A DNA stretch of 64,000 nt, taken from Psychrobacillus sp. NEAU-3TGS (lineage in GTDB: Bacteria; Bacillota; Bacilli; Bacillales_A; Planococcaceae). Location of the stretch: NCBI RefSeq assembly GCF_029955155.1, contig NZ_JAPNOZ010000005.1:143548-207547 (forward strand), given 5' to 3'. The position numbers were made by a program, and so were the translations under genes. Numbering within the stretch: position 1 is the first letter of the stretch; each line of letters begins with the position of its first letter. Positions 1 through 64,000 of the stretch are shown in pieces. A model generated the notes under the pieces. It did not search any database. It saw only the letters and a program-made list of their open reading frames with translations, and had not been told where the DNA came from.

Positions 1-34
1 CCCCACGGAAAGCGTCCGCCTGGAGCGGAAATCA
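1..34. repeat. Partial dispersed intergenic repeat (GC-rich palindromic type)
   Basis: A GC-rich patch in AT-rich intergenic DNA at the window edge. It contains a small inverted repeat, TCCGC-loop-GCGGA. From memory, very similar GC-rich units are scattered in many copies between genes of Bacillaceae and Planococcaceae; that is recollection and was not searched. The left part lies outside the window, so its full length and any partner arm are unknown. No gene is seen between it and the terminator at 114-150. Confidence 0.4.
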
Positions 35-113
35 TGGCGGACATCTTAGTATCTTACCGTGCAGTTTATCTATACTGCCACCTCATAGCAATATAATATC
101 TTACTGCATAAAG

Positions 114-150
114 CAAAAACATCCATTCACGTTTTAACGTAAATGGATGT
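114..150 (-). terminator. Rho-independent terminator of the lysine ABC operon
   Basis: Read on the minus strand, a 14-bp stem with one mismatch (ACATCCATT arms) is followed by a T-rich tract just after the stop of the ATPase gene. It ends the three-gene transporter operon. Confidence 0.8.
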
Positions 151-158
151 CCTTTGTT

Positions 159-893
159 TTATTTTAACGTACGTTTTAAGAACTCTCTCGTGCGTTCTTG
201 AATTGGATTATTGAAAATTTGCTCTGGGCTACCTTCTTCTGCAATAACCCCTTTATCCATAAATACAACACGGTCTGAAACTTCTTTTGCAAACTCCATT
301 TCGTGTGTAACGATTAACATCGTAAGGCCTGACTCCGCAAGCTCCTTCATGACCTTCAGAACCTCTCCAACCATCTCAGGATCTAGAGCCGATGTTGGTT
401 CATCAAATAACATTACGTCTGGTTCCATTGAAAGCGCACGAGCGATTGCCACGCGTTGCTTTTGTCCGCCGGATAATTGTTTTGCATTTGCGTTCACATA
501 TTGATCCATCCCAACGACTTTTAAATACTTCATTGCTATTTTTTCTGCTTCTTCTTTAGAACGCTTTAACACTTTTATTTGTCCAACTACACAGTTGTTC
601 AACACATTGTGATTATTAAATAAGTTAAACTGTTGGAAAACCATTCCTAGCTTTGTACGATAAGCATGGATATCGTGTTTATCATCTAAAATATTTTCAC
701 CGTTATAAATAATTTGACCGCCACTTGGTTTTTCTAAAAGATTAATACAACGAAGCAGCGTGGATTTACCGGATCCAGAAGAACCGATTATACTGACCAC
801 TTCACCTTTTTTAACAGAGAAATCAATGTCTTTTAGTACTTCACGTGCTCCAAAGGATTTGCTTAAATGTTGTATATCAACTACTTTTTCCAT
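159..893 (-). CDS. Polar amino-acid ABC transporter ATP-binding protein (lysine uptake)
   Basis: This is the ATPase subunit of a PAAT-family importer that powers uptake of an amino acid bound by the neighbouring lipoprotein. The 244 residues carry Walker [10 protein letters not shown] (37-45), a Q-loop around residue 88, the signature LSGGQ (140-144), Walker B MLFDEP (161-166) and the switch histidine in VTHEM (197). Length is normal for GlnQ/ArtM-type ATPases. A strong GGAGGAGGAG ribosome site precedes the ATG. It is the last gene of a three-gene operon with the permease (18 nt upstream) and binding protein. The lysine riboswitch in the operon leader makes lysine the likely substrate; the ATPase itself does not show specificity. 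Confidence 0.93.
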
Positions 894-911
894 TATTGCT
901 CCTCCTCCATC

Positions 912-1664
912 TTAGCTTTCTTTCGTATTCGTTAAAGTTACTTGCGCTGGTTGACCAATCATGCTGTAGTTTTCAGGACCATCTAGTTTTCTTTCAAAAT
1001 AACGTAGGATTAGTGTTACTGTATATGTCATAACAAAGTACAACACACACGCGACGAAAAATGATTCAAAATAACGGAAGTTGTTTCCTGCAATCGATTT
1101 TGTTTGGAAAAATAACTCCGATACACTAATGACGTTTAGTACGGATGTATCTTTAATATTAATGATAAATTGGTTACCTGTTGCCGGTAATATATTACGA
1201 ATTACTTGTGGTAAAACCACATGTAGCATTGTTTGAATATGATTCATCCCGATTGCTTGGGCAGCTTCAAATTGTCCTTTTTCAATAGAAATGACTCCAC
1301 CCCGAACAATTTCTGCCATATAGGCTCCTGTATTGATCGATACAATGAAAACAGCTGCCACTAGAGCATTCATATCAATATTAAAAGCTAGCATAGATCC
1401 ATAATAAATAACCATTGCCTGTACAATCATTGGCGTTCCACGGAAAAATTCTATATATACAGAAAGAATTATATTTACTACCTTTAGTATTATTCGTTTT
1501 GCTGCTCTTTCAGGCACCGGAATTGTCCGTATAACTCCTGCTAATAAACCGATAACCGAACCGACTACTGTACCGATAATAGAAATTAATAAAGTAATTC
1601 CTGCTCCCCGAAGGAACATCGGCCAGTTATCGGAAACGATTGATACTATCCACTCGAAACTCAT
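912..1664 (-). CDS. Amino-acid ABC transporter permease (lysine uptake)
   Basis: Inner-membrane permease of the HisM/GlnP type, 250 residues with about five hydrophobic segments and the EAA-like loop AAQAIGMNHIQTMLHVVLPQ that docks the ATPase. A longer frame opens at 1700, but the ribosome site AAAAGGAGG (1671-1679) points to one of two adjacent ATGs. The second, at 1664, has the better 6-nt spacing and gives MSFEWIVS, so it was chosen; 1667 is the alternative. It is the middle gene of the riboswitch-controlled operon and is presumed to form a homodimer because only one permease gene is present. Confidence 0.9.
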   Translation of the reverse strand: MSFEWIVSIVSDNWPMFLRGAGITLLISIIGTVVGSVIGLLAGVIRTIPVPERAAKRIILKVVNIILSVYIEFFRGTPMIVQAMVIYYGSMLAFNIDMNALVAAVFIVSINTGAYMAEIVRGGVISIEKGQFEAAQAIGMNHIQTMLHVVLPQVIRNILPATGNQFIINIKDTSVLNVISVSELFFQTKSIAGNNFRYFESFFVACVLYFVMTYTVTLILRYFERKLDGPENYSMIGQPAQVTLTNTKES

Positions 1665-1727
1665 CATATTCCTCCTTTTAAGCGTAAAAAACGACTGCAA
1701 TAAAATTGCAGCCGATATGTTCTGTCA

Positions 1728-2573
1728 TTATTCTGCAGCTGGTTGATTTTTTATTGCATTATCCATAATTTCTTGACGTTCTTCTTCTGATATCTTCGCT
1801 AAAATCTCATTAATTTTTTCTGTTAGTTCACTATCTTTCTTAAGACCCACTGCAACTGCCGTTTCTTCTTCTGATGCTTTGAATCCATCTGTAAATTCAA
1901 CCATAACGAAGTTTTCATTGGCAGAGGAAGCACTAATTCCTTCTGGACGTTCGGATACATAACCATCGATTTTACCTGATTCTAAAGCAACCCGCATTGC
2001 TGGGAAATTATCCATAGCTGTTTGTTTTTTTACACCTTCAATTTGATCGATCACTCCGTAATGGGATGTGTTTAGCTGACCAGTCACTTTTGCCCCTTTT
2101 AAATCTTGGATGGACTTAGCACCTTCATAAGGTCCGCCTTTTTTTACGACCATTACAAAATTGGAAGTATAATAGTTGTCAGAGAAGTCAATTGTTTCTT
2201 TACGTTCTTTTGTTGGAGACATCCCCGCCATTATTGCATCAATTTTACCTGATGTTAGAGCCGGAACTAAACCATCCCATTCTGTTTTAACAATGACTAA
2301 TTCTTTTCCTAAACCTTCCGCAATTTTCTTAGCCATTTCTACATCGTATCCACCTGCGTACTCTGCGTTGCCTTTAAGTTTCACTCCACCGTTGGAATCG
2401 TCCATTTGTGTCCAGTTAAATGGTGGATATCCAGCTTCTAAACCGATTGTAAATGTATCGCTTTCTTGTGTGGCCGAACCTGAACCTGTTTTTTCTGTGT
2501 TATCCGTTCCACATGCCGCTAAAAGTAACAAGATTGATGCGAACATCATTAGTAATAGAAATTTATTTTTCAC
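1728..2573 (-). CDS. Amino-acid ABC transporter substrate-binding lipoprotein (probable lysine)
   Basis: Extracellular solute-binding protein family 3, 281 residues. The N-terminus is a lipoprotein signal with lipobox LAAC, Cys21 being the lipidated residue, then a Ser/Thr/Glu-rich linker. The body shows family features such as FTIGLEAGYPPFNW, GYDVEMAKKIAEGLG and the hinge region LTSGKIDAIMAGMSPT. The cell anchors it outside the membrane, where it hands the ligand to the permease. It is the first gene of the operon; the lysine riboswitch 5' of it suggests it binds lysine. Arginine or ornithine binding cannot be excluded from sequence. Confidence 0.92.
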   Translation of the reverse strand: MKNKFLLLMMFASILLLLAACGTDNTEKTGSGSATQESDTFTIGLEAGYPPFNWTQMDDSNGGVKLKGNAEYAGGYDVEMAKKIAEGLGKELVIVKTEWDGLVPALTSGKIDAIMAGMSPTKERKETIDFSDNYYTSNFVMVVKKGGPYEGAKSIQDLKGAKVTGQLNTSHYGVIDQIEGVKKQTAMDNFPAMRVALESGKIDGYVSERPEGISASSANENFVMVEFTDGFKASEEETAVAVGLKKDSELTEKINEILAKISEEERQEIMDNAIKNQPAAE

Positions 2574-2616
2574 TTGTATTTCTCTCCTTTTATTTTTAGT
2601 TTATGTTGGAAAACAA

Positions 2617-2680
2617 TAAAAAAGGACAACCTATAAAAAAGAACTGAGATGAACTCAGGTCGCAATTTTTATAGTTGCCC
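2617..2680 (-). terminator. Riboswitch-associated terminator (lysine expression platform)
   Basis: On the minus strand GGGCAACTATAAAAA pairs with TTTTTATAGGTTGTCC (one bulge and one wobble pair) around an inner CTGAG/CTCAG hairpin and is followed by six Ts. It lies between the lysine aptamer and the start of the binding-protein gene, as expected for ligand-dependent transcription termination. Confidence 0.85.
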
Positions 2681-2696
2681 TAAATCCTCTACTTTA

Positions 2697-2882
2697 CCCA
2701 AATGAGATAGCACACCACTATTAACCGGGACGTTTATAGTGGACAGTCCTGCAATTATTCACTGCAGACCCAGCATGTAATACGGAGAAATATTTACAAA
2801 CTTCGGCGACATTTCCTTCTCCTTAGCATCATTGCTTCTCAAACTCCGCTAAAGACTAATAAATATCGCGCCTCTACCCCAC
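2697..2882 (-). promoter_or_regulatory. Lysine riboswitch (L box) aptamer
   Basis: Read on the minus strand, the leader contains the conserved L-box blocks in order: GGTAGAGGCGCG, then GGAGAAGG, GTCGCCGAAG, CATGCTGGGTCTGCAG, GGACTGTCC and finally TGCTATCTC, which closes P1. Order and spacing match the B. subtilis lysC leader as I know it. Lysine binding should favour the downstream terminator and shut off transport when lysine is plentiful. Boundaries are approximate because the P1 ends were placed by eye. Confidence 0.92.
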
Positions 2883-2921
2883 TTATCAAGTGAGGTCATA
2901 TTTAATTAATTTATGTTTCAT

Positions 2922-2950
2922 AGTCTACAACAACATCAGATATGTGTCAA
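2922..2950 (-). promoter_or_regulatory. SigA-type promoter of the lysine ABC operon
   Basis: On the minus strand TTGACA (2945-2950) lies 17 nt from TAGACT (2922-2927), about 35 nt upstream of the lysine aptamer. It is a strong candidate, with a perfect -35 and a 4/6 -10. Confidence 0.8.
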
Positions 2951-3021
2951 CCGGTCTATTCAAAACGACTTTTTAAACTTCCAGAAAAATCATTTTTCGT
3001 ATGTCCTTAAAAACACGACAT

Positions 3022-3051
3022 TTGATAAAACCTTGATTTTATTGATATAAT
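3022..3051 (+). promoter_or_regulatory. Promoter of the NCS1 permease gene
   Basis: TTGATA (3022-3027), 18-nt spacer, TATAAT (3046-3051), followed by a leader of roughly 80 nt to the ATG at 3138. No purine, TPP or preQ1 riboswitch could be recognised in that short leader. Confidence 0.7.
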
Positions 3052-3137
3052 GGAAAATGGATGAATTGGTGAACGAATTTATATATAAAAAATGGGAATT
3101 ATATTTTCATAAATTTATTCAAAAGGGAGTTGATATT

Positions 3138-4538
3138 ATGGGATCTGTCCAAGTCGCAGATCACAAAGTGTCAGAAGAAATGAAAGATGATTATTCACTA
3201 GACAGAGTGCCACGAGATAAGAGAAAAATGGGTTGGTTTAGCATTACTAACATCACATTTGGTATCGCAACGGCAATTTTTTATTTTCAAATGGGAAGCG
3301 TTATGGCACTCCAATTCGGAGCCATCAATGCCATCATATCCTCCATATATGCGATAATCGTTGCTGGTATACTCGGAACATTCATTGCTTATCTTTCAGC
3401 AAAATCCGGTATGAATGTCAATTTATTATCTAGGGGTGGAGGTTTTGGTTACATAGGTGCATCGTTAACCTCATTCATTTATGCAACAAACTTCATCATG
3501 TATTGTGCATTTGAAGGACTAATTTTAGTTTCCGCTATTCACACCTTCTTCCCCGTCCTACCAGAATGGGCGCTAATCATTTTCTTCGGATCAATCGTAA
3601 TTCCACTAAATTGGTTTGGAATCAAACAGCTTGATAAATTACAAAAGTGGTCATTACCGATTTTCGGTATTTTTTTAATAGCAGCCATTGTTATGTCATT
3701 CTACAAGCCCTCCGTTTATGAAGGAGCTTTTTGGACGTATATGCCAGAAGGAGTCCAAATGGGTGGACAAGCCTTACTACTTTGTATCGGGATGCATCAC
3801 GGAATAATGGGGCTTACAGCCTTACTATCATCGGACTATGCACGTTTTCTTAAACCCAAAGATATTAAAGTAGGTTCTTTCGCTATTGGATTTATTCCTC
3901 AAATTTTCTGTTTTGGTGTCATGGGCGGCCTTGGTATATGGTTTGGTGTTCGTTTAGGTGAGCCAAATCCAGGAGTTTACATTGTTCTGCTCTTAGGTAT
4001 AGGCGGCGCATTATTTACAATGCTAACGCAACTGCGTATAAATGTTACAAATATATACAGTAGTTCTTTGTCACTCGCTAACTTCTTTGAGAACATTTTT
4101 AAATTTACACCAGGTAGACGCTTTTGGGTAGTTGTATCAGGAGTAGTTGCTATAGGCTTAATGCTAGGTGGTATTGTCGACCATCTAGACACTGCAATGA
4201 CATTCCAAGGAGTCTTTTTACTCGCTTGGGCAGCTATATTAGTTACGGATGCAATGATTGTGAAAAAGCTATTGAAAATTGGACCTGGTTATTATGAAGC
4301 TCGACACGAGTATTTATATAAATGGAATCCTGTTGGGGTCGTTTCTCTATTAATCTCCAGTGCATTAGGAACGATAGCTGCATTAGGATATATGGGATCA
4401 TTTTTGCAAAGTACTGCAGCGTTTTTCGCAGCGATCTTAGCAGCTATACTTACAATAATTTTAGCTATTTCTACTAAAGGAAAGTATTATAGCAAAGGAA
4501 CTCCTACCGACATTCCTAAAGATGATTACATTGCTTAA
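3138..4538 (+). CDS. NCS1-family cytosine/purine/hydantoin permease
   Basis: Integral membrane transporter of 466 residues with about twelve hydrophobic segments, resembling CodB and other nucleobase:cation symporter-1 proteins. Family-like stretches include LSRGGGFGYIGA near residue 100 and the long TM1 region WFSITNITFGIATAIFYFQM. The frame opens at 3057, but AAAGGGAGT just before 3138 selects the ATG there (MGSVQVADHK). It is monocistronic, with its own promoter, and divergent from the lysine operon. Substrate cannot be told: cytosine, hydroxymethylpyrimidine, allantoin or purines all remain possible, since no catabolic gene lies beside it. Confidence 0.85.
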   Translation: MGSVQVADHKVSEEMKDDYSLDRVPRDKRKMGWFSITNITFGIATAIFYFQMGSVMALQFGAINAIISSIYAIIVAGILGTFIAYLSAKSGMNVNLLSRGGGFGYIGASLTSFIYATNFIMYCAFEGLILVSAIHTFFPVLPEWALIIFFGSIVIPLNWFGIKQLDKLQKWSLPIFGIFLIAAIVMSFYKPSVYEGAFWTYMPEGVQMGGQALLLCIGMHHGIMGLTALLSSDYARFLKPKDIKVGSFAIGFIPQIFCFGVMGGLGIWFGVRLGEPNPGVYIVLLLGIGGALFTMLTQLRINVTNIYSSSLSLANFFENIFKFTPGRRFWVVVSGVVAIGLMLGGIVDHLDTAMTFQGVFLLAWAAILVTDAMIVKKLLKIGPGYYEARHEYLYKWNPVGVVSLLISSALGTIAALGYMGSFLQSTAAFFAAILAAILTIILAISTKGKYYSKGTPTDIPKDDYIA

Positions 4539-4772
4539 TAGATAGAAATTAATTGCCTCTTTAATAGCATTTAACCAATCGATCAGCCCACCATTCATTT
4601 TATCTACTGATTTCCATGTTGCCTTTTTAAGGTATTTGATTCGTTACACACTATATGCACGCTTCTTTTTTCGAGGTTGTGTTTATAGTATGCTGATCAT
4701 TTGATTGGTTTTCCATTATTTAGTTCCTCTATTAGAACAGCCCTCAAACTTGTGTATAACCTCTTTACGCTA
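4539..4772. other. Intergenic stretch without a supported gene
   Basis: About 230 bases between the NCS1 permease and the shared terminator. A short minus-strand frame around 4545-4640 looks protein-like (contains KKATWKSVDKM) but is broken by in-frame stops and has no start or ribosome site. It may be a decayed gene fragment or chance. Confidence 0.4.
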
Positions 4773-4824
4773 AAAAGGTGTAGCATACGCTCTATTTCTT
4801 ATCAGAGCATTTGCTACACCTTTT
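4773..4824. terminator. Bidirectional terminator between permease and phnX
   Basis: AAAAGGTGTAGCA pairs with TGCTACACCTTTT, with an inner GCTC/GAGC step. It is T-rich on both sides and sits between two convergent genes, so it can end both transcripts. Confidence 0.85.
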
Positions 4825-4837
4825 ACCTTCTTCTCGT

Positions 4838-5653
4838 TTATCTTAATCCGGGTCTTTTGCCTTCAGAGATATAATTATTAATACGATCTATTAACTTAGG
4901 AAGTTCACTCATTGTTTCTATCGTAAAGTCTGCTCCATTTTCTCTAAAAGAGGTTGCTGTTTTATCAATAGCCACTTCTTTTTCAGATTCTGATAAAGCA
5001 TTATATTCATCCAAGCTTAATCCCATTTCAGAGCTTCCCACAATGACACCAACAGACCAAACGCAGGCATTAACACCTTCTTTAATATCTGAAATAGTGT
5101 CGCCTACTTTAACTACCTTCCATGATGCCGATAATTTTAGTTGCTCCATGTTTCGATAGATCATGTACGGATATGGTCTTCCTATAGATTTTGTATCGTC
5201 AGGTGTGACATAAAAATCGGGATTGTAGCCTTTTTGGGAAGCACTCGATACAACGAAGTCCATCATGTTATTTGTATATCCAGTTGTTGATCCAATTTTT
5301 AATCCTTGATTCTTTAATAATTCCATGGCGGGTACTACGCCAGGAATTGGAGATGTATACTCTGACAATGAAGCCATTAATGCAGGTTCAAATTCTGCAT
5401 ATAAGTTTTCTACGTCTTGTTCATTAAATGATCTTCCGTATTTTTCTTCCCATAACTTAGTTACTCTAGACATAGATAACATCGCTCGAATATGATCTAT
5501 TTTCAGCATTCCCATTGGTTCTCTTGCTTCTTCCATTGTCACTTCAATACCAGCATTTTTAAATATATCGATAAATACATTTACCGGTGCAAAGCATCCG
5601 AAATCTACCGCTGTTCCAGCCCAATCTAATATTACTCCTTCAATTTTGCTCAT
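4838..5653 (-). CDS. phnX: Phosphonoacetaldehyde hydrolase
   Basis: HAD-superfamily phosphonatase that splits phosphonoacetaldehyde into acetaldehyde and phosphate, the second step of 2-aminoethylphosphonate use. In its 271 residues the nucleophile motif is DWAGT (Asp10), the Schiff-base lysine is Lys51 in MLKIDHIRAM, GRPYPYMIY lies near 159-166, and the acidic HAD motif is VGDTISD (Asp185 and Asp189). All catalytic residues seem present. The ATG overlaps the stop of the preceding phnW remnant (ATGA), and the ribosome site GAGGTGG lies inside that remnant, so the pair was once translationally coupled. With no full phnW here, the source of its substrate in this strain is unclear. Confidence 0.95.
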   Translation of the reverse strand: MSKIEGVILDWAGTAVDFGCFAPVNVFIDIFKNAGIEVTMEEAREPMGMLKIDHIRAMLSMSRVTKLWEEKYGRSFNEQDVENLYAEFEPALMASLSEYTSPIPGVVPAMELLKNQGLKIGSTTGYTNNMMDFVVSSASQKGYNPDFYVTPDDTKSIGRPYPYMIYRNMEQLKLSASWKVVKVGDTISDIKEGVNACVWSVGVIVGSSEMGLSLDEYNALSESEKEVAIDKTATSFRENGADFTIETMSELPKLIDRINNYISEGKRPGLR

Positions 5654-5823
5654 ATCGCCACCTCTTTCATATATTCTTCTATAATATTACATAACTCTTG
5701 TATATCTTCATCAAAGATTACTCCGAAATTTCCGATACGGAATGTATCTACATTCCGTAATTTACCTGGATAAATGACATAGCCTCTCTCTTTTATATAA
5801 GAATAGAATTTAATTTTGAAGAA
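5650..5823 (-). pseudogene. phnW: Truncated 2-aminoethylphosphonate-pyruvate transaminase (3' remnant)
   Basis: Translating the minus strand upstream of phnX gives about 57 codons containing ERGYVIYPGKLRNVDTFRIG, the characteristic C-terminus of PhnW. An in-frame TAG (5824-5826) and unrelated sequence lie immediately upstream, so roughly the first 300 residues, with the PLP lysine, are missing. There is no usable start with a ribosome site. The frame ends at the TGA overlapping the phnX ATG, the normal operon arrangement. The break probably reflects a deletion that joined the phnW tail to the terminator at 5859-5898. Identity of the fragment is confident; whether a full copy exists elsewhere is unknown. 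Confidence 0.85.
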
Positions 5824-5858
5824 CTAAATATATTCAATTTTATGCTGGCCTAAAAAAC

Positions 5859-5898
5859 AAAAACAAGTACTTACTTTTACAAGTTAGTGCTTGTTTTT
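5859..5898. terminator. Terminator-like hairpin upstream of the LysM-GH18 gene
   Basis: AAAAACAAG pairs with CTTGTTTTT, extended inward by several more pairs, and T-rich tracts follow on either strand. No intact gene is left that would end here, so it may be a leftover from the rearrangement that truncated phnW. Confidence 0.65.
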
Positions 5899-5988
5899 AT
5901 TTTTGGGTGCTATCAGGCTGTTAGTTATGAACAAAAAAGCAATGACATATGGTTAAAAGAATGACTAATGCGGAGATGAGGGGTTTTT

Positions 5989-7248
5989 ATATTTATTTAT
6001 GTAGTTAAAACGGGCGATTCTTTATTTTCCATTGCGAACAAGTACCAAGTTTTAATGGACAGTATTCGCGCCATTAACGATTTAGCAACAGACGGTCTAG
6101 TAGTTGGCCAGGATTTACTTATTCCGACTAACATCTACATTGTGCAGCCTGGAGATTCATTGTATACAATTTCTCGGATGAGCTTCATTTCTATGGAAAA
6201 AATACGCCTTTACAATGGATTACATTCGGATGTGTTAATGATAGGAACTCAATTATATTTACCTCCGAGAACAAAGTACAGCGCAGAAAATTTAAGTTAC
6301 ATTACACCTTCAACGCCCGATAGAAATACGAGCCTTATAGAAAGATATGCCCCTATTAATACTTTTTTAGGCATTTTTGAATATCATGTTTTAGAAGACG
6401 GAAGCTTAAGTATATTAGACGATCAGCAAATGATACAAACTGCAAGAGAAAATAGGGTAGCCCCTCTAGCCGTTATTACGAATCTAACTTCTACTGGATT
6501 TAGCCCAGAGCTTACTAGACAAATATTAGGTTCAACGGAAATAAGAAATCGGGCTATCAATAATATATACCAGTTAGTTAAGAACAAGAACTTTGCAGGT
6601 GTAAATATCGATTTTGAACAAGTACCTGAAGAACTAAGGGATCTATATACCGGCTTTTTGCATACATTAAGGGCTAGATTAAGTCCTGAAGGATATTACA
6701 CAACTGTTGCTGTTCCACCTAAGACGACTGATAATATCCCTTGGTTAAGAGGATATGATTACGGTGGGATCGGTGCATCAGTAGATTTTGTTTTTATCAT
6801 GGCTTACGACTTTCACGAAGCAAGTAGCCCACCTGGTCCTGTTGCCCCAATAACTGAAGTAAGAAAAACAATTCAATTTGCCCTTCAACATATGAACAGA
6901 AATAAAATTATTCTCGGTGTTCCCCGCTATGGCTATGATTGGACAATGGACAACGGAAACGCAGTAAGTGCTAGGGCAGTTTCTGTTGCTGAAGCGGTTG
7001 AAACTGCTATGATATCGCAAGTTCCCATTTCCTATTCCACCGAGTATCAGCAACCCTTTTATCAATATTTGAATATAAATGGGCAAAGACATATCGTGTG
7101 GTACGAGGATTCCAGAGCTCGTGCTGAAAAACTAGAACTAGTAGTGGAGTATCGTTTGAAAGGGGCAGGAGCTTGGCAATTGGGATTGCAATTTGCCCAG
7201 TCTGCTGTCTTGGTTGAAGAGTTTTTTAACACGAAGAAGGTTCTATAA
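5989..7248 (+). CDS. LysM-GH18 spore peptidoglycan N-acetylglucosaminidase (SleL/YaaH type)
   Basis: Two N-terminal LysM peptidoglycan-binding repeats (about residues 3-47 and 49-93, with KTGDSLFSIA and QPGDSLYTIS) are followed by a glycoside hydrolase family 18 domain. The catalytic motif is FAGVNIDFE, the acid being near residue 210. This is the layout of cortex-lytic SleL/YaaH. No ATG fits the full protein: the first ATG (6055) cuts off most of the first LysM. The frame is open from 5980 and a strong GGAGATGAGGGG site (5972-5983) lies just before ATA (5989) or ATT (5995), so a non-AUG start, or a start codon lost by mutation, is inferred. The next gene, 61 nt downstream, is an MFS transporter. 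Confidence 0.85.
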   Translation: MFIYVVKTGDSLFSIANKYQVLMDSIRAINDLATDGLVVGQDLLIPTNIYIVQPGDSLYTISRMSFISMEKIRLYNGLHSDVLMIGTQLYLPPRTKYSAENLSYITPSTPDRNTSLIERYAPINTFLGIFEYHVLEDGSLSILDDQQMIQTARENRVAPLAVITNLTSTGFSPELTRQILGSTEIRNRAINNIYQLVKNKNFAGVNIDFEQVPEELRDLYTGFLHTLRARLSPEGYYTTVAVPPKTTDNIPWLRGYDYGGIGASVDFVFIMAYDFHEASSPPGPVAPITEVRKTIQFALQHMNRNKIILGVPRYGYDWTMDNGNAVSARAVSVAEAVETAMISQVPISYSTEYQQPFYQYLNINGQRHIVWYEDSRARAEKLELVVEYRLKGAGAWQLGLQFAQSAVLVEEFFNTKKVL

Positions 7249-7309
7249 GAGCAGTGAGATTCCTCCATGTAAAGTGGGATCTTAAAGCGTCTATACGAGG
7301 GGGAACGTA

Positions 7310-8479
7310 GTGAAAAAAACATGGCTACTAGGGGTTGGGTTTTTTAGTATTAGCTTAGGATGGGCATTATACAATGGATTTGTCCCATATTTTCTAAATG
7401 ATTATCTTTCAAGTACTGCCCTTATTGGCTTTCTAATGACAATTGATAATTATTTCGCTCTTTTTTTACAACCTTATATCGGAAACCGAAGTGATCGGAC
7501 GAATACCCGATTTGGACGCCGCATGCCTTATTTACTCATCGGCATTCCTTTTGCCGCAATCTTTTACGGTCTTATCCCTTTTCATACAAGTTTGCTTACG
7601 TTAATCCTATTCATGGTTTGCATGAATGTATCCATGGCTATTTTTCGGTCACCAACTATTGCATTAATGCCGGATATAACGCCTGAAGAGAAACGTACAA
7701 AAGCAAATGGTATCATTAACTTCATGGGTGGTTGCGGTGGTATTTTAGCGTTCAGTATAGGCTCATATCTTTTTGGTATCGAAGAGTCTTTACCGTTTTT
7801 AGCAGTATCCGCTACCTTAATCATAGCGCTGGTTGTCGTTTTTAAAAATATCCAAGAAAAAGAAGACTCTATCCCTTTCATTGCACCAGTGAAGCCAAAA
7901 ATAAACTACAAAGCAGAATTAAATAATCCAACTGTTTTTCTTTTAGCTGCGATCTTTTTTTGGTTTATGGCCATACAAGGAATGGAAGCATTATTTACAC
8001 TATACGGAGTAAATGAGCTCGGATTATCCAAAAGTGCCTCTGCCTTTTCTTTAGCCTTTTTTTCGTTAAGTTTTGTCCTTTCAGCTATTCCAAGTGGCAT
8101 CTTAGGTGCAAAGTTTGGAAAGAAGAGGATTATCCTTTTTGGCATAGTCGGATTATTTTTCGTGTTCTTATTATTAAACTGGGTCCAATCAGTCTTCTCT
8201 TTACGAAGTCTGCTTTCAGTAGGAGGTATGTTTTGGGCATGCATCAATATCAACTCTTACCCCTATATCGTTTCCCTTGGAGATGAACATAGCTTTGGAA
8301 CTCGAACAGGCTTATATTACTTCGTTTCCTCTTTAGCAGCCATCATTTCTCCACCTACTTTAGGATTGCTAATTGATATATTTGGTTTTGGTATTTTATT
8401 TAATGCAACAGCAGGTAGTATGCTTTTCGCGTTAATCTGCATGTGGAGAGTCAGAAACGTTCCCAGCCCAAAGACATAA
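7310..8479 (+). CDS. MFS transporter (SLC45/sugar-proton-symporter-like)
   Basis: Major facilitator protein of 389 residues with about twelve transmembrane segments. The cytoplasmic loop NRSDRTNTRFGRRMPYL matches the MFS loop-2 motif, and FRSPTIALMPDITPEEKR is typical of the subgroup that includes SLC45/sucrose-type and GPH-like carriers. The start is GTG at 7310, behind a GAGGGGGA ribosome site. It follows the LysM-GH18 gene by 61 nt with no terminator between, so co-transcription is possible. The substrate is unknown; export or import of a sugar-like molecule is only a family-level guess. Confidence 0.85.
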   Translation: MKKTWLLGVGFFSISLGWALYNGFVPYFLNDYLSSTALIGFLMTIDNYFALFLQPYIGNRSDRTNTRFGRRMPYLLIGIPFAAIFYGLIPFHTSLLTLILFMVCMNVSMAIFRSPTIALMPDITPEEKRTKANGIINFMGGCGGILAFSIGSYLFGIEESLPFLAVSATLIIALVVVFKNIQEKEDSIPFIAPVKPKINYKAELNNPTVFLLAAIFFWFMAIQGMEALFTLYGVNELGLSKSASAFSLAFFSLSFVLSAIPSGILGAKFGKKRIILFGIVGLFFVFLLLNWVQSVFSLRSLLSVGGMFWACININSYPYIVSLGDEHSFGTRTGLYYFVSSLAAIISPPTLGLLIDIFGFGILFNATAGSMLFALICMWRVRNVPSPKT

Positions 8480-8482
8480 CAA

Positions 8483-8516
8483 AAACCGACCTCCAAATGG
8501 ATAGCCGGTTTTGTAC
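8483..8516. terminator. Terminator between convergent MFS and gltT genes
   Basis: AAAACCG pairs with CGGTTTT around a 15-nt loop in the 47-nt gap between two convergent genes. It is a short stem but well placed. Confidence 0.6.
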
Positions 8517-8526
8517 ACACATATTC

Positions 8527-9801
8527 TTACGCTAGTTCTTCCATAGAAGCAACGTATTTTTCTTCTTTTTCTTTATCAAATCTACCTTCCCATTTAGCCA
8601 TAACAACTGTTGCTAATGCATTACCTACGACATTTACAACTGTACGTGCCATATCTAAAAGTCGGTCGATTCCTGCGATAAATGCTAATCCTTCTAAAGG
8701 AATTCCTACTGTTCCAAGCGTAGCTAGTAGCACAACAAATGATACACCAGGTACACCAGCGATTCCTTTTGAAGTAACCATTAACACAAGTACTAATGTG
8801 ACTTGTTGCATAATACTTAGATCAATACCATACATTTGTGCAATAAAAATCGCCGCAATTGCTTGATATAATGTAGAACCATCTAGATTAAATGAATACC
8901 CAGTCGGTACAACAAACGATACAATATCTTTTGGTGAACCAAACTTCTCCATTTTCTCCATTACTTTTGGCAGAACGGTTTCCGAACTAGAAGTAGAGTA
9001 GGCAAGAAGTAACTCGTCCTTCAATACTTTAAGAAGGTGGAAAATATTCACACCAACGAGCTTGGCAATTCCACCGAGTACAACAAGGATAAAGAAAATC
9101 ATTGTCGCATAGACCAAGATCATTAACTTACCAAGTGGCAGTAATGACTCTAAACCGAATTTAGAGACGGTTACCCCGATTAGAGCGAATACACCAAATG
9201 GAGCAAATTTCATAATAAAGTTTGTCACCCAGAACATTGCATCCGCAGTTCCTTGGAAAAATGCTAATACTGGCTTTCCTCTATCTCCAATAGCTGCAAT
9301 CCCTAAACCAAATAACACTGAAAAGAAAATAATTGCAAGCATATCTCCGCTTGCCATAGACTGAACAATATTACTTGGAACAATTCCTACAATTACATCC
9401 ATGAAACCATGGTCTTGTACTTGTTCCGTTGTTTGAACGTATTGATCGATGTTTCCTTTTGAAAGTGTAGACATGTCTATACCTTCACCTGGCTTGAAAA
9501 TATTCGCCGCTAATAACCCAACGATAATGGCAATCGTCGTCACAACTTCAAAGTAAATTAATGTTTTACCACCTAATTTACCTAATTGCTTAATATCCCC
9601 AGTTCCAGCTACACCTAAAATAAGTGTAGAAACAATGATCGGAACAACAATCATTTTGATCATATTAATAAAAATTGTACCTATAGGCTGCAAGTAAGTT
9701 TCTACAGCAGGGTTACCAAAAAAGATAGCACCCACGATAATACCTAAGACAAGCCCGACTAAAATTTGATATGCCAATGTAAATTTAAATTTTTTCTTCA
9801 A
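8527..9801 (-). CDS. gltT: Glutamate/aspartate:proton symporter, DAACS family
   Basis: Dicarboxylate/amino acid:cation symporter of 424 residues. The N-terminus resembles B. subtilis GltT (GNPAVETYLQPIGTIFINMIKMIVVP), and the family hairpin and ligand motifs are present: the serine-rich YSTSSSETVLP, the SFNLDGSTLY region and the GIAGVPG turn. It imports acidic amino acids with protons or sodium. The start is TTG (9801) behind AAGGGGGGA. A cre-like site and tandem repeats lie just upstream, and a GlnK/GlnL-like two-component pair is encoded immediately 5', suggesting that system controls it. Succinate/C4-dicarboxylate transport is a less likely alternative. Confidence 0.88.
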   Translation of the reverse strand: MKKKFKFTLAYQILVGLVLGIIVGAIFFGNPAVETYLQPIGTIFINMIKMIVVPIIVSTLILGVAGTGDIKQLGKLGGKTLIYFEVVTTIAIIVGLLAANIFKPGEGIDMSTLSKGNIDQYVQTTEQVQDHGFMDVIVGIVPSNIVQSMASGDMLAIIFFSVLFGLGIAAIGDRGKPVLAFFQGTADAMFWVTNFIMKFAPFGVFALIGVTVSKFGLESLLPLGKLMILVYATMIFFILVVLGGIAKLVGVNIFHLLKVLKDELLLAYSTSSSETVLPKVMEKMEKFGSPKDIVSFVVPTGYSFNLDGSTLYQAIAAIFIAQMYGIDLSIMQQVTLVLVLMVTSKGIAGVPGVSFVVLLATLGTVGIPLEGLAFIAGIDRLLDMARTVVNVVGNALATVVMAKWEGRFDKEKEEKYVASMEELA

Positions 9802-9824
9802 CCGTAAGTCCCCCCTTAATAAAA

Positions 9825-9839
9825 ATGAAAACGCTTTCC
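9825..9839 (-). promoter_or_regulatory. Candidate CcpA cre site upstream of gltT
   Basis: The plus strand reads ATGAAAACGCTTTCC, matching 14 of 15 positions of WTGNAANCGNWNNCW. It lies 24 nt upstream of the gltT start, a position suited to catabolite repression by roadblock or promoter overlap. Confidence 0.55.
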
Positions 9840-9880
9840 TACCTTAAGAGTAAGCTTAAGGATAATTTTAAAGGAAACTT

Positions 9881-9900
9881 ACGAAATCCGACGAAATCCG
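9881..9900. repeat. Tandem 10-bp direct repeat, possible response-regulator operator
   Basis: ACGAAATCCG occurs twice head to tail, followed by a third AC. It falls in the 115-bp gap between the response-regulator stop and the gltT start, where the gltT promoter must lie. One-turn-spaced direct repeats are common response-regulator sites; GlnL is the obvious candidate, by context only. Confidence 0.45.
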
Positions 9901-9916
9901 ACAAAAAATTATAGAG

Positions 9917-10819
9917 TTATCTTTTTGTTTGAATCTCATTGTATTTTTCTTGCACTTCCATATAAAGAACTTGGAGAAATTTTTTAATGTTTACTTTCAT
10001 TTTTGCAAAGTTTTTTCTTCCTTCTTGCATGTGAATCATTTGACTTCTAATTTCTTGAAAATCGAAATAGCGAGGAGCGTAGTATTCGAAGTCAGGATTC
10101 GTGTAATCGATGGCGCCTAAAGAAGCTATATTATTCATCGCATTTAATATTGTTCGACGTAAGCGTTGTTCTATTGCCTTACTTTCCTTTTGTAAATGGG
10201 TGAAAGGAATACCTGATTTTGTAGCAACAGCTTCGTATAATTCTTTTAATGGAGGCAGTTGAATCATTGAATCCTTTTGGTCGAAGAGAAACTCTACCAT
10301 CGCAACAATATCGTCACTTCCTACCTCTCCAAGAATACCCATATCACTTAATATAGAATGAACAATTTCTTTTACACTTTGTTTTTTATAGATTGGTTTA
10401 ATGGACGTAATATTAGCCAAAGACTCTTTAATCGCAAGAAGGGAATCCTTCAGTCGAATTTGTTCTGCCGTTTTCCGTAAAATAGTTAGAACTTCAATTC
10501 GATTTATCGGCTTATGTATAAAGAATTCAACCCCTTTTTCATAAGCTTCACCGACCATTTCTTTATTAATAATTTGAGAAATCATGATAAACTGCCCTTG
10601 GTATCCCTTTTTTCTTAACTGTTCAATTGTTTCAATGCCGTCCAATTCCGGCATTAAAAAATCGATTAAAACAACGTCTGGCTGCATTGTAGCGATTGGA
10701 GATAAGGAACTGATACCACTATTAGCTTCACCAATTACTAGTCCAATATCCCCTTCTGTTATTATCTTTTTTAGCATATTTCTACTTGCTGGATCATCAT
10801 CAACTATAAAATAGCGCAG
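9917..10819 (-). CDS. glnL: GlnL-like response regulator (receiver plus YcbB domain)
   Basis: Response regulator of about 300 residues. The receiver domain shows the acidic pocket DDD (residues 7-9), phosphoacceptor Asp53 in LIDFLMPE and Lys103 in FFIHKP. The C-terminal half is the YcbB/GlnL output domain (RRTILNAMNNIASLGAIDY, NPDFEYYAPRYFDF). In B. subtilis GlnL activates glutaminase and glutamine transport genes. The first ATG (10777) would remove the beta1 strand and acidic pocket. The frame continues upstream only 16 codons to a TGA, and the residue aligning with the family's Met is a CTG (10819-10817), ten nt after the kinase stop; CTG initiation is inferred. It probably regulates the adjacent gltT. 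Confidence 0.83.
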   Translation of the reverse strand: MRYFIVDDDPASRNMLKKIITEGDIGLVIGEANSGISSLSPIATMQPDVVLIDFLMPELDGIETIEQLRKKGYQGQFIMISQIINKEMVGEAYEKGVEFFIHKPINRIEVLTILRKTAEQIRLKDSLLAIKESLANITSIKPIYKKQSVKEIVHSILSDMGILGEVGSDDIVAMVEFLFDQKDSMIQLPPLKELYEAVATKSGIPFTHLQKESKAIEQRLRRTILNAMNNIASLGAIDYTNPDFEYYAPRYFDFQEIRSQMIHMQEGRKNFAKMKVNIKKFLQVLYMEVQEKYNEIQTKR

Positions 10820-10829
10820 GTTGGTTCAC

Positions 10830-12071
10830 TCACTTTCTTAAATTGTTCGTCGGGATTTGGATTTGAAAAGCAGTTCCTTCTTTCCTCGTTTCCACTCGAA
10901 TGTCGCCAGTCATTGTTTGGATAATTTCTTTCACATGTGAAAGACCAATCCCCGTTGCGGCAACTCCTTTATCGTTATACTTCGTTGTATATCCAGGCTC
11001 AAAAATGATCGGTATATCTTCTTTTGGGATTCCTTTTCCTGTGTCCTTTATCAAAAAATATGTATAGCTAGATTTCTCAAAAAGGCTTATATGTATTTCT
11101 CCTTTATCCCCTATTGCTTCTACGGCATTGGCTACAATATTGTTTAGCAAAGCAAGTAAAGGGATTTGTTGGTCTGTTTCAAAATCTAATTCTGTCAAAA
11201 CGGAAAAATGAACCTGTTTCCTTAACAACTCACTATATTTTTCATTTGCATGGATAACTAGCTGAATTACTTCAGACAAATAGATAGGGTCATCTTTTTT
11301 CCCTTCTGTTACGTTCTTTAATCCTGCTAAAATTCGTTGGGAGTCTTTTTTCACTTCATGGATTTCCTGCGCAATATGTAATGCTTGTACACTTAATGCT
11401 TGCATATTATGGTGCTTTAATTTTCGGTACAGGTCATGACTAGAAACAGTGATTTGTTCAATATGATTCATCGATTTTTGCAAATAAAGTGTTTCTGCAT
11501 ACAGCCCTGAATTTACGTTGAGCATTTCTTCCATCCGTTTCTTTTGCTCCGACATCGCGATGGAACTAAACAACCCAACGACAAAATAGCTACGAAGAAC
11601 CGCCACTCCTAATAGTAATGCCCATTCTTCAAAACCTAAATTCTCCTCATGCATAAACCAGTTTCGCACCAGATGCTCTGTGCCATTGGCGATAAATTCA
11701 AAACCAACTCCGAGAGCTCCTAAAAGGAATGGATTAGTCTTATATTTTTCCATATTTATCATTCGTAATCCTAATGCGAACAAAAAATAATATAAAAAAG
11801 CAGGTGCATGTTCAACAAAACTTAAAAAGAAGGAATCTCCATGGAATAATGCATCTCTTACCGTTCGAGCAATCACAACAGAAAGTCCTGTTATGGATCC
11901 CGTTAAAAGGAGAGAAGCTGGAGGTCGGATAAGGATAAGTAGAAAAAATGTAATGCTCCCTAAACCAAAACGAAAGGCTTCTCCGCTAAATGGAATTACC
12001 TTAAACTCACTTGCCAACACTGTCAACAATACAGTCAGAATGATTGCATACTTACTATCTCGTAAAACCAT
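10830..12071 (-). CDS. glnK: GlnK-like sensor histidine kinase
   Basis: Membrane sensor kinase of 413 residues. About six hydrophobic segments occupy residues 1-175, then a helical linker and dimerisation region, then an HATPase domain with N-box NNIVANAVEAIGD, G1 box DTGKGIP and G2 box ATGIGLSHVKEI. The phosphoacceptor is probably the histidine in SSHDLYRKLKHHNMQ, an SpoOB/DcuS-like arrangement without a large extracellular sensor domain. It resembles YcbA (GlnK), which senses glutamine in B. subtilis. It lies directly upstream of its response regulator (10-nt gap) and two genes from a glutamate symporter, so an amino-acid signal is likely. Confidence 0.82.
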   Translation of the reverse strand: MVLRDSKYAIILTVLLTVLASEFKVIPFSGEAFRFGLGSITFFLLILIRPPASLLLTGSITGLSVVIARTVRDALFHGDSFFLSFVEHAPAFLYYFLFALGLRMINMEKYKTNPFLLGALGVGFEFIANGTEHLVRNWFMHEENLGFEEWALLLGVAVLRSYFVVGLFSSIAMSEQKKRMEEMLNVNSGLYAETLYLQKSMNHIEQITVSSHDLYRKLKHHNMQALSVQALHIAQEIHEVKKDSQRILAGLKNVTEGKKDDPIYLSEVIQLVIHANEKYSELLRKQVHFSVLTELDFETDQQIPLLALLNNIVANAVEAIGDKGEIHISLFEKSSYTYFLIKDTGKGIPKEDIPIIFEPGYTTKYNDKGVAATGIGLSHVKEIIQTMTGDIRVETRKEGTAFQIQIPTNNLRK

Positions 12072-12132
12072 AAAACTCTCCTAGTAAAGCTTATTTAATA
12101 ATTCGAGTATAACATTGAACACTATAGAAGAA

Positions 12133-12170
12133 AAAAAAGACGAAACATAAAGTTACATGCTTCGCCTTTT
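12133..12170 (-). terminator. Terminator of phnA
   Basis: On the minus strand GGCGAAGCAT pairs with ATGTTTCGTC (two wobble pairs), followed by a run of eight Ts. Confidence 0.75.
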
Positions 12171-12177
12171 CACTATT

Positions 12178-12516
12178 TTATGCTTTTTTTACAAATTCGG
12201 ATTTTAACTTCATCGCACCAAAACCATCAATCTTACAATCAATATTATGATCGCCCTCGACTAAACGAATACTTTTAACTTTAGTACCTATTTTTAAAGT
12301 AGAGGAGCTGCCTTTTACTTTTAGGTCTTTAATGACAGTTACAGAATCACCGTCACTTAAAATATTCCCGTTCGCATCTCGCACTATTTGCGTATCTTCG
12401 TTTTCCTCTGCTCCTCCTATAGTCCACTCATGCGCACATTCTGGGCAAACGAAAAGATTTCCATCTTCATATGTATATGCTGAATTACACTTTGGGCAAT
12501 TAGGTAAATTAACCAT
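12178..12516 (-). CDS. phnA: PhnA/YjdM family zinc-ribbon protein
   Basis: Small cytosolic protein of 112 residues. The N-terminal zinc ribbon has CPKC (8-11) and CPEC (24-27); the C-terminal domain ([21 protein letters not shown], then [13 protein letters not shown]) is the PhnA beta-barrel fold. Despite the old name alkylphosphonate utilisation protein, the family has no firm role in phosphonate breakdown, and its separation from phnX here gives no added support. It has a good GGAGGAT ribosome site, its own terminator, and appears monocistronic. Confidence 0.93.
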
Positions 12517-12669
12517 ACTTTCATATCCTCCATTCTAAAACAGTTCCTATTATGCCTCTATACTACCATGTCTAGTTATTTTGACAACTCCTTCACAGAA
12601 AAAGCATAAGTGGCGTTGCTTTGAAATTGGTGGTCTTAGCAAAGGGTTTTGGTGCCAGGAAATGGTTTA

Positions 12670-12775
12670 GGGCAACCAATCAGTCATTGAAAGCAATCAA
12701 TTCTATCAGGAAAGCAACTTAATCTGCATAAGAGCAACCATATTACTGGGGAAAGCAACCAGTTCTAAAAATAAT
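12670..12775. repeat. Degenerate tandem array phased at about 21 bp
   Basis: The core GCAA, usually within (G)AAAGCAACC, begins at 12672, 12693, 12714, 12734 and 12755, spacing 21, 21, 20 and 21. The spacer halves are AT-rich and only loosely alike. It is the main content of the 389-bp gap between phnA and mqo; no open reading frame with a ribosome site runs through it on either strand. Confidence 0.6.
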
Positions 12776-12854
12776 AAGTTTTCTTGGCTTGAGATGAAGA
12801 TATTATGGGGAGTTACTCCAATAACTGCGGTCGCCAAATTGGCAACAAAGCACG

Positions 12855-12893
12855 AAAAAAATCGTCAGTCCATTAATGGATCGACTTTTTTTA
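12855..12893 (-). terminator. Terminator of mqo
   Basis: On the minus strand a TCCATTAATGGA palindrome with outer GTC/GAC pairs is flanked by A7 and T7 tracts just after the mqo stop codon. Confidence 0.75.
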
Positions 12894-12905
12894 TACATGC
12901 TTTTA

Positions 12906-14444
12906 TTAAACTTTTTCTAACTCCTGTGTCTCTTCCTCTGAAGAATGGCCTTCGTTCGGCATATCTTCATCTAAACCAAGTACCTTCGCAGTTGAAGCAT
13001 GAAGTTCGCGGAAAAGCTCTGGATTTTCTACTAGAGATACACCATAGGAAGGAACCATTTCTTTAATCTTCGGTTCCCACTCTTTTGCATGTTGTGGGAA
13101 GCATTTATTGATTATTTCAAGCATAACGTGAACTGCAGTAGATGCACCTGGAGAAGCACCTAGTAATGCAGCAACAGAACCATCAGCTCCTGTGACAACT
13201 TCCGTACCAAATTGAAGCGTGCCTTTACCGCCGGCTTCGGTATCTTTAATCACCTGCACACGTTGTCCTGCTACTACGATATCCCAGTCTTCACTTTTAG
13301 CATTCGGAACAAATTCTCGTAATTCTTCAATGCGTTGTTCTTTTGATAGCATCAATTGTTGAACTAAGTATTTTGTTAATCCCATGTTTTTTGCTCCTGC
13401 CGATAACATAGTTAACACGTTATTTGGCTTTACAGAGCCTAATAAATCCATATTAGAACCGGTTTTTAAAAATTTTGGCGAGAAGCCGGCAAACGGTCCA
13501 AATAGTAATGATTTTTTATTGTCAATATATCGAGTATCAAGATGTGGTACCGACATTGGAGGTGCACCAACGGCAGCTTTACCATAAACCTTTGCGTGGT
13601 GTTGCTCTACAATCTCCGGATTTTTACATACTAAGAAGAGCCCACTTACCGGGAATCCACCAACATGCTTACTTTCCGGAATACCTGTTTTTTGCAGTAA
13701 AGGTAAGCTTCCACCTCCACCCCCGATAAAGACAAATTTCGCATTAAGATATTCGAGTTTACCGCTATCGCTTTGCACTTTTACTTCCCATAAGCCATCT
13801 GGCGTGCGTTTAAGATCATTCACTTGATGATTGTATTTAATATCAACATTTTTACTCGCTAAGTGGTCAATTAACATGCGCGTTAAAGCACCAAAGTTCA
13901 CATCAGTTCCGGAATCAATTTTTGTTGCCGCTATAGGTTTATCTAAAGTTCGTTCTTTTAACATTAACGGAATCCATTCCTTCAGTTTTTCGGGATTATC
14001 GGAAAACTCCATCCCTTCAAACAACGGATTAGTTGAAAGCGCTTCAAAACGATTTTTTAAAAACTGTACATTTTTTTCTCCCTGTACGTAACTTATATGT
14101 GGCAATGGCATGATAAAGTCTTGTGGATTGCTAATTAGATTACTTTCTACAAGATAAGACCAAAACTGTCTAGAAAGTTGAAACTGCTCGTTAATTTTTA
14201 TCGCTTTACTGATATCTACTGTTCCATCTGGTTTTTCAGTCGTGTAGTTTAGCTCGCATAGTGCAGAATGCCCTGTTCCCGCATTATTCCACTCATTAGA
14301 GCTTTCTTCTCCTGGTTTATCCAGTTTTTCGAATACTGTAATTTTCCAGTCTGGTGCTAATTCTTTCAGCAGTGTTCCCAAAGTTGCACTCATGACTCCG
14401 GCACCAATTAAGATAACATCTGTATTTGTTTGTCCGTTACTCAT
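12906..14444 (-). CDS. mqo: Malate:quinone oxidoreductase
   Basis: FAD-dependent membrane-associated enzyme that oxidises malate to oxaloacetate and passes electrons to menaquinone, a bypass of NAD-malate dehydrogenase in the TCA cycle. The 512 residues start with the dinucleotide-binding motif [15 protein letters not shown] and contain the family stretches [21 protein letters not shown] and [16 protein letters not shown], with [17 protein letters not shown] near the C-terminus. The frame is open to 14537, but an AAGGAT ribosome site 9 nt before 14444 gives [10 protein letters not shown] and the family's usual length. A cre-like 15-mer at 14483-14497 (14 of 15 matches) lies in the leader and suggests carbon control. 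Confidence 0.93.
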
Positions 14445-14720
14445 TTTTACCATATCCTTATATGTTAAGTTTTGCAGAAAGGATGTAAACGCTCCTTCTT
14501 TGGCGTCATAATAAGACAAGACGCAACCTGGGAACACATCTTTTCTATATCAATATCCTTTTATTAGTTTATCATAGTTATTTTAATAATAAAACATCTC
14601 TATCTCAAACTATGTCGCATATTGTAGTTTTAAGTCATGGAAGCTAAGAGAAATCATGGGAAAATTCCAGGAGAGATATGTTAGAGCCTTTCCTTTATAA
14701 ATGGTTGTTTTCATCAACTA

Positions 14721-15590
14721 TTAAGGAAATAATGACAGAAATTTTCTTATTGCAAAGGAATGATATGCATCTTTTTTCGTTACAATGCCTATTTTCCAGA
14801 GAAGTGCTGGATCATCCAATGGTATTGTTTTAATTACTGGATTGTTTTGTTTTATAAAAATGGTTTTCGGTAATATGGTAACCCCTAATTTGGAAGCCAC
14901 TAACTCTACTATTAAATCCCACTGCGAGCTCTCGTATGAAATAGATGGAGTAAAACCTGCTTCTTTACATGTTTGAATGACAAATTCATGCAAAGCAAAG
15001 TCTTTGGTGAAAACAATAAATTGTTCATCTTTTAAATCCGTTAATGCGACAGATGTATATTGGGCTAGTCGATGTTCTTCGTGAATAAACAGTACAAATT
15101 CATCCTCAATAAAGGGATGAACATTAAATACCGATTCATCAGCCGGCAGAACTATTAACCCCACATCGATATTCTCTTCTTCTACAAGCTGCTCTATCAA
15201 TTTAGCACCTAGTTCGACGAGTACAAGCTTCACATTTGGAAATTGACCGTTAAATATACGAGCAATATAAGGGAAAAACAGAGTGCCGATAAGAGGCGGA
15301 ATTCCTATCTTAATTTCTCCTATTTTCGCATCCGTTAATTCTTTCAGCAAATTAGGTAGCTCATTCAACATATTAAACGCCTGTTGTCCTTGTCTATAAA
15401 CAATTTTTCCAGCATCAGTCAAGTAGAGATGTCTCGTGGAACGGTCGAAAAGACTAACGTGGAATTCTTCTTCCAACTTTTTTACTGCCTTGCTTAACGA
15501 CGGCTGAGATAGGTATGAGTGCTCTGCTGCTTTTGTAAAGCTCCCGTGTTCAGCCACTTCCATAAACGATTTTAAATCACGTAATTCCAT
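14721..15590 (-). CDS. LysR-family transcriptional regulator
   Basis: DNA-binding regulator of 289 residues. Residues 1-60 form the winged helix-turn-helix (SFTKAAEHSYLSQPSLSKAVKKLE, split here as helices 2 and 3), followed by a periplasmic-binding-like effector domain from about residue 90. It is closest in style to the CidR/YwbI group. It is divergent from the AtoE-like carrier gene with 198 bp between, the classic LysR arrangement, so it probably controls that gene and itself. The ligand is unknown. GAGGTTG upstream of the ATG serves as the ribosome site. Confidence 0.9.
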   Translation of the reverse strand: MELRDLKSFMEVAEHGSFTKAAEHSYLSQPSLSKAVKKLEEEFHVSLFDRSTRHLYLTDAGKIVYRQGQQAFNMLNELPNLLKELTDAKIGEIKIGIPPLIGTLFFPYIARIFNGQFPNVKLVLVELGAKLIEQLVEEENIDVGLIVLPADESVFNVHPFIEDEFVLFIHEEHRLAQYTSVALTDLKDEQFIVFTKDFALHEFVIQTCKEAGFTPSISYESSQWDLIVELVASKLGVTILPKTIFIKQNNPVIKTIPLDDPALLWKIGIVTKKDAYHSFAIRKFLSLFP

Positions 15591-15622
15591 TTTTAGACAA
15601 CCTCGTTTTATTCCATTTTTGA

Positions 15623-15642
15623 ATAAATACTATTCTATTTAT
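15623..15642. promoter_or_regulatory. Candidate LysR-type operator (T-N11-A style inverted repeat)
   Basis: ATAAATA and TATTTAT form a perfect inverted repeat around 6 nt, 33 bp upstream of the lysR start in the divergent promoter region. AT-rich sequence lowers confidence. Confidence 0.45.
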
Positions 15643-15788
15643 GAATTTTACATATATTCTGACAGCTTGTAAACTCTTTCTTATGAGGAAGAAAAAGGGG
15701 GAATTATTATTAAGAGAATAGTAAATTTAAGAAACTTTAGATTTCAGAAATTTTAGATCAATAAATATTATCGCAGGAGGATAAAACC

Positions 15789-17114
15789 TTGAAAGTAATG
15801 ATTTCATTATCAAACAGATTAATGCAACGATACATGCCTGACCCATATGTACTTGTAGTTATTCTTACTTTTCTTGTGGGCGGACTTGCTCTATTACTAA
15901 CCCCTAGTACACCTGTTCAATTATTGAGTTTTTGGGGAGATGGTTTTTGGAGCCTATTAACATTTTCTATGCAAATGGTTTTTATTGTAGTTACAGGACA
16001 TGTTATGGCGAGTAGTCCATTTTTTAAGAAGCTATTAGGAAACTTAGCAAGTGTACCAAAATCACCTGGACATGCGATCATCCTTGTTACCCTTGTAGCA
16101 TTAGTCGCTTGCTGGATTAACTGGGGATTTGGTTTAATCATCGGGGCATTACTAGCAAGAGAAATTGCTAAAAAAGTAGACGGGGTTGACTATCGACTGT
16201 TAGTTGCAAGCGCATATAGTGGGTTTATCATATGGAGTGGTGGTCTTTCGTCATCTGTGGCGTTAACTATTGCCACACCTGGTCATTTTACCGAAAACCT
16301 TATAGGCGTAGTGCCAACTAGTCAAACTCTTTTTTCACCACTTAATTTAATCATTGTTGTTGGACTAATCATTCTAGTACCCATTATTAATAGAATAATG
16401 ACACCAACGAAAGATCAAGCATTTATCATCGATCGTAGTCTCCTAGAGGATTCAAATGCTATGCCTGCAGCTACAGTGGACAATGTGGAGATGACACCAG
16501 CTGATCGTTTAGAAAATAGTAAAATACTTTCATTATTAATTGGTTTAACTGGTCTTGCTTTTTTAGGATATTATATTGCTACTAACGGTTTTGCTATCAA
16601 TCTAAATATCATTAATTTTCTATTTCTTATTGTAGGGATACTATTACACAAAACACCAAAGCTATTTTTAGAAGCTGTTACAAACTCGGTTAAAAGTGCA
16701 ACCGGTATTATTATTCAATTTCCATTTTATGCAGGATTAATGGGTATTGTAACTGCTTCAGGACTTGCAAGTGTATTATCAGATGCATTTATATCTATTT
16801 CCAATGAGCATACATTCCATATGCTTACACTATGGAGTGCAGGTCTTGTAAACTTCTTCGTCCCTTCCGGCGGGGGACAGTGGGCTGTACAAGCTCCTGT
16901 GATGCTAGAAGCTGCACAAAGTCTAGGCGTTTCTTTACCTAAAACAGCAATGGCTGTTGCTTGGGGAGACGCATGGACAAATATGATTCAACCATTCTAC
17001 GCATTACCTGCTTTGGCAATTGCAGGGTTAAAAGCAAAGGATATTATGGGTTATGGATTAATAATCATGCTTATTACAGGAATCTTTATTTCGGCTGCTT
17101 TTTTGTTTATATGA
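15789..17114 (+). CDS. AtoE-like short-chain fatty acid transporter
   Basis: Membrane carrier of 441 residues with about ten to twelve hydrophobic segments, matching the AtoE/short-chain fatty acid transporter family: MQRYMPDPYVLVVILTF at the start, WINWGFGLIIGA, and the re-entrant NFFVPSGGGQWAVQAPVM with WGDAWTNMIQPF near the end. It probably takes up acetoacetate, butyrate or related short-chain acids. The start is TTG (15789) behind CAGGAGGA. It is transcribed away from the LysR gene that presumably regulates it. No CoA-transferase or thiolase lies nearby to confirm the substrate. Confidence 0.88.
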   Translation: MKVMISLSNRLMQRYMPDPYVLVVILTFLVGGLALLLTPSTPVQLLSFWGDGFWSLLTFSMQMVFIVVTGHVMASSPFFKKLLGNLASVPKSPGHAIILVTLVALVACWINWGFGLIIGALLAREIAKKVDGVDYRLLVASAYSGFIIWSGGLSSSVALTIATPGHFTENLIGVVPTSQTLFSPLNLIIVVGLIILVPIINRIMTPTKDQAFIIDRSLLEDSNAMPAATVDNVEMTPADRLENSKILSLLIGLTGLAFLGYYIATNGFAINLNIINFLFLIVGILLHKTPKLFLEAVTNSVKSATGIIIQFPFYAGLMGIVTASGLASVLSDAFISISNEHTFHMLTLWSAGLVNFFVPSGGGQWAVQAPVMLEAAQSLGVSLPKTAMAVAWGDAWTNMIQPFYALPALAIAGLKAKDIMGYGLIIMLITGIFISAAFLFI

Positions 17115-17121
17115 TGAATTT

Positions 17122-17152
17122 AGACCTCACCAGTAATGTTGAGGTCTTTTTT
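17122..17152 (+). terminator. Terminator of the AtoE-like gene
   Basis: AGACCTCA pairs with TGAGGTCT, 10-nt loop, followed by a T-run; it starts 8 nt after the stop codon. Confidence 0.88.
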
Positions 17153-17199
17153 AATTAACTTTTTCTATATACTATTATATATTTAAACTAGGTGATGAG

Positions 17200-17976
17200 A
17201 TGAATACAAAAATATACGTAAACAACGAAAAATTCATAGCAGGTATGAGCTTGAAAGATAGTCGGGAATCCGAACAAAACAATATGGCATTGCATGTATG
17301 TGAAAATGTTAGTAATGTATTAGAAAATCGTAAGAAACTTGCTGCATCTTTAAATTGCGGATTGGAGACTTTTGTTTGTGCCAATCAAACACATAGCGCT
17401 AATTTCCACCGAGTAACGCTCGACGACAAAGGCCGCGGCGCTGATACAACAGAGAACGCTATATTGGATACAGACGCCTTGTATACATATGAGCCGGATT
17501 TGTTATTATGTAGCTTCACCGCTGATTGTGTTCCCGTTATTTTCTTCAATGAGCACACTGGCCTCATTGGTGTCATTCATTCTGGATGGCAAGGTACTGT
17601 CAAAGAAATTACTTGGAAGCTTTTTGAACATTTAAAGCAAGTAGAGCAATGTAATATGCATGATATACACGTCCAACTTGGTCCAGCCCTTAGTCAGGAG
17701 AAATTTGAAGTAGACGAAGATGTATATGTTCAATTTAAAGAGCTTGGTTATACAGATGATTTTATTTATTACAAGGACGAAACACGCAAGTATCATATTG
17801 ATAACCAGTTAACCGTGAAAAGGCAGTGTGAGTTAGCAGGAATCCCTTATCAGCAAATTACGATAGACCGTACTTGTACGTTTTTGAGTCCAGATGGATT
17901 CTCTTACCGACAAGACAAAAAAAGTGGAAGACATATGAGTTTTATTATGAAAAAGGGCAGTTTCGATAGAGCTTAA
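17200..17976 (+). CDS. PgeF/YlmD-family copper/zinc nucleoside-processing protein
   Basis: Laccase-like domain protein of 258 residues (DUF152/YfiH). The metal-binding residues are in place: His65 in NQTHSA, Cys110 in TADCVPV and His127 in VIHSGWQGT. Homologues act as purine nucleoside phosphorylase/adenosine deaminase or polyphenol oxidase in vitro, and PgeF edits cytoplasmic peptidoglycan precursors in E. coli. Bacilli usually have ylmD in the division cluster; this stand-alone copy is outside that context and may be a paralogue. The gene has its own terminators on both sides. Function at pathway level is uncertain. Confidence 0.87.
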   Translation: MNTKIYVNNEKFIAGMSLKDSRESEQNNMALHVCENVSNVLENRKKLAASLNCGLETFVCANQTHSANFHRVTLDDKGRGADTTENAILDTDALYTYEPDLLLCSFTADCVPVIFFNEHTGLIGVIHSGWQGTVKEITWKLFEHLKQVEQCNMHDIHVQLGPALSQEKFEVDEDVYVQFKELGYTDDFIYYKDETRKYHIDNQLTVKRQCELAGIPYQQITIDRTCTFLSPDGFSYRQDKKSGRHMSFIMKKGSFDRA

Positions 17977-18028
17977 CATTTAAAAGAGTTAATTACACTT
18001 GAATGCTAATTTCTATGTGGATAAAGAT

Positions 18029-18059
18029 TAAAAAGGACCTACGGTATAGGTCCTTTTTA
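18029..18059. terminator. Bidirectional terminator between PgeF and LysM-CAP genes
   Basis: AAAAAGGACCTA pairs with TAGGTCCTTTTT around a short loop, between two convergent genes. It is A/T-flanked for both directions. Confidence 0.88.
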
Positions 18060-18073
18060 ATCTTTAACAGCTC

Positions 18074-18685
18074 TTATTTTTGTATAAACATTTGTGTCCA
18101 GTAATTACCGTCTTTCACATATCCTACTCCAATATGCGTGAAGTTTTTATTGAGAATGTTTGCTCTATGCCCTTCGCTATTCATCCATGCTTTTACTACA
18201 TCAGATGCAGACTGTTGACCTTTTGCAATGTTTTCTCCGGCTGCTTTATATGTAACACCATAGGCTTTCATCATATCAAACGGTGAACCATAGGTTGGGC
18301 TTGTATGATCGAAATAATTCTTATCATGCATATCTTGAGACTTCGCTTCTGCTACTCTTGCAAGCTCCCAATCGTCTTTCAGTGCTGGAAGCCCAGCATT
18401 TGCTCGTTCTATATTTATAAGCTTAATCACTTCTTGCTCTACACTAGCTTGTTCTTTTGTTGGAACATTTATCTTTTGACCAGCGTAGATAAGATTTGGA
18501 TTCGCAAGCTGTGGATTTGCCTCAATTAGTTCCTGAACTCCTGTTTGAGTCTTCAACGCAATTTTCCAAAGGGTGTCTCCCCCTTCAACTGAATATGAAC
18601 TATCCGCCGCCATTGCGCTCATCGGTACTAATAAAGATATAGATAAAACAGAAGCAATCGTAGCTTTCCCAAATTTTTTAAGCAT
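18074..18685 (-). CDS. Secreted LysM-CAP domain protein
   Basis: Exported cell-surface protein of 203 residues: signal peptide (positively charged start, hydrophobic core, likely cleavage after AMA at 26), one LysM repeat (about 31-76, SVEGGDTLWKIALKTQTG) and a CAP/SCP domain (about 85-203) with HTSPTYGSPFDMM, AAGENIAKG and WMNSEGHRANILN. It resembles B. subtilis YkwD-like CAP proteins with a wall-binding module. The catalytic-like CAP residues His, Glu and His are present but activity is unproven in bacteria. A perfect WalR box and a ribosome-site-sequestering inverted repeat lie in its leader, which suggests control by the WalRK system encoded 11 kb away. Confidence 0.9.
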   Translation of the reverse strand: MLKKFGKATIASVLSISLLVPMSAMAADSSYSVEGGDTLWKIALKTQTGVQELIEANPQLANPNLIYAGQKINVPTKEQASVEQEVIKLINIERANAGLPALKDDWELARVAEAKSQDMHDKNYFDHTSPTYGSPFDMMKAYGVTYKAAGENIAKGQQSASDVVKAWMNSEGHRANILNKNFTHIGVGYVKDGNYWTQMFIQK

Positions 18686-18691
18686 TCTATC

Positions 18692-18766
18692 AATCCTTCC
18701 AATTCGTTATATATTCATAGTAAGTAGTTTCATAGAGTTATTCACTACTTAATATTTGGAAGGATT
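18692..18766 (-). promoter_or_regulatory. Leader inverted repeat covering the LysM-CAP ribosome site
   Basis: On the minus strand AATCCTTCCAA (18756-18766) is perfectly complementary to TTGGAAGGATT (18692-18702), and the latter contains the gene's Shine-Dalgarno sequence GGAAGGA 8 nt from the ATG. A nested 8-bp pair TAAGTAGT/ACTACTTA (18721-18728, 18744-18751) lies between. In RNA this would form a two-level hairpin hiding the ribosome site. It only works if the transcript begins upstream of 18766, which is not shown. Confidence 0.55.
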
Positions 18767-18783
18767 TTTACAATTTCATTACA
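18767..18783 (-). promoter_or_regulatory. WalR binding box upstream of the LysM-CAP gene
   Basis: On the minus (sense) strand TGTAAT-GAAAT-TGTAAA fits the WalR consensus TGTWAH-N5-TGTWAH at every position. The target is a secreted wall-binding protein, the type of gene WalR controls in B. subtilis (for example yocH). Confidence 0.65.
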
Positions 18784-18904
18784 TATGTAATAAACAATTT
18801 GTTCTTTATGGTGAAGTAACGTTTTTTACTAAAGAGGTTGGTAATATAATTGAAACATATCCTGAATAGGAAAAAGTTACCTCTAAGTAATGTCGCTATT
18901 TAAA

Positions 18905-19693
18905 TTAGTTATCCCATACTTCTTTTAATGTTTCTCTAAACAAAACATCTAGTTTTTCTGTAGGATCTTCTATTTTAACTGTTAATGTTTGAATATAAGC
19001 TTCCAGTCGTGCCATTTCACTTTCTAAAAATTCATTGATCACTTCAATTCGCGGCTCCATGTCTAATTCATCGCCTTTTATCTTTCTTTCTAGAAGATGA
19101 TCGATCTCGTTTTTTAATCTGTCATTTAAAACCATTGCTTGTAGTAATTCATGAAAGTCAATTGGTGGTACCGTTTTATACTCTTCAATCCATTTGCAGG
19201 CCAAGACAGGTCGAAGCACATAAAAGTACTTCTTTATTTTTACTTCAGAGCCTTGTAGATATTCTCGATAATTGTTTTTCGCCATGTTTAAGTAGTGGTA
19301 CAAGCTTGCATTTGGGTAAAAAACTTCCGATTCTAACCCGCGTAATTTATCGATAAATGAGTACTTTTGAAAATAAATAATATTACTTCGCATCCACTCC
19401 AAAAGAGGTGGATTACTCTTTCTAAACAAACGCAAAGCTTTTGTAATATCCCAACCGCTTATATCTAATAAATCATTGATCGGTACTTCAATTACATCTC
19501 TCTTCGTACCAATTCCTTGCGGATCAATCGATAGATACCAATCTGGTTGATGCACATAAATAAATCGTACGTCGTAATCACTATCTTTAGAAGGAAATCC
19601 CCAAGCGCGGCTACCAGATTCGACAGCAAAGAGAACCTTTACTTGATATTTTTCTTCAATTTCTAGCAATTTTTTTAGAATAATTTCATTCAT
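18905..19693 (-). CDS. YcgL/RlaP-family nucleotidyltransferase
   Basis: Predicted DNA polymerase beta-superfamily nucleotidyltransferase of 262 residues (PF10127 type). The active-site pattern is visible: ESGSRAWGF (25-33) and the metal-binding acids in KDSDYDVRF (Asp39 and Asp41). The helical C-terminal half includes PPLLEWMRSNIIYF, typical of the family. B. subtilis YcgL and phage RNA repair-associated proteins belong here, but the substrate nucleotide and target are unknown. It stands alone between the LysM-CAP gene and a divergent exporter gene. Confidence 0.85.
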   Translation of the reverse strand: MNEIILKKLLEIEEKYQVKVLFAVESGSRAWGFPSKDSDYDVRFIYVHQPDWYLSIDPQGIGTKRDVIEVPINDLLDISGWDITKALRLFRKSNPPLLEWMRSNIIYFQKYSFIDKLRGLESEVFYPNASLYHYLNMAKNNYREYLQGSEVKIKKYFYVLRPVLACKWIEEYKTVPPIDFHELLQAMVLNDRLKNEIDHLLERKIKGDELDMEPRIEVINEFLESEMARLEAYIQTLTVKIEDPTEKLDVLFRETLKEVWDN

Positions 19694-19847
19694 TAAAAAA
19701 CCTCCCTAAACTTATATTTGCGTTTTATTGACATTAACTTTGTTCTTTATGTTTTTTAGTAACTAGGAATGCTTTCCATGTGTGCTGATCTTCCACTTAT
19801 CTATGATATAATAACCTGGTTGTTTTGAGTACCAAGGAGGTATTATA

Positions 19848-20762
19848 TTGAAACTAAATAAAGGTATTCTGTTTATATTATTGGGAGCTTCATTTTTTGG
19901 TTTTACACCAATATTTGCGAAGCTTGGATTTGGTTACGGCTACTCCCTCGGCCAAATCAATATCGTTCAAATGTCAATTTCCTTTATACTTTTATGGTCT
20001 TTTACTTTAATGAAACGCTCCAGTTTCAAGGGGCTTACTAAGAAGAACGTTCTTCAAGTCATGGTGACCGGTTGTTTTATAGGTTTAACAAGTATCTTCT
20101 ATTACGGTTCAATGCAATATTTACCCGCTTCATTGGCTATCATTTTAATGTTCCAATTTGTTTGGATAGGGATTATTTTAGAATGGGTTTTCAGCAAAAT
20201 TAAACCTGCTCCTACGACAATAATCTCCATTATTTTAATCCTAATTGGAGTCTTTTTTGCCTCAAATGTTTTAGATGGAGACATACAAGGTCTGCCAATT
20301 AAAGGTTTCATTTTTGGAATTTTATCCGCCTTTACGTATGCGGGATTTATATTTTTCAGCGGAAAGGTTGCTGTAGAAGTGGATGCGTGGACACGGAGCT
20401 CTTTAATGGTAACAGGATCAACCATTTTGGTATTTATCCTGTTCATCCGGGATATTCCATCTGTACTGCCGTTAGAGCAAAATTTACTAACTACCGCGGT
20501 CGGAGTTTCATTGTTTGGAGCTGTACTTCCTCCATTATTTTTTGCAGTAGGTGCACCATTAGTTTCTGGAGGATTTGCCAATATATTAACCTCCATTGAG
20601 TTACCTATTGCCATACTATCTGCTAGCATTATTTTATCCGAAACAGTAACGCCTCTTCAGTGGTTAGGTACAGTTATTATTTTATTAGCTATTGCATTTA
20701 ATGAAGTTGGAAGTAATATTTTTAAAGTTAAGAAGCATAAAAAGCAGGGACTCCATTCATGA
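19848..20762 (+). CDS. EamA-family (DMT) membrane exporter
   Basis: Drug/metabolite transporter superfamily protein of 304 residues with ten predicted transmembrane helices in two EamA repeats (about 5-140 and 150-290). Family features include ILLGASFFGFTPIFAKLGF at the start and SIELPIAILSASIILSE late in the second repeat. Such proteins export metabolites such as amino acids or riboflavin-type compounds; the substrate is unknown. The start is TTG (19848) behind CAAGGAGG. The stop codon is embedded in the terminator hairpin. Confidence 0.87.
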   Translation: MKLNKGILFILLGASFFGFTPIFAKLGFGYGYSLGQINIVQMSISFILLWSFTLMKRSSFKGLTKKNVLQVMVTGCFIGLTSIFYYGSMQYLPASLAIILMFQFVWIGIILEWVFSKIKPAPTTIISIILILIGVFFASNVLDGDIQGLPIKGFIFGILSAFTYAGFIFFSGKVAVEVDAWTRSSLMVTGSTILVFILFIRDIPSVLPLEQNLLTTAVGVSLFGAVLPPLFFAVGAPLVSGGFANILTSIELPIAILSASIILSETVTPLQWLGTVIILLAIAFNEVGSNIFKVKKHKKQGLHS

Positions 20763-20776
20763 TTCCCTGCTTTTTT
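20742..20776 (+). terminator. Terminator overlapping the EamA stop codon
   Basis: AAGCAGGGA pairs with TCCCTGCTT followed by T-rich sequence; the stop TGA lies in the loop. Confidence 0.85.
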
Positions 20777-20806
20777 ATGATTTTATTTCATTCTTTAAGA
20801 GAAACA

Positions 20807-21304
20807 TTACATCGTTGCTGCCGAGGAAGCTGCTGCTTGATCAGCCTTGACGCAATCGATAGCGACAACGATTGCTATGATGACGCCCTCCATCTCTTCA
20901 TCCAGAATTTGAACTTGGTAGCTATCGCCCCATGTAAACCATTCCTTGCTCACTTTACCGACGACTTTTCCATGCTGTAACACTTGGAAATCCATATCCC
21001 ACCAGTTACCATGTACTTCCACACCTGCTGCATCAATCGTATAGCGGGCCTTAAAAAAGGAAAACTCTTTCTTTATCGTTAATACTTCTCGACCATTTAC
21101 TTCCACAAAAAACTGAGGTAAAAAACTGAATACCTTTTTTGTGATGAGTGCTATTTCCTCTCTTGTTGTATCCATAATGGAGAAAGTCTTTGGAATTTGC
21201 ATAAAACTGCCCTCCACAAAGTAAACATCTCTCTCCTGCTGATCCTTTACCGTAAATTTGCCACCTAGACTGAATACCTTTTGTTTTATATAAAGTTGCT
21301 TCAT
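20807..21304 (-). CDS. LURP-one-related (YxjI) protein
   Basis: Cytosolic protein of 165 residues with the tubby-like/LURP-one beta-barrel pattern: MKQLYIKQKVFSLGGKFTV at the start, then DVYFVEGSFM, FFKARYTIDAAG and VGKVSKEWFTWGDSYQVQI. It is similar to B. subtilis YxjI. The family binds phospholipid or acts in scaffolding in eukaryotes; the bacterial role is unknown. The C-terminus (after about 150) is Ala/Ser-rich. It is monocistronic and convergent with the EamA gene. Confidence 0.87.
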   Translation of the reverse strand: MKQLYIKQKVFSLGGKFTVKDQQERDVYFVEGSFMQIPKTFSIMDTTREEIALITKKVFSFLPQFFVEVNGREVLTIKKEFSFFKARYTIDAAGVEVHGNWWDMDFQVLQHGKVVGKVSKEWFTWGDSYQVQILDEEMEGVIIAIVVAIDCVKADQAAASSAATM

Positions 21305-21582
21305 ACGACGGCCTCCCCCTGTAATATACTACTAAAAGTATAACATTGAACGGATTTTGATACTAAAAACCCTACCTATTTGAAAACCAGTCTTTGGTTG
21401 GAACTAAAAGTGTATATATCTTTGTTAAATTCATCTGTATATGTTACTCCGAAGACAAGCATAAATAGGATTAGGTCTACATTATAATTCAAGCGAAAAA
21501 TACTAAAGTAGTCCTTATTACATTCTTCTAAAAATTATAATATACTCAAAATGAGGATAAATTAGAGAATGGAGTTACTCAG

Positions 21583-21753
21583 ATGGAGCGTATAAAGCAA
21601 CAAACACTATTATCAAATGCACAAACATCCTTTGATGAATTACTTGCTTTAATTGAGAGTATTCCCTTACGAAATAGGAAAAATCACTACAACTGGGCAA
21701 TTAAAAAATGTGAAATAATAGCGGAAGAAATTAAAAGTAACAAAACCACCTAA
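21583..21753 (+). CDS. Hypothetical 56-aa protein
   Basis: A short open frame starting with ATG 8 nt after a GGAG ribosome site and ending right at a hairpin terminator. The product is mostly helical by composition, has no signal or membrane segment, and contains SFDELLALIESIPLRNRKN and a lysine-rich tail. A TATAAT-like element lies about 45 nt upstream. I do not recognise the family. Presence of start, ribosome site and dedicated terminator supports a real small gene. Confidence 0.65.
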   Translation: MERIKQQTLLSNAQTSFDELLALIESIPLRNRKNHYNWAIKKCEIIAEEIKSNKTT

Positions 21754-21788
21754 GACGTTATAGAATCAAGGTTTTAGGTGGTATTTTT
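21745..21788 (+). terminator. Terminator of the 56-aa ORF
   Basis: ACCACCTAA pairs with TTAGGTGGT around a 20-nt loop, followed by ATTTTT. The stop codon lies inside the left arm. Confidence 0.8.
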
Positions 21789-21834
21789 GATTGTATTTAC
21801 TAGTGTTATTCCGCATTAATCGAAAATTGAACTA

Positions 21835-22260
21835 CTAAAGCATTTTACCTGTATAGAAAGAACTAGCTAATTGATCAAAATCATAATCTTTCAATTCCTC
21901 TAGAGTTATATTTGCATGCGAACCTTCATGTACCATTAAATTACTGTTTGGACCAAGATGGATTAAAATAACAGGCTTGTCAGTGGCATAAGCATAACCA
22001 AGTTCCCACGCTGTTCCACTGTCCGAATAGTTACCATGATAGATACCTACGACGATTTCTGCCCACTTAATATGTTTTATATCATTCATAAATGTTTCAA
22101 TGGACCATTGACGTGAACCCACCTCAACACGTTCATCAATTGGATTTCTAAGCGGAGAGAATACTTTCAAACCTTTTTCCGCCAAAATTGCTTCCACCTG
22201 TTCTAAGCATTCAATCTCCTTCTCGTTAAAAAATGGGCTGGCTAAATATACTCTCTTCAT
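21835..22260 (-). CDS. Nucleoside 2-deoxyribosyltransferase-like protein
   Basis: Protein of 141 residues of the nucleoside 2-deoxyribosyltransferase family (PF05014): RVYLASPFFNEKE at the start, FMNDIKHIKWAEIVVGI with the acidic pair in the middle, and SDSGTAWELGYAYATDKPVI carrying the conserved catalytic Glu. Such enzymes exchange bases on deoxyribonucleosides or hydrolyse the bond. The long frame begins at 22317, but AAGGAG just before 22260 and the match to family N-termini select MKRVYLA. It stands alone; a nucleotide-salvage role is inferred from the family only. Confidence 0.88.
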   Translation of the reverse strand: MKRVYLASPFFNEKEIECLEQVEAILAEKGLKVFSPLRNPIDERVEVGSRQWSIETFMNDIKHIKWAEIVVGIYHGNYSDSGTAWELGYAYATDKPVILIHLGPNSNLMVHEGSHANITLEELKDYDFDQLASSFYTGKML

Positions 22261-22420
22261 TGGTTTAATCTCCTTCAATTTTTGATAATTACTTACAACG
22301 GTTGAACATTTTATCATTTACCAGCCAATTGTATCTCAAACGGTCTTCCATTCAAATACCCCGAGTAAATACTAAAATTTATTATAGAAATTAGCTGCCC
22401 ATCAGTAATCTGTTTGGCAA

Positions 22421-22900
22421 TCATTTATGATAAGGTTCATTTTTTATAATCCGAAAAGCACGATAGATCTGCTCCACCAACACCAACTTCATTAACTGAT
22501 GAGGCAAAGTCATTTTACTAAAAGATAACTTTTCATCCGAACGCTTCATCACATCCTCATGCAAACCAAGAGATCCGCCAATAACAAAAGCGATTTTGCT
22601 TCGTCCATATGTCATTAACGACTCTAAATCACTGGCAAGCTGCTCAGATGACTTCATCTTTCCATCAATTGCAAGCGCAATTACATAAGTGTCAGCTCCA
22701 ATTTTGGAGAGAATGCGTTCACCTTCTTTTTTCTTCACGATTTCCATATCGGCTTCACTTAAATTTTCCGATGCTTTTTCGTCCGGTACTTCCACCAAAT
22801 CAATTTTCGCATAGCTACTTAATCGCTTCGAGTATTCCTCTATCCCCAATTTTAAGTATTTTTCTTTTAACTTCCCTACCGAAACAATTTGTATATTCAC
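22421..22900 (-). CDS. rlmH: 23S rRNA pseudouridine-1915 N3-methyltransferase
   Basis: SPOUT-family methyltransferase of 159 residues that methylates pseudouridine 1915 in helix 69 of 23S rRNA on assembled 70S ribosomes. It has the usual length; the SAM-binding knot shows [13 protein letters not shown] and the C-terminus ends with [19 protein letters not shown], the family's diagnostic tail. The start is GTG at 22900 with an AAAGGTGG ribosome site. It is at its conserved place next to htrC near the origin, and its promoter region is filled with DnaA boxes. Confidence 0.97.
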
Positions 22901-22903
22901 AAG

Positions 22904-23319
22904 TTATCCACCTTTACATTCTGTTTACAAACAAGTTATACACATAACTTATACACATATCCACAATGCTTATCTACATATTGTGTTTTATTTTTCATTT
23001 TCTACAATATATATTGCAGCGACATTACAGTATGCGCATTTTGTGGATAACTTTTCGTTCTCATTTATTTTTTCAAGCATTGGGAAGGTTTTTTGTTCTG
23101 CAACGAACATGTCCAAAGCTTGATTTATATGAGTTTCACAACTGAATATTCTCAATTTTATACTTCCTTTCGTTTTCCGAATAATTTAATAAGTTATGCA
23201 CAAAACATTCGTGCTTATCCACAATCTATTTTATCAAATGAAAAACGAGTAGGAAAGAACAGCATTTCTTTTCCTACTCGTTGTGTAAATCTTTTATTTA
23301 CAATTCATAGTTATCCACA
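22904..23319. other. DnaA-box cluster between rlmH and htrC
   Basis: Three perfect TTATCCACA boxes (23042-23050 minus, 23215-23223 plus, 23311-23319 plus) and at least six one-mismatch boxes (22904, 22936, 22949, 22957, 22970 and 23194) occupy about 415 bp. The stretch otherwise holds only the htrC terminator and no supported gene. It may titrate DnaA or make rlmH expression DnaA-responsive. Confidence 0.7.
23241..23282 (-). terminator. Terminator of the htrC gene
   Basis: A 13-bp perfect stem (AACGAGTAGGAAA with its complement) followed on the minus strand by five Ts. Confidence 0.88.
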
Positions 23320-23322
23320 TGT

Positions 23323-24564
23323 TTATAATGTATCTGTTTCTTTTAATACAATCGTTAGTTCCACTAATTTTCCTTGGCGATATACTTTTACTTTCAGCTC
23401 ATCACCAATTTCTTTTTCATTGTATAAATGCTTTCTTAGCTCAATCGTGTTTTCTATTTTTTGACCATCCATTTCTACAATAACATCATAAGGTTTCATC
23501 CCTGCTAAAGCTGCTGGAGTATTTTCTATTACTTGATCTACTACAACTCCTGTTGTCACTTCAACTGGTAATTTTAACGTATCACGTTGATGAATCGCAG
23601 GTACATTTGTTACATCGACCAACGTAATTCCCATAGATGGACGATTTACTTTTCCGTTAGCCTCTAGGTCTTCTATAATTGGAATAGCGGAATTAACTGG
23701 TATTGCAAGTCCCATACCTTCTACGGTAGACTCTGAAATTTTCATCGAATTTATTCCTATTAATTGTCCTGCTAAATTGATCAATGCTCCACCGCTATTC
23801 CCTGGGTTAATCGCTGCGTCTGTTTGTAAAACCTCCGCTTGCCAATCTTCTACACCATCTCCGTTTATATCTGTAGGTATAGCACGATCTTTACCAGATA
23901 CAACACCAGTTGTGACAGAACCGTAGAAATCAAGTCCTAGTGGGTTTCCAATCGCAATGACAGATTCTCCTTGCTTTAATGCATCTGAATCTCCAAACTC
24001 TATGACTGTATCCACGCCCTTATCGTCAATTTCTAAAACTGCTAAGTCTGTCCATACATCACTACCAACTAATTTAGCTTCCACTTTTGCACCATCTGCT
24101 AAAGTTACTTCTACCGCCTTTGCACCTTCGATTACGTGATGATTCGTAATGACATATGCTTTACCATTTTCTTTTTTATAAATTACTCCGGAACCTGTTC
24201 CAGCTTCCTGTTCTGATTGGGATTGACTCCAAAAATTCGTTACTGATTGGATATTTGAAACTCCAACAACAGCTCCCGACGCTTTTTCTACGGCGCTTGT
24301 CACGTCTGTAGTTATATCCACGGAGAGCTGTTCTGTTTTTGCATTAGTATTAGTTGTTTTAGTAGCATTGTCGGCGGGTAAATTTGTCACGACAGAAGGT
24401 ACTAAAAACCATACAAGTAAAGCTCCAACTAATACACCCGCTAATCCACTAAAAAAATAACCAGCTACACCTCGTTTTTTTTCCCTCTTTACTTCTCGTT
24501 TTTTTACTACAGGTTCTTCTATTTTCGATTCTTCTTGTGGTCCGTATGGATTATTTGGTTCCAT
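23323..24564 (-). CDS. htrC: HtrA-like membrane-anchored serine protease (YyxA type)
   Basis: S1C-family quality-control protease of 413 residues. A basic cytoplasmic segment (1-33) leads to one membrane anchor (about 34-58) and an extracytoplasmic trypsin-like domain with His143 (ITNHHV), Asp173 (TDLAVLEI) and Ser257 (NPGNSGGAL), then a C-terminal PDZ domain (about 315-405, MKPYDVIVEMDGQKI). It degrades misfolded secreted proteins. It sits downstream of walJ, as in B. subtilis, but a terminator at 24660-24691 and its own upstream palindrome indicate separate control. Confidence 0.95.
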   Translation of the reverse strand: MEPNNPYGPQEESKIEEPVVKKREVKREKKRGVAGYFFSGLAGVLVGALLVWFLVPSVVTNLPADNATKTTNTNAKTEQLSVDITTDVTSAVEKASGAVVGVSNIQSVTNFWSQSQSEQEAGTGSGVIYKKENGKAYVITNHHVIEGAKAVEVTLADGAKVEAKLVGSDVWTDLAVLEIDDKGVDTVIEFGDSDALKQGESVIAIGNPLGLDFYGSVTTGVVSGKDRAIPTDINGDGVEDWQAEVLQTDAAINPGNSGGALINLAGQLIGINSMKISESTVEGMGLAIPVNSAIPIIEDLEANGKVNRPSMGITLVDVTNVPAIHQRDTLKLPVEVTTGVVVDQVIENTPAALAGMKPYDVIVEMDGQKIENTIELRKHLYNEKEIGDELKVKVYRQGKLVELTIVLKETDTL

Positions 24565-24588
24565 GTTTTATCTTCCTCTCTTTTTTAT

Positions 24589-24608
24589 GTAACTGTTTGT
24601 ACAGTTAC
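24589..24608. promoter_or_regulatory. Perfect inverted repeat upstream of htrC
   Basis: GTAACTGT-TTGT-ACAGTTAC, 8-bp arms with a 4-nt centre, 25 bp upstream of the htrC start. It could be an operator for a dimeric repressor or stress regulator, or a leader hairpin. Confidence 0.45.
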
Positions 24609-24659
24609 TTTACCCAACTCACATTAAAATAAGATGAAAATTGGTTGAAAGATAAATAA

Positions 24660-24691
24660 AAAAGTTCCAAAGCCTGAACTTTGGAACTTTT
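24660..24691 (-). terminator. Terminator after walJ (end of the wal operon)
   Basis: A 13-bp perfect stem AAAAGTTCCAAAG with a 6-nt loop, T-rich on the minus strand, 5 nt after the walJ stop. Confidence 0.9.
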
Positions 24692-24696
24692 ACTAT

Positions 24697-25485
24697 TTAA
24701 ACGGAAACTAATTCGGTTGGAACATTCGCATCTGTATCGTGAAGATGTACATATTCTCCTGCAATAACTCCACAAGATTCTAACGTTTGTGCAACGCTCA
24801 TTCGTGCAAGATCTTTCATATTATTATCTTTACTTAAATGCGATAAATAAATATGCGTGTTTTTAATATCCACCACTTCACTCATTGCAACTGCAGCATC
24901 TTCGTTGGATACATGTCCTACGTCACTTAATATCCTTCTTTTAATAGACCATGGATAGCGTCCCATTTGAAGCATACTCACATCGTGGTTGCTTTCAAAA
25001 ACAAATGAATCCGCTCCTTTTATATGCCCTTTCATTCTGTCGCTAACATACCCAGTATCCGTAATTAAGACAAGTTTACGACCATTTTCATGAAAGATAT
25101 AAAACATTGGGTCTGCCGCATCATGTGATACTGCAAATGACTGAATATCAATACTACCAAATGTTTTCACAGCTTCCATATCAAATTGGAATCGTTGTTC
25201 AACCGGCACATTCCCAATAAGAGAATCCATTGCTAGCCATGTTTTTTCATTTGCATAAATAGGAATCCCATGTTTTCTTGCAACGACACCTAGTCCTTTA
25301 ATATGATCACTATGCTCATGAGTAATAAAAATACCCGACAATTTTTTTATATCGCGATCTATCTCGCTAAAAAGCTGCTCCATCTTCTTACCACTTAAGC
25401 CTACGTCTACTAAAAAAGAATGCTCCTCATTTTCCACATAAATAGCATTCCCACTACTCCCACTTGCTAAAACACTAAACTTCAT
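24697..25485 (-). CDS. walJ: WalJ metallo-beta-lactamase fold hydrolase
   Basis: Metallo-beta-lactamase superfamily protein of 262 residues with the metal motif [12 protein letters not shown] (55-66), a later His in [10 protein letters not shown] and Asp in [10 protein letters not shown]. subtilis WalJ (YycJ) is a 5'-exonuclease-like DNA-processing protein linked to replication-division coordination and cell-wall control. Last gene of walR-walK-walH-walI-walJ, 12 nt after walI, with a terminator just after. Confidence 0.95.
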
Positions 25486-25497
25486 TGTTAAAACTCC

Positions 25498-26307
25498 TTA
25501 CTTTACTTCTGGTTGTTCGGTCTTTTTAGGAATTTCACTAATTGTTCCCTCTACAGCATTGACAAAATACTCTTCCATCTTTCCATCTGAAAGTTCAACT
25601 GGTACATACCAAGTTGGTGCAAATACAAATACCTGGGTTTCCGTTAGTGTAGCTAACGTGGAATATCCAAGTTTAAGATCTTTTACAGTCGAATCCGCTT
25701 TTAATAATGAGCTAGAGTACAAAGCTCGAAATACAAACATAGGCGACACTAATTTTTTCGATTCATCATACTCTTCTAGATTATCCAATACGGTTTGTTC
25801 GTACCGAATAAGCTCTTTCTCATCGTTCCAATATACGATTAGTTGTGCATTTTGATTGTGGTAAACTAGCCGATCATTTACTTTTTGAAAAAACGTTGCA
25901 GATTTTTTCTCTTCATCTATTTTCCATAATCCGTATGAGTTACCACGGATAATATTTTCTTTTACTAGCTTTTCTAAAGAATTTTCTGTTGTGATTGGCA
26001 GTGGCTCTTTGAATGTACCAATTAATGCATAACCGTCTTCAACTTCTAAGTTCTGGTTTTTTAATTGATTGAGCTCTTCTTCACTAAATTGATGTGCGTT
26101 CCCCGAAATATACGATGCCTCTTGGATTAATGATTCTGTTTTCGGTACTTTAATATTGTCCAGCAATAGTCGTTCCTCAATAGGAGTATCGATGCGCTCC
26201 TTTACATTCAATGCCTCATTGTATCTATTGGAATAAAGCCAAAATAAAAATACATTTAAAATAGAAAATACAATGATAAATATCGTTTTCGTTTTATTCC
26301 AATCCAA
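25498..26307 (-). CDS. walI: WalI regulator of WalK
   Basis: Single-pass membrane protein of 269 residues: N-terminal anchor (about 8-26, TIFIIVFSILNVFLFWLYS) and an extracytoplasmic YycH/YycI-type domain. With WalH it restrains WalK in the membrane of B. subtilis and activates it in staphylococci. It overlaps the 3' end of walH by 14 nt, so the two are probably translationally coupled. Confidence 0.94.
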   Translation of the reverse strand: MDWNKTKTIFIIVFSILNVFLFWLYSNRYNEALNVKERIDTPIEERLLLDNIKVPKTESLIQEASYISGNAHQFSEEELNQLKNQNLEVEDGYALIGTFKEPLPITTENSLEKLVKENIIRGNSYGLWKIDEEKKSATFFQKVNDRLVYHNQNAQLIVYWNDEKELIRYEQTVLDNLEEYDESKKLVSPMFVFRALYSSSLLKADSTVKDLKLGYSTLATLTETQVFVFAPTWYVPVELSDGKMEEYFVNAVEGTISEIPKKTEQPEVK

Positions 26308-27616
26308 ATTTGCCGCCTCCTAAAAGTTCGGGAGTGATTCTAGTCCAAGAACCATTCGACAAATAATACCATGAAGGTTCTAGGTCCACTATTCGCTGCT
26401 GACCGTTTCGTGACAAGTTATATCCTATTGCAATGTCATCTATGGAAAGCACTTTATTCTCATGAAGGGCATGGATCAAGTCGTATATATCTTGTCCAGA
26501 CCGCAACTGAATATCTCTTTGTCTACGAGTATCAGCTATCGAAACATACGGTCTATTATAACGATAAACACGATTGGTCCCCCAATGTACGTTAATCTCG
26601 GTTTCTGGATCTTTGCTGAAAACTGGCATTCCATGAAAATGGAGCTGGTAACTTACTTGTTTTGTAGAACTATTTATCTTACTATATCGATAGTCATCTG
26701 TCCATCCACTATGCTCATTAATGAAGTGCAAGCTTTGCTGAATAAGCTCATCTGGTTTACCAACTTTGTCACTTTCAGAAGCCGGATGCACATAACTTAA
26801 TCTTTTAAGTAAATAGTCGACATTCATAAGTGCACTATCATCAGAATACTCCCGTCCAGTTGTACCTAATGGATTACTACGAACGAGACTTGGATTCGTG
26901 AATAAGGCATTTTTAAACTTCTCCGGTGCAATTTCTTCTTCAATATACGTATAGCTAGAAATAGTTTTGGGACTAGCAGAAACATATAGCGAAAGTCGCT
27001 TTTCTCTTACTATCTCATTATACACGGGTAAATCCATCGTTTCATTTTTTAAGTGGCTAATAAAATCTTCCTGATTAGCCTGTCCGACATTAGCCATATA
27101 TACTTTTTTAGTGATTGTACTAATGAAATATAAATTCAATTGACCTCTAGTATCTTTACTCCATTCAACGATTAACCGATCGAAAGAAGCATTTGGTAGA
27201 TTATAATCACTAAAGGTTAAGATATTGTTATATATATTAAACGGAACTTCCGCTGGAAAAAAGAAGGTAAGAGCATTCGGCGTTTTAATGTAGTCATTAA
27301 TTTGCTGATCACTTGCTTGATTATTTAAAAGCTTTACCGTTTGTATTTCCCATTTGGTCATCGAATCTAATACATCTTCGATTATTTGCGTACTATCGGA
27401 ACCTTTTAATGATGCTTCCTGACTGAGCAATAAGCGATAAGGTTTCACCACATCTTCCAGTTTCTTTTTCTCGGCAATTGCAATATCTACTACTGGTGTG
27501 CCACTGAGATCATAGGAAGGTGAATACGTCCATATCGAAAAAGTAAGTGTTAAGCTAAGAAGGATGAGTAAGAGTAAAATAAATGATTTCACCTGTTCAA
27601 TGTACTTCAATCCCAC
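26294..27616 (-). CDS. walH: WalH regulator of WalK
   Basis: Single-pass membrane protein of 440 residues with an anchor at about 10-28 (SFILLLLILLSLTLTFSIW) and a large extracytoplasmic YycH domain. It works with WalI to modulate WalK activity. It overlaps walK by 10 nt and walI by 14 nt, so the operon is tightly packed. Confidence 0.94.
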   Translation of the reverse strand: MGLKYIEQVKSFILLLLILLSLTLTFSIWTYSPSYDLSGTPVVDIAIAEKKKLEDVVKPYRLLLSQEASLKGSDSTQIIEDVLDSMTKWEIQTVKLLNNQASDQQINDYIKTPNALTFFFPAEVPFNIYNNILTFSDYNLPNASFDRLIVEWSKDTRGQLNLYFISTITKKVYMANVGQANQEDFISHLKNETMDLPVYNEIVREKRLSLYVSASPKTISSYTYIEEEIAPEKFKNALFTNPSLVRSNPLGTTGREYSDDSALMNVDYLLKRLSYVHPASESDKVGKPDELIQQSLHFINEHSGWTDDYRYSKINSSTKQVSYQLHFHGMPVFSKDPETEINVHWGTNRVYRYNRPYVSIADTRRQRDIQLRSGQDIYDLIHALHENKVLSIDDIAIGYNLSRNGQQRIVDLEPSWYYLSNGSWTRITPELLGGGKFGLE

Positions 27617-29430
27617 TCACCTTCCTCATCCATTTCAACTTTTAGAGTAAAGAATACAGTCGTACCATACCCTTCTTCACTTTCTGCCCAAATCCTGCCA
27701 CCATGCGCTTCTATCATTTCCCGGGCAATAGCAAGTCCAAGACCGGTTCCACCCATCGACCTTGCTCTTGCACGATCCACTCGATAAAAACGATCAAAAA
27801 TTCGATTAACATTTTCAGAAGGTATACCCATACCTTCATCAGAGATCATTACCGTTAATACATGGTCTTGCTCAGCAACTCCAAATCGGATATTTCCTCC
27901 GTCTGGTGAGTATTTCATAGCATTTGAAATGATATTATCCAATACTTGTGTCAATTTATCTGTATCAATATCCACATAATATGCCTTATCGGACAGCATC
28001 CGATGAAAAGTAACATGCTGAGATTTAGAAAGTTCAAATCGGTCTATAATTCGATTGAAAAATTGGTTGAAATTCACAATCTCACTGTTCAAATCATAAT
28101 CCCTACTATCCATTTTAGATAGTTGCAGCAAATCATTCACAAGACGAATCATCCGCTGTGTTTCGGTTTGTGTTACTTGTAAAAAAGCAGGTGCAATTTC
28201 ATCATCTTTCCATGCACCATCTGCAAGTGCTTCTAAATAACTGCTCATTGTTGTTAATGGAGTTCGCAATTCATGAGAAACATTTGCAACAAATTCTCTT
28301 CTTTCCATATCTATTTTTTCTTGTTCCGTGTTATCGTGTAGCACCGCAATCAATCCATTAACAAAACCTGTTTCTTTTTGAATAACGGAAAAGTTCGTAC
28401 GTAATATAAATGGACGTTCCTGTGTACTTAAATCTAAATTCATCGATTCTTTTAAATGAATTAAGTCTTCAAATGAATAGGAAGAATCAATTCCAAGAAC
28501 CGATATAATCGGACGATTTAAAACCATTTCTCTTGGGATACGCAATAATCTAATGGCCGGGTCATTAATAAGGATAACTCTTCCTTTACGATCCGTTGCA
28601 ATAACTCCGTCCGTCATATTAGCCAGTACCGATGCAAGTTTTCTACGCTCTGCCTCTGTTGTGGATTGCGCTTCTTGTAAACGATTTGTCATATGGTTAA
28701 AAGCAATTGCTAATTGGCCGATTTCATCATTCCCGTATACACGTACTTTACGAGAGAAATTCCCTTTTGCCATAGCTTGCGCTTGCTTTCTCATATCGGA
28801 TATTGGTCTAGTTATCGTTTGTGCGATTAATATACCAAGAATTATAGTAATTCCAAGTGCAAAGGCTGTACCTCCAGCAAGAATTTGATTGATCTCATTC
28901 ATCTGTCCGAAAACATTTTCAATATTTGATTCGATATATAAAGAACCCTTTACTTCTCCCTGATAGATGATTGGCGTTGCAAAAACCCAAATTCGATCAC
29001 GAGTGTCCCGATCGACGAATATATTATCCTCTGGAGTTGCTGCCGTTATAGATAGCTTCACTAATTCATCCATGGATCTTTGTCCAACGATGGATTGATT
29101 GTTTACGTCCGAAGTTGCAAGAATTTGATAGTTTGCATCAATGACACGCACTTCTTTAATATCATCTGAATCTATACCAGATAAAATCGAACGCAGACTT
29201 TGTTGTACTGTTGAATCTTCTTCATTTCTTATTTTTATCATTTCTTCTCTAGCACTATACTCCAGTAAACCGACACGATCTAATATAGAGGTTTGAAAAT
29301 TCCCTTTTAACGTTTGCTCTAACTCTCGAACAAAATATAAACCAATAATTTGCATCGCAATAATTATTAGTAATATATAGATGAAAACAATCTTCATATG
29401 AATTGATTTAAAATAACCAACCTTTTGCAT
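27607..29430 (-). CDS. walK: WalK cell-wall sensor histidine kinase
   Basis: Essential kinase of 607 residues: TM1 about 13-33, extracellular Cache-like domain 40-180, TM2 about 183-205, HAMP about 206-258, PAS about 262-370, HisKA with phosphoacceptor His386 (VSHELRTPL), and HATPase with N-box DNIISNAMKYSPDGG, G1 DEGMGIP and G2 GTGLGLAIA. It senses cell-wall status and phosphorylates WalR. It follows walR by 4 nt. Domain order and length are those of B. subtilis WalK. Confidence 0.97.
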   Translation of the reverse strand: MQKVGYFKSIHMKIVFIYILLIIIAMQIIGLYFVRELEQTLKGNFQTSILDRVGLLEYSAREEMIKIRNEEDSTVQQSLRSILSGIDSDDIKEVRVIDANYQILATSDVNNQSIVGQRSMDELVKLSITAATPEDNIFVDRDTRDRIWVFATPIIYQGEVKGSLYIESNIENVFGQMNEINQILAGGTAFALGITIILGILIAQTITRPISDMRKQAQAMAKGNFSRKVRVYGNDEIGQLAIAFNHMTNRLQEAQSTTEAERRKLASVLANMTDGVIATDRKGRVILINDPAIRLLRIPREMVLNRPIISVLGIDSSYSFEDLIHLKESMNLDLSTQERPFILRTNFSVIQKETGFVNGLIAVLHDNTEQEKIDMERREFVANVSHELRTPLTTMSSYLEALADGAWKDDEIAPAFLQVTQTETQRMIRLVNDLLQLSKMDSRDYDLNSEIVNFNQFFNRIIDRFELSKSQHVTFHRMLSDKAYYVDIDTDKLTQVLDNIISNAMKYSPDGGNIRFGVAEQDHVLTVMISDEGMGIPSENVNRIFDRFYRVDRARARSMGGTGLGLAIAREMIEAHGGRIWAESEEGYGTTVFFTLKVEMDEEGEWD

Positions 29431-29434
29431 ATGT

Positions 29435-30139
29435 TTACTCCTGTTCAGGATTTCGTAAGTAGTAACCGACGCCTCTTCTAGTTACAATCCAAGTAGGATG
29501 ACTAGGGTTATCCTCAATCTTCTCACGCAGACGACGAATAGTTACGTCTACTGTTCGAACATCTCCAAAATAATCATATCCCCATACCGTTTGTAATAAA
29601 TGCTCACGAGTCATCACTTGTCCAACATGCTTTGCTAAATAGTGCAATAGCTCAAATTCACGATGGGTCAGTTCGATTGTTATATCTCTTTTTAATGCTA
29701 AATATGCATCTGGCTGTATCGTAAGTGGTCCAATTACAATATCATTCGTTGTAGTTTCAGCATCGCCAGTTATTGTTTGATGTCTACGCATATTAGCTTT
29801 CACCCTTGCTATTAACTCTCTTGTGCTAAATGGTTTTGTCACATAGTCATCCGCACCTAACTCTAGACCAAGCACTTTATCGATCTCTGAATCCTTTGCA
29901 GTTAGCATAATGATAGGGAAATCATATTTTTTCCTTACTTCCCGACAAACCTCCATACCATCCCTATTTGGAAGCATGATATCTAATAACATTAAATCCG
30001 GTTGTAGCTCCTCTACCTTTTTCATCGCATCATCGCCATCGTAGGCACAAAATACTTGGTAACCCTCTTTTTTTAGATTAAATTGCAATATATCTGCAAT
30101 CGGTTTCTCGTCATCTACTACTAATATTTTTTTACTCAT
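29435..30139 (-). CDS. walR: WalR response regulator
   Basis: OmpR-family regulator of 234 residues. The receiver has Asp9/Asp10, phosphoacceptor Asp53 ([11 protein letters not shown]) and Lys102-like KPF; the winged helix DNA-binding domain (about 130-230) includes [19 protein letters not shown] and [13 protein letters not shown]. It controls autolysins and other wall genes by binding TGTWAH direct repeats, one of which is found upstream of the LysM-CAP gene in this window. First gene of the wal operon; its long leader region contains a Noc-type site. Confidence 0.98.
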
Positions 30140-30280
30140 TTATAGAACCCCTTTCGTTCTTTTCTCTGTATTTTATAGAAATGAATTATTTTTCTCTTCA
30201 TATATTTACTCTATCATGCTTTTAGACTCTTCGCATCCTTAAAGGAAGTAGTTGGTAACAAGATAAGAAAAGTCAATGTT

Positions 30281-30317
30281 TGTCGAATTATTTCCCAGGA
30301 AATTATCAAATTCGACA
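30281..30317. promoter_or_regulatory. Near-consensus Noc-binding site inside an inverted repeat upstream of walR
   Basis: ATTTCCCAGGAAAT (30290-30303) matches the Noc-binding sequence ATTTCCCGGGAAAT at 13 of 14 positions and is itself nearly palindromic. It is enclosed by TGTCGAATT (30281-30289) and AATTCGACA (30309-30317). It is the clearest feature in the 397-bp gap before walR; a promoter could not be placed confidently. Confidence 0.65.
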
Positions 30318-30493
30318 TCTAACAAAAAGTAATTCGCCATGATAAAGTAAAAAGATTATCCTAATAAAGATTGCATCCTTGTAGCAATGGCTTACTTGTG
30401 TGTTTAGAAAGCTTTCCTTTTGACGCAACGTTTTTAGCAAAAGTTCCTCGAGTGTTCAGCGGGATCTACAAACTCTTGTCGAATAAAGGAAAA

Positions 30494-30540
30494 ATTAAAA
30501 AAGAGACAGCCAAACTAGTGACCGTCTCTACCTTTTTTAG
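30494..30540 (-). terminator. Terminator of the M23 endopeptidase gene
   Basis: AGAGAC pairs with GTCTCT around a 26-nt loop containing further short pairs, followed on the minus strand by six Ts. Confidence 0.75.
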
Positions 30541-32009
30541 TTTAACACAGATAATGGATCAATCGTTACACCATTTTTCTTCACTTCGAAATGTAAGTGC
30601 GTACCTGTTGAACGACCAGTACTTCCCATTATACCTAACTTGGAACCTTGAGGCACAACATCCCCTACACTAACGCTTATAGAAGAAAGATGAGCATAGG
30701 TCGTTTTATAACCGTTTTGGTGATTGACAATTATTCGGTTACCATATGTTCCATCCCATCCTGCTGCTTCCACGACACCATTGTCCGAAGCTTTTATGGT
30801 GAAACCATTAGGACGTGCAATGTCTATTCCCTCATGCTGGCGGCCCCAGCGATAACCCATTTTGCTGGATATATATCCACCTTCAGCTGGCCAAGCAAAT
30901 TGACCAGAACCACGAGAAGGTATCACTTTAGTCCCTTTTAGGACGATATGCTCCTTAGGTTCTTCAAGGATTGTCTCTTCCATGACTGATTGGCCTACTT
31001 CAATACCATTTTCTTTACGTACTACATAAGTAGCTATTTTCTTTCCATCAGAACCTTCTTGTTTTACTTTAGTATCACCTTTATACATTTCATCTGACTC
31101 TATTACTTTTTTCGTATGTTTGATGACTTCCTCAGCTTTTTTTTCATATAAAACTTCTACATTAATAAGCGGTTTTAAGACAGTTACATTTAACTCTTGC
31201 CCTATTTGCAATAAGGTAGATTCTGTAATCCCCGAATTTAATGCAATAAGCTCAGCGGAAGTTAAATTATGCTTGTTAGCTATAGTACCTAATACGTCAC
31301 CTGTAGCTACTTTATACGTTTCTTTTTCTAAAGTTCCTTCTAAAAGAAGTTTAACTGCTTCATCTGGCGAAACAACTTTTTCTGGATTAATATTTACAGT
31401 AACACCTGATACTTTTTCTTTTATGATTAAATCCATTATACGTGTTTCATTTTCTTTTAATTGGGGTAAAGTTTCATTAGAATCTTTTTGTGCTTCAATT
31501 GTTTGTAGCTCTTCTTCCGAAACAAAATGTAATTTTAATTTATGTACGGCTTCTTGGTAAGCATCTAAGTCTTTGACGTAGACCGCCATCTCGTCATTAA
31601 CGGATAATGCAAAAGCCTTTGCCTCTACTTCTATTAAATCATCTAGTTTTTGAAGTGTTGCTTCGTCATTTGTAGAAGCTGTAAAAACTTGTTCTGGTAC
31701 AATGGATAAGTTAGAGCCAGCTTTTAAAGAAAAATCCTTGTACTCAGAATGCAAATCTTGAACTTTTTGTTCCATCATTGCTTTCATCTCTGATTGATCA
31801 GATATAGCTCCTATGTATTGTCCATTAGAATATATATGGTAAATTTCTTTCAACAGATGACTGTCATCTTCATTAGCAAAAGCGATATTAAAGGATAGAC
31901 TAGAAATGAGCAAAATTGATACGGTTGCTTTTTTCAATATACTTGACTTTCTGTTTGCCAGAACAGTTTCTTGAAATTCCTGTTCCTTCTTCTTTCTTTT
32001 CAAAAACAT
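30537..32009 (-). CDS. Secreted M23 peptidoglycan endopeptidase with LysM and G5 domains
   Basis: Cell-wall hydrolase of 490 residues. After a cytoplasmic basic stretch and one hydrophobic signal/anchor (about 26-45, ATVSILLISSLSFNIAFA) come a coiled N-terminal region, a LysM repeat (about 230-275, YKVATGDVLGTIANKHN), a G5 domain (about 280-360) and a C-terminal peptidase M23 domain (about 370-490) with HEGIDIA, a mid-domain Asp and HLHFEV zinc ligands. It cuts peptide cross-bridges during growth or sporulation. Its position directly upstream of walR is common in Bacillales, and WalR control is plausible. Confidence 0.92.
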   Translation of the reverse strand: MFLKRKKKEQEFQETVLANRKSSILKKATVSILLISSLSFNIAFANEDDSHLLKEIYHIYSNGQYIGAISDQSEMKAMMEQKVQDLHSEYKDFSLKAGSNLSIVPEQVFTASTNDEATLQKLDDLIEVEAKAFALSVNDEMAVYVKDLDAYQEAVHKLKLHFVSEEELQTIEAQKDSNETLPQLKENETRIMDLIIKEKVSGVTVNINPEKVVSPDEAVKLLLEGTLEKETYKVATGDVLGTIANKHNLTSAELIALNSGITESTLLQIGQELNVTVLKPLINVEVLYEKKAEEVIKHTKKVIESDEMYKGDTKVKQEGSDGKKIATYVVRKENGIEVGQSVMEETILEEPKEHIVLKGTKVIPSRGSGQFAWPAEGGYISSKMGYRWGRQHEGIDIARPNGFTIKASDNGVVEAAGWDGTYGNRIIVNHQNGYKTTYAHLSSISVSVGDVVPQGSKLGIMGSTGRSTGTHLHFEVKKNGVTIDPLSVLN

Positions 32010-32326
32010 GGTAAAGCCCCTTCCAAACTATTTACAATCTACTCTACTTTTCACACTACTTTAATTTAACATATTTGAAATGAGGAAGTGAACAAATTAC
32101 GCCAGTTGTAAAGAAACTGTAGTATTGGTTCCAATATATTCTATTAGATTCCAAAAAAGGTGAATTACTAATCTATTTTCTATTTTTTTATTCTTTTATA
32201 TGCCTGATTGCTAAATAATAGTCTATTATACAAGAATTTACTCTCTTCTTTGTTATATTTGTCATATTAGAAGTTTTAAAATGCTAATTTTCCTGTAACT
32301 TTTGAACGAAACGACAAAAAGCTGTC
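32010..32326. other. Intergenic region upstream of the M23 gene
   Basis: AT-rich, no supported gene on either strand. It contains a one-mismatch WalR-like pair TGTAAA-GAAAC-TGTAGT (32107-32123) in the orientation opposite to the M23 gene. No clear promoter hexamers could be assigned. Confidence 0.4.
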
Positions 32327-32356
32327 AAGAAGTCTACACTTCTCGACAGCTTTTAC
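32327..32356 (-). terminator. Terminator of purA
   Basis: AAAAGCTGTC and AGAAG pair with CTTCT and GACAGCTTTT (one mismatch), followed by T-rich sequence on the minus strand, 7 nt after the purA stop. Confidence 0.88.
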
Positions 32357-32363
32357 TTTTTTC

Positions 32364-33650
32364 CTATCTCCAAACGCTCGAAATAATATTAGTTTGTGTA
32401 CGATCTGGCCCCACTGAAAAGATGGATATTTGTACACCGGTAAGTTGTGCGATACGCTCTAGATAATGACGTGCATTTGCCGGTAACTCATCAAGCGTTT
32501 TACATTTCGTAATATCTTCGTTCCAACCTGGTAACTCTTCATATACAGGTTCACATTCCGCAAGCATACGAAGATTCGCTGGATATTCCGTGATTAATTC
32601 ATCTTTGTATTTATAAGCAGTACAAATTTTTACCGTATCTAAACCAGTTAACACATCAATGGAGTTAACTGTTAGATCCGTTAAACCACTTACACGTACT
32701 GCGTGTCTAATCACAACGGTGTCAAACCAACCAATTCGGCGTGGTCTACCAGTAGTTGTCCCATACTCTTTTCCAACTTCTCGAATTTGACTTCCTACAT
32801 CATCAAATAACTCTGTCGGAAATGGTCCATCACCTACACGAGAAGTATAGGCTTTACAAACACCTACAACATGAGAAATTTTTGTTGGTCCAACACCTGC
32901 ACCAATCGTTACCCCTCCAGCTACTGGATTGGAGGAAGTTACAAATGGATACGTTCCTTGGTCAATATCCAACATGACACCTTGCGCTCCTTCAAAAAGT
33001 ACTCGACGACCTTCGTCTAATGCATCGTTTAATACTTTTGAAGTATCTGTGACATACTTCTCAATTTCTTTTCCATAACCATAAAACTCTTCTAAAATTT
33101 CCTCTACTGTAAAACCTTCTGTTTCATAAAACTTCTCAAACATTCTATTTTTTTCAGCTAAATTATGTTCTAACTTTTCCTTAAATACCTCATAATCGAG
33201 AAGATCTGCAATACGTATACCAACTCGTGCTGCTTTATCCATGTAAGCTGGTCCAATCCCTTTGCCTGTAGTACCAATTTTATTTGCGCCTCTACGCGCT
33301 TCTTCTACTTCATCTTGTTTAATATGGTACGGAAGGATGACGTGTGCCCGGTTAGAAATACGTAAGTTATCCGTTTTTACGTCTCGATCATGTAGTCCTT
33401 TTATTTCTTTTACTAGTGCCCTTGGATCTACGACCATACCGTTTCCAATGACAGAGATTTTATCTTTGTAAAAAATACCGGAAGGAATGAGATGAAGCTT
33501 ATACGTTTCGCCTCCGAAAATGATTGTATGTCCTGCATTATTTCCACCTTGATATCGTGCGATTACTTCTGCATTTTCCGAAAGAAAGTCTGTAATTTTT
33601 CCTTTTCCTTCGTCTCCCCATTGTGTTCCAACAACTACTACTGATGGCAT
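32364..33650 (-). CDS. purA: Adenylosuccinate synthetase
   Basis: Catalyses IMP + aspartate + GTP to adenylosuccinate, the first committed step to AMP. The 428-residue protein has the P-loop [11 protein letters not shown] (7-17), the IMP/GTP-binding [20 protein letters not shown] and the late [11 protein letters not shown] stretch. The frame is open to 33713, but GGAGGTG upstream of 33650 and the family start MPSVVVVG fix the start. It is monocistronic between hairpins, next to dnaB as in B. subtilis. Confidence 0.98.
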
Positions 33651-33737
33651 TGCCGACACCTCCGTCGGACATTCATATGTCCTAAATAAAATCAGTGTTA
33701 TTGTACCAATCATCTAAATCTCCGTCAACTAATTTCA

Positions 33738-33785
33738 TTAAAAAACACGAACGATTAATGAGTGAAACATTAATACGTTCGTGTT
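33738..33785 (-). terminator. Terminator after the replicative helicase gene
   Basis: AACACGAACG with ATTAATG pairs with CATTAAT and CGTTCGTGTT; six Ts follow on the minus strand. Confidence 0.9.
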
Positions 33786-33790
33786 GTTAA

Positions 33791-35146
33791 TTAGGCTGGT
33801 GGAGCTTGATGCTGACTCCAATCAATATTAACGAATTTGTTAAATTCTTTCACAAAAGCAAGCGTTACCGTGCCAGTAGGGCCATTACGCTGTTTTGCAA
33901 TAATAATTTCAATCATATTTTGGTTTTCGGTTTCTTTATCGTAGTAGTCCTCACGATATAAGAAAGATACAATATCCGCATCCTGCTCAATTGATCCAGA
34001 TTCTCGTAAATCGGACATCATCGGTCGTTTATCTTGTCGTTGTTCTACCCCTCGAGATAGCTGTGAAAGTGCGATGACTGGAACTTTTAATTCACGAGCT
34101 AACCCTTTCAGAGAACGAGAAATTTCAGAAACCTCTTGTTGACGATTTGCTTGACTCCCACCGCTTCCTTGAATAAGTTGTAAGTAATCAATTAAGATCA
34201 TTCCAAGACCAGATTCCTGTTTTAAACGTCGACATTTAGCACGTATTTCATTTACACGAATACCAGGCGTATCGTCGATATAAATACCAGCATTTGATAA
34301 GCTTCCCATCGCCATCGTAAGCTTACGCCAGTCTTCCGTTGTAAGTGTACCAGTACGAAGCACTTGAGCATCTATATTTCCCTCTGCACAAAGAATACGC
34401 ATTACTAACTGTTCTGCCCCCATCTCCAAGCTAAAGATGGCTACGTTTTCATCGGTCTTTGTTGCTACATTTTGGGCTACATTAAGCGCAAATGCCGTTT
34501 TCCCAACAGAAGGACGTGCAGCTACGATGATTAAGTCGTTTCGTTGGAAACCTGCGGTAATACGATCTAAATCACGAAATCCTGTAGGTATACCCGTAAC
34601 TTCCCCTTTTTGTGAATGAAGCTTTTCAATGTTATCATACGTTTCTACTAATACATCTTTTATATGCTTAAAGTCACCAGCGTTTTTTCGGTTGGCAACT
34701 TCCATCATTTTTCTTTCTGCTTCTGATAGCAAGGCTTCTACTTCGTCTTCTCTAGTAAATCCGTCCTCTACGATTGTAGTAGCCACACGAATAAGTCTAC
34801 GTAAAATAGACTTTTCTTCTACTATCTTTGCATAGTGGCCAATATTAGCAGCAGTAGGAACACTATTTGCAATCTCACTAATGTATGAAATACCTCCGAC
34901 ATCTTCCAATTCTTTTTTAGCTGAAAGTTCTTCAGTTACAGTAATGACGTCTATTGCTTTTCCTTGATCACTTAACCGTAGCATCGTTTGAAATATCTTT
35001 TGATGTGCGACCCGGTAAAAGTCCTCTGGCATTACAATTTCTGCTGCAGTTATTAATGCTTGTGGTTCTAAAAATATTGCTCCAATGACAGACTGTTCAG
35101 CTTCTTGGTTATGCGGCGGTACACGGTCCAACAATGGATCGCTCAT
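33791..35146 (-). CDS. dnaB: Replicative DNA helicase (DnaB; DnaC in B. subtilis naming)
   Basis: Hexameric 5'-3' fork helicase of 451 residues: N-terminal helical collar (about 1-150, PPHNQEAEQSVIGAIFL) and RecA-like C-terminal motor with Walker A RPSVGKTAFALN, Walker B MILIDYLQLI and the arginine finger region near KRPMMSDLRESGSIEQDAD. It acts with primase and loader at forks. It lies 12 nt after rplI, in the conserved gdpP-rplI-dnaB unit. Confidence 0.98.
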   Translation of the reverse strand: MSDPLLDRVPPHNQEAEQSVIGAIFLEPQALITAAEIVMPEDFYRVAHQKIFQTMLRLSDQGKAIDVITVTEELSAKKELEDVGGISYISEIANSVPTAANIGHYAKIVEEKSILRRLIRVATTIVEDGFTREDEVEALLSEAERKMMEVANRKNAGDFKHIKDVLVETYDNIEKLHSQKGEVTGIPTGFRDLDRITAGFQRNDLIIVAARPSVGKTAFALNVAQNVATKTDENVAIFSLEMGAEQLVMRILCAEGNIDAQVLRTGTLTTEDWRKLTMAMGSLSNAGIYIDDTPGIRVNEIRAKCRRLKQESGLGMILIDYLQLIQGSGGSQANRQQEVSEISRSLKGLARELKVPVIALSQLSRGVEQRQDKRPMMSDLRESGSIEQDADIVSFLYREDYYDKETENQNMIEIIIAKQRNGPTGTVTLAFVKEFNKFVNIDWSQHQAPPA

Positions 35147-35158
35147 TCTTCTCTCTCC

Positions 35159-35608
35159 TTACGCTTCTTCTGTAACATGGACTTTTAATGTTGCTACTAC
35201 CTCGTGGTGTAGTTTAACTGGAACATTTGTATATCCTAATGCACGAATAGCATCGTCTAATTCCATTTTGCGCTTATCTAATTTGATACCGTGAGATTTC
35301 TCTAATTGTGCTGCAATTTGTTTAGTTGTTACTGAACCAAATAAACGACCATCGCTACCTGATTTTGCTTTCAGTTCAACTGTAAGTTGCTCTAATACTT
35401 CTTTTAATTTTTTTGCTTCTGCTAACTCTTCGGCAGCTTCTTTTTCAGACTTTTTCTTTTGACCTTCTAATGCACTGATTGCAGCTGTATTTGCTTCAAC
35501 TGCAAGTTTGTTTTTCAATAAAAAGTTATGTGCATAGCCGTCTGCTACGTTTTTGATTTCCCCTTTTTTCCCTTTTCCTTTTACGTCTTTTAAGAATACG
35601 ACTTTCAT
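35159..35608 (-). CDS. rplI: 50S ribosomal protein L9
   Basis: Ribosomal protein L9, 149 residues: N-terminal domain [30 protein letters not shown] (given as the family pattern start), long connecting helix rich in Lys/Glu (about 45-75) and C-terminal RNA-binding domain. It stabilises the L1-stalk side of the 50S subunit. Its ATG overlaps the gdpP stop by 4 nt. Confidence 0.98.
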
Positions 35609-37581
35609 TCTGTAATTCCTCCTTTAGTAGTTTCCGTAATAGCATCTTTTAATAATGCTATGGCCTCATCTATTGTTATATTTTCTAATTGGCATGCTGC
35701 ATTCGTTAAATGGCCTCCGCCATTCAGGCTTTCCATTATTAACTGTACATTTACATCTCCGAGGGATCTTGCACTTATACCTATTTTAGAATCACTTTTA
35801 CGCCCAACAACAAACGAAGCAGTAATATTATTCATCGTCAATAAAATATCGGCTGTTTGCGCTAGCAATACCTGACTATAAGTAATATTATCTTCACCAT
35901 GTGCAACGGCAATGCCTTCACCGAAAAATTCAACCGTTTGCACGATTTTAGAACGCTCAATATACGTATCAATATCTTCTTTCAGTAAACGTTGTACAAG
36001 TACCGTATCTGCTCCATTCGTACGTAAATAGGACGCTGCTTCAAACGTTCTAGCTCCCGTACGAAGGGTAAAGCTTTTCGTGTCAACTATTATTCCTGCA
36101 AGCATCGACGTGGCTTCTAAGCTTGTTACCTTTTGGTGTTTAGGCTGATATTCGATTAATTCTGTAACAAGTTCAGAAGTAGAAGATGCGTATGGCTCCA
36201 TATAAACGAGCATCGTATTAGATATAAATTCTTCTCCTCGTCGGTGATGGTCAATGACGACTATTTTTTCTGCTCTTTGAAGCAATTTCTCATCAATAAC
36301 CAAGCTTGGTTTATGTGTATCTACTACAACTAGAAGCGTTTTATCTGTCATTTTACTCATTGCTTCATCCGGGCTGATAAAACGATCATAAAGCTCAGGC
36401 TTTTCTTTTATTTCATCCATTAATCGGGTCACACTGTTATCTAGTTCATTAAAGTCGATCACGACAAAGCCCTCTACTTTGTTCATTTCGGCCATTTTTC
36501 TAACTCCAACAGCAGATCCAATCGCATCCATATCGGGCATACGATGTCCCATCACAAACACTTGATCACTGTCTTGGATTAAGTCACGAAGCGCATGCGA
36601 GATAACCCTTGCCCTAACACGCGTTCTCTTCTCTACTGGATTTGTTTTACCACCGTAAAATTTCACTTTTCCACTTGGATGTTTGATGGCTACCTGATCA
36701 CCACCACGACCTAATACTAAGTCCAAGCTCGATTGTGCTAATTCCCCAAGTTCTACAAGCGAAATAGATCCTGCACCAACACCAACACTTAACGTTAAAG
36801 AAAATCCAAACTTAGCTGTAGTCTCTCTAATATCGTCTAAAATCGAGAATTTATTTTTCTCAAGTTCTACTAAGATGGATTCATTAAAGACCGCTAAAAA
36901 ACGATCTGATGAAATTCTTTTCACGTAAATTCCATACTTGGCACCCCAGTCATTGACACAGGAGGTAACAATACTATTTAATTGTCCTCGGGTTTGATCA
37001 TCCATCCCTTGGGCAATTTCATCATAGTTATCGATATACAGAACACCAATAACTGTTCGATCTCCATAATATAAGGATTCCATTTCTACTTGTTCCGTAA
37101 TATCGAAGAAGTATAATAACTTTTCTTCTGCTTTATACAACACCTTATAGTCATTGTCATCCAATGATATAACCATTTCTTTTAAATCTTCTTGCTTCAA
37201 AAGCTGTTTAAAATCTTTGGATATAGAAAATAACTCTTCACCTATAATTGTATCGAACGGTAACTTTTGCATCATATATGGATTTGCCCATTCAATGACA
37301 TATTGATCATTTATCAATAAAATACCAATAGGCATCTCTAATAGTGCTTCTTCTCCTACCTTTTTCATACGATAAGAGAGTGTTTCTATATGTTTTTCTG
37401 TCTCTTCATATACACGCTGTTCTAAAATCCATGCGTAAATAGATACCCCTATTACTAATAAAGTAAATAACAATCCGACTAATAAATTGTTAGATAACAG
37501 TATATAAGCTGCCACTCCACCGAGTAACATGAACAAAACGAGTGGATATCGAATTGGCCGTTTCCTAAAAAAAGATGCCAC
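35605..37581 (-). CDS. gdpP: Cyclic-di-AMP phosphodiesterase GdpP
   Basis: Membrane enzyme of 658 residues that hydrolyses c-di-AMP to pApA, so it affects wall stress, beta-lactam tolerance and potassium balance. Order: two N-terminal membrane helices (about 12-52), a PAS-like haem-binding domain (about 80-155), a degenerate GGDEF domain (about 170-300, with SSDRF in place of GGDEF), DHH domain (about 335-500, with [15 protein letters not shown] and VIDHHRR) and DHHA1 domain (GGGHLTNAA). All DHH metal residues are visible. It lies 12 nt after yybS. Confidence 0.96.
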
Positions 37582-37593
37582 TTGATCAGCTCC

Positions 37594-38535
37594 TTATTTT
37601 TTGTACCTGTCTTTTAAATACGCTCGCAAATTAAATCCTAAATCTAAAACCCCTAATATAATTGTGAACGTAAAAAGTGGTACGGCAAGAATGCTTGCTA
37701 AAACCATCGACCATTTCGGCCACCCTTGCACATAAAAATAGTAGTGAATGAGCGAAACACCTTGTAAAAACAAAAGTACTCTTAAAATGAGTGCCGCATT
37801 CACAAATAGTAAATACCCAAAAGTGCCCATTTCAAATTCCATAAATAAAGAGAAAATGGATACGATTAAATAATACCACAACACCACTCTAGGTAGTCTA
37901 AAATCCATGAACTTTGAAAACTTTGGAACATCTAGCTTTAACTTTTTCAGTAGCGATAGATTAATCACTAGGTAAAGAAAAGCAGTTATGAAAATGCCTC
38001 CAATAAAGTAGGAAGGCATAATTGCTTGAATAAGCAGTATGCTTTGTTTCACCATTTCATCATAGTCTTTTGGTAATTGTCCAACAGAGGCCATAATATT
38101 CCCTATTTGTTCATAGTATATTTCAATACCTTCTAATAGTTGTTCTAAAATATTTATATTTAATACTAAAATAGAAATTATGTATTGTACTGCTGCCATG
38201 AATAATAGAAAAATCCCTGATGCCATCAGCATATACAACTTAGATCTTTTATTTCGAATAGAGTCACCTATTATAAATCCTAATGGGCTGACTAATAATC
38301 CAAATACAAAGCCAAAAAATCCACCGATTATAAAAGATATGATAATAGCAATAAACATCACAAAAACCGCTTGCTTCCTTACGAACTTTGCACTATACCA
38401 AGCAATAGGTAATGGAACAATAAACGACGTGAAAAAACCTACAAATGGCACATATACAGACATTGCCAAGAGGATAGCAAATAGGGCAATCATCATAGAT
38501 CCATACGTTAAATAGTTTGTCTCATTTTTTTGCAT
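37594..38535 (-). CDS. yybS: YybS family membrane protein (DUF2232)
   Basis: Polytopic protein of 313 residues with about eight hydrophobic segments, matching DUF2232/YybS. It resembles the membrane part of ECF-type or riboflavin-transporter-like S components but has no proven function. Its conserved place upstream of gdpP suggests a link to envelope or c-di-AMP physiology, by context only. A terminator separates it from rpsR. Confidence 0.9.
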   Translation of the reverse strand: MQKNETNYLTYGSMMIALFAILLAMSVYVPFVGFFTSFIVPLPIAWYSAKFVRKQAVFVMFIAIIISFIIGGFFGFVFGLLVSPLGFIIGDSIRNKRSKLYMLMASGIFLLFMAAVQYIISILVLNINILEQLLEGIEIYYEQIGNIMASVGQLPKDYDEMVKQSILLIQAIMPSYFIGGIFITAFLYLVINLSLLKKLKLDVPKFSKFMDFRLPRVVLWYYLIVSIFSLFMEFEMGTFGYLLFVNAALILRVLLFLQGVSLIHYYFYVQGWPKWSMVLASILAVPLFTFTIILGVLDLGFNLRAYLKDRYKK

Positions 38536-38640
38536 GAAGTACCTTCCTTTTTTTAATCATCTATTTATTGTAACAGATTTACTACGACAACTAAAACCCC
38601 ATACACTGCAGGCGCACCTTTTTCAAATTTGGGAATAAAA

Positions 38641-38664
38641 AAAAGACCGGTTTCCCGGTCTTTT
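38641..38664 (-). terminator. Terminator of the rpsF-ssb-rpsR operon
   Basis: AAAAGACCGG pairs with CCGGTCTTTT with a 4-nt loop; the minus strand then runs into Ts. Confidence 0.9.
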
Positions 38665-38675
38665 GAATTATAAAC

Positions 38676-38912
38676 TTATCTCTCTTCAGAAGAGAATGGA
38701 AGTAAAGCCATGATACGAGATACTTTAATAGCTCGTGTTAACTTACGTTGGTACTTCGCGCTAGTTCCTGTCACACGACGTGGAAGAATTTTTCCACGTT
38801 CTGACACGAATTTTTTCAACAAATCTACATCTTTGTAATCGATGTGAGTGATGTTGTTAGCTGTGAAGTAACAAACTTTACGGCGTCTTTTGCCTCCGCG
38901 ACGTGGTGCCAT
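38676..38912 (-). CDS. rpsR: 30S ribosomal protein S18
   Basis: Ribosomal protein S18, 78 residues: basic N-terminus [16 protein letters not shown] and the core [25 protein letters not shown] (shown in part) that contacts S6 and 16S rRNA on the platform. Length is typical. It is the third gene of the S6-SSB-S18 operon. Confidence 0.98.
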
Positions 38913-38958
38913 AATAGATTGCCTCCTTTTCGGTTAAAGTAACATGTGTGTTGTCCTA

Positions 38959-39468
38959 TTAAAATGGTAGATCGTCATCCGAAACTTCGATTGGTCCACT
39001 ACTATTTGCAAAAGGATCATCATCTACACGTGTATAATTTTGCTGATTCATTGGTTGGTTTTGCTGATATGTTGGATATGGATTTTGCTGTTGTTGCTGT
39101 TGTCCGCCACCAAATGGTTGTCCCGATTGGCCACGGTCTCCAGAACTACTACGTGGTTCTAAAAACTGAACACTGTCTGCGACAACATCCGTCGTATAAA
39201 CACGTTTTCCATCTTGTCCTTCATAACTGCCTGTTTGAATACGCCCTTCGACACCAGCTAAACTTCCTTTTTTCAAAAAGTTAGCTGTGTTTTCCGCTTG
39301 TTTTCTCCAAACGACACAGTTGATAAAATCAGCTTCTCTTTCACCTTGTTGGTTGGAAAATGTTCGATTGACAGCTAGTGTAAATCTTGCCATTGCCACA
39401 CCACTTGGTGTATAGCGAAGTTCCGGATCTTTTGTTAGTCTTCCAACTAAAACGACACGGTTAATCAT
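38959..39468 (-). CDS. ssb: Single-stranded DNA-binding protein
   Basis: SSB of 169 residues: OB-fold (about 1-105, [20 protein letters not shown]) followed by a disordered Gly/Gln-rich linker and the acidic tip SDDDLPF that recruits partner proteins. It coats single-stranded DNA at forks. It lies between rpsF and rpsR, the conserved position in Firmicutes. Confidence 0.98.
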
Positions 39469-39511
39469 CAGTGTACAACCTCCCTCATTCAGCTTTTGTT
39501 AGTCGATTTTA

Positions 39512-39802
39512 TTATTTATCGTCGATACGAACAGCAATGTGACGGATAATGTCCTCATTGATGTTTGCTAGACGAATGTATTCATCGATTGCTTGAGAAT
39601 CAGCGTTTGCTTTAACGATTTGGTAGAAACCTTCACGTAAGTCATTGATTTCGTAAGCTAAGCGGCGTTTACCCCAGTCTTTTGCTTCGATGATTTCAGC
39701 ACCGTTTGAAGTTAGGATTTCGTTAAAACGCTCAACTAAAGCTTTTTTAGCATCCTCTTCGATTGCTGGTTGAATAATGTACATTAATTCGTACTTTCTC
39801 AT
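39512..39802 (-). CDS. rpsF: 30S ribosomal protein S6
   Basis: Ribosomal protein S6, 96 residues, starting [12 protein letters not shown]; it pairs with S18 on the 30S platform. First gene of the operon. The leader contains a CGATTG/CAATCG hairpin; S6:S18 autoregulatory leader motifs are known for this operon, but the diagnostic bulge could not be confirmed by eye. Confidence 0.97.
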
Positions 39803-39882
39803 CTATTTACACCTCCCTATGGTCTTTGGCCGATTGTTACCAATCGACAAGGAGCAAGTAATTCTATTACTCACATCAATGA

Positions 39883-39911
39883 ATTGTACCATAAGGAGTT
39901 AATTATTTCAA
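39883..39911 (-). promoter_or_regulatory. Promoter of the rpsF operon
   Basis: On the minus strand TTGAAA (39906-39911), 17-nt spacer, TACAAT (39883-39888), placing the transcript start about 70 nt before rpsF. Confidence 0.8.
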
Positions 39912-39968
39912 GAATGATTGTCATTACTTTTTCAATTCATGTATATTTATTAATTGGAGGGATCGTTC

Positions 39969-40517
39969 ATGGAAAATAGAGAGCATTATTTATCCATAAT
40001 TGAAATTGATTTGAAAAAGGTAGCCTGGTCTAGTTTATTTATGACCGTTATTATTTCCATTGTTGGACTGATTGTCTATACCTTTTTACATGGCGACATA
40101 CAACTAACTTTAACATTTTTGGGCTTTTTCTTATTTTGTATTGGGTATATACTTCTTATTGTTTTACATGAATTTTTTCATTTGATCGGTTTTTATCTTT
40201 TCGGGAAAGTTCCATGGAGTAGCATGGATTACGGTGTTAACTTGAAAATGGGGATTGCTTACGCAACAACTACCGTTCCTTTACCTAATCACGCAATGAA
40301 AAAAGCACTGTTGCTGCCATTTTGGATGACCGGCGTTCTTCCAATGCTCGTCGGATATATAATAGAAATGCCAGTACTTGTTCTGTTGGGAGCATGGCTA
40401 ATAGCAGGTGCAGCTGGAGACTTTGCAATGTATAAAGAGTTAAGAAGATATCCAAAAGCTGTTCTAATAAAAGATGATCCTATAAAACCAAAACTATATA
40501 TATTAAAAAAAGATTAG
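39969..40517 (+). CDS. DUF3267 membrane zincin-like protein
   Basis: Membrane protein of 182 residues with about four hydrophobic segments and an HExxH motif (LHEFFHL) at about 65-71, matching the DUF3267 putative metalloprotease family found in Bacillales. Substrate unknown; possibly intramembrane or stress-related. The listed TTG at 39954 falls inside the GGAGGG ribosome site, so the ATG at 39969 (MENREHYL) is the start. It is one of few plus-strand genes left of the origin. Confidence 0.85.
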   Translation: MENREHYLSIIEIDLKKVAWSSLFMTVIISIVGLIVYTFLHGDIQLTLTFLGFFLFCIGYILLIVLHEFFHLIGFYLFGKVPWSSMDYGVNLKMGIAYATTTVPLPNHAMKKALLLPFWMTGVLPMLVGYIIEMPVLVLLGAWLIAGAAGDFAMYKELRRYPKAVLIKDDPIKPKLYILKKD

Positions 40518-40542
40518 CGAGAGATTTCGCTAATCTTTTTTA
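40505..40542. terminator. Bidirectional terminator between the DUF3267 gene and ychF
   Basis: AGATTAGCGA pairs with TCGCTAATCT; six or more Ts on one side and As on the other let it serve both convergent genes. Confidence 0.9.
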
Positions 40543-41643
40543 TTAAACGTTAAAACGGAACAGCATTACGTCGCCATCTTGTACAACGTATTCTTTTCCT
40601 TCAAGACGAACTTTTCCTGCCTCTTTTGCAGCTGCCATTGATCCAGTGCCAACTAAATCATCGTAAGCAACTGTTTCTGCGCGGATAAATCCTTTTTCAA
40701 AGTCAGAGTGAATGACTCCTGCACATTGTGGAGCTTTCATCCCTTTGCGGAATGTCCATGCACGTACTTCTTGTACACCTGCAGTAAAGTAGGTTGCAAG
40801 TCCAAGTAATGAATAAGACGCTTTAATTAATTGGTCTAATCCTGATTCTTCAATTCCTAGTTCTTCTAGGAACATTTGCTTTTCATCGTCTTCTAGAGCT
40901 GCCATTTCCTCTTCGATTTTTGCACAAACTACAATTACTTGTGCTCCTTCTTCAGCTGCAAATGCGCGTACTCTTTGTACATATTCGTTTTCTTCGTCTG
41001 CCATAATATCGTCTTCTGATACATTTGCAACGTACAACATCGGTTTAATAGTTAATAAGTGCAGACCTTTTACTACTCGAAGTTCCTCTTCCGTAAAGTC
41101 AACCGAACGACCAGACTTGCCGGCTTCAAAAGCTTCTTTTAAGCGTGAAAGAATCGGTTCTTCTATCATTGCATCTTTATCTTTTTGTTTCGCCATTTTC
41201 GCAACACGTGCCAAACGTTTATCTACACTTTCTAAATCCGCTAATATTAACTCCAGATTAATTACTTCTATGTCGGAGATTGGATCTACTTTACCGGAAA
41301 CATGTGTAATATTTTCATCATTAAAGCAACGTACTACTTGGCAAATTGCATCTACTTCGCGAATATGAGCTAGGAACTTGTTTCCAAGACCTTCACCTTT
41401 ACTAGCGCCTTCTACAATTCCTGCAATGTCTGTAAACTCAAATGCCGTTGGAACTGTTTTCTTAGGTGTTACTAACTCTGTTAATTTATCTAAACGTGCA
41501 TCTGGAACTTCTACAATACCTACGTTCGGATCGATCGTAGCGAATGGATAGTTAGCTGCAAGTGCCCCCGCTTTTGTTATTGCATTAAACAATGTGGATT
41601 TTCCTACGTTTGGTAATCCTACGATTCCTGCCGTCAGTGCCAT
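40543..41643 (-). CDS. ychF: Ribosome-binding ATPase YchF/EngD
   Basis: Obg-family P-loop protein that prefers ATP to GTP, 366 residues. Walker A is GLPNVGKSTLFNA; the DxxG motif lies in FTDIAGIVEGASKGEG; a coiled-coil (about 130-200) and C-terminal TGS domain (about 285-366, WTFRKGMKAPQCAGVIHSDFEKGF in part) follow. It binds ribosomes and is involved in stress responses. The start at 41643 is chosen over 41652 because it matches family length and has AGAAGGG at suitable distance. Confidence 0.97.
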   Translation of the reverse strand: MALTAGIVGLPNVGKSTLFNAITKAGALAANYPFATIDPNVGIVEVPDARLDKLTELVTPKKTVPTAFEFTDIAGIVEGASKGEGLGNKFLAHIREVDAICQVVRCFNDENITHVSGKVDPISDIEVINLELILADLESVDKRLARVAKMAKQKDKDAMIEEPILSRLKEAFEAGKSGRSVDFTEEELRVVKGLHLLTIKPMLYVANVSEDDIMADEENEYVQRVRAFAAEEGAQVIVVCAKIEEEMAALEDDEKQMFLEELGIEESGLDQLIKASYSLLGLATYFTAGVQEVRAWTFRKGMKAPQCAGVIHSDFEKGFIRAETVAYDDLVGTGSMAAAKEAGKVRLEGKEYVVQDGDVMLFRFNV

Positions 41644-41731
41644 ATATGTCACAACCCTTCTCTATATTAACTTACACTTTTTTTAATTATAACCTGTTCA
41701 TTATATTGATTTTAATGCTAAAAGTCTATCT

Positions 41732-41932
41732 TTACTCAGTATCTGCTTGTTTTAATAGTCGCTTCATTTTTTTTTCAAATTCTTTTCTCGGAATGAGCAC
41801 ACTATGCTGGCAACCTTCACATTTGATCCGAATATCTGCTCCCATTCGGATAATTTTCCATGCGTTTGTCCCACAAGGATGTTGCTTTTTCATCTCTACA
41901 ATATCATTTAATTGAAATTGCTTACTTTCCAT
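41732..41932 (-). CDS. yyzM: DUF951 (YyzM) small protein
   Basis: Small cytosolic protein of 66 residues with CGTNAW and CEGC cysteine pairs that suggest a zinc knuckle. DUF951 family, conserved next to ychF and mscS in Bacilli; function unknown. The ATG at 41932 follows GAAGG by 8 nt; an upstream GTG at 41941 is an alternative. Confidence 0.9.
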   Translation of the reverse strand: MESKQFQLNDIVEMKKQHPCGTNAWKIIRMGADIRIKCEGCQHSVLIPRKEFEKKMKRLLKQADTE

Positions 41933-41973
41933 TTCAATCACCTTCTTTTACTAGGATTAATATCGCTATTTAA

Positions 41974-42792
41974 TTATGAAATTTGAATACCTTTATGCTC
42001 CAGGAACTCTCTCAAATCTCTACGTACCTTTCTAGCAACCCCCGCTTGTTTTGTCGGTATTGTTTCAGCGGTAATACGGACAACTATCTCCGTTGCACTA
42101 AAGCTTTGTACTCCTAAAAAACTTGGTGGTTTAACAAGATCCTCGTATTTGCTCGGTAAACCTTTCAGAAATTCTTGTATATTCTTCTCTAATGTTAAAA
42201 GATCTGTTTCAGAAGCCACACTAAAATCTATCAAAGCTAATGAATTAAATATAGAATAATTAACCACATTCGTAATACTTCCATTTGGAATAATATGAAG
42301 TTCCCCTGTATAACTTTTCATCTTCGTTGTACGTAAACCAATTTCCTGCACAATTCCATTAGCTGTACCAATTTGTACTTGATCACCCACAGCAAACTGG
42401 TCTTCAAATATTATAAAAAATCCTGTAATTATATCTTTTACTAAGCTTTGCGCACCAAAACCAACTGCAAGTCCCACAATTCCGGCTCCGGCAAGTAGTC
42501 CTACCACTTTTATACCAAAAGTGCTTAAAATTGCTATGATCGCAGTAAAATACACTACATTAGCTAAAATATTTTGTAATAACTTTTCCAAAGTGTTTTG
42601 TCTGCGTTCTGAATATCCTAAAGGACTTTTTTGTCTCACAAAAAATAATTTTTTGATAATACGTTTACCGACTCTCACTACAACAGTTGTTAGCAATAAA
42701 ATAACAATTATTTTTATACTTATTATTCCAAGCTGTATCCATGTGTCCTCTGTAAATAAATAATCCCGTATTTTCTGAATAGTTCTTTCCAT
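41974..42792 (-). CDS. Small-conductance mechanosensitive channel (MscS family)
   Basis: MscS-type channel of 272 residues: three N-terminal membrane segments, with pore helix TM3 GLLAGAGIVGLAVGFGAQSLVKD (given as pattern), a beta domain (FAVGDQVQIG..NGIVQEIGLRT) and C-terminal alpha/beta domain. It releases solutes on hypo-osmotic shock. It resembles B. subtilis YkuT. The frame could start at 42873, but that would run into yyaC; AGAGGTGAT upstream of 42792 supports MERTIQKI. Confidence 0.9.
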   Translation of the reverse strand: MERTIQKIRDYLFTEDTWIQLGIISIKIIVILLLTTVVVRVGKRIIKKLFFVRQKSPLGYSERRQNTLEKLLQNILANVVYFTAIIAILSTFGIKVVGLLAGAGIVGLAVGFGAQSLVKDIITGFFIIFEDQFAVGDQVQIGTANGIVQEIGLRTTKMKSYTGELHIIPNGSITNVVNYSIFNSLALIDFSVASETDLLTLEKNIQEFLKGLPSKYEDLVKPPSFLGVQSFSATEIVVRITAETIPTKQAGVARKVRRDLREFLEHKGIQIS

Positions 42793-42871
42793 AAAGTCGT
42801 TTATCACCTCTACTTGAATAAATAATCTTCTAGATGCATATACTATGCTAAAAAGAAAGCGAGTAAAACTC

Positions 42872-43471
42872 ATGAATTCTGAAGCGACAGTTACTCAACA
42901 TCCCTCTACTATCTATTATAAAGAAACAGGAGTAGTTTGGCGATTAAGCAACTACTTTTTAGAACATATTCCTTTTGATCACCAAAACCTAGTTTTTTGC
43001 TGTATAGGAACGGATCGCTCTACAGGCGATGCGCTTGGACCAATGACTGGCTCCTTTTTAACGCAACTCGTTTCTTTTCCATTTCAAGTTGTCGGAACCT
43101 TAGATAATCCTTTACACGCTTTGAATCTAGAAGAAATAACAGAGGAATTAAAAAGGGCACCTGATTCGCCTTATATTATTGCTATTGATGCTTGTTTAGG
43201 GAATGCAAACAATATTGGACAGATTATTGTACATCGTGGTCCGTTATTCCCTGGAAAGGCAGTAAAAAAAGAATTACCCCCAATCGGAGAAGTCTCCATT
43301 AAAGCTGTTGTTAATATTGGAGGTTTTATGGAATATAATGTTTTGCAAAGTACCCGACTCAATCTCACCTTTGAAATGGGAAGAGTGATTTCACGCTCTC
43401 TTCTTTTAGCGTGGCATCGTTATAATCTAAAAGATATAAATAATAGCAACCGCAATGCCAACAACCACTAA
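42872..43471 (+). CDS. yyaC: Spore protease YyaC (DUF1256)
   Basis: Protein of 199 residues, GPR-like fold, sporulation gene conserved near parB in spore formers. Family stretches: CCIGTDRSTGDALGPMTG, FQVVGTLDNPLHALNL and IDACLGNANNIGQIIV. The exact substrate is not established. The frame opens at 42845 without a ribosome site; the ATG at 42872 fits family length better, though its GCGAG site is weak. Its 3' end overlaps the oppositely oriented DUF554 gene by 45 bp. Confidence 0.92.
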   Translation: MNSEATVTQHPSTIYYKETGVVWRLSNYFLEHIPFDHQNLVFCCIGTDRSTGDALGPMTGSFLTQLVSFPFQVVGTLDNPLHALNLEEITEELKRAPDSPYIIAIDACLGNANNIGQIIVHRGPLFPGKAVKKELPPIGEVSIKAVVNIGGFMEYNVLQSTRLNLTFEMGRVISRSLLLAWHRYNLKDINNSNRNANNH

Positions 43472-44134
43472 ACTTGGTAAGAGATTCGCCACCCTAATAT
43501 TGGTTAAGCCAAGTAAATTTAAACCAATTGCTATAATCATTATGCCGCCAGTAGCTGTCATTTCTTGGAGAAATAACTCGAGCGCAGCTTCTGGTATAAT
43601 TTTTGTAATTTGTGTTGCAAATAAAGCAATTACTCCCTGGTAAATTGCTACTGGAATTGCTGATAACAATACTCCTATACCTAGAGTTGCTGATAAGATA
43701 ATAGAAGTGAAGCCATCTATAATTCCTTTACTTATGAGTAATTCATGATCATTTTGAAGTCCACTATTTAATGCTCCTAATACACCCATAGCGCCAATAA
43801 CGAATATAAGAGTACTCGTAACAAAGCCTTGTGCGATACTTCCTCCTTGAGAAGCTTTTGAACCAAACTTTTTCTCTAAAAGTTGACCTAGTTTATTTAA
43901 CCATTTATCTATATCAATCCATTCACCTATAACTGCTCCAAACACTATACAAATAATGATTAATACAAAATTACTACTTTCTAAGCCCATTTGAATACCT
44001 AAAACAGTCACCACTATTCCAATTGCACCTATAACTGTTTGCTTCATATTCTCAGGAATTCCTTTTAACAACCGTCCAGCAATAGCCCCTATAATTATTA
44101 ATAGAGCATTTACTAAAGTCCCCAACAATACCAT
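43427..44134 (-). CDS. DUF554 membrane protein
   Basis: Polytopic membrane protein of 235 residues with about seven hydrophobic segments, DUF554 family (YqgA/YdfK type). It starts MVLLGTLVNALLIIIGAIAG and contains IDKWLNKLGQLLEKKF in a cytoplasmic loop. Transport role presumed but unknown. It sits after parB, separated by a hairpin, and its end overlaps yyaC on the other strand. Confidence 0.88.
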   Translation of the reverse strand: MVLLGTLVNALLIIIGAIAGRLLKGIPENMKQTVIGAIGIVVTVLGIQMGLESSNFVLIIICIVFGAVIGEWIDIDKWLNKLGQLLEKKFGSKASQGGSIAQGFVTSTLIFVIGAMGVLGALNSGLQNDHELLISKGIIDGFTSIILSATLGIGVLLSAIPVAIYQGVIALFATQITKIIPEAALELFLQEMTATGGIMIIAIGLNLLGLTNIRVANLLPSLVVVGIAVAIIYIF

Positions 44135-44166
44135 CCGTAATCCTCATCTCGTCTCTAAAAATACAA

Positions 44167-44194
44167 CCTATTCCTAGGTTGCCCTAGAAATAGG
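44167..44194 (-). terminator. Hairpin terminator after parB
   Basis: CCTATT and CTAGG pair with CCTAG and AATAGG (one mismatch); a TTGTATTTTT stretch follows on the minus strand. Confidence 0.7.
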
Positions 44195-44199
44195 CTGAA

Positions 44200-45036
44200 T
44201 CAATTCTCTAATAGTTCTAATATTCTTTCTAAATCATCTTCTGAATAAAATTCAATTTCAATTTTTCCTTTTTCTTTACCTTTTGTTATCGAAACAGATG
44301 TACCAAATAGATCTCTTAATTCGGATTCTTTTTCTTTCGTAAAAATATCTTTTTCTTCTTTTTTTGTTTCACGTGGAACATTTTCATTTAACCTTTGTAC
44401 TAATGCTTCTAATTGACGTACATTTAAGTTTTCTTTAACCGTTTTTTGCATGATTATTGGAATGTTTTTTTTCTTTTTTAAACCTAGTAAAGCCTTCCCA
44501 TGTCCCATTGTTAGAATACCATCAGAAATAGCATTTCTTACGACTTCAGGTAATGTTAGTAATCGTACATGGTTAGCAATATGTGGTCTACTTTTTCCTA
44601 ATCTAAATGCAAGTTGTTCTTGCGTTAACTTTAAATGTTCCATTAAATTTTGATAAGCTTCTGCTTCTTCTATTGGTGTTAAATCCTCACGCTGTAAATT
44701 TTCTAGTATAGCGAGCTCCATCATCTGTTGATCCGTCAGCTCTCGAATTACAGCAGGTATTATATCTAAACTAGCAAGCTGAGAAGCTCTGAACCTTCGC
44801 TCTCCAACAACTATTTCATATTTTGAACCTTTTTTACGAAGAATAATTGGTTGTAATACACCATGTTCTTTAATAGACTCAGTAAGCTCTTTCATCGCTT
44901 CTTGATCAAATACTTTTCGAGGTTGATAAGGATTAGGCTTAATATCTGTTAAACTAATTTGCTCAACTCTCTCTGTTTTTAATTGATCTTCCCCCGGAAA
45001 GAGTGCGTTAATACCTTTTCCTAAAGCTTTAGCCAT
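44200..45036 (-). CDS. parB: Chromosome-partitioning CTPase ParB (Spo0J)
   Basis: ParB clamp of 278 residues: N-terminal basic ParA-activating tail (MAKALGKGINALFPGE), CTP-binding domain with GERRFRAS (about 77-84), helix-turn-helix that reads parS (about 135-180, LTQEQLAFRLGKSRPHIANH in part) and C-terminal dimerisation domain. It loads SMC at the origin. It overlaps parA by 8 nt. A perfect parS (44364-44379) lies inside the coding region, as in B. subtilis. Confidence 0.97.
   Translation of the reverse strand: MAKALGKGINALFPGEDQLKTERVEQISLTDIKPNPYQPRKVFDQEAMKELTESIKEHGVLQPIILRKKGSKYEIVVGERRFRASQLASLDIIPAVIRELTDQQMMELAILENLQREDLTPIEEAEAYQNLMEHLKLTQEQLAFRLGKSRPHIANHVRLLTLPEVVRNAISDGILTMGHGKALLGLKKKKNIPIIMQKTVKENLNVRQLEALVQRLNENVPRETKKEEKDIFTKEKESELRDLFGTSVSITKGKEKGKIEIEFYSEDDLERILELLEN
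44364..44379. promoter_or_regulatory. parS centromere site within parB
   Basis: TGTTTCACGTGGAACA matches the parS pattern TGTTYCACGTGRAACA at all 16 positions. It is the nucleation site for ParB spreading and SMC loading. Confidence 0.92.
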
Positions 45037-45790
45037 TACGAATCACTTCCTTCGCTAGTTCTAAGTATACTTCTGCTCCTCTAGACTTCGGATCGTAAAT
45101 AATAATTGGTTCTCCATGACTGGGTGCTTCACTCAAGCGTACGTTTCTAGGAATTATCGTTTTATATACTTTCTCTTGAAAGTATTTTTTTACTTCTTCA
45201 ATGACTTGGATACCTAGATTAGTTCTGGCATCAAACATAGTTAATAAAACACCGTCAATCTCTAGATTTTTGTTTAAATGCTTTTGTACAAGTCGTATAG
45301 TACTTAACAATTGACTTAAACCTTCCAAGGCATAAAACTCACATTGAACCGGTATAATAATAGCATCTGAAGCAGTCAACGAATTTATAGTCAATAATCC
45401 AAGAGACGGTGGACAATCAATAACAATGTAATCATATTGACTTTCTACTTCTTGTAATGCTTTTTTTAATCGAACCTCTCGAGAAATTGTTGAAACTAAT
45501 TCTATTTCTGCTCCTGCTAAAGAAATAGTAGCGGGAACAATATACAGATTCTCCACTTTTGTTTCTTGAATTGTTTCTAAAACACTTACATCATCTATTA
45601 AAACATCGTAAATACATTGACTTATATCACCTTTATTTACACCTACGCCACTAGAAGCGTTTCCTTGTGGATCAATATCTACAAGTAGAACTTTCTTTCC
45701 TAAGTAGGCAAGGCAGGCACTTAAGTTAACAGATGTAGTAGTCTTTCCCACACCACCTTTTTGATTGGCTATTGCAATAATTCTTCCCAC
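45029..45790 (-). CDS. parA: Chromosome-partitioning ATPase ParA (Soj)
   Basis: MinD/ParA-type ATPase of 253 residues with deviant Walker A KGGVGKTTTSVNL (10-22), the CPPSLGLLT switch-like region and a conserved Asp in VDIDPQGNAS. It cooperates with ParB in origin segregation and regulates DnaA. First gene of parA-parB. Confidence 0.98.
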   Translation of the reverse strand: MGRIIAIANQKGGVGKTTTSVNLSACLAYLGKKVLLVDIDPQGNASSGVGVNKGDISQCIYDVLIDDVSVLETIQETKVENLYIVPATISLAGAEIELVSTISREVRLKKALQEVESQYDYIVIDCPPSLGLLTINSLTASDAIIIPVQCEFYALEGLSQLLSTIRLVQKHLNKNLEIDGVLLTMFDARTNLGIQVIEEVKKYFQEKVYKTIIPRNVRLSEAPSHGEPIIIYDPKSRGAEVYLELAKEVIRNG

Positions 45791-45922
45791 TCTTGCACCT
45801 ACTTTCGTCGTAATTTTTTGACTCTATTCCATTCTATCAAATTTCTCAAGAAAATTGGATATTATTCTTGTAACAAAAGAAAAACTCTTGCAAAAATGCC
45901 AGAGTTTGAATTTGATAATATA

Positions 45923-46795
45923 TTATGATTTCTTTTTAGGTATTCTCACAGTAATTTGATAAAATTCTTCCATATCTTCTTCTTCTGTTTTAATATTAAT
46001 ACCACTCTTGGTAACCATAGATAAGGACTGTTTTATCGTATTTAAAGCAATTCGTACGTCTTTGCTGACAGCTTTTCTTTTTGATTTTGTTGCTTTTTTA
46101 TCCTCTTTCACCGGAGGATTTATAATTTCTTCTACTTTTTGTTCCAATTGTTTTACATTCCAATGATGTTCTATTGTCATGTTCATCAATTGTATTTGGA
46201 TTTCTTTGTCTTTAATTTGCATTAATGCTCTTGCATGTCTTTCTGATAACTCTTTTTTCAGAATTGCTTCTTGCACTTCTTCCGGGAGTTTTAGCAGTCT
46301 TAGTTTGTTAGCCACAGTAGATTGCCCTTTTCCAAGACGTTGTGCTAATGCTTCTTGGGTAAGCTCATGCAGTTTTAGCAACTTTTGATAAGCGACTGCT
46401 TCTTCGATTGCAGTTAATTCTTCCCGTTGTAAGTTTTCTATTAAAGCAATAGAAGCAGTTTCTTTGTCGCTTAAATTACGAATAATTGCTGGTACTTCTG
46501 CCCACTGCAATTTCGACATTGCTCGAAAACGTCGCTCCCCAGCAATAATTTCATACTTTTCATCATCCATTTTGCGGATGACTATTGGTTGAATTACACC
46601 ATGCGTATGAATAGTTCGAGCAAGTTCCTCTATTTTTGCTTCATCAAAAACAGTTCTCGGTTGATATCTATTGGGTATGATTTTTTCAATTGCTATATTC
46701 ACTACTTCTTCTAAATGATGTTTTGTGGGTTCCACAACTACATCTTGTCCTTGTTTTTCAGAGCTTCCGAAAAAACGAGAAAAAGGACTTTTCAT
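45923..46795 (-). CDS. noc: Nucleoid occlusion protein Noc
   Basis: ParB paralogue of 290 residues, placed between rsmG and parA as in B. subtilis. It carries an N-terminal membrane-targeting amphipathic stretch ([11 protein letters not shown]), CTP-binding GERRFRAM and a DNA-recognition helix region [20 protein letters not shown]. The recognition helix differs from ParB, in keeping with Noc sites rather than parS. It blocks FtsZ assembly over the nucleoid. A near-consensus site occurs at 30290-30303. Confidence 0.95.
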
Positions 46796-46862
46796 CTAAC
46801 AAGCACCACCTTTTAGAAACTCTATACACTTAATATTCACGAAAAAATTACACTACTATAAA

Positions 46863-46878
46863 TGTTTCACGTGGAACG
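46863..46878. promoter_or_regulatory. parS-like site upstream of noc
   Basis: TGTTTCACGTGGAACG matches parS at 15 of 16 positions (last base differs). It lies in the noc leader, 68 bp before the start. Confidence 0.8.
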
Positions 46879-46985
46879 TTCCTCAATTTAATGCACCTTA
46901 ACATACTTGCTTCTTATCTCTATTTCTAAAGAAAATAACTTTGTATATTAATGAATTGTAGATAGAAACAAGCTGTTTAGTAAGG

Positions 46986-47702
46986 TTAAATAATAGGCGT
47001 TTTGTTTGGAATACCTGGCTTTCGAGGGTATCTTTTCGGTGTGCTTTTTGTTTTAGAAAAGACATATAACGTTCTCTCACTATTTTCTATAGGTAAAAGA
47101 AATGAATACTCTCCACTTTTCTCAGCACCTAGCACATCTAGTGCTTTTTTCGCATCTTTTAACTCATCGGAAGCACTAGCAGCCTTCATTGCAATAAACC
47201 TGCCCCCTACCTTTACTAGAGGGACACATAATTCAGATAAGACAGAGAGCCTTGCTACAGCTCTTGCAGTTACAATGTCATATTTTTCTCTATATTCACT
47301 GTTTTGTCCAAATTCTTCTGCTCGAGCATGCACAAATTGAACATTGGATAAGTTTAATTCTTTACTTAAATTAGTTAAAAATTGAATTCTTTTATTCAAT
47401 GAATCAACTATAGTTACTTTTATATGTGGAAAACAAATTTTTATAGGAATGCTTGGAAATCCAGCCCCTGCTCCTACATCGCAAACAGAGAAAGGGCCAT
47501 TAAAATCTTCATAAAAAGAAGCACTAATAGAATCAAAAAAATGTTTTAAATAGACAGAAGGTTCATCTGTGATAGCTGTTAAATTCATTTTTTCATTCCA
47601 CTCAACTAGTAGTTCATAATATTTTTTAAACTGTTCTAGTTGAACATCACTTAGTGAAATTCCTTTTTCATGAAGGGCTTGTTTAAATTGGTCTTCGTTC
47701 AT
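46986..47702 (-). CDS. rsmG: 16S rRNA (guanine-527 N7)-methyltransferase
   Basis: SAM-dependent methyltransferase of 238 residues: motif [17 protein letters not shown] (about 69-84), then [26 protein letters not shown] and the C-terminal basic tail. Loss confers low-level streptomycin resistance in other bacteria. It lies 23 nt after mnmG, in the gid operon. Confidence 0.97.
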
Positions 47703-47725
47703 GTAGTTCTCCTTATCATTTAAGA

Positions 47726-49615
47726 CTATCCAGATATTTTAGCGATTTTTCCTTGTTCGATATAGATAAGCAAGATAGAAATGTCCGCTGGATTTACTCC
47801 TGATATACGAGATGCTTGTGCAATAGATAATGGACGGACTTGCTTTAATTTTTGTTTAGCTTCCGTAGCAATTCCAGAGATTGCATCATAATCAATTTGG
47901 TCAGGAATTTTTTTGTCTTCCATTTTTTTAAGTTTTTCTACTTGTTGAAGAGATTTTTCAATATATCCTTCATATTTTACTTGAATTTCAACTTGTTCTT
48001 TTTCTTCTAATGTTAATTCTACTTCTGACGGAACCAATTCGGCAACTAAATCATAGTGCATTTCTGTTCGCTTCAGTAGATCAGCAGCACGTATACCATC
48101 TTTTAGTTCACTACCATCTACACTACGTATTAACGCCTGTGTCGTTTCATTTGGCTTAATGATTAGTGTGCGAAGACGATCTAATTCATCTTCTATTCGT
48201 TTCTTTTTAGCTAAAAATTGTTCAAATCTCTCTTGAGGGACCAAACCGATTTCATAGCCTATTTCAAGAAGTCTTAAATCAGCATTATCATGACGTAACA
48301 ACAAACGATATTCTGCACGTGAAGTAAGTAAACGATATGGTTCATTTGTTCCTTTTGTTACTAAATCGTCGATCAATACTCCGATGTATGCATCTGATCT
48401 GCTTAACACTTTTTCTTCCTTGTTTAGTACTCGCAGTGCCGCATTTATACCAGCCATTAATCCTTGACCTGCTGCTTCTTCGTATCCAGAAGTTCCATTA
48501 ATTTGACCTGCAGTATATAAGTTTTTAATCTTTTTCGTTTCAAGTGTTGGCCATAATTGAGTTGGTACCATTGCATCGTATTCAATTGCATAGCCAGCAC
48601 GCATCATTTCTGCATTTTCAAGTCCAGGAACTGAGGCTATTAGTTGTCGTTGAACATGCTCAGGTAGACTAGTCGATAATCCTTGAACATATACTTCTTT
48701 TGTATTTCTTCCCTCTGGCTCTAAGAAAATCTGATGGCGCGGTTTATCATTAAATCGAACTACCTTGTCTTCAATAGACGGACAATACCTAGGTCCAGTT
48801 CCTTTAATCATACCAGAATACATAGGAGATAAATGTAAATTCTCATTAATAATTTGATGTGTTTTTTCACTTGTATATGTTAACCAACATGGTAATTGAT
48901 CCATGATAAATTCAGTTGTTTCAAAACTAAATGCTCTAGGAACGTCATCGCCAGGTTGAATTTCTGTTTTACTATAGTCTACTGTTTTACTATTTACACG
49001 TGGTGGAGTACCTGTTTTAAATCGAACCAAATCAAAGCCCAAATTTCGGATACTATCCGCTAATTTAATAGAAGGTTGCTGATTGTTTGGTCCACTTGAA
49101 TATTTTAAGTCTCCAATGATTATTTCTCCGCGTAAAAATGTACCCGTAGTAATGACCACTGTTTCTGCTCGGTAAATAGCCCCTACTTGTGTTACTAATC
49201 CAATGATTTTCTCATCTTCTACAAGTAATTCTTCTACAACTGCTTGGTGAATCGTTAAATTATCTTGTTCTTCAAGTAGTCGTTTCATTTCATGTTGATA
49301 TAACACTTTATCCGCTTGCGCACGCAGTGCTCGAACAGCTGGACCCTTCCCAGTGTTCAGCATTCTCATTTGAATATGTGTCTTATCTATTACTTTTCCC
49401 ATGGCTCCGCCTAATGCGTCAATTTCACGCACAACAATTCCTTTCGCTGGCCCTCCGATGGATGGATTACATGGCATAAATGCAATCATATCAAGATTTA
49501 TTGTCAAAACAAGCGTTTTTGCACCCATTTTAGCAGCTGCTCGTGCTGCTTCCACGCCTGCATGTCCTGCTCCAACAACAATCACATCGAACTTGCCTGC
49601 TTCAAAGTTTGGCAT
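47726..49615 (-). CDS. mnmG: tRNA uridine-5-carboxymethylaminomethyl modification enzyme MnmG (GidA)
   Basis: FAD enzyme of 629 residues that with MnmE installs cmnm5U at the tRNA wobble position. FAD motif [15 protein letters not shown] (about 9-23), the conserved [20 protein letters not shown] and the C-terminal MnmE-binding helical domain ([15 protein letters not shown]). It lies 23 nt after mnmE. Confidence 0.98.
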
Positions 49616-49638
49616 GTTCGTTACTTCCTCTCAATTTT

Positions 49639-51024
49639 TTATTTTCCTAAACAAAACTGTGCAAATAACTGGTCAATTAGACTTTCTTCCACTGTATCTC
49701 CAACTATCTCGCCTAGTATTTCCCAAGTTCTTGTCACATCTATTTGAATCATATCCACTGGCACGTCATTATGTGCAGCTTCAATTGCGTCTGTTACAGT
49801 TGCTTTTGCTAAATGTAATAAGGATATATGACGAGCATTCGACACGTATGTTAGATCCGATGCTTCAATAGATCCTTCGAAAAATAGAGTAGCTATTGCT
49901 TCTTCTAATTCATCGACCCCTTCTTCCTGAAGTAAGGAAGTCGTGACTACTCGTTTATCGCCTGCCAACTGCTTCACTTCGTCCATATTTATTTCGGACG
50001 GTAAATCTGTTTTATTAATGATGATAATGCAATCCATACCTTCAACCGCTTCAAATAGTCGACGGTCCTCTTCGGTTAGTTGCTCTGCATTGTTTAGCAC
50101 AAGTAAAAGAAGATCTGCTTCTTTTAATACTTGTCGTGATTTTTCTACACCAATTCTTTCAACGATATCTTCTGTTTCTCGGATTCCAGCAGTATCTACT
50201 AATTTTAACGGAACTCCGCGTACATTAACATACTCTTCTATAATATCTCTTGTAGTTCCCGCTATATCCGTAACAATAGCCTTATTTTCTTGTATTAAAC
50301 TATTTAGTAAAGAAGATTTTCCAACGTTCGGTCTTCCAATAATTGCAGTTGAAAGTCCTTCACGAAGTATTTTTCCTTGAGATGAAGTAATTAATAGTTT
50401 ATCAATTTCTTCTTTCACCCAAGTACATTTATCTATCATCAGTGGAAGTGTCATTTCTTCCACATCATCGTATTCTGGATAATCAATATTTACTTCTACC
50501 TGTGCCAAAGTCTCAAGAAGAGCTTGTCTTAATGTGTTAATAAGTCTAGATAATCGTCCGTCCATTTGCCCTAAAGCAACATTCATCGCTTTATCTGTTT
50601 TTGCTCTTATTAAATCCATGACAGCTTCTGCTTGCGATAAGTCGATTCTTCCATTTAAAAATGCACGTTTCGTAAACTCACCTGGCTCTGCGAGTCGTGC
50701 ACCATTTATTAAAATGAGTTGTAAGACACGATTGACCGATACAAGTCCTCCATGACAATTTATCTCTATTACATCTTCTCTTGTAAATGTTTTTGGTCCT
50801 TTCATTAAGGATAGCATTACCTCTTCTACTACCTCATTCGTTTTAGGATCAACTAAATGTCCATAATGTATCGTATGAGATGCTTGTTTTAGTAAATCTT
50901 TTTCGTTTGGTGAACGAAAAATTTTATTTGCTATAGCTACTGCATTAGACCCACTGATTCTTACTATTGCTATAGCCCCTTCACCAAGCGGTGTAGAAAT
51001 AGCTGCTATTGTATCAAATTCCAC
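49639..51024 (-). CDS. mnmE: tRNA modification GTPase MnmE (TrmE)
   Basis: GTPase of 461 residues: N-terminal tetrahydrofolate-binding domain (1-118), helical domain, inserted G domain (about 223-385) with [28 protein letters not shown] and NKTD, and the invariant C-terminal CLGK that includes the catalytic-loop Cys. It forms a complex with MnmG. DnaA-box-like sequences lie immediately upstream. Confidence 0.98.
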
Positions 51025-51052
51025 TAGTGTCTACCTCCTTACAGTTTAACAC

Positions 51053-51070
51053 TTATCCACATGTGAATAA
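51053..51070. promoter_or_regulatory. Pair of DnaA boxes upstream of mnmE
   Basis: A perfect TTATCCACA (51053-51061, plus) abuts an inverted TTATTCACA (51062-51070, minus). They lie in the mnmE promoter region. Confidence 0.6.
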
Positions 51071-51240
51071 GTAAACGAACACGACTATCTAACATATAAC
51101 GATACCACAAAATACCCAAAATCAGAAGCATAGATACTTTTATTCGTGTGAACAAAATGTACCAATTTAACCATATCGATTATCTTCGTATAAATCCGAC
51201 TTGGCCTGGCTGACATTATTCTCATACTTCCTTCACAATC

Positions 51241-51397
51241 TGCGGGATTTGCTAATAAAGTGAAACTTCAATCAGTGGGGGGGTTCTTTATCCCCCACTG
51301 ATTGTTAGTTGAACCAATCGGGGCAGTTGATCTCCCACTTATCTTTTCTTTTCTTCAATCTTGAAGTGGGAGTCTTACTGCCCGTTAATGCGGGATA
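51241..51397. repeat. Structured intergenic element between mnmE and jag
   Basis: Two compound inverted repeats in tandem, flanked by an 8-bp direct repeat TGCGGGAT (51241-51248 and 51389-51396). The first has 13-bp perfect arms (51269-51281 with 51292-51304). The second pairs GGGCAGT (51321-51327) with ACTGCCC (51377-51383) and CTCCCACTT (51332-51340) with AAGTGGGAG (51364-51372). It is GC-rich compared with its flanks. No open reading frame. It may be a small mobile element relic or a structured RNA; the rest of the 51.07-51.24 kb gap shows nothing. Confidence 0.6.
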
Positions 51398-51404
51398 AAA
51401 TTTA

Positions 51405-51444
51405 AAAAATGGATTTCAGCTATTGAGAGCTAAAACCCATTTCT
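51405..51444 (-). terminator. Terminator of the rnpA-spoIIIJ-jag operon
   Basis: On the minus strand AAATGGGTTTTAGC pairs with GCTGAAATCCATTT (with wobbles), followed by six Ts; just after the jag stop. Confidence 0.85.
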
Positions 51445-51446
51445 TT

Positions 51447-52202
51447 TTACTTTATTGGTTCTATAACTAAATAACGATTTGGATCTGTCCCCATTGAATA
51501 GGTTTCTATATCTACACGAACAGATAGTGCATGATGAATTATTTTTCTTTCAAAAGAAGACATCGGCTCAAATTCTACTTTTTTACCTGTTCGAACAGCT
51601 TTGTCTGCCATTCTTTCTGCAAGCTGCTCGAGTGACTCTCTTCTACGCTCTCGGTAATTTCCAACATCTAATTTAATAATAATGAAGGAATTAGAAAACT
51701 TATTTGCGACAAGCTGGGATAAATTTTCAAGCGCATTCAGTGTTTGTCCACGCTTTCCTATTAATAACGCCGCTTTATCGCTATTTAGATGAAGATGAAC
51801 AAACTTTCCATCTCTTTTTTCAGTTATTACTAAATCATCTATTTTCATCTCTTTAGCGATTTTCTCTATATATCGTGTTGTTTCCTCTATTGCCAATTCA
51901 TTCGTTTGTTGCTTTACAGGTGTTTCTTCTTTCTCACTTAGTACACTTACTTCTGTGTTATGAAGCTGGACCTGTTGAGGTTGTTCTATTTCAATTTTTT
52001 CTGTTTTAGGAACTTCTTCTACTATTTCTTTTTTTAAAACAGTTACTTGTACAACTGCAGGTTTTACTCCAAATCCTAGAAAACCTTTTTTACCCTCTTC
52101 CACTACTGTAATCGACACATCTTGCATGGGTACTCCTAGCTTTTCTAGTGCAATAGTTATAGCTTCTTCTTTTGTAGGCGCAGTTTGTGTAATCTGATTC
52201 AT
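51447..52202 (-). CDS. jag: RNA-binding protein Jag/KhpB
   Basis: Protein of 251 residues: Jag N-terminal domain (about 1-55, TKEEAITIALEKLGV, GKKGFLGFGVKPA), a low-complexity linker, KH domain (about 105-180, GKRGQTLNALENLSQL) and R3H domain (about 185-250, NYRERRRESLEQLAERMAD). It binds RNA with KhpA and affects cell elongation; it was first named for association with SpoIIIJ. It overlaps spoIIIJ by 4 nt. Confidence 0.96.
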   Translation of the reverse strand: MNQITQTAPTKEEAITIALEKLGVPMQDVSITVVEEGKKGFLGFGVKPAVVQVTVLKKEIVEEVPKTEKIEIEQPQQVQLHNTEVSVLSEKEETPVKQQTNELAIEETTRYIEKIAKEMKIDDLVITEKRDGKFVHLHLNSDKAALLIGKRGQTLNALENLSQLVANKFSNSFIIIKLDVGNYRERRRESLEQLAERMADKAVRTGKKVEFEPMSSFERKIIHHALSVRVDIETYSMGTDPNRYLVIEPIK

Positions 52203-52969
52203 TTTTTAGCCCCTCCCGATTTAACAGGTTCTTTTGCTTTCTTGTTCCAAGGTTTATAAATGAATAAATTTTGAATAATAGAGATGATGTTTCCGATAAC
52301 CCAATATAATGTTAATGCAGCCGGTAATACGATACCAAATCCGATAATCATAAATGGCATGATATACATCATAATTTTCATTTGCGGATTATCCATTGCC
52401 GGACCAGTACGTAAAACGATCAATTGCATAATACCAGCTAGAACTGCAAGTATTATACTAGGCTCTGCTAACGCAAATCCTAAAAAGTCACCTAGATTGA
52501 TTTCAGGTGTATTATTCATGCGGCTAATTGCATGATAAAAACCTATTAGTATTGGCATTTGGATAAACACCGGTAAACACCCAGCAGCTGGATTGATTCC
52601 TCTTTCTTTAAAAAGAGCCATCATTTCTTGCTGATACTTTTGCTGAGTTACCGCATCTTTAGAACTGTATTTTTCTTTTAATTTTTGTAATTCAGGTTGT
52701 ACTTCTTGCATGTTCTTCGAGCTTTTTGTCTGTTTAATCATTAAAGGTAAGATTATTAATCGAATAATAATTGTTACCGTAATAATTCCTAAACCATAAG
52801 TGCCTAGTAAATCTTTAAAGTAAGTAATAGCTGAAACTAACGGCCAAACGATGTAATGATTCCAAAATCCTTCTGAATCAGAATAGATCGGCTCATTAAA
52901 TTCAGAACAACCAGCAAGTAGTGCAGTTACTACTACTAGTAATAGTACTAATGATAATCTTTTTTTCAA
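52199..52969 (-). CDS. spoIIIJ: Membrane protein insertase YidC1 (SpoIIIJ)
   Basis: Oxa1/YidC-type insertase of 256 residues with lipoprotein signal and lipobox LLAGC (Cys21), then five membrane helices including the family hairpin KYQQEMMALFKERGINPAAGCLPVF (pattern) and a hydrophilic groove Arg in IIIRLIILPLM. It inserts membrane proteins with or without Sec; the origin-linked copy is also needed for the sporulation feeding tube in B. subtilis. Co-transcribed with rnpA and jag. Confidence 0.95.
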   Translation of the reverse strand: MKKRLSLVLLLVVVTALLAGCSEFNEPIYSDSEGFWNHYIVWPLVSAITYFKDLLGTYGLGIITVTIIIRLIILPLMIKQTKSSKNMQEVQPELQKLKEKYSSKDAVTQQKYQQEMMALFKERGINPAAGCLPVFIQMPILIGFYHAISRMNNTPEINLGDFLGFALAEPSIILAVLAGIMQLIVLRTGPAMDNPQMKIMMYIMPFMIIGFGIVLPAALTLYWVIGNIISIIQNLFIYKPWNKKAKEPVKSGGAKK

Positions 52970-53029
52970 CCTTCTTTCCCCCTAATTATATATCTTCATT
53001 TCATCTTACCATTTCTAAGAAAGTCTACA

Positions 53030-53374
53030 CTAGCTTTTCTTTTTGATTGCCTTTGCAATTTTTAAAACATGTTCCAAACTTTTTTTGGTTTCATGAAAAT
53101 CTAGCTTGGCCGCCGGATTTCTGGCGATAATTATATAATCCATTTTCGAATACACTTGATCATGTATTTCTAAAAAGGTTTGTCTAATATATCTCTTTAT
53201 ACGATTTCGGACTACTGCATTTCCTACTTTTTTACTTACCGACAATCCAACACGGTAATAATCCTCTTCTTTTGCTAAGCAATAGACAACGAATTGTCTA
53301 TTGGCAAATGACTTTCCTTTTTTAAAGATCTCTTGAAACTCTGCATTTCTTTTTATTCGTTGTCTTTTATTCAT
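53030..53374 (-). CDS. rnpA: Ribonuclease P protein component
   Basis: Protein subunit of RNase P, 114 residues, which helps the RnpB ribozyme process tRNA 5' ends. It contains NRQFVVYCL and the RNR motif [18 protein letters not shown]. It lies between rpmH and spoIIIJ; a hairpin at 53410-53435 may attenuate read-through from the rpmH promoter. Confidence 0.97.
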
Positions 53375-53409
53375 CGTTTCACCTGCTCCGACTAATCGTT
53401 ATAAAAGAA

Positions 53410-53435
53410 AAAAAAGACCACTGAATGGTCAGTGG
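53410..53435 (-). terminator. Terminator or attenuator between rpmH and rnpA
   Basis: CCACTGA pairs with TCAGTGG (4-nt loop), followed on the minus strand by a run of eight Ts just after the rpmH stop. Confidence 0.85.
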
Positions 53436-53437
53436 AC

Positions 53438-53572
53438 TTATGCTGATAATACTTTTCTTCCTTTTGCACGGCGTGCTGCTAATACGCGGCGACCGTTTTT
53501 AGTACTCATACGTGCGCGGAAACCGTGGTTTTTGCTACGTTTACGGCTATTTGGTTGGAATGTACGTTTCAT
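53438..53572 (-). CDS. rpmH: 50S ribosomal protein L34
   Basis: Forty-four-residue, very basic ribosomal protein beginning [18 protein letters not shown] and ending [11 protein letters not shown], a standard L34. It is the first leftward gene from the origin. The ATG has a GGAGGTG ribosome site and a strong promoter about 60 nt upstream. Confidence 0.98.
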
Positions 53573-53627
53573 CTATATGACACCTCCTGAGTGATCATCT
53601 TACAAATTTCTTTAGACAGTCTCCGAT

Positions 53628-53656
53628 ATTATATATAACTACTGTGATTATGTCAA
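53628..53656 (-). promoter_or_regulatory. Strong SigA promoter of rpmH
   Basis: On the minus strand perfect TTGACA (53651-53656), 17-nt spacer, perfect TATAAT (53628-53633). Confidence 0.92.
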
Positions 53657-53696
53657 TCGTTTTTCAAATACTTATAGTCCTTGTTTAAAAGATAGT

Positions 53697-53990
53697 TTAT
53701 CCACAATTATTATTACTCCTCTTTTTGCTTGTGTATAAAAAAATAAACAGAAAAAAATATCCACAAGACTTATGAACATGTTCTGAACATAATCATACCT
53801 TGTGGACAACCTGGAATGTTAATAATTTGATAATTGTGGATAACTCTTAAATCTCTTGTAATTACAATGTTTTTTTGTTACGATATTTGTGTTTTACTTT
53901 TTCAATTAAATTTTACCAATTTTTCTTATCCACAGTTGTTAATAATCTGTGGATAAGTTTTTCCACGTACGTTTACAATATTTATCCACA
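53697..53990. other. oriC: oriC part 1: DnaA-box cluster upstream of dnaA
   Basis: Perfect TTATCCACA boxes at 53697-53705 (+), 53835-53843 (-), 53926-53934 (+), 53948-53956 (-) and 53982-53990 (+), with one-mismatch boxes at 53730-53738 (-), 53757-53765 (+) and 53801-53809 (-). The DNA is AT-rich with no gene from 53573 to 54091. It is the upstream half of a bipartite Bacillus-type origin and also autoregulates dnaA. Confidence 0.93.
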
Positions 53991-54091
53991 GGAAGTGGAT
54001 TTGTGTATATGTCTTTAATCTATACATATTAATTATTTTTGCAAGTTGTAAATATGAACGTTTTACTACTCTAAAAAAGGAGACTAGATTA

Positions 54092-55435
54092 TTGGAACAT
54101 TTAGAAGAACTTTGGGCAAAGGTTCTCTCTGAAGTAGAAAAGAAAACATCGAAACCTAGTTTTGAAACTTGGTTAAAGTCGACGAAGCTACTTTCATATA
54201 AAGGAGAGACTGTTACAATAGCTGCGCCGAATTCCTTCGCAAGAGACTGGCTTGAAAACCATTATGTCCATTTAATTGCTGGAATTTTGACAGAAGTAAC
54301 TGGTAACGAACTTCTTATTTCTTTTGTTGTACCAAAGAACCAAGACGTAGAAGAGTTTGATATACCAAAACCGAAAATCCCTAACACTAATGGAGAACAA
54401 TCTGAGTTTTCCCCTGGAATTTTAAATTCTAAATACACGTTTGATACTTTTGTTATTGGATCAGGAAACCGTTTCGCTCATGCTGCTTCTTTAGCCGTAG
54501 CAGAGGCACCTGCAAAAGCATATAATCCTCTATTTATATATGGAGGAGTTGGACTCGGAAAAACCCACTTAATGCATGCGATTGGTCATTATGTACAAGA
54601 ACACGATCCCAATGCAAAAGTGGTTTATTTATCTTCTGAAAAATTTACGAATGAATTCATTAACTCTATTCGTGACAATAAAACCATTGAGTTTCGCAAT
54701 AAATACCGGAACATAGATGTCCTGTTAATAGATGATATTCAATTCCTTGCCGGAAAAGAATCAACTCAAGAAGAATTTTTCCATACTTTCAACGCATTAC
54801 ATGAAGAATCCAAACAAATTGTCATTTCAAGTGATAGACCGCCAAAAGAAATTCCTACACTGGAAGATAGACTCCGTTCCCGCTTTGAATGGGGCTTAAT
54901 AACAGATATAGCGCCACCAGATTTAGAAACAAGAATTGCTATCTTGCGTAAAAAGGCAAGAGCTGACGGACTAGATATTTCGGATGAAGTAATGGCCTAT
55001 ATAGCAAATCAAATCGATTCGAATATTCGGGAGTTAGAAGGGGCATTAATACGCGTGGTTGCTTATTCTTCTCTTGTAAATAAAGATATAAACCCGGAAC
55101 TTGCAACAGAAGCACTAAAAGATATTATGCCTAATGCACGTCCAAGAATTATTACCATTTTAGACATCCAAAAAGTAGTTGGGGAGCATTTTCACATTAG
55201 GTTGGAAGATTTCGCGGCTAAAAAACGAACTAAATCTATTGCATTTCCTCGTCAAGTCGCAATGTATCTTTCTAGAGAACTGACAGACTTTTCTCTGCCG
55301 AAAATCGGGGAAGAGTTTGGTGGCCGAGATCATACGACTGTTATTCATGCACACGAGAAGATTTCTAAAATGCTTAAAGATGATACAAATTTGCAAGATG
55401 ACTTAAAACAAATAAAAACTATTTTAGGGAGATAA
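54092..55435 (+). CDS. dnaA: Chromosomal replication initiator DnaA
   Basis: AAA+ initiator of 447 residues: domain I (1-85, [16 protein letters not shown]), short linker, AAA+ domain III with Walker [11 protein letters not shown] (about 150-159), Walker [10 protein letters not shown] and sensor regions, and domain IV with the signature [12 protein letters not shown] that reads DnaA boxes. The start is TTG (54092) behind AAAAGGAGA. It melts the unwinding element and recruits the helicase loader. Boxes flank it on both sides. Confidence 0.98.
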
Positions 55436-55440
55436 ATCAT

Positions 55441-55600
55441 TGTGGATAAGTTTATTCTTTATCCTTTCACTTAAGAACAACTTATTCACATGTGGATAAT
55501 CAGGTATATAAAGGTTAAAATACACTTATCAACATATCCACAAGCCCTATTACTATATCTATTATTCTTTTAAATAAATAATAACTATATAAGTGAGGTA
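55441..55600. other. oriC: oriC part 2: DnaA boxes and AT-rich unwinding region before dnaN
   Basis: Perfect boxes at 55441-55449 (-) and 55491-55499 (-), one-mismatch boxes at 55482-55490, 55526-55534 and 55534-55542 (+), followed by an almost pure A/T stretch at about 55550-55595 that is the probable DNA unwinding element. The layout matches the dnaA-dnaN half of the B. subtilis origin. Confidence 0.9.
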
Positions 55601-55605
55601 CAAAA

Positions 55606-56742
55606 ATGAAATTCGAAGTAATGAGAGATAGTTTATTAGAGGGATTAAATGACGTAATGAAAGCAGTAAGTTCAAAAACAACTGTCCCAATTTTAACTGG
55701 TCTTAAATTAGAAGTTTCACAAAAAGGACTTTATATTACGGGCAGTGATTCCGATATCACTATTCAAACGTATATTCCAACAGAAAAAAATGGAGAACAA
55801 ATTATTAAAGTGACAGAAGCAGGAACAATAGTTTTACAAGCTCGCGTGTTCAACGAGATTGTACGAAAACTTCCTACTAACGAAGTAGAAATCGAAGTAA
55901 CCAATCAATTTCAAACACATATTCGTTCAGGTAAATCAGAGTTTAACTTAATTGGTTTAGATGCATCTGAGTATCCATTGCTTCCACAAATTGAGGAGGA
56001 TCGTCAATTCTTTATTCCTTCTGATTTACTAAAATCAATTATTAGAGAAACGGTATTTGCTGTATCTACTTCAGAGAGTCGTCCAGTCCTCACTGGAGTT
56101 AATTGGTCAGTAAAAGAGGGAGAGCTTCACTGTGTAGCAACAGACAGCCATCGTTTAGCTAAAAGAAAAACAGCACTAAAAGATTTACCTCAAGAAGAAT
56201 ATAGTGTTGTTATTCCAGGGAAAAGCTTAAATGAATTAAACAAAATATTAGAAGAAACATCCTCTGAAGTAGCAATCGTTATGACACAACAACAAATACT
56301 GTTTAAAACGGGAGATGTGTTGTTCTATTCAAGGTTGTTAGAAGGAAACTATCCTGATACGTCAAGATTGATTCCAAATGAATACAAAACAACCATTTTA
56401 GTTAACGGAAAATCATTGCTCCAAGCAATTGATCGAGCTTCTTTACTCGCAAGAGAAGAAAGAAATAATGTTGTTCGTTTTTCAACTATTGGTGATGGTT
56501 TTGTTGAAGTGTCCTCTAATTCTCCTGAAATAGGAAATGTAGAAGAACAGATTCAAGCAGAATCCATAGACGGGGAAGATTTGAAACTTTCTTTTAGTGC
56601 AAAATATATGATGGATGCTTTAAAAGCAATCGATGGTCAAGATGTAAAAATCTTGTTCTCTGGAGCAATGAGACCTTTTGTACTGAAATCTGTTCACGAT
56701 GATTCTATTTTGCAGCTTATATTGCCGGTAAGAACTTATTAA
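55606..56742 (+). CDS. dnaN: DNA polymerase III beta sliding clamp
   Basis: Ring clamp of 378 residues made of three similar folds; it starts MKFEVMRDSLLEGLNDVMKAV and ends with VHDDSILQLILPVRTY, the family tail around the partner-binding pocket. It tethers polymerase and other factors to DNA. It follows dnaA after the oriC2 region and ends at a hairpin. Confidence 0.98.
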   Translation: MKFEVMRDSLLEGLNDVMKAVSSKTTVPILTGLKLEVSQKGLYITGSDSDITIQTYIPTEKNGEQIIKVTEAGTIVLQARVFNEIVRKLPTNEVEIEVTNQFQTHIRSGKSEFNLIGLDASEYPLLPQIEEDRQFFIPSDLLKSIIRETVFAVSTSESRPVLTGVNWSVKEGELHCVATDSHRLAKRKTALKDLPQEEYSVVIPGKSLNELNKILEETSSEVAIVMTQQQILFKTGDVLFYSRLLEGNYPDTSRLIPNEYKTTILVNGKSLLQAIDRASLLAREERNNVVRFSTIGDGFVEVSSNSPEIGNVEEQIQAESIDGEDLKLSFSAKYMMDALKAIDGQDVKILFSGAMRPFVLKSVHDDSILQLILPVRTY

Positions 56743-56767
56743 TTTGAAAAAAATTTAAAAAATTGGG

Positions 56768-56795
56768 GATAGTCACTATCGTGGCTATCTTTTTT
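56768..56795 (+). terminator. Terminator of dnaA-dnaN
   Basis: GATAGTCAC pairs with GTGGCTATC (one wobble), 4-nt loop, followed by six Ts. Confidence 0.9.
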
Positions 56796-56808
56796 ACGCT
56801 GGAGAAAA

Positions 56809-56827
56809 TTATCAACAATGTGGATAA
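56809..56827. promoter_or_regulatory. DnaA boxes downstream of dnaN
   Basis: TTATCAACA (56809-56817, one mismatch, plus) next to a perfect box on the minus strand (56819-56827). The rest of the 321-bp dnaN-yaaA gap holds the dnaN terminator and the yaaA promoter region. Confidence 0.6.
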
Positions 56828-57000
56828 CTATGCAGTTAACCAAACGGTATATCTATACAGTTTAGTTTTAGTAAAAAGTATTGAAAGTGGAATAGAGGAA
56901 ATAGTTCACTAAACTAAGAGGTTACTTGTCGTAAGATTAAAATGACTGTTACGTATAAAACTTCGAAAACAAGCTACATTGCAAACCATTTACGCTTTTT

Positions 57001-57029
57001 TTTACTTATTCGGTTATTTGGAGTAAAAT
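57001..57029 (+). promoter_or_regulatory. Candidate promoter of yaaA-recF
   Basis: TTTACT (57001-57006), 17-nt spacer, TAAAAT (57024-57029), about 35 nt before the yaaA start. Confidence 0.5.
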
Positions 57030-57063
57030 GAAGGGATAATGAAAATGAGAAGAGGTTGAATTA

Positions 57064-57294
57064 TTGTTGGAAGAGATTCGTTTTGACTCAGAATTTATTA
57101 CACTTGGTCAACTATTGAAAATGACAGATGCAATAGATTCAGGTGGAATGGCCAAATGGTTTTTAAGTGAACATGCCGTTTATGTGAATGGTGAAGTAGA
57201 AGATCGAAGAGGCCGTAAGCTGCGTCACAAAGACGTTGTAAATATTCCAGGGGTAGGAAGATTCCAGATGATTGGACCAGAGAACGGGGATTAA
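57064..57294 (+). CDS. yaaA: S4-domain RNA-binding protein YaaA (RlbA)
   Basis: Seventy-six-residue S4-like protein, found between dnaN and recF in all Bacilli. The S4 pattern is seen in [18 protein letters not shown] and [19 protein letters not shown]. It is implicated in ribosome assembly in B. subtilis. The start is TTG (57064) after GAGAAGAGG. It ends 1 nt before the recF ATG, so translation is probably coupled. Confidence 0.94.
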
Positions 57295-57295
57295 C

Positions 57296-58408
57296 ATGTA
57301 TATTGAACGGTTAGAGTTAAAAGATTTCCGTAATTATGAATCAATTGAGTTGGACTTTTCCTCCAAAATAAATGTCTTTATCGGAGAAAATGCACAAGGG
57401 AAAACAAACTTGATGGAATCCCTTTATGTATTGTCGATGGCAAAATCACACAGAACTTCCAATGACAAAGAATTGATACGTTGGGAAGCAGACTATGGTA
57501 AAATAAGAGGGGCTATTCAAAAAAAGTATGGTCATTTGCCTTTAGAATTAACATTGTCAAAAAAAGGTAAGAAAGCGAAAGTTAATCACTTAGAACAAAA
57601 AAAATTAAGTAATTATATCGGGCAGCTAAATGTCGTCATGTTTGCTCCGGAAGATTTATACTTAGTAAAAGGAAGTCCACAAGTTAGAAGGCGGTTTCTT
57701 GATATGGAAATCGGCCAAATTTCCCCTGTTTATTTACATGATTTACTTCAATTCCAAAAGATATTAAAACAACGAAATCATATATTGAAACAGAATCAAG
57801 GGAAGCCTTTTCTTAAGGATGTTATGTATGATGTGTACACGGAACAATATATAGATGCTGCTGTGAAAGTAATCCAAAAAAGATTTCAATTTATGGATTT
57901 ACTCCAAAAGTGGGCAGAACCAATCCATTTTGGTATTTCTAGAGGTTTAGAAAAGTTGACCGTTTCATATAATTCCACTTCTGGTATTAAAGCAGATTGG
58001 ACAGAGAACGAGATGAAAGAACATCTTGAAAAAAAAATAACAGATAATCAAAAAAGAGAACTTGATCGTGGAGTGACTTTAACAGGTCCGCACCGAGATG
58101 ACCTTCAATTTTTCGTTAATGATTATGATGTTCAAATATATGGATCACAAGGCCAACAACGAACAACGGCTTTGTCTTTAAAATTAGCTGAAATTGAATT
58201 GATAAAACAGGAGGTAGGTGAAGCTCCTGTTTTATTGCTGGATGACGTTCTATCAGAATTAGATGACTATAGACAATCGCATTTGTTAAACACGATTCAA
58301 GGTGATGTCCAAACATTTGTTACAACGACAAGTGTAGAAGGCATTGCACATGATACGATTCAACATGCAAAAATGTTTCATGTGGAACAAGGAGCAGTTA
58401 TCGATTAA
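57296..58408 (+). CDS. recF: DNA replication and repair protein RecF
   Basis: SMC-like ATPase of 370 residues that loads RecA on gapped DNA: Walker [13 protein letters not shown] (about 30-41), signature-like [17 protein letters not shown] and Walker [13 protein letters not shown]. The start at 57296 ([14 protein letters not shown]) follows ACGGGGA and fits the family; the frame upstream to 57272 overlaps yaaA. The last codons form a parS-like sequence. Confidence 0.97.
58374..58389. promoter_or_regulatory. parS-like site in the 3' end of recF
   Basis: TGTTTCATGTGGAACA matches TGTTYCACGTGRAACA at 15 of 16 positions; the mismatch is in the central CpG. It codes for MFHVEQ near the RecF C-terminus, so protein constraint could explain it. 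Confidence 0.55.
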
Positions 58409-58464
58409 TAAAAATTATACTTTTAAAGATATGAGTCACCATTATTGAAGTGATGAAAGAGTAG

Positions 58465-60402
<1,938 letters not shown>

Positions 60403-60429
60403 GAATGTGTATGATTGGAGGTCTTTAGG

Positions 60430-62934
60430 ATGTCAGAAATACCGAATAAAGGTGTCAAAGGGATCAATATTAGTCAAGAAATGAAAACATCGTTTCTTGA
60501 CTATGCAATGAGTGTTATCGTATCTCGTGCACTGCCAGATGTTCGAGACGGGCTAAAGCCTGTTCATCGACGAATTTTATATGGAATGCAAGAATTAGGA
60601 AATACTCCGGATAAACCCCATAAAAAGTCTGCTCGTATTGTAGGAGACGTAATGGGGAAATACCATCCACATGGTGACTCCTCTATTTACGAAGCGATGG
60701 TTCGTATGGCACAGCATTGGAGCTACCGCTATATGTTAGTAGATGGACACGGTAACTTTGGTTCAGTTGATGGTGATGGAGCAGCTGCAATGCGTTACAC
60801 CGAGTCCAGAATGTCTAAAATTGCGATGGAGTTATTACGTGATATTAATAAAAACACAATAGATTACAAAGATAACTATGATGGACAGGAAAAAGAGCCT
60901 GTTGTATTACCAAGTAGATTTCCTAACCTACTTGTAAATGGAGCTTCTGGAATTGCAGTTGGTATGGCAACGAATATTCCTTCCCATAATTTAGGTGAAA
61001 TAATCGATGGTGTGTTAGCATTGTCTGAAAATCCTGCCATTACGATAGAGGAATTGATGGGGATAATCCCAGGACCTGACTTTCCAACAGGTGGTATCAT
61101 TTTAGGGAAAAGTGGTATTCGTCGTGCATTTGAAACAGGTAGAGGTTCTATACTAATTCGTGCAAAAGTGGAAATCGAACAAAAAGCTAGCGGTAAAGAA
61201 GTAATTATCGTTACAGAGTTACCATATCAAGTAAACAAAGCTCGTTTAATAGAAAAAATTGCAGAATTAGTTCGCGATAAAAAAATTGACGGTATTACCC
61301 ATTTAGCGGACGAATCAGATCGTAATGGTATGCGAATTGTTATTGAAGTCCGAAAAGATGCAAACTCACATGTACTATTAAATAATTTATATAAACAAAC
61401 GGCTTTGCAATCTAGCTTCGGCGTGAATATGTTGGCCCTCGTGGATAACCAACCAAAAGTATTGAACATAAAAGAAATGCTTTATTATTACTTAGAACAT
61501 CAAAAAGTAGTTATCCGCCGTCGTACACAATTTGAACTAAATAAAGCGGAAGATCGAGCACATATTCTAGAAGGTTTACGAATTGCTTTAGATCACATTG
61601 ATGAAATTATTGCTTTAATTCGTGCATCGCAAACAGGCGAAGAAGCAAAAAATGGTTTGATGGAAAAATTCAATTTGTCTGAACGCCAGGCCCAAGCGAT
61701 TTTAGATATGCGTTTACAACGTTTAACAGGCTTAGAAAGAGATAAGATTGAAGAAGAGTATACAGCTTTAGTTAAACTAATCGAAGAACTAAAATTCATC
61801 TTGGCAAATGAGTATCGTGTAGTTGAGATTATACGAGAAGAAATTACAGAAATTAAAGATCGTTATGCAGATAAGCGCCGAACTGAAATTGTTGCCGGTG
61901 GAGCAGAAGTTTTAGAAGACGAAGATTTAATACCTGTAGAAAACTCCGTACTTACTTTGACAAACAAAGGGTACATCAAACGATTGCCTGCTAATACGTA
62001 TAAGAGTCAAAAACGTGGTGGTCGAGGAGTTCAAGGGATGGGTACAAACGAAGATGACTTTGTAGAGCATCTATTGTACACGTCAACACACGACACTATT
62101 TTATTTTTTACAAATAAAGGGAAAGTTTTCCGGGCTAGAGGATTTGAAATACCTGAGTATGGTCGAACAGCAAAAGGATTACCGCTTATTAACTTACTAG
62201 GTGTGGATAAAGACGAACAAGTTACAGCAATGATTCCAATGGCATCCTTCGAAGAAGATAGCTATTTCATTTTTACGACAAAGCATGGTGTAACCAAACG
62301 TACGCCTGTCTCTGGGTTTGCGCATATTCGAGCAAATGGTTTGATCGCCATTTCATTGCGTGAGGATGATGAATTGATTGCTGTTCGTTTGACGGATGGT
62401 AATAAACAAATAATCATTGGAACAAGACAAGGTAAGCTAGTTCGATTTGAAGAAACTGATATACGCTCTATGGGTAGAACTGCCGGTGGGGTAAGAGGTA
62501 TCCGTTTAAAAGACGATGACTATGTGGTGGGTATGGAAATTATAGAACCGGACCAAGAAATATTAGTTGTTACAGAAAATGGCTATGGAAAACGTACACC
62601 GGAATCTGAGTATCGTTTACAAAGTCGCGGTGGTATGGGTGTGAAAACATGTCAAATTACCGATAAGAACGGTCCTTTATCCGCTGTTAAGGCAGTAGAT
62701 GGAACAGAAGATTTAATGTTAATTACGATAAATGGTATGCTCATTCGAATGGACGTAAAAGATATTTCTATAACAGGTAGAAGTACACAAGGTGTCCGAC
62801 TAATGAGACTTGCAGACGATGAGCTAATAGCTACCGTTGCAAAAGTTGAAAAAGAAGAGGATGAAGACATGGAGATAGAAGAAAATCCTTCTACTGATAC
62901 GGAATCTTCCTCTACAGAAGAAATAAGTGAATAA
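60430..62934 (+). CDS. gyrA: DNA gyrase subunit A
   Basis: DNA-breaking subunit of gyrase, 834 residues. The N-terminal winged helix and tower include the catalytic tyrosine in AAMRYTE (about 122) and the quinolone-resistance region [17 protein letters not shown] with wild-type Ser and Glu. The C-terminal six-bladed beta-pinwheel (about 510-810) contains the GyrA box [10 protein letters not shown]. The tail is acidic. The frame opens at 60415, but GGAGGTC ahead of 60430 fixes MSEIPNKG. It follows gyrB closely and ends at a terminator. Confidence 0.98.
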
Positions 62935-62941
62935 GTAAATG

Positions 62942-62978
62942 AAAACACTCTTAAACTAATTTGTTTAAGAGTGTTTTT
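62942..62978 (+). terminator. Terminator of gyrBA
   Basis: AAAACACTCTTAAAC pairs with GTTTAAGAGTGTTTT across a short loop, then Ts. Confidence 0.9.
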
Positions 62979-63046
62979 CATACATATACAGTAACCAATA
63001 ATATTTAGTATAATTAAAGAAACATTTAGAAAAAGGAGGGAATGGA

Positions 63047-64000
63047 ATGTACCAGGCTTTAGAAAAGTTAGAGGAATTGAGATTGGGAAGTGTCCTTGCT
63101 GAAGATATTTTGGTTAATACAAAAAACCCCATTATTCGAAAGGACACGAAAATAACAAGAGAGCATATTCAAGTGTTACGTGCCTTTAATGTTAAGAAAG
63201 TACCTATAATAATAGAAAATGTATTTGGTAGAACGGAAGAAGAAATAAATAAATTAAACGAAGAGCAAGTAAATACTATACAAAATAAAGATGAACCGGC
63301 TATCCAAACAAATTTTATAAAACTATACAATGATGCGATAAATAGTTTTTATAAAGAATTCTCTTCTTGGGAAGCTGGGATAAAAGTAGATTTAGCGAAA
63401 TTACGCAATATAATTATGCCCTTAGTTGAAAGGGCTATGGACGATAAAAAAATCTTTTCTTACTTAAATAGTCTTTCTTCTATAGATAACTATATTGCCC
63501 ATCACTCGATTGCTGTTGGTATAATAGCGGGTGCAATAGCAAAAAAATTGAATTATCCACCAGGAATGATTAAGCAAATAGCAACTGCTGGTTTGTTAGC
63601 GGATATAGGAATGGCAAAAGTGGATATAAAGATTAGAGAGAAAAAGTCCTATTTAACCGAAGCCGATTTTTCAGAGATTAAAAAACATACTATATATAGT
63701 TTGCAAATGATACAAGACAGCCCTTTATTGAAATCCGAACTGAAGCTTGCAATCTTCCAGCACCACGAGCGTTTAGATGGAAGTGGTTATCCAAAAGGAG
63801 ACAAAATGGATAATATATCTGTTTACTCTCAAATAATTGCTGTAGCAGATGTTTATCATGCAATGACATCCGAACGTGTTTATCGTGCGAAGAGCTCCTC
63901 ATTCAAAGTATTAGAGATGATAAAGGAAGAAGAGTTTGGCAAATATAATATCGAAGCCGTTCATGCATTAATTTCACTCGTGGGTGATTTGCCAATTTCA
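63047..64000 (+). CDS. HD-GYP domain protein (partial, degenerate HD pair)
   Basis: An open frame running off the window end; 318 codons seen. A strong AAAAGGAGGG lies before ATG 63047 (63042 is a rival start in another frame). The N-terminal ~130 residues include a RVL-like region (SVLAEDILVNTKNPIIRKDTK in part), then an HD-GYP domain (about 150-300) with HHSIAVG, LLADIGM where the HD motif should be, HHERLDGSGYP and VADVYHAMTSERVYR. HD-GYP proteins hydrolyse c-di-GMP; here the HD histidine is Ala, so metal binding and activity are doubtful. It may be a sensor or scaffold. Confidence 0.85.
   Translation, partial: MYQALEKLEELRLGSVLAEDILVNTKNPIIRKDTKITREHIQVLRAFNVKKVPIIIENVFGRTEEEINKLNEEQVNTIQNKDEPAIQTNFIKLYNDAINSFYKEFSSWEAGIKVDLAKLRNIIMPLVERAMDDKKIFSYLNSLSSIDNYIAHHSIAVGIIAGAIAKKLNYPPGMIKQIATAGLLADIGMAKVDIKIREKKSYLTEADFSEIKKHTIYSLQMIQDSPLLKSELKLAIFQHHERLDGSGYPKGDKMDNISVYSQIIAVADVYHAMTSERVYRAKSSSFKVLEMIKEEEFGKYNIEAVHALISLVGDLPIS

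What the first reader, a model, noticed from the sequence alone, without database searches (positions are those of the whole stretch)
22904..23319. Second DnaA-box cluster 30 kb from oriC, between rlmH and htrC
Three perfect and six near-perfect boxes in about 415 bp rival the density at oriC. DnaA-box clusters away from the origin act in B. subtilis as DnaA reservoirs; one here, replicated early, would quickly titrate DnaA after initiation.
Basis: partly seen in the sequence, partly recalled or inferred. Interest (0 to 1): 0.6.

Follow-up and report, generated by a model that had tools for sequence, protein, structure and literature searches.

The report
Fixed-spacing DnaA-box cluster upstream of rlmH
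About thirty kilobases from the replication origin, this bacterium has a conserved array of binding sites for the replication starter protein DnaA, the counterpart of one measured in Bacillus subtilis; its near base-exact spacing, kept even where the small gene it overlaps has been lost, hints at an ordered protein complex and not only a loose sponge.

Summary
The cluster is real. The 422-bp rlmH-htrC gap holds six exact TTATNCACA boxes (three TTATCCACA) and ten with at most one mismatch, as dense as oriC and far above chance. The gap is not empty: it contains the small gene yyzF (22988-23155, -), and one box lies inside it. The place matches a B. subtilis site where DnaA binds upstream of yydA (rlmH) around yyzF (apparent Kd 0.16 uM) and the yyzF-yydABCD operon is a reported direct DnaA target (passages). 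New here is the conservation. In 77 same-family loci the boxes keep near base-exact distances (20/21, 152, 92/93, 13 bp). The box inside yyzF is nearly fixed at synonymous sites, and it persists with its register in eight Sporosarcina loci without recognisable yyzF. Of 119 loci outside the family, 88 also have two or more boxes and 25 have none. Titration is plausible but unproven: in B. subtilis a strong effect needed removal of six clusters together, and a simple sink would not need fixed spacing. Verdict: new member of a known kind, with a rigid architecture that makes 'sink or structured complex' testable.

The parts
22936..22944 (+). box F, TTATACACA; 13 bp from box E
   Evidence: exact in 47 of 77 family loci
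22949..22957 (+). box E, TTATACACA; 93 bp from box D
   Evidence: exact in 59 of 77 family loci
22957..22965 (+). near-box ATATCCACA overlapping E by one base
   Evidence: a word with at most 2 mismatches at this offset in 68 of 68 family loci that have an E/F-type pair
22970..22978 (+). near-box TTATCTACA, 13 bp from the previous near-box
   Evidence: at most 2 mismatches at this offset in only 15 of 68 family loci
22904..22912 (+). near-box TTATCCACC overlapping the likely rlmH ribosome-binding site
   Evidence: the overlap is read from the sequence
23042..23050 (-). box D, TTATCCACA, inside yyzF (codons TTA TCC ACA = Leu-Ser-Thr)
   Evidence: exact in 65 of 77 family loci
23194..23202 (+). 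box C, TTATGCACA; 152 bp from box D
   Evidence: exact in 69 of 77; fifth base is C in only 1 of those 69
23215..23223 (+). box B, TTATCCACA; 21 bp from box C
   Evidence: exact in 69 of 77; fifth base is C in all 69
23311..23319 (+). box A, TTATCCACA, just after the htrC stop; position less constant in relatives
23294..23302 (+). near-box TTATTTACA
   Evidence: TIGR04129 E 3.9e-19, PF14116 YyzF E 1.7e-17
22421..22900 (-). rlmH (B. subtilis yydA)
   Evidence: NF000985, E 9.1e-77; 1to0 'yyda' is the best PDB match
23323..24564 (-). HtrA-type serine protease gene next to yycI/yycH/walK (position of htrC/yyxA)
   Evidence: below the curated equivalog cut-offs, so the name htrC rests on position
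54092..55435 (+). dnaA, with oriC box clusters on both sides

Best explanation
This is an oriC-proximal DnaA-binding cluster, the counterpart in this organism (probably Psychrobacillus) of the B. subtilis cluster around yyzF upstream of yydA/rlmH. DnaA should bind the boxes as a complex of fixed geometry: an upstream pair (B, C) before yyzF, one inverted high-affinity-type box inside yyzF (D), and a tandem array before rlmH (E, F and an overlapping near-box). Two consequences are inferred from B. subtilis. First, being copied within minutes of initiation, it takes up DnaA together with the other clusters and so helps delay re-initiation. Second, the bound complex lowers transcription of yyzF-rlmH. 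Shown here: the boxes, their conservation, spacing, codon-level constraint and persistence without yyzF. Shown elsewhere for B. subtilis: binding, and operon regulation. Inferred: binding in this organism, the effect on initiation, and any need for the geometry.
For: Exact boxes in the 450 bp upstream of rlmH average 5.09 in 77 family loci, against 0.052 in shuffles, 0.039 downstream of rlmH, 0 inside rlmH and 0 at -1150 to -700. Distances in the fitted family loci: B-C 20 or 21 bp in 72 of 72; C-D 152 in 62 of 75 and 151 in 8; D-E 92 or 93 in 71 of 76; E-F 13 in 73 of 73. Outside the array, htrC end to B ranges from 79 to 363 bp. The ignored fifth base of box C is free (top base 39%) while its other eight are 97-100% conserved, against a 64% mean in neighbouring noncoding columns (61 of 77 loci in exact register). 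Inside yyzF the serine of box D is TCC in 63 of 67, although TCC is 11% of serine codons in rlmH and 3% elsewhere in yyzF. Eight Sporosarcina loci without recognisable yyzF keep the register: 311 bp without gaps, box columns invariant 38 of 40 against 145 of 266. B. mojavensis and B. halotolerans have D, E and F words at the same 93- and 13-bp distances, E and F with one mismatch each. B. subtilis binding and regulation: passages.
Against: No DnaA binding data for this organism. Fits allowed 2 mismatches and searched limited distance ranges; with exact boxes and wide ranges C-D is 151 or 152 in 56 of 63 placements, and D-E is 92 or 93 in 44 of 60 (15 others are 72, from a near-box pair that my rule picked first). 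Loci share ancestry, so counts are not independent. Of 119 loci outside the family 25 have no box, 11 of these with yyzF. Several other yyzF codons are also almost uniform (Glu, His, Ile and Tyr codons at 95-100%). Some reviews doubt a large role for such clusters in B. subtilis.
Confidence: 0.6

Rival explanations
1. The cluster is mainly an operator: DnaA bound here tunes yyzF-rlmH transcription with replication status, and any titration is incidental.
For: In B. subtilis the yyzF-yydABCD operon is listed among direct DnaA targets and appears repressed (passages). The array covers the space from before yyzF to the rlmH ribosome-binding site, and rigid spacing suits an operator.
Against: The array persists in eight Sporosarcina loci without recognisable yyzF and clusters occur without yyzF in all 11 Staphylococcus-like loci examined, so yyzF is not the needed target; rlmH remains possible. 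The promoter scan found no promoter-like site on the gene strand in 22800-23400 and fewer sites than shuffles. About 400 bp of boxes is long for a simple operator.
Confidence: 0.25
2. A passive sink in which only the number and affinity of boxes matter.
For: Removing six clusters gives early initiation in B. subtilis, partly relieved by putting one back at various locations (review passage).
Against: Number and affinity do not explain fixed distances or the contrast between B (C at the fifth base in 69 of 69) and C (C in 1 of 69).
Confidence: 0.1
3. The boxes are carried along by another conserved feature, such as an RNA or the yyzF coding sequence.
For: yyzF spans much of the C-D interval, and some non-box columns are also conserved.
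Against: No Rfam match in 21500-25000 up to E = 1. The free fifth base of box C and retention without yyzF point to DnaA recognition.
Confidence: 0.04
4. Chance boxes in AT-rich DNA.
For: Near-matches are common in this window: 111 against 92.9 expected.
Against: 0 of 20,000 shuffles had more than 2 exact boxes, and the boxes are conserved across the family.
Confidence: 0.01

Closest known systems
B. subtilis DnaA-binding region 8 (upstream of yydA, downstream of yyzF)
   Same: Same gene position; box inside yyzF, then words 93 and 13 bp further on, in the B. mojavensis and B. halotolerans loci used as proxies.
   Different: No B. subtilis locus was fetched. In the proxies the E and F words have one mismatch each and the upstream boxes are at -354/-355 and -320/-321, not the B/C pair of this family. 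Binding here is untested.
E. coli datA
   Same: A DnaA-box cluster outside oriC, near it, copied early; box orientation and intervals matter (review passages).
   Different: datA works with IHF and promotes ATP hydrolysis; B. subtilis is said to lack IHF and datA. No such activity was tested here.
E. coli DARS1/DARS2
   Same: Core of three boxes with constant spacing, one opposite to the other two (review passage); D against E and F has the same orientation pattern.
   Different: D to E is 93 bp; no IHF or Fis site was looked for; no nucleotide-exchange evidence.
ywlC and jag-trmE clusters of B. subtilis
   Same: Boxes also occur at these places in this genome.
   Different: Fewer exact boxes (two each).

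Membership tests
oriC-outside DnaA-box cluster of the B. subtilis type | three or more DnaA boxes close together outside oriC | tested here: met
   six exact boxes in 422 bp
oriC-outside DnaA-box cluster of the B. subtilis type | same gene neighbourhood as a B. subtilis cluster | tested here: met
   yyzF and rlmH/yydA identified; B. subtilis region 8 lies there
oriC-outside DnaA-box cluster of the B. subtilis type | bound by DnaA in vitro and in vivo | not testable with these tools
   needs ChIP or DNA affinity purification in this organism
oriC-outside DnaA-box cluster of the B. subtilis type | contributes to initiation timing | not testable with these tools
   needs deletion and marker-frequency analysis
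DnaA-regulated yyzF-rlmH operon | yyzF directly upstream of rlmH on the same strand with boxes around both starts | tested here: met
DnaA-regulated yyzF-rlmH operon | promoter covered by boxes | tested here: inconclusive
   no promoter-like site on the gene strand was found by the simple scan
datA / DARS | stimulates DnaA-ATP hydrolysis or ADP release | not testable with these tools
   biochemical assay needed
datA / DARS | IHF (and Fis) sites in fixed register | not tested
   not searched; B. subtilis is said to lack IHF

The most novel reading that the evidence does not exclude
The array is not a sink but a machine of fixed geometry: DnaA bound at B/C, at the inverted box D and at the E/F array forms a looped complex that changes the state of DnaA (nucleotide exchange, hydrolysis or oligomer disassembly), a Bacillales counterpart in function of datA or DARS, which B. 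subtilis is said to lack. Selection on this geometry would explain why the register outlives yyzF.
Probability: 0.08. Interest if true: 0.85.

Novelty: new member of a known kind. Interest (0 to 1): 0.52.

Why it matters
How Bacillales tune the supply of active DnaA is open: a 2026 review says it is unknown whether B. subtilis balances the ATP and ADP forms of DnaA (passage). If a cluster outside oriC needs exact spacing, it is doing more than soaking up DnaA. The conserved B-C-D-E-F register gives a precise prediction (half-turn against full-turn spacer changes), and the Sporosarcina loci without recognisable yyzF separate the array from the gene it overlaps.

Tried and rejected
Considered and set aside. 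An RNA element: no Rfam match in 21500-25000 up to E = 1. A + strand ORF 23093-23464: no family match in NCBIfam or Pfam. Helical-turn preference of the few spacing exceptions (C-D 142 twice; D-E 82, 83, 84): suggestive, but too few and searched in limited ranges, so not claimed. The wide-range recount was partly spoiled by my rule for picking E, which chose a near-box pair 21 bp upstream in 15 loci. In one search one locus (L027) could not be fitted and two (L095, L098) fit poorly. L034 was dropped before all family counts because its contig starts 50 bp upstream of rlmH. Two of the eight loci without recognisable yyzF (L088, L195) have a 62-codon stop-free stretch across the region; it lacks the CxxH/CxxC pattern and is closed in the six others.

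Limits. The 77 family loci come: the best-matching loci that those searches returned plus loci I chose, not a random sample; 20 of them were taken from one genus to follow the yyzF loss. Okumura 2012 and Ishikawa 2007 are not held; I know them only through passages in other papers. That the six clusters deleted there include this one is inferred from the list of eight regions in PMC4447404. Papers were seen as passages only: PMC4447404, PMC5295017, PMC8203912, PMC13220808, PMC5742627; the rest as search listings. The searches listed no paper that I recognised as describing this spacing, but the library lacks most subscription papers, so I do not claim that it is unpublished.

Full report
What is there. 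The gap between rlmH (22421-22900, -) and an HtrA-type protease gene at the htrC position (23323-24564, -) has six exact DnaA boxes and ten with at most one mismatch. The consensus TTATNCACA is the one given in PMC4447404 (passage). The density equals or exceeds that upstream of dnaA. None of 20,000 dinucleotide shuffles had more than two exact boxes, and sliding 422-bp windows reach five only here and upstream of dnaA. Among all 91 TTATCCACA of the genome (complete list), three places have three or more within 300 bp: upstream of dnaA, here, and a site on contig C14.

A gene was missed. On the - strand 22988-23155 encodes a 55-residue CxxH/CxxC protein of the YyzF family (TIGR04129 E 3.9e-19; PF14116 E 1.7e-17). 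The box at 23042 lies inside it as codons TTA TCC ACA. In rlmH orientation I call the boxes B (23215), C (23194), D (23042, opposite), E (22949) and F (22936); A is 23311.

A known counterpart. In B. subtilis, one of the eight strongest DnaA-binding regions lies upstream of yydA and spans yyzF, with 7 sites and apparent Kd 0.16 uM for ATP-DnaA and 0.33 for ADP-DnaA; these eight are said to be the ones readily detected in vivo (passages of PMC4447404). yydA is RlmH: the best PDB match of this rlmH product is 1to0, named yyda. The yyzF-yydABCD operon is listed among direct DnaA targets, apparently repressed (passages). In B. mojavensis and B. halotolerans (RlmH 98 and 97% identical to the B. subtilis chain) the box inside yyzF is at -140, with words at -47 and -34, the same 93 and 13 bp as in this window; these two words have one mismatch each.

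Conservation in the family. The window's genus is probably Psychrobacillus: G041, of the same genus, has a contig of the same length as a record of 'Bacillus sp. FJAT-22090' (L160), and Psychrobacillus loci L168 and L172 share its layout. In 77 usable family loci the 450 bp upstream of rlmH hold 5.09 exact boxes on average (2 to 6), against 0.052 in shuffles, 0.039 downstream, 0 in rlmH and 0 at -1150 to -700.

Spacing. In the fitted loci B-C is 20 or 21 bp (72 of 72), C-D 152 bp in 62 of 75 and 151 in 8, D-E 92 or 93 bp in 71 of 76, E-F 13 bp in 73 of 73. The flanks vary: htrC end to B ranges from 79 to 363 bp, and F to rlmH is mostly 33-34 or 44 but up to 185. The fit allowed two mismatches and limited ranges. 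With exact boxes and wide ranges C-D is 151 or 152 in 56 of 63 placements and D-E 92 or 93 in 44 of 60. A near-box ATATCCACA-type word overlaps E in 68 of 68 family loci with an E/F pair, and a like word in 51 of 56 outside loci with such a pair; ten control offsets gave 0 of 680 and 3 of 560.

Individual boxes. B is C at the fifth base in 69 of 69 exact copies. C, 20-21 bp away, is C in 1 of 69 (A 24, T 28, G 16). In 61 loci in exact register box C's eight fixed bases are 97-100% conserved while its fifth base is 39%, and neighbouring noncoding columns average 64%. That pattern is what DnaA recognition predicts.

The box inside yyzF. In 67 loci with Leu/Ile-Ser-Thr there, serine is TCC in 63, threonine ACA in 67, and leucine TTA in 61 of 62; elsewhere TCC is 11% (rlmH) or 3% (rest of yyzF) of serines, and ACA 47% or 35% of threonines. 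Other conserved yyzF codons mostly vary, for example Val 39-50%, Ala 48-82%, Pro 55% and Cys 62-82% for the top codon, but four (Glu, His, Ile, Tyr) are also 95-100% uniform. So codon uniformity alone is not unique to the box; the use of an otherwise rare serine codon is.

Natural loss of yyzF. Eight Sporosarcina loci (seven unnamed, one Sporosarcina sp. P2) have no recognisable yyzF. They are 78-97% identical to each other and about 47-57% to relatives with yyzF in a gapped alignment. Yet from B to rlmH they are 311 bp without gaps, with B-C 20, C-D 152, D-E 92 and E-F 13. Box columns are invariant in 38 of 40 against 145 of 266 others (Fisher p 1.5e-7, columns treated as independent), and within the former yyzF stretch 8 of 8 against 66 of 147. 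In L024, of the window's genus, yyzF has several stops, while D and the C-D distance of 152 remain and D-E is 82. L098 has no recognisable yyzF and a changed layout.

Beyond the family. Of 119 loci (118 distinct), 88 have two or more exact boxes within 650 bp upstream, 6 have one and 25 have none; 11 of the 25 carry yyzF. All 11 loci of family f9, whose L051 RlmH is 85% identical to the S. aureus chain 1vh0 (SAV/SA names recalled as S. aureus), have three or more boxes and no yyzF found. Listeria farberi L176 has six. Loci with none include Terribacillus, Thalassobacillus, Paraliobacillus, Halobacillus and Oceanobacillus.

Position. rlmH lies 28.3-38.6 kb from dnaA in 30 of 31 family genomes measured and 62.7 kb in one; in 12 others 29.0-39.3 kb in ten, 45.0 and 74.5 kb in two. 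In the six f9 genomes it is on the other side of dnaA. The whole neighbourhood is conserved, so this does not single out the cluster.

How it most likely works. DnaA should occupy the array with fixed geometry. By analogy with B. subtilis it then withholds DnaA from oriC soon after initiation, together with other clusters, and lowers yyzF-rlmH transcription. Against a strong single role, the six-cluster deletion mattered only as a set, one review passage denies clusters with significant roles, and DnaA overproduction did not over-initiate. Fixed spacing is what E. coli datA and DARS2 show, where intervals are reported to be optimised and, for DARS2, conserved (passages); hence the bold reading that this is more than a sink.

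Noticed in passing
L107 (G000:C14:40500-45000), 1634-2429: Another cluster of eight exact boxes in about 0.8 kb between a DUF2653 gene side and an aromatic amino acid lyase gene. Only parts of the region matched in 14 of 41 family genomes.
   Followed up: partly
L108 (G000:C2:675500-680000), 1668-1806: Two exact and several near boxes at the 5' end of the Sua5/ywlC gene, next to a spoIIR-type gene; B. subtilis also binds DnaA upstream of ywlC.
   Followed up: partly
window 51053-51070: Two adjacent opposed exact boxes between mnmE and jag, a place that DnaA also binds in B. subtilis.
   Followed up: no
window 23239-23283: An inverted repeat followed by T's on the - strand, probably the htrC terminator; relatives have different but also self-complementary sequences there (read). 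The terminator scan did not call it.
   Followed up: no
L211 (Sporosarcina-type locus): yyzF has lost the second CxxC pattern (KPDYG) while the box codons stay, and C-D is 142 bp, ten less than usual.
   Followed up: no
window 21835-22317: A nucleoside 2-deoxyribosyltransferase-type gene lies just downstream of rlmH.
   Followed up: no
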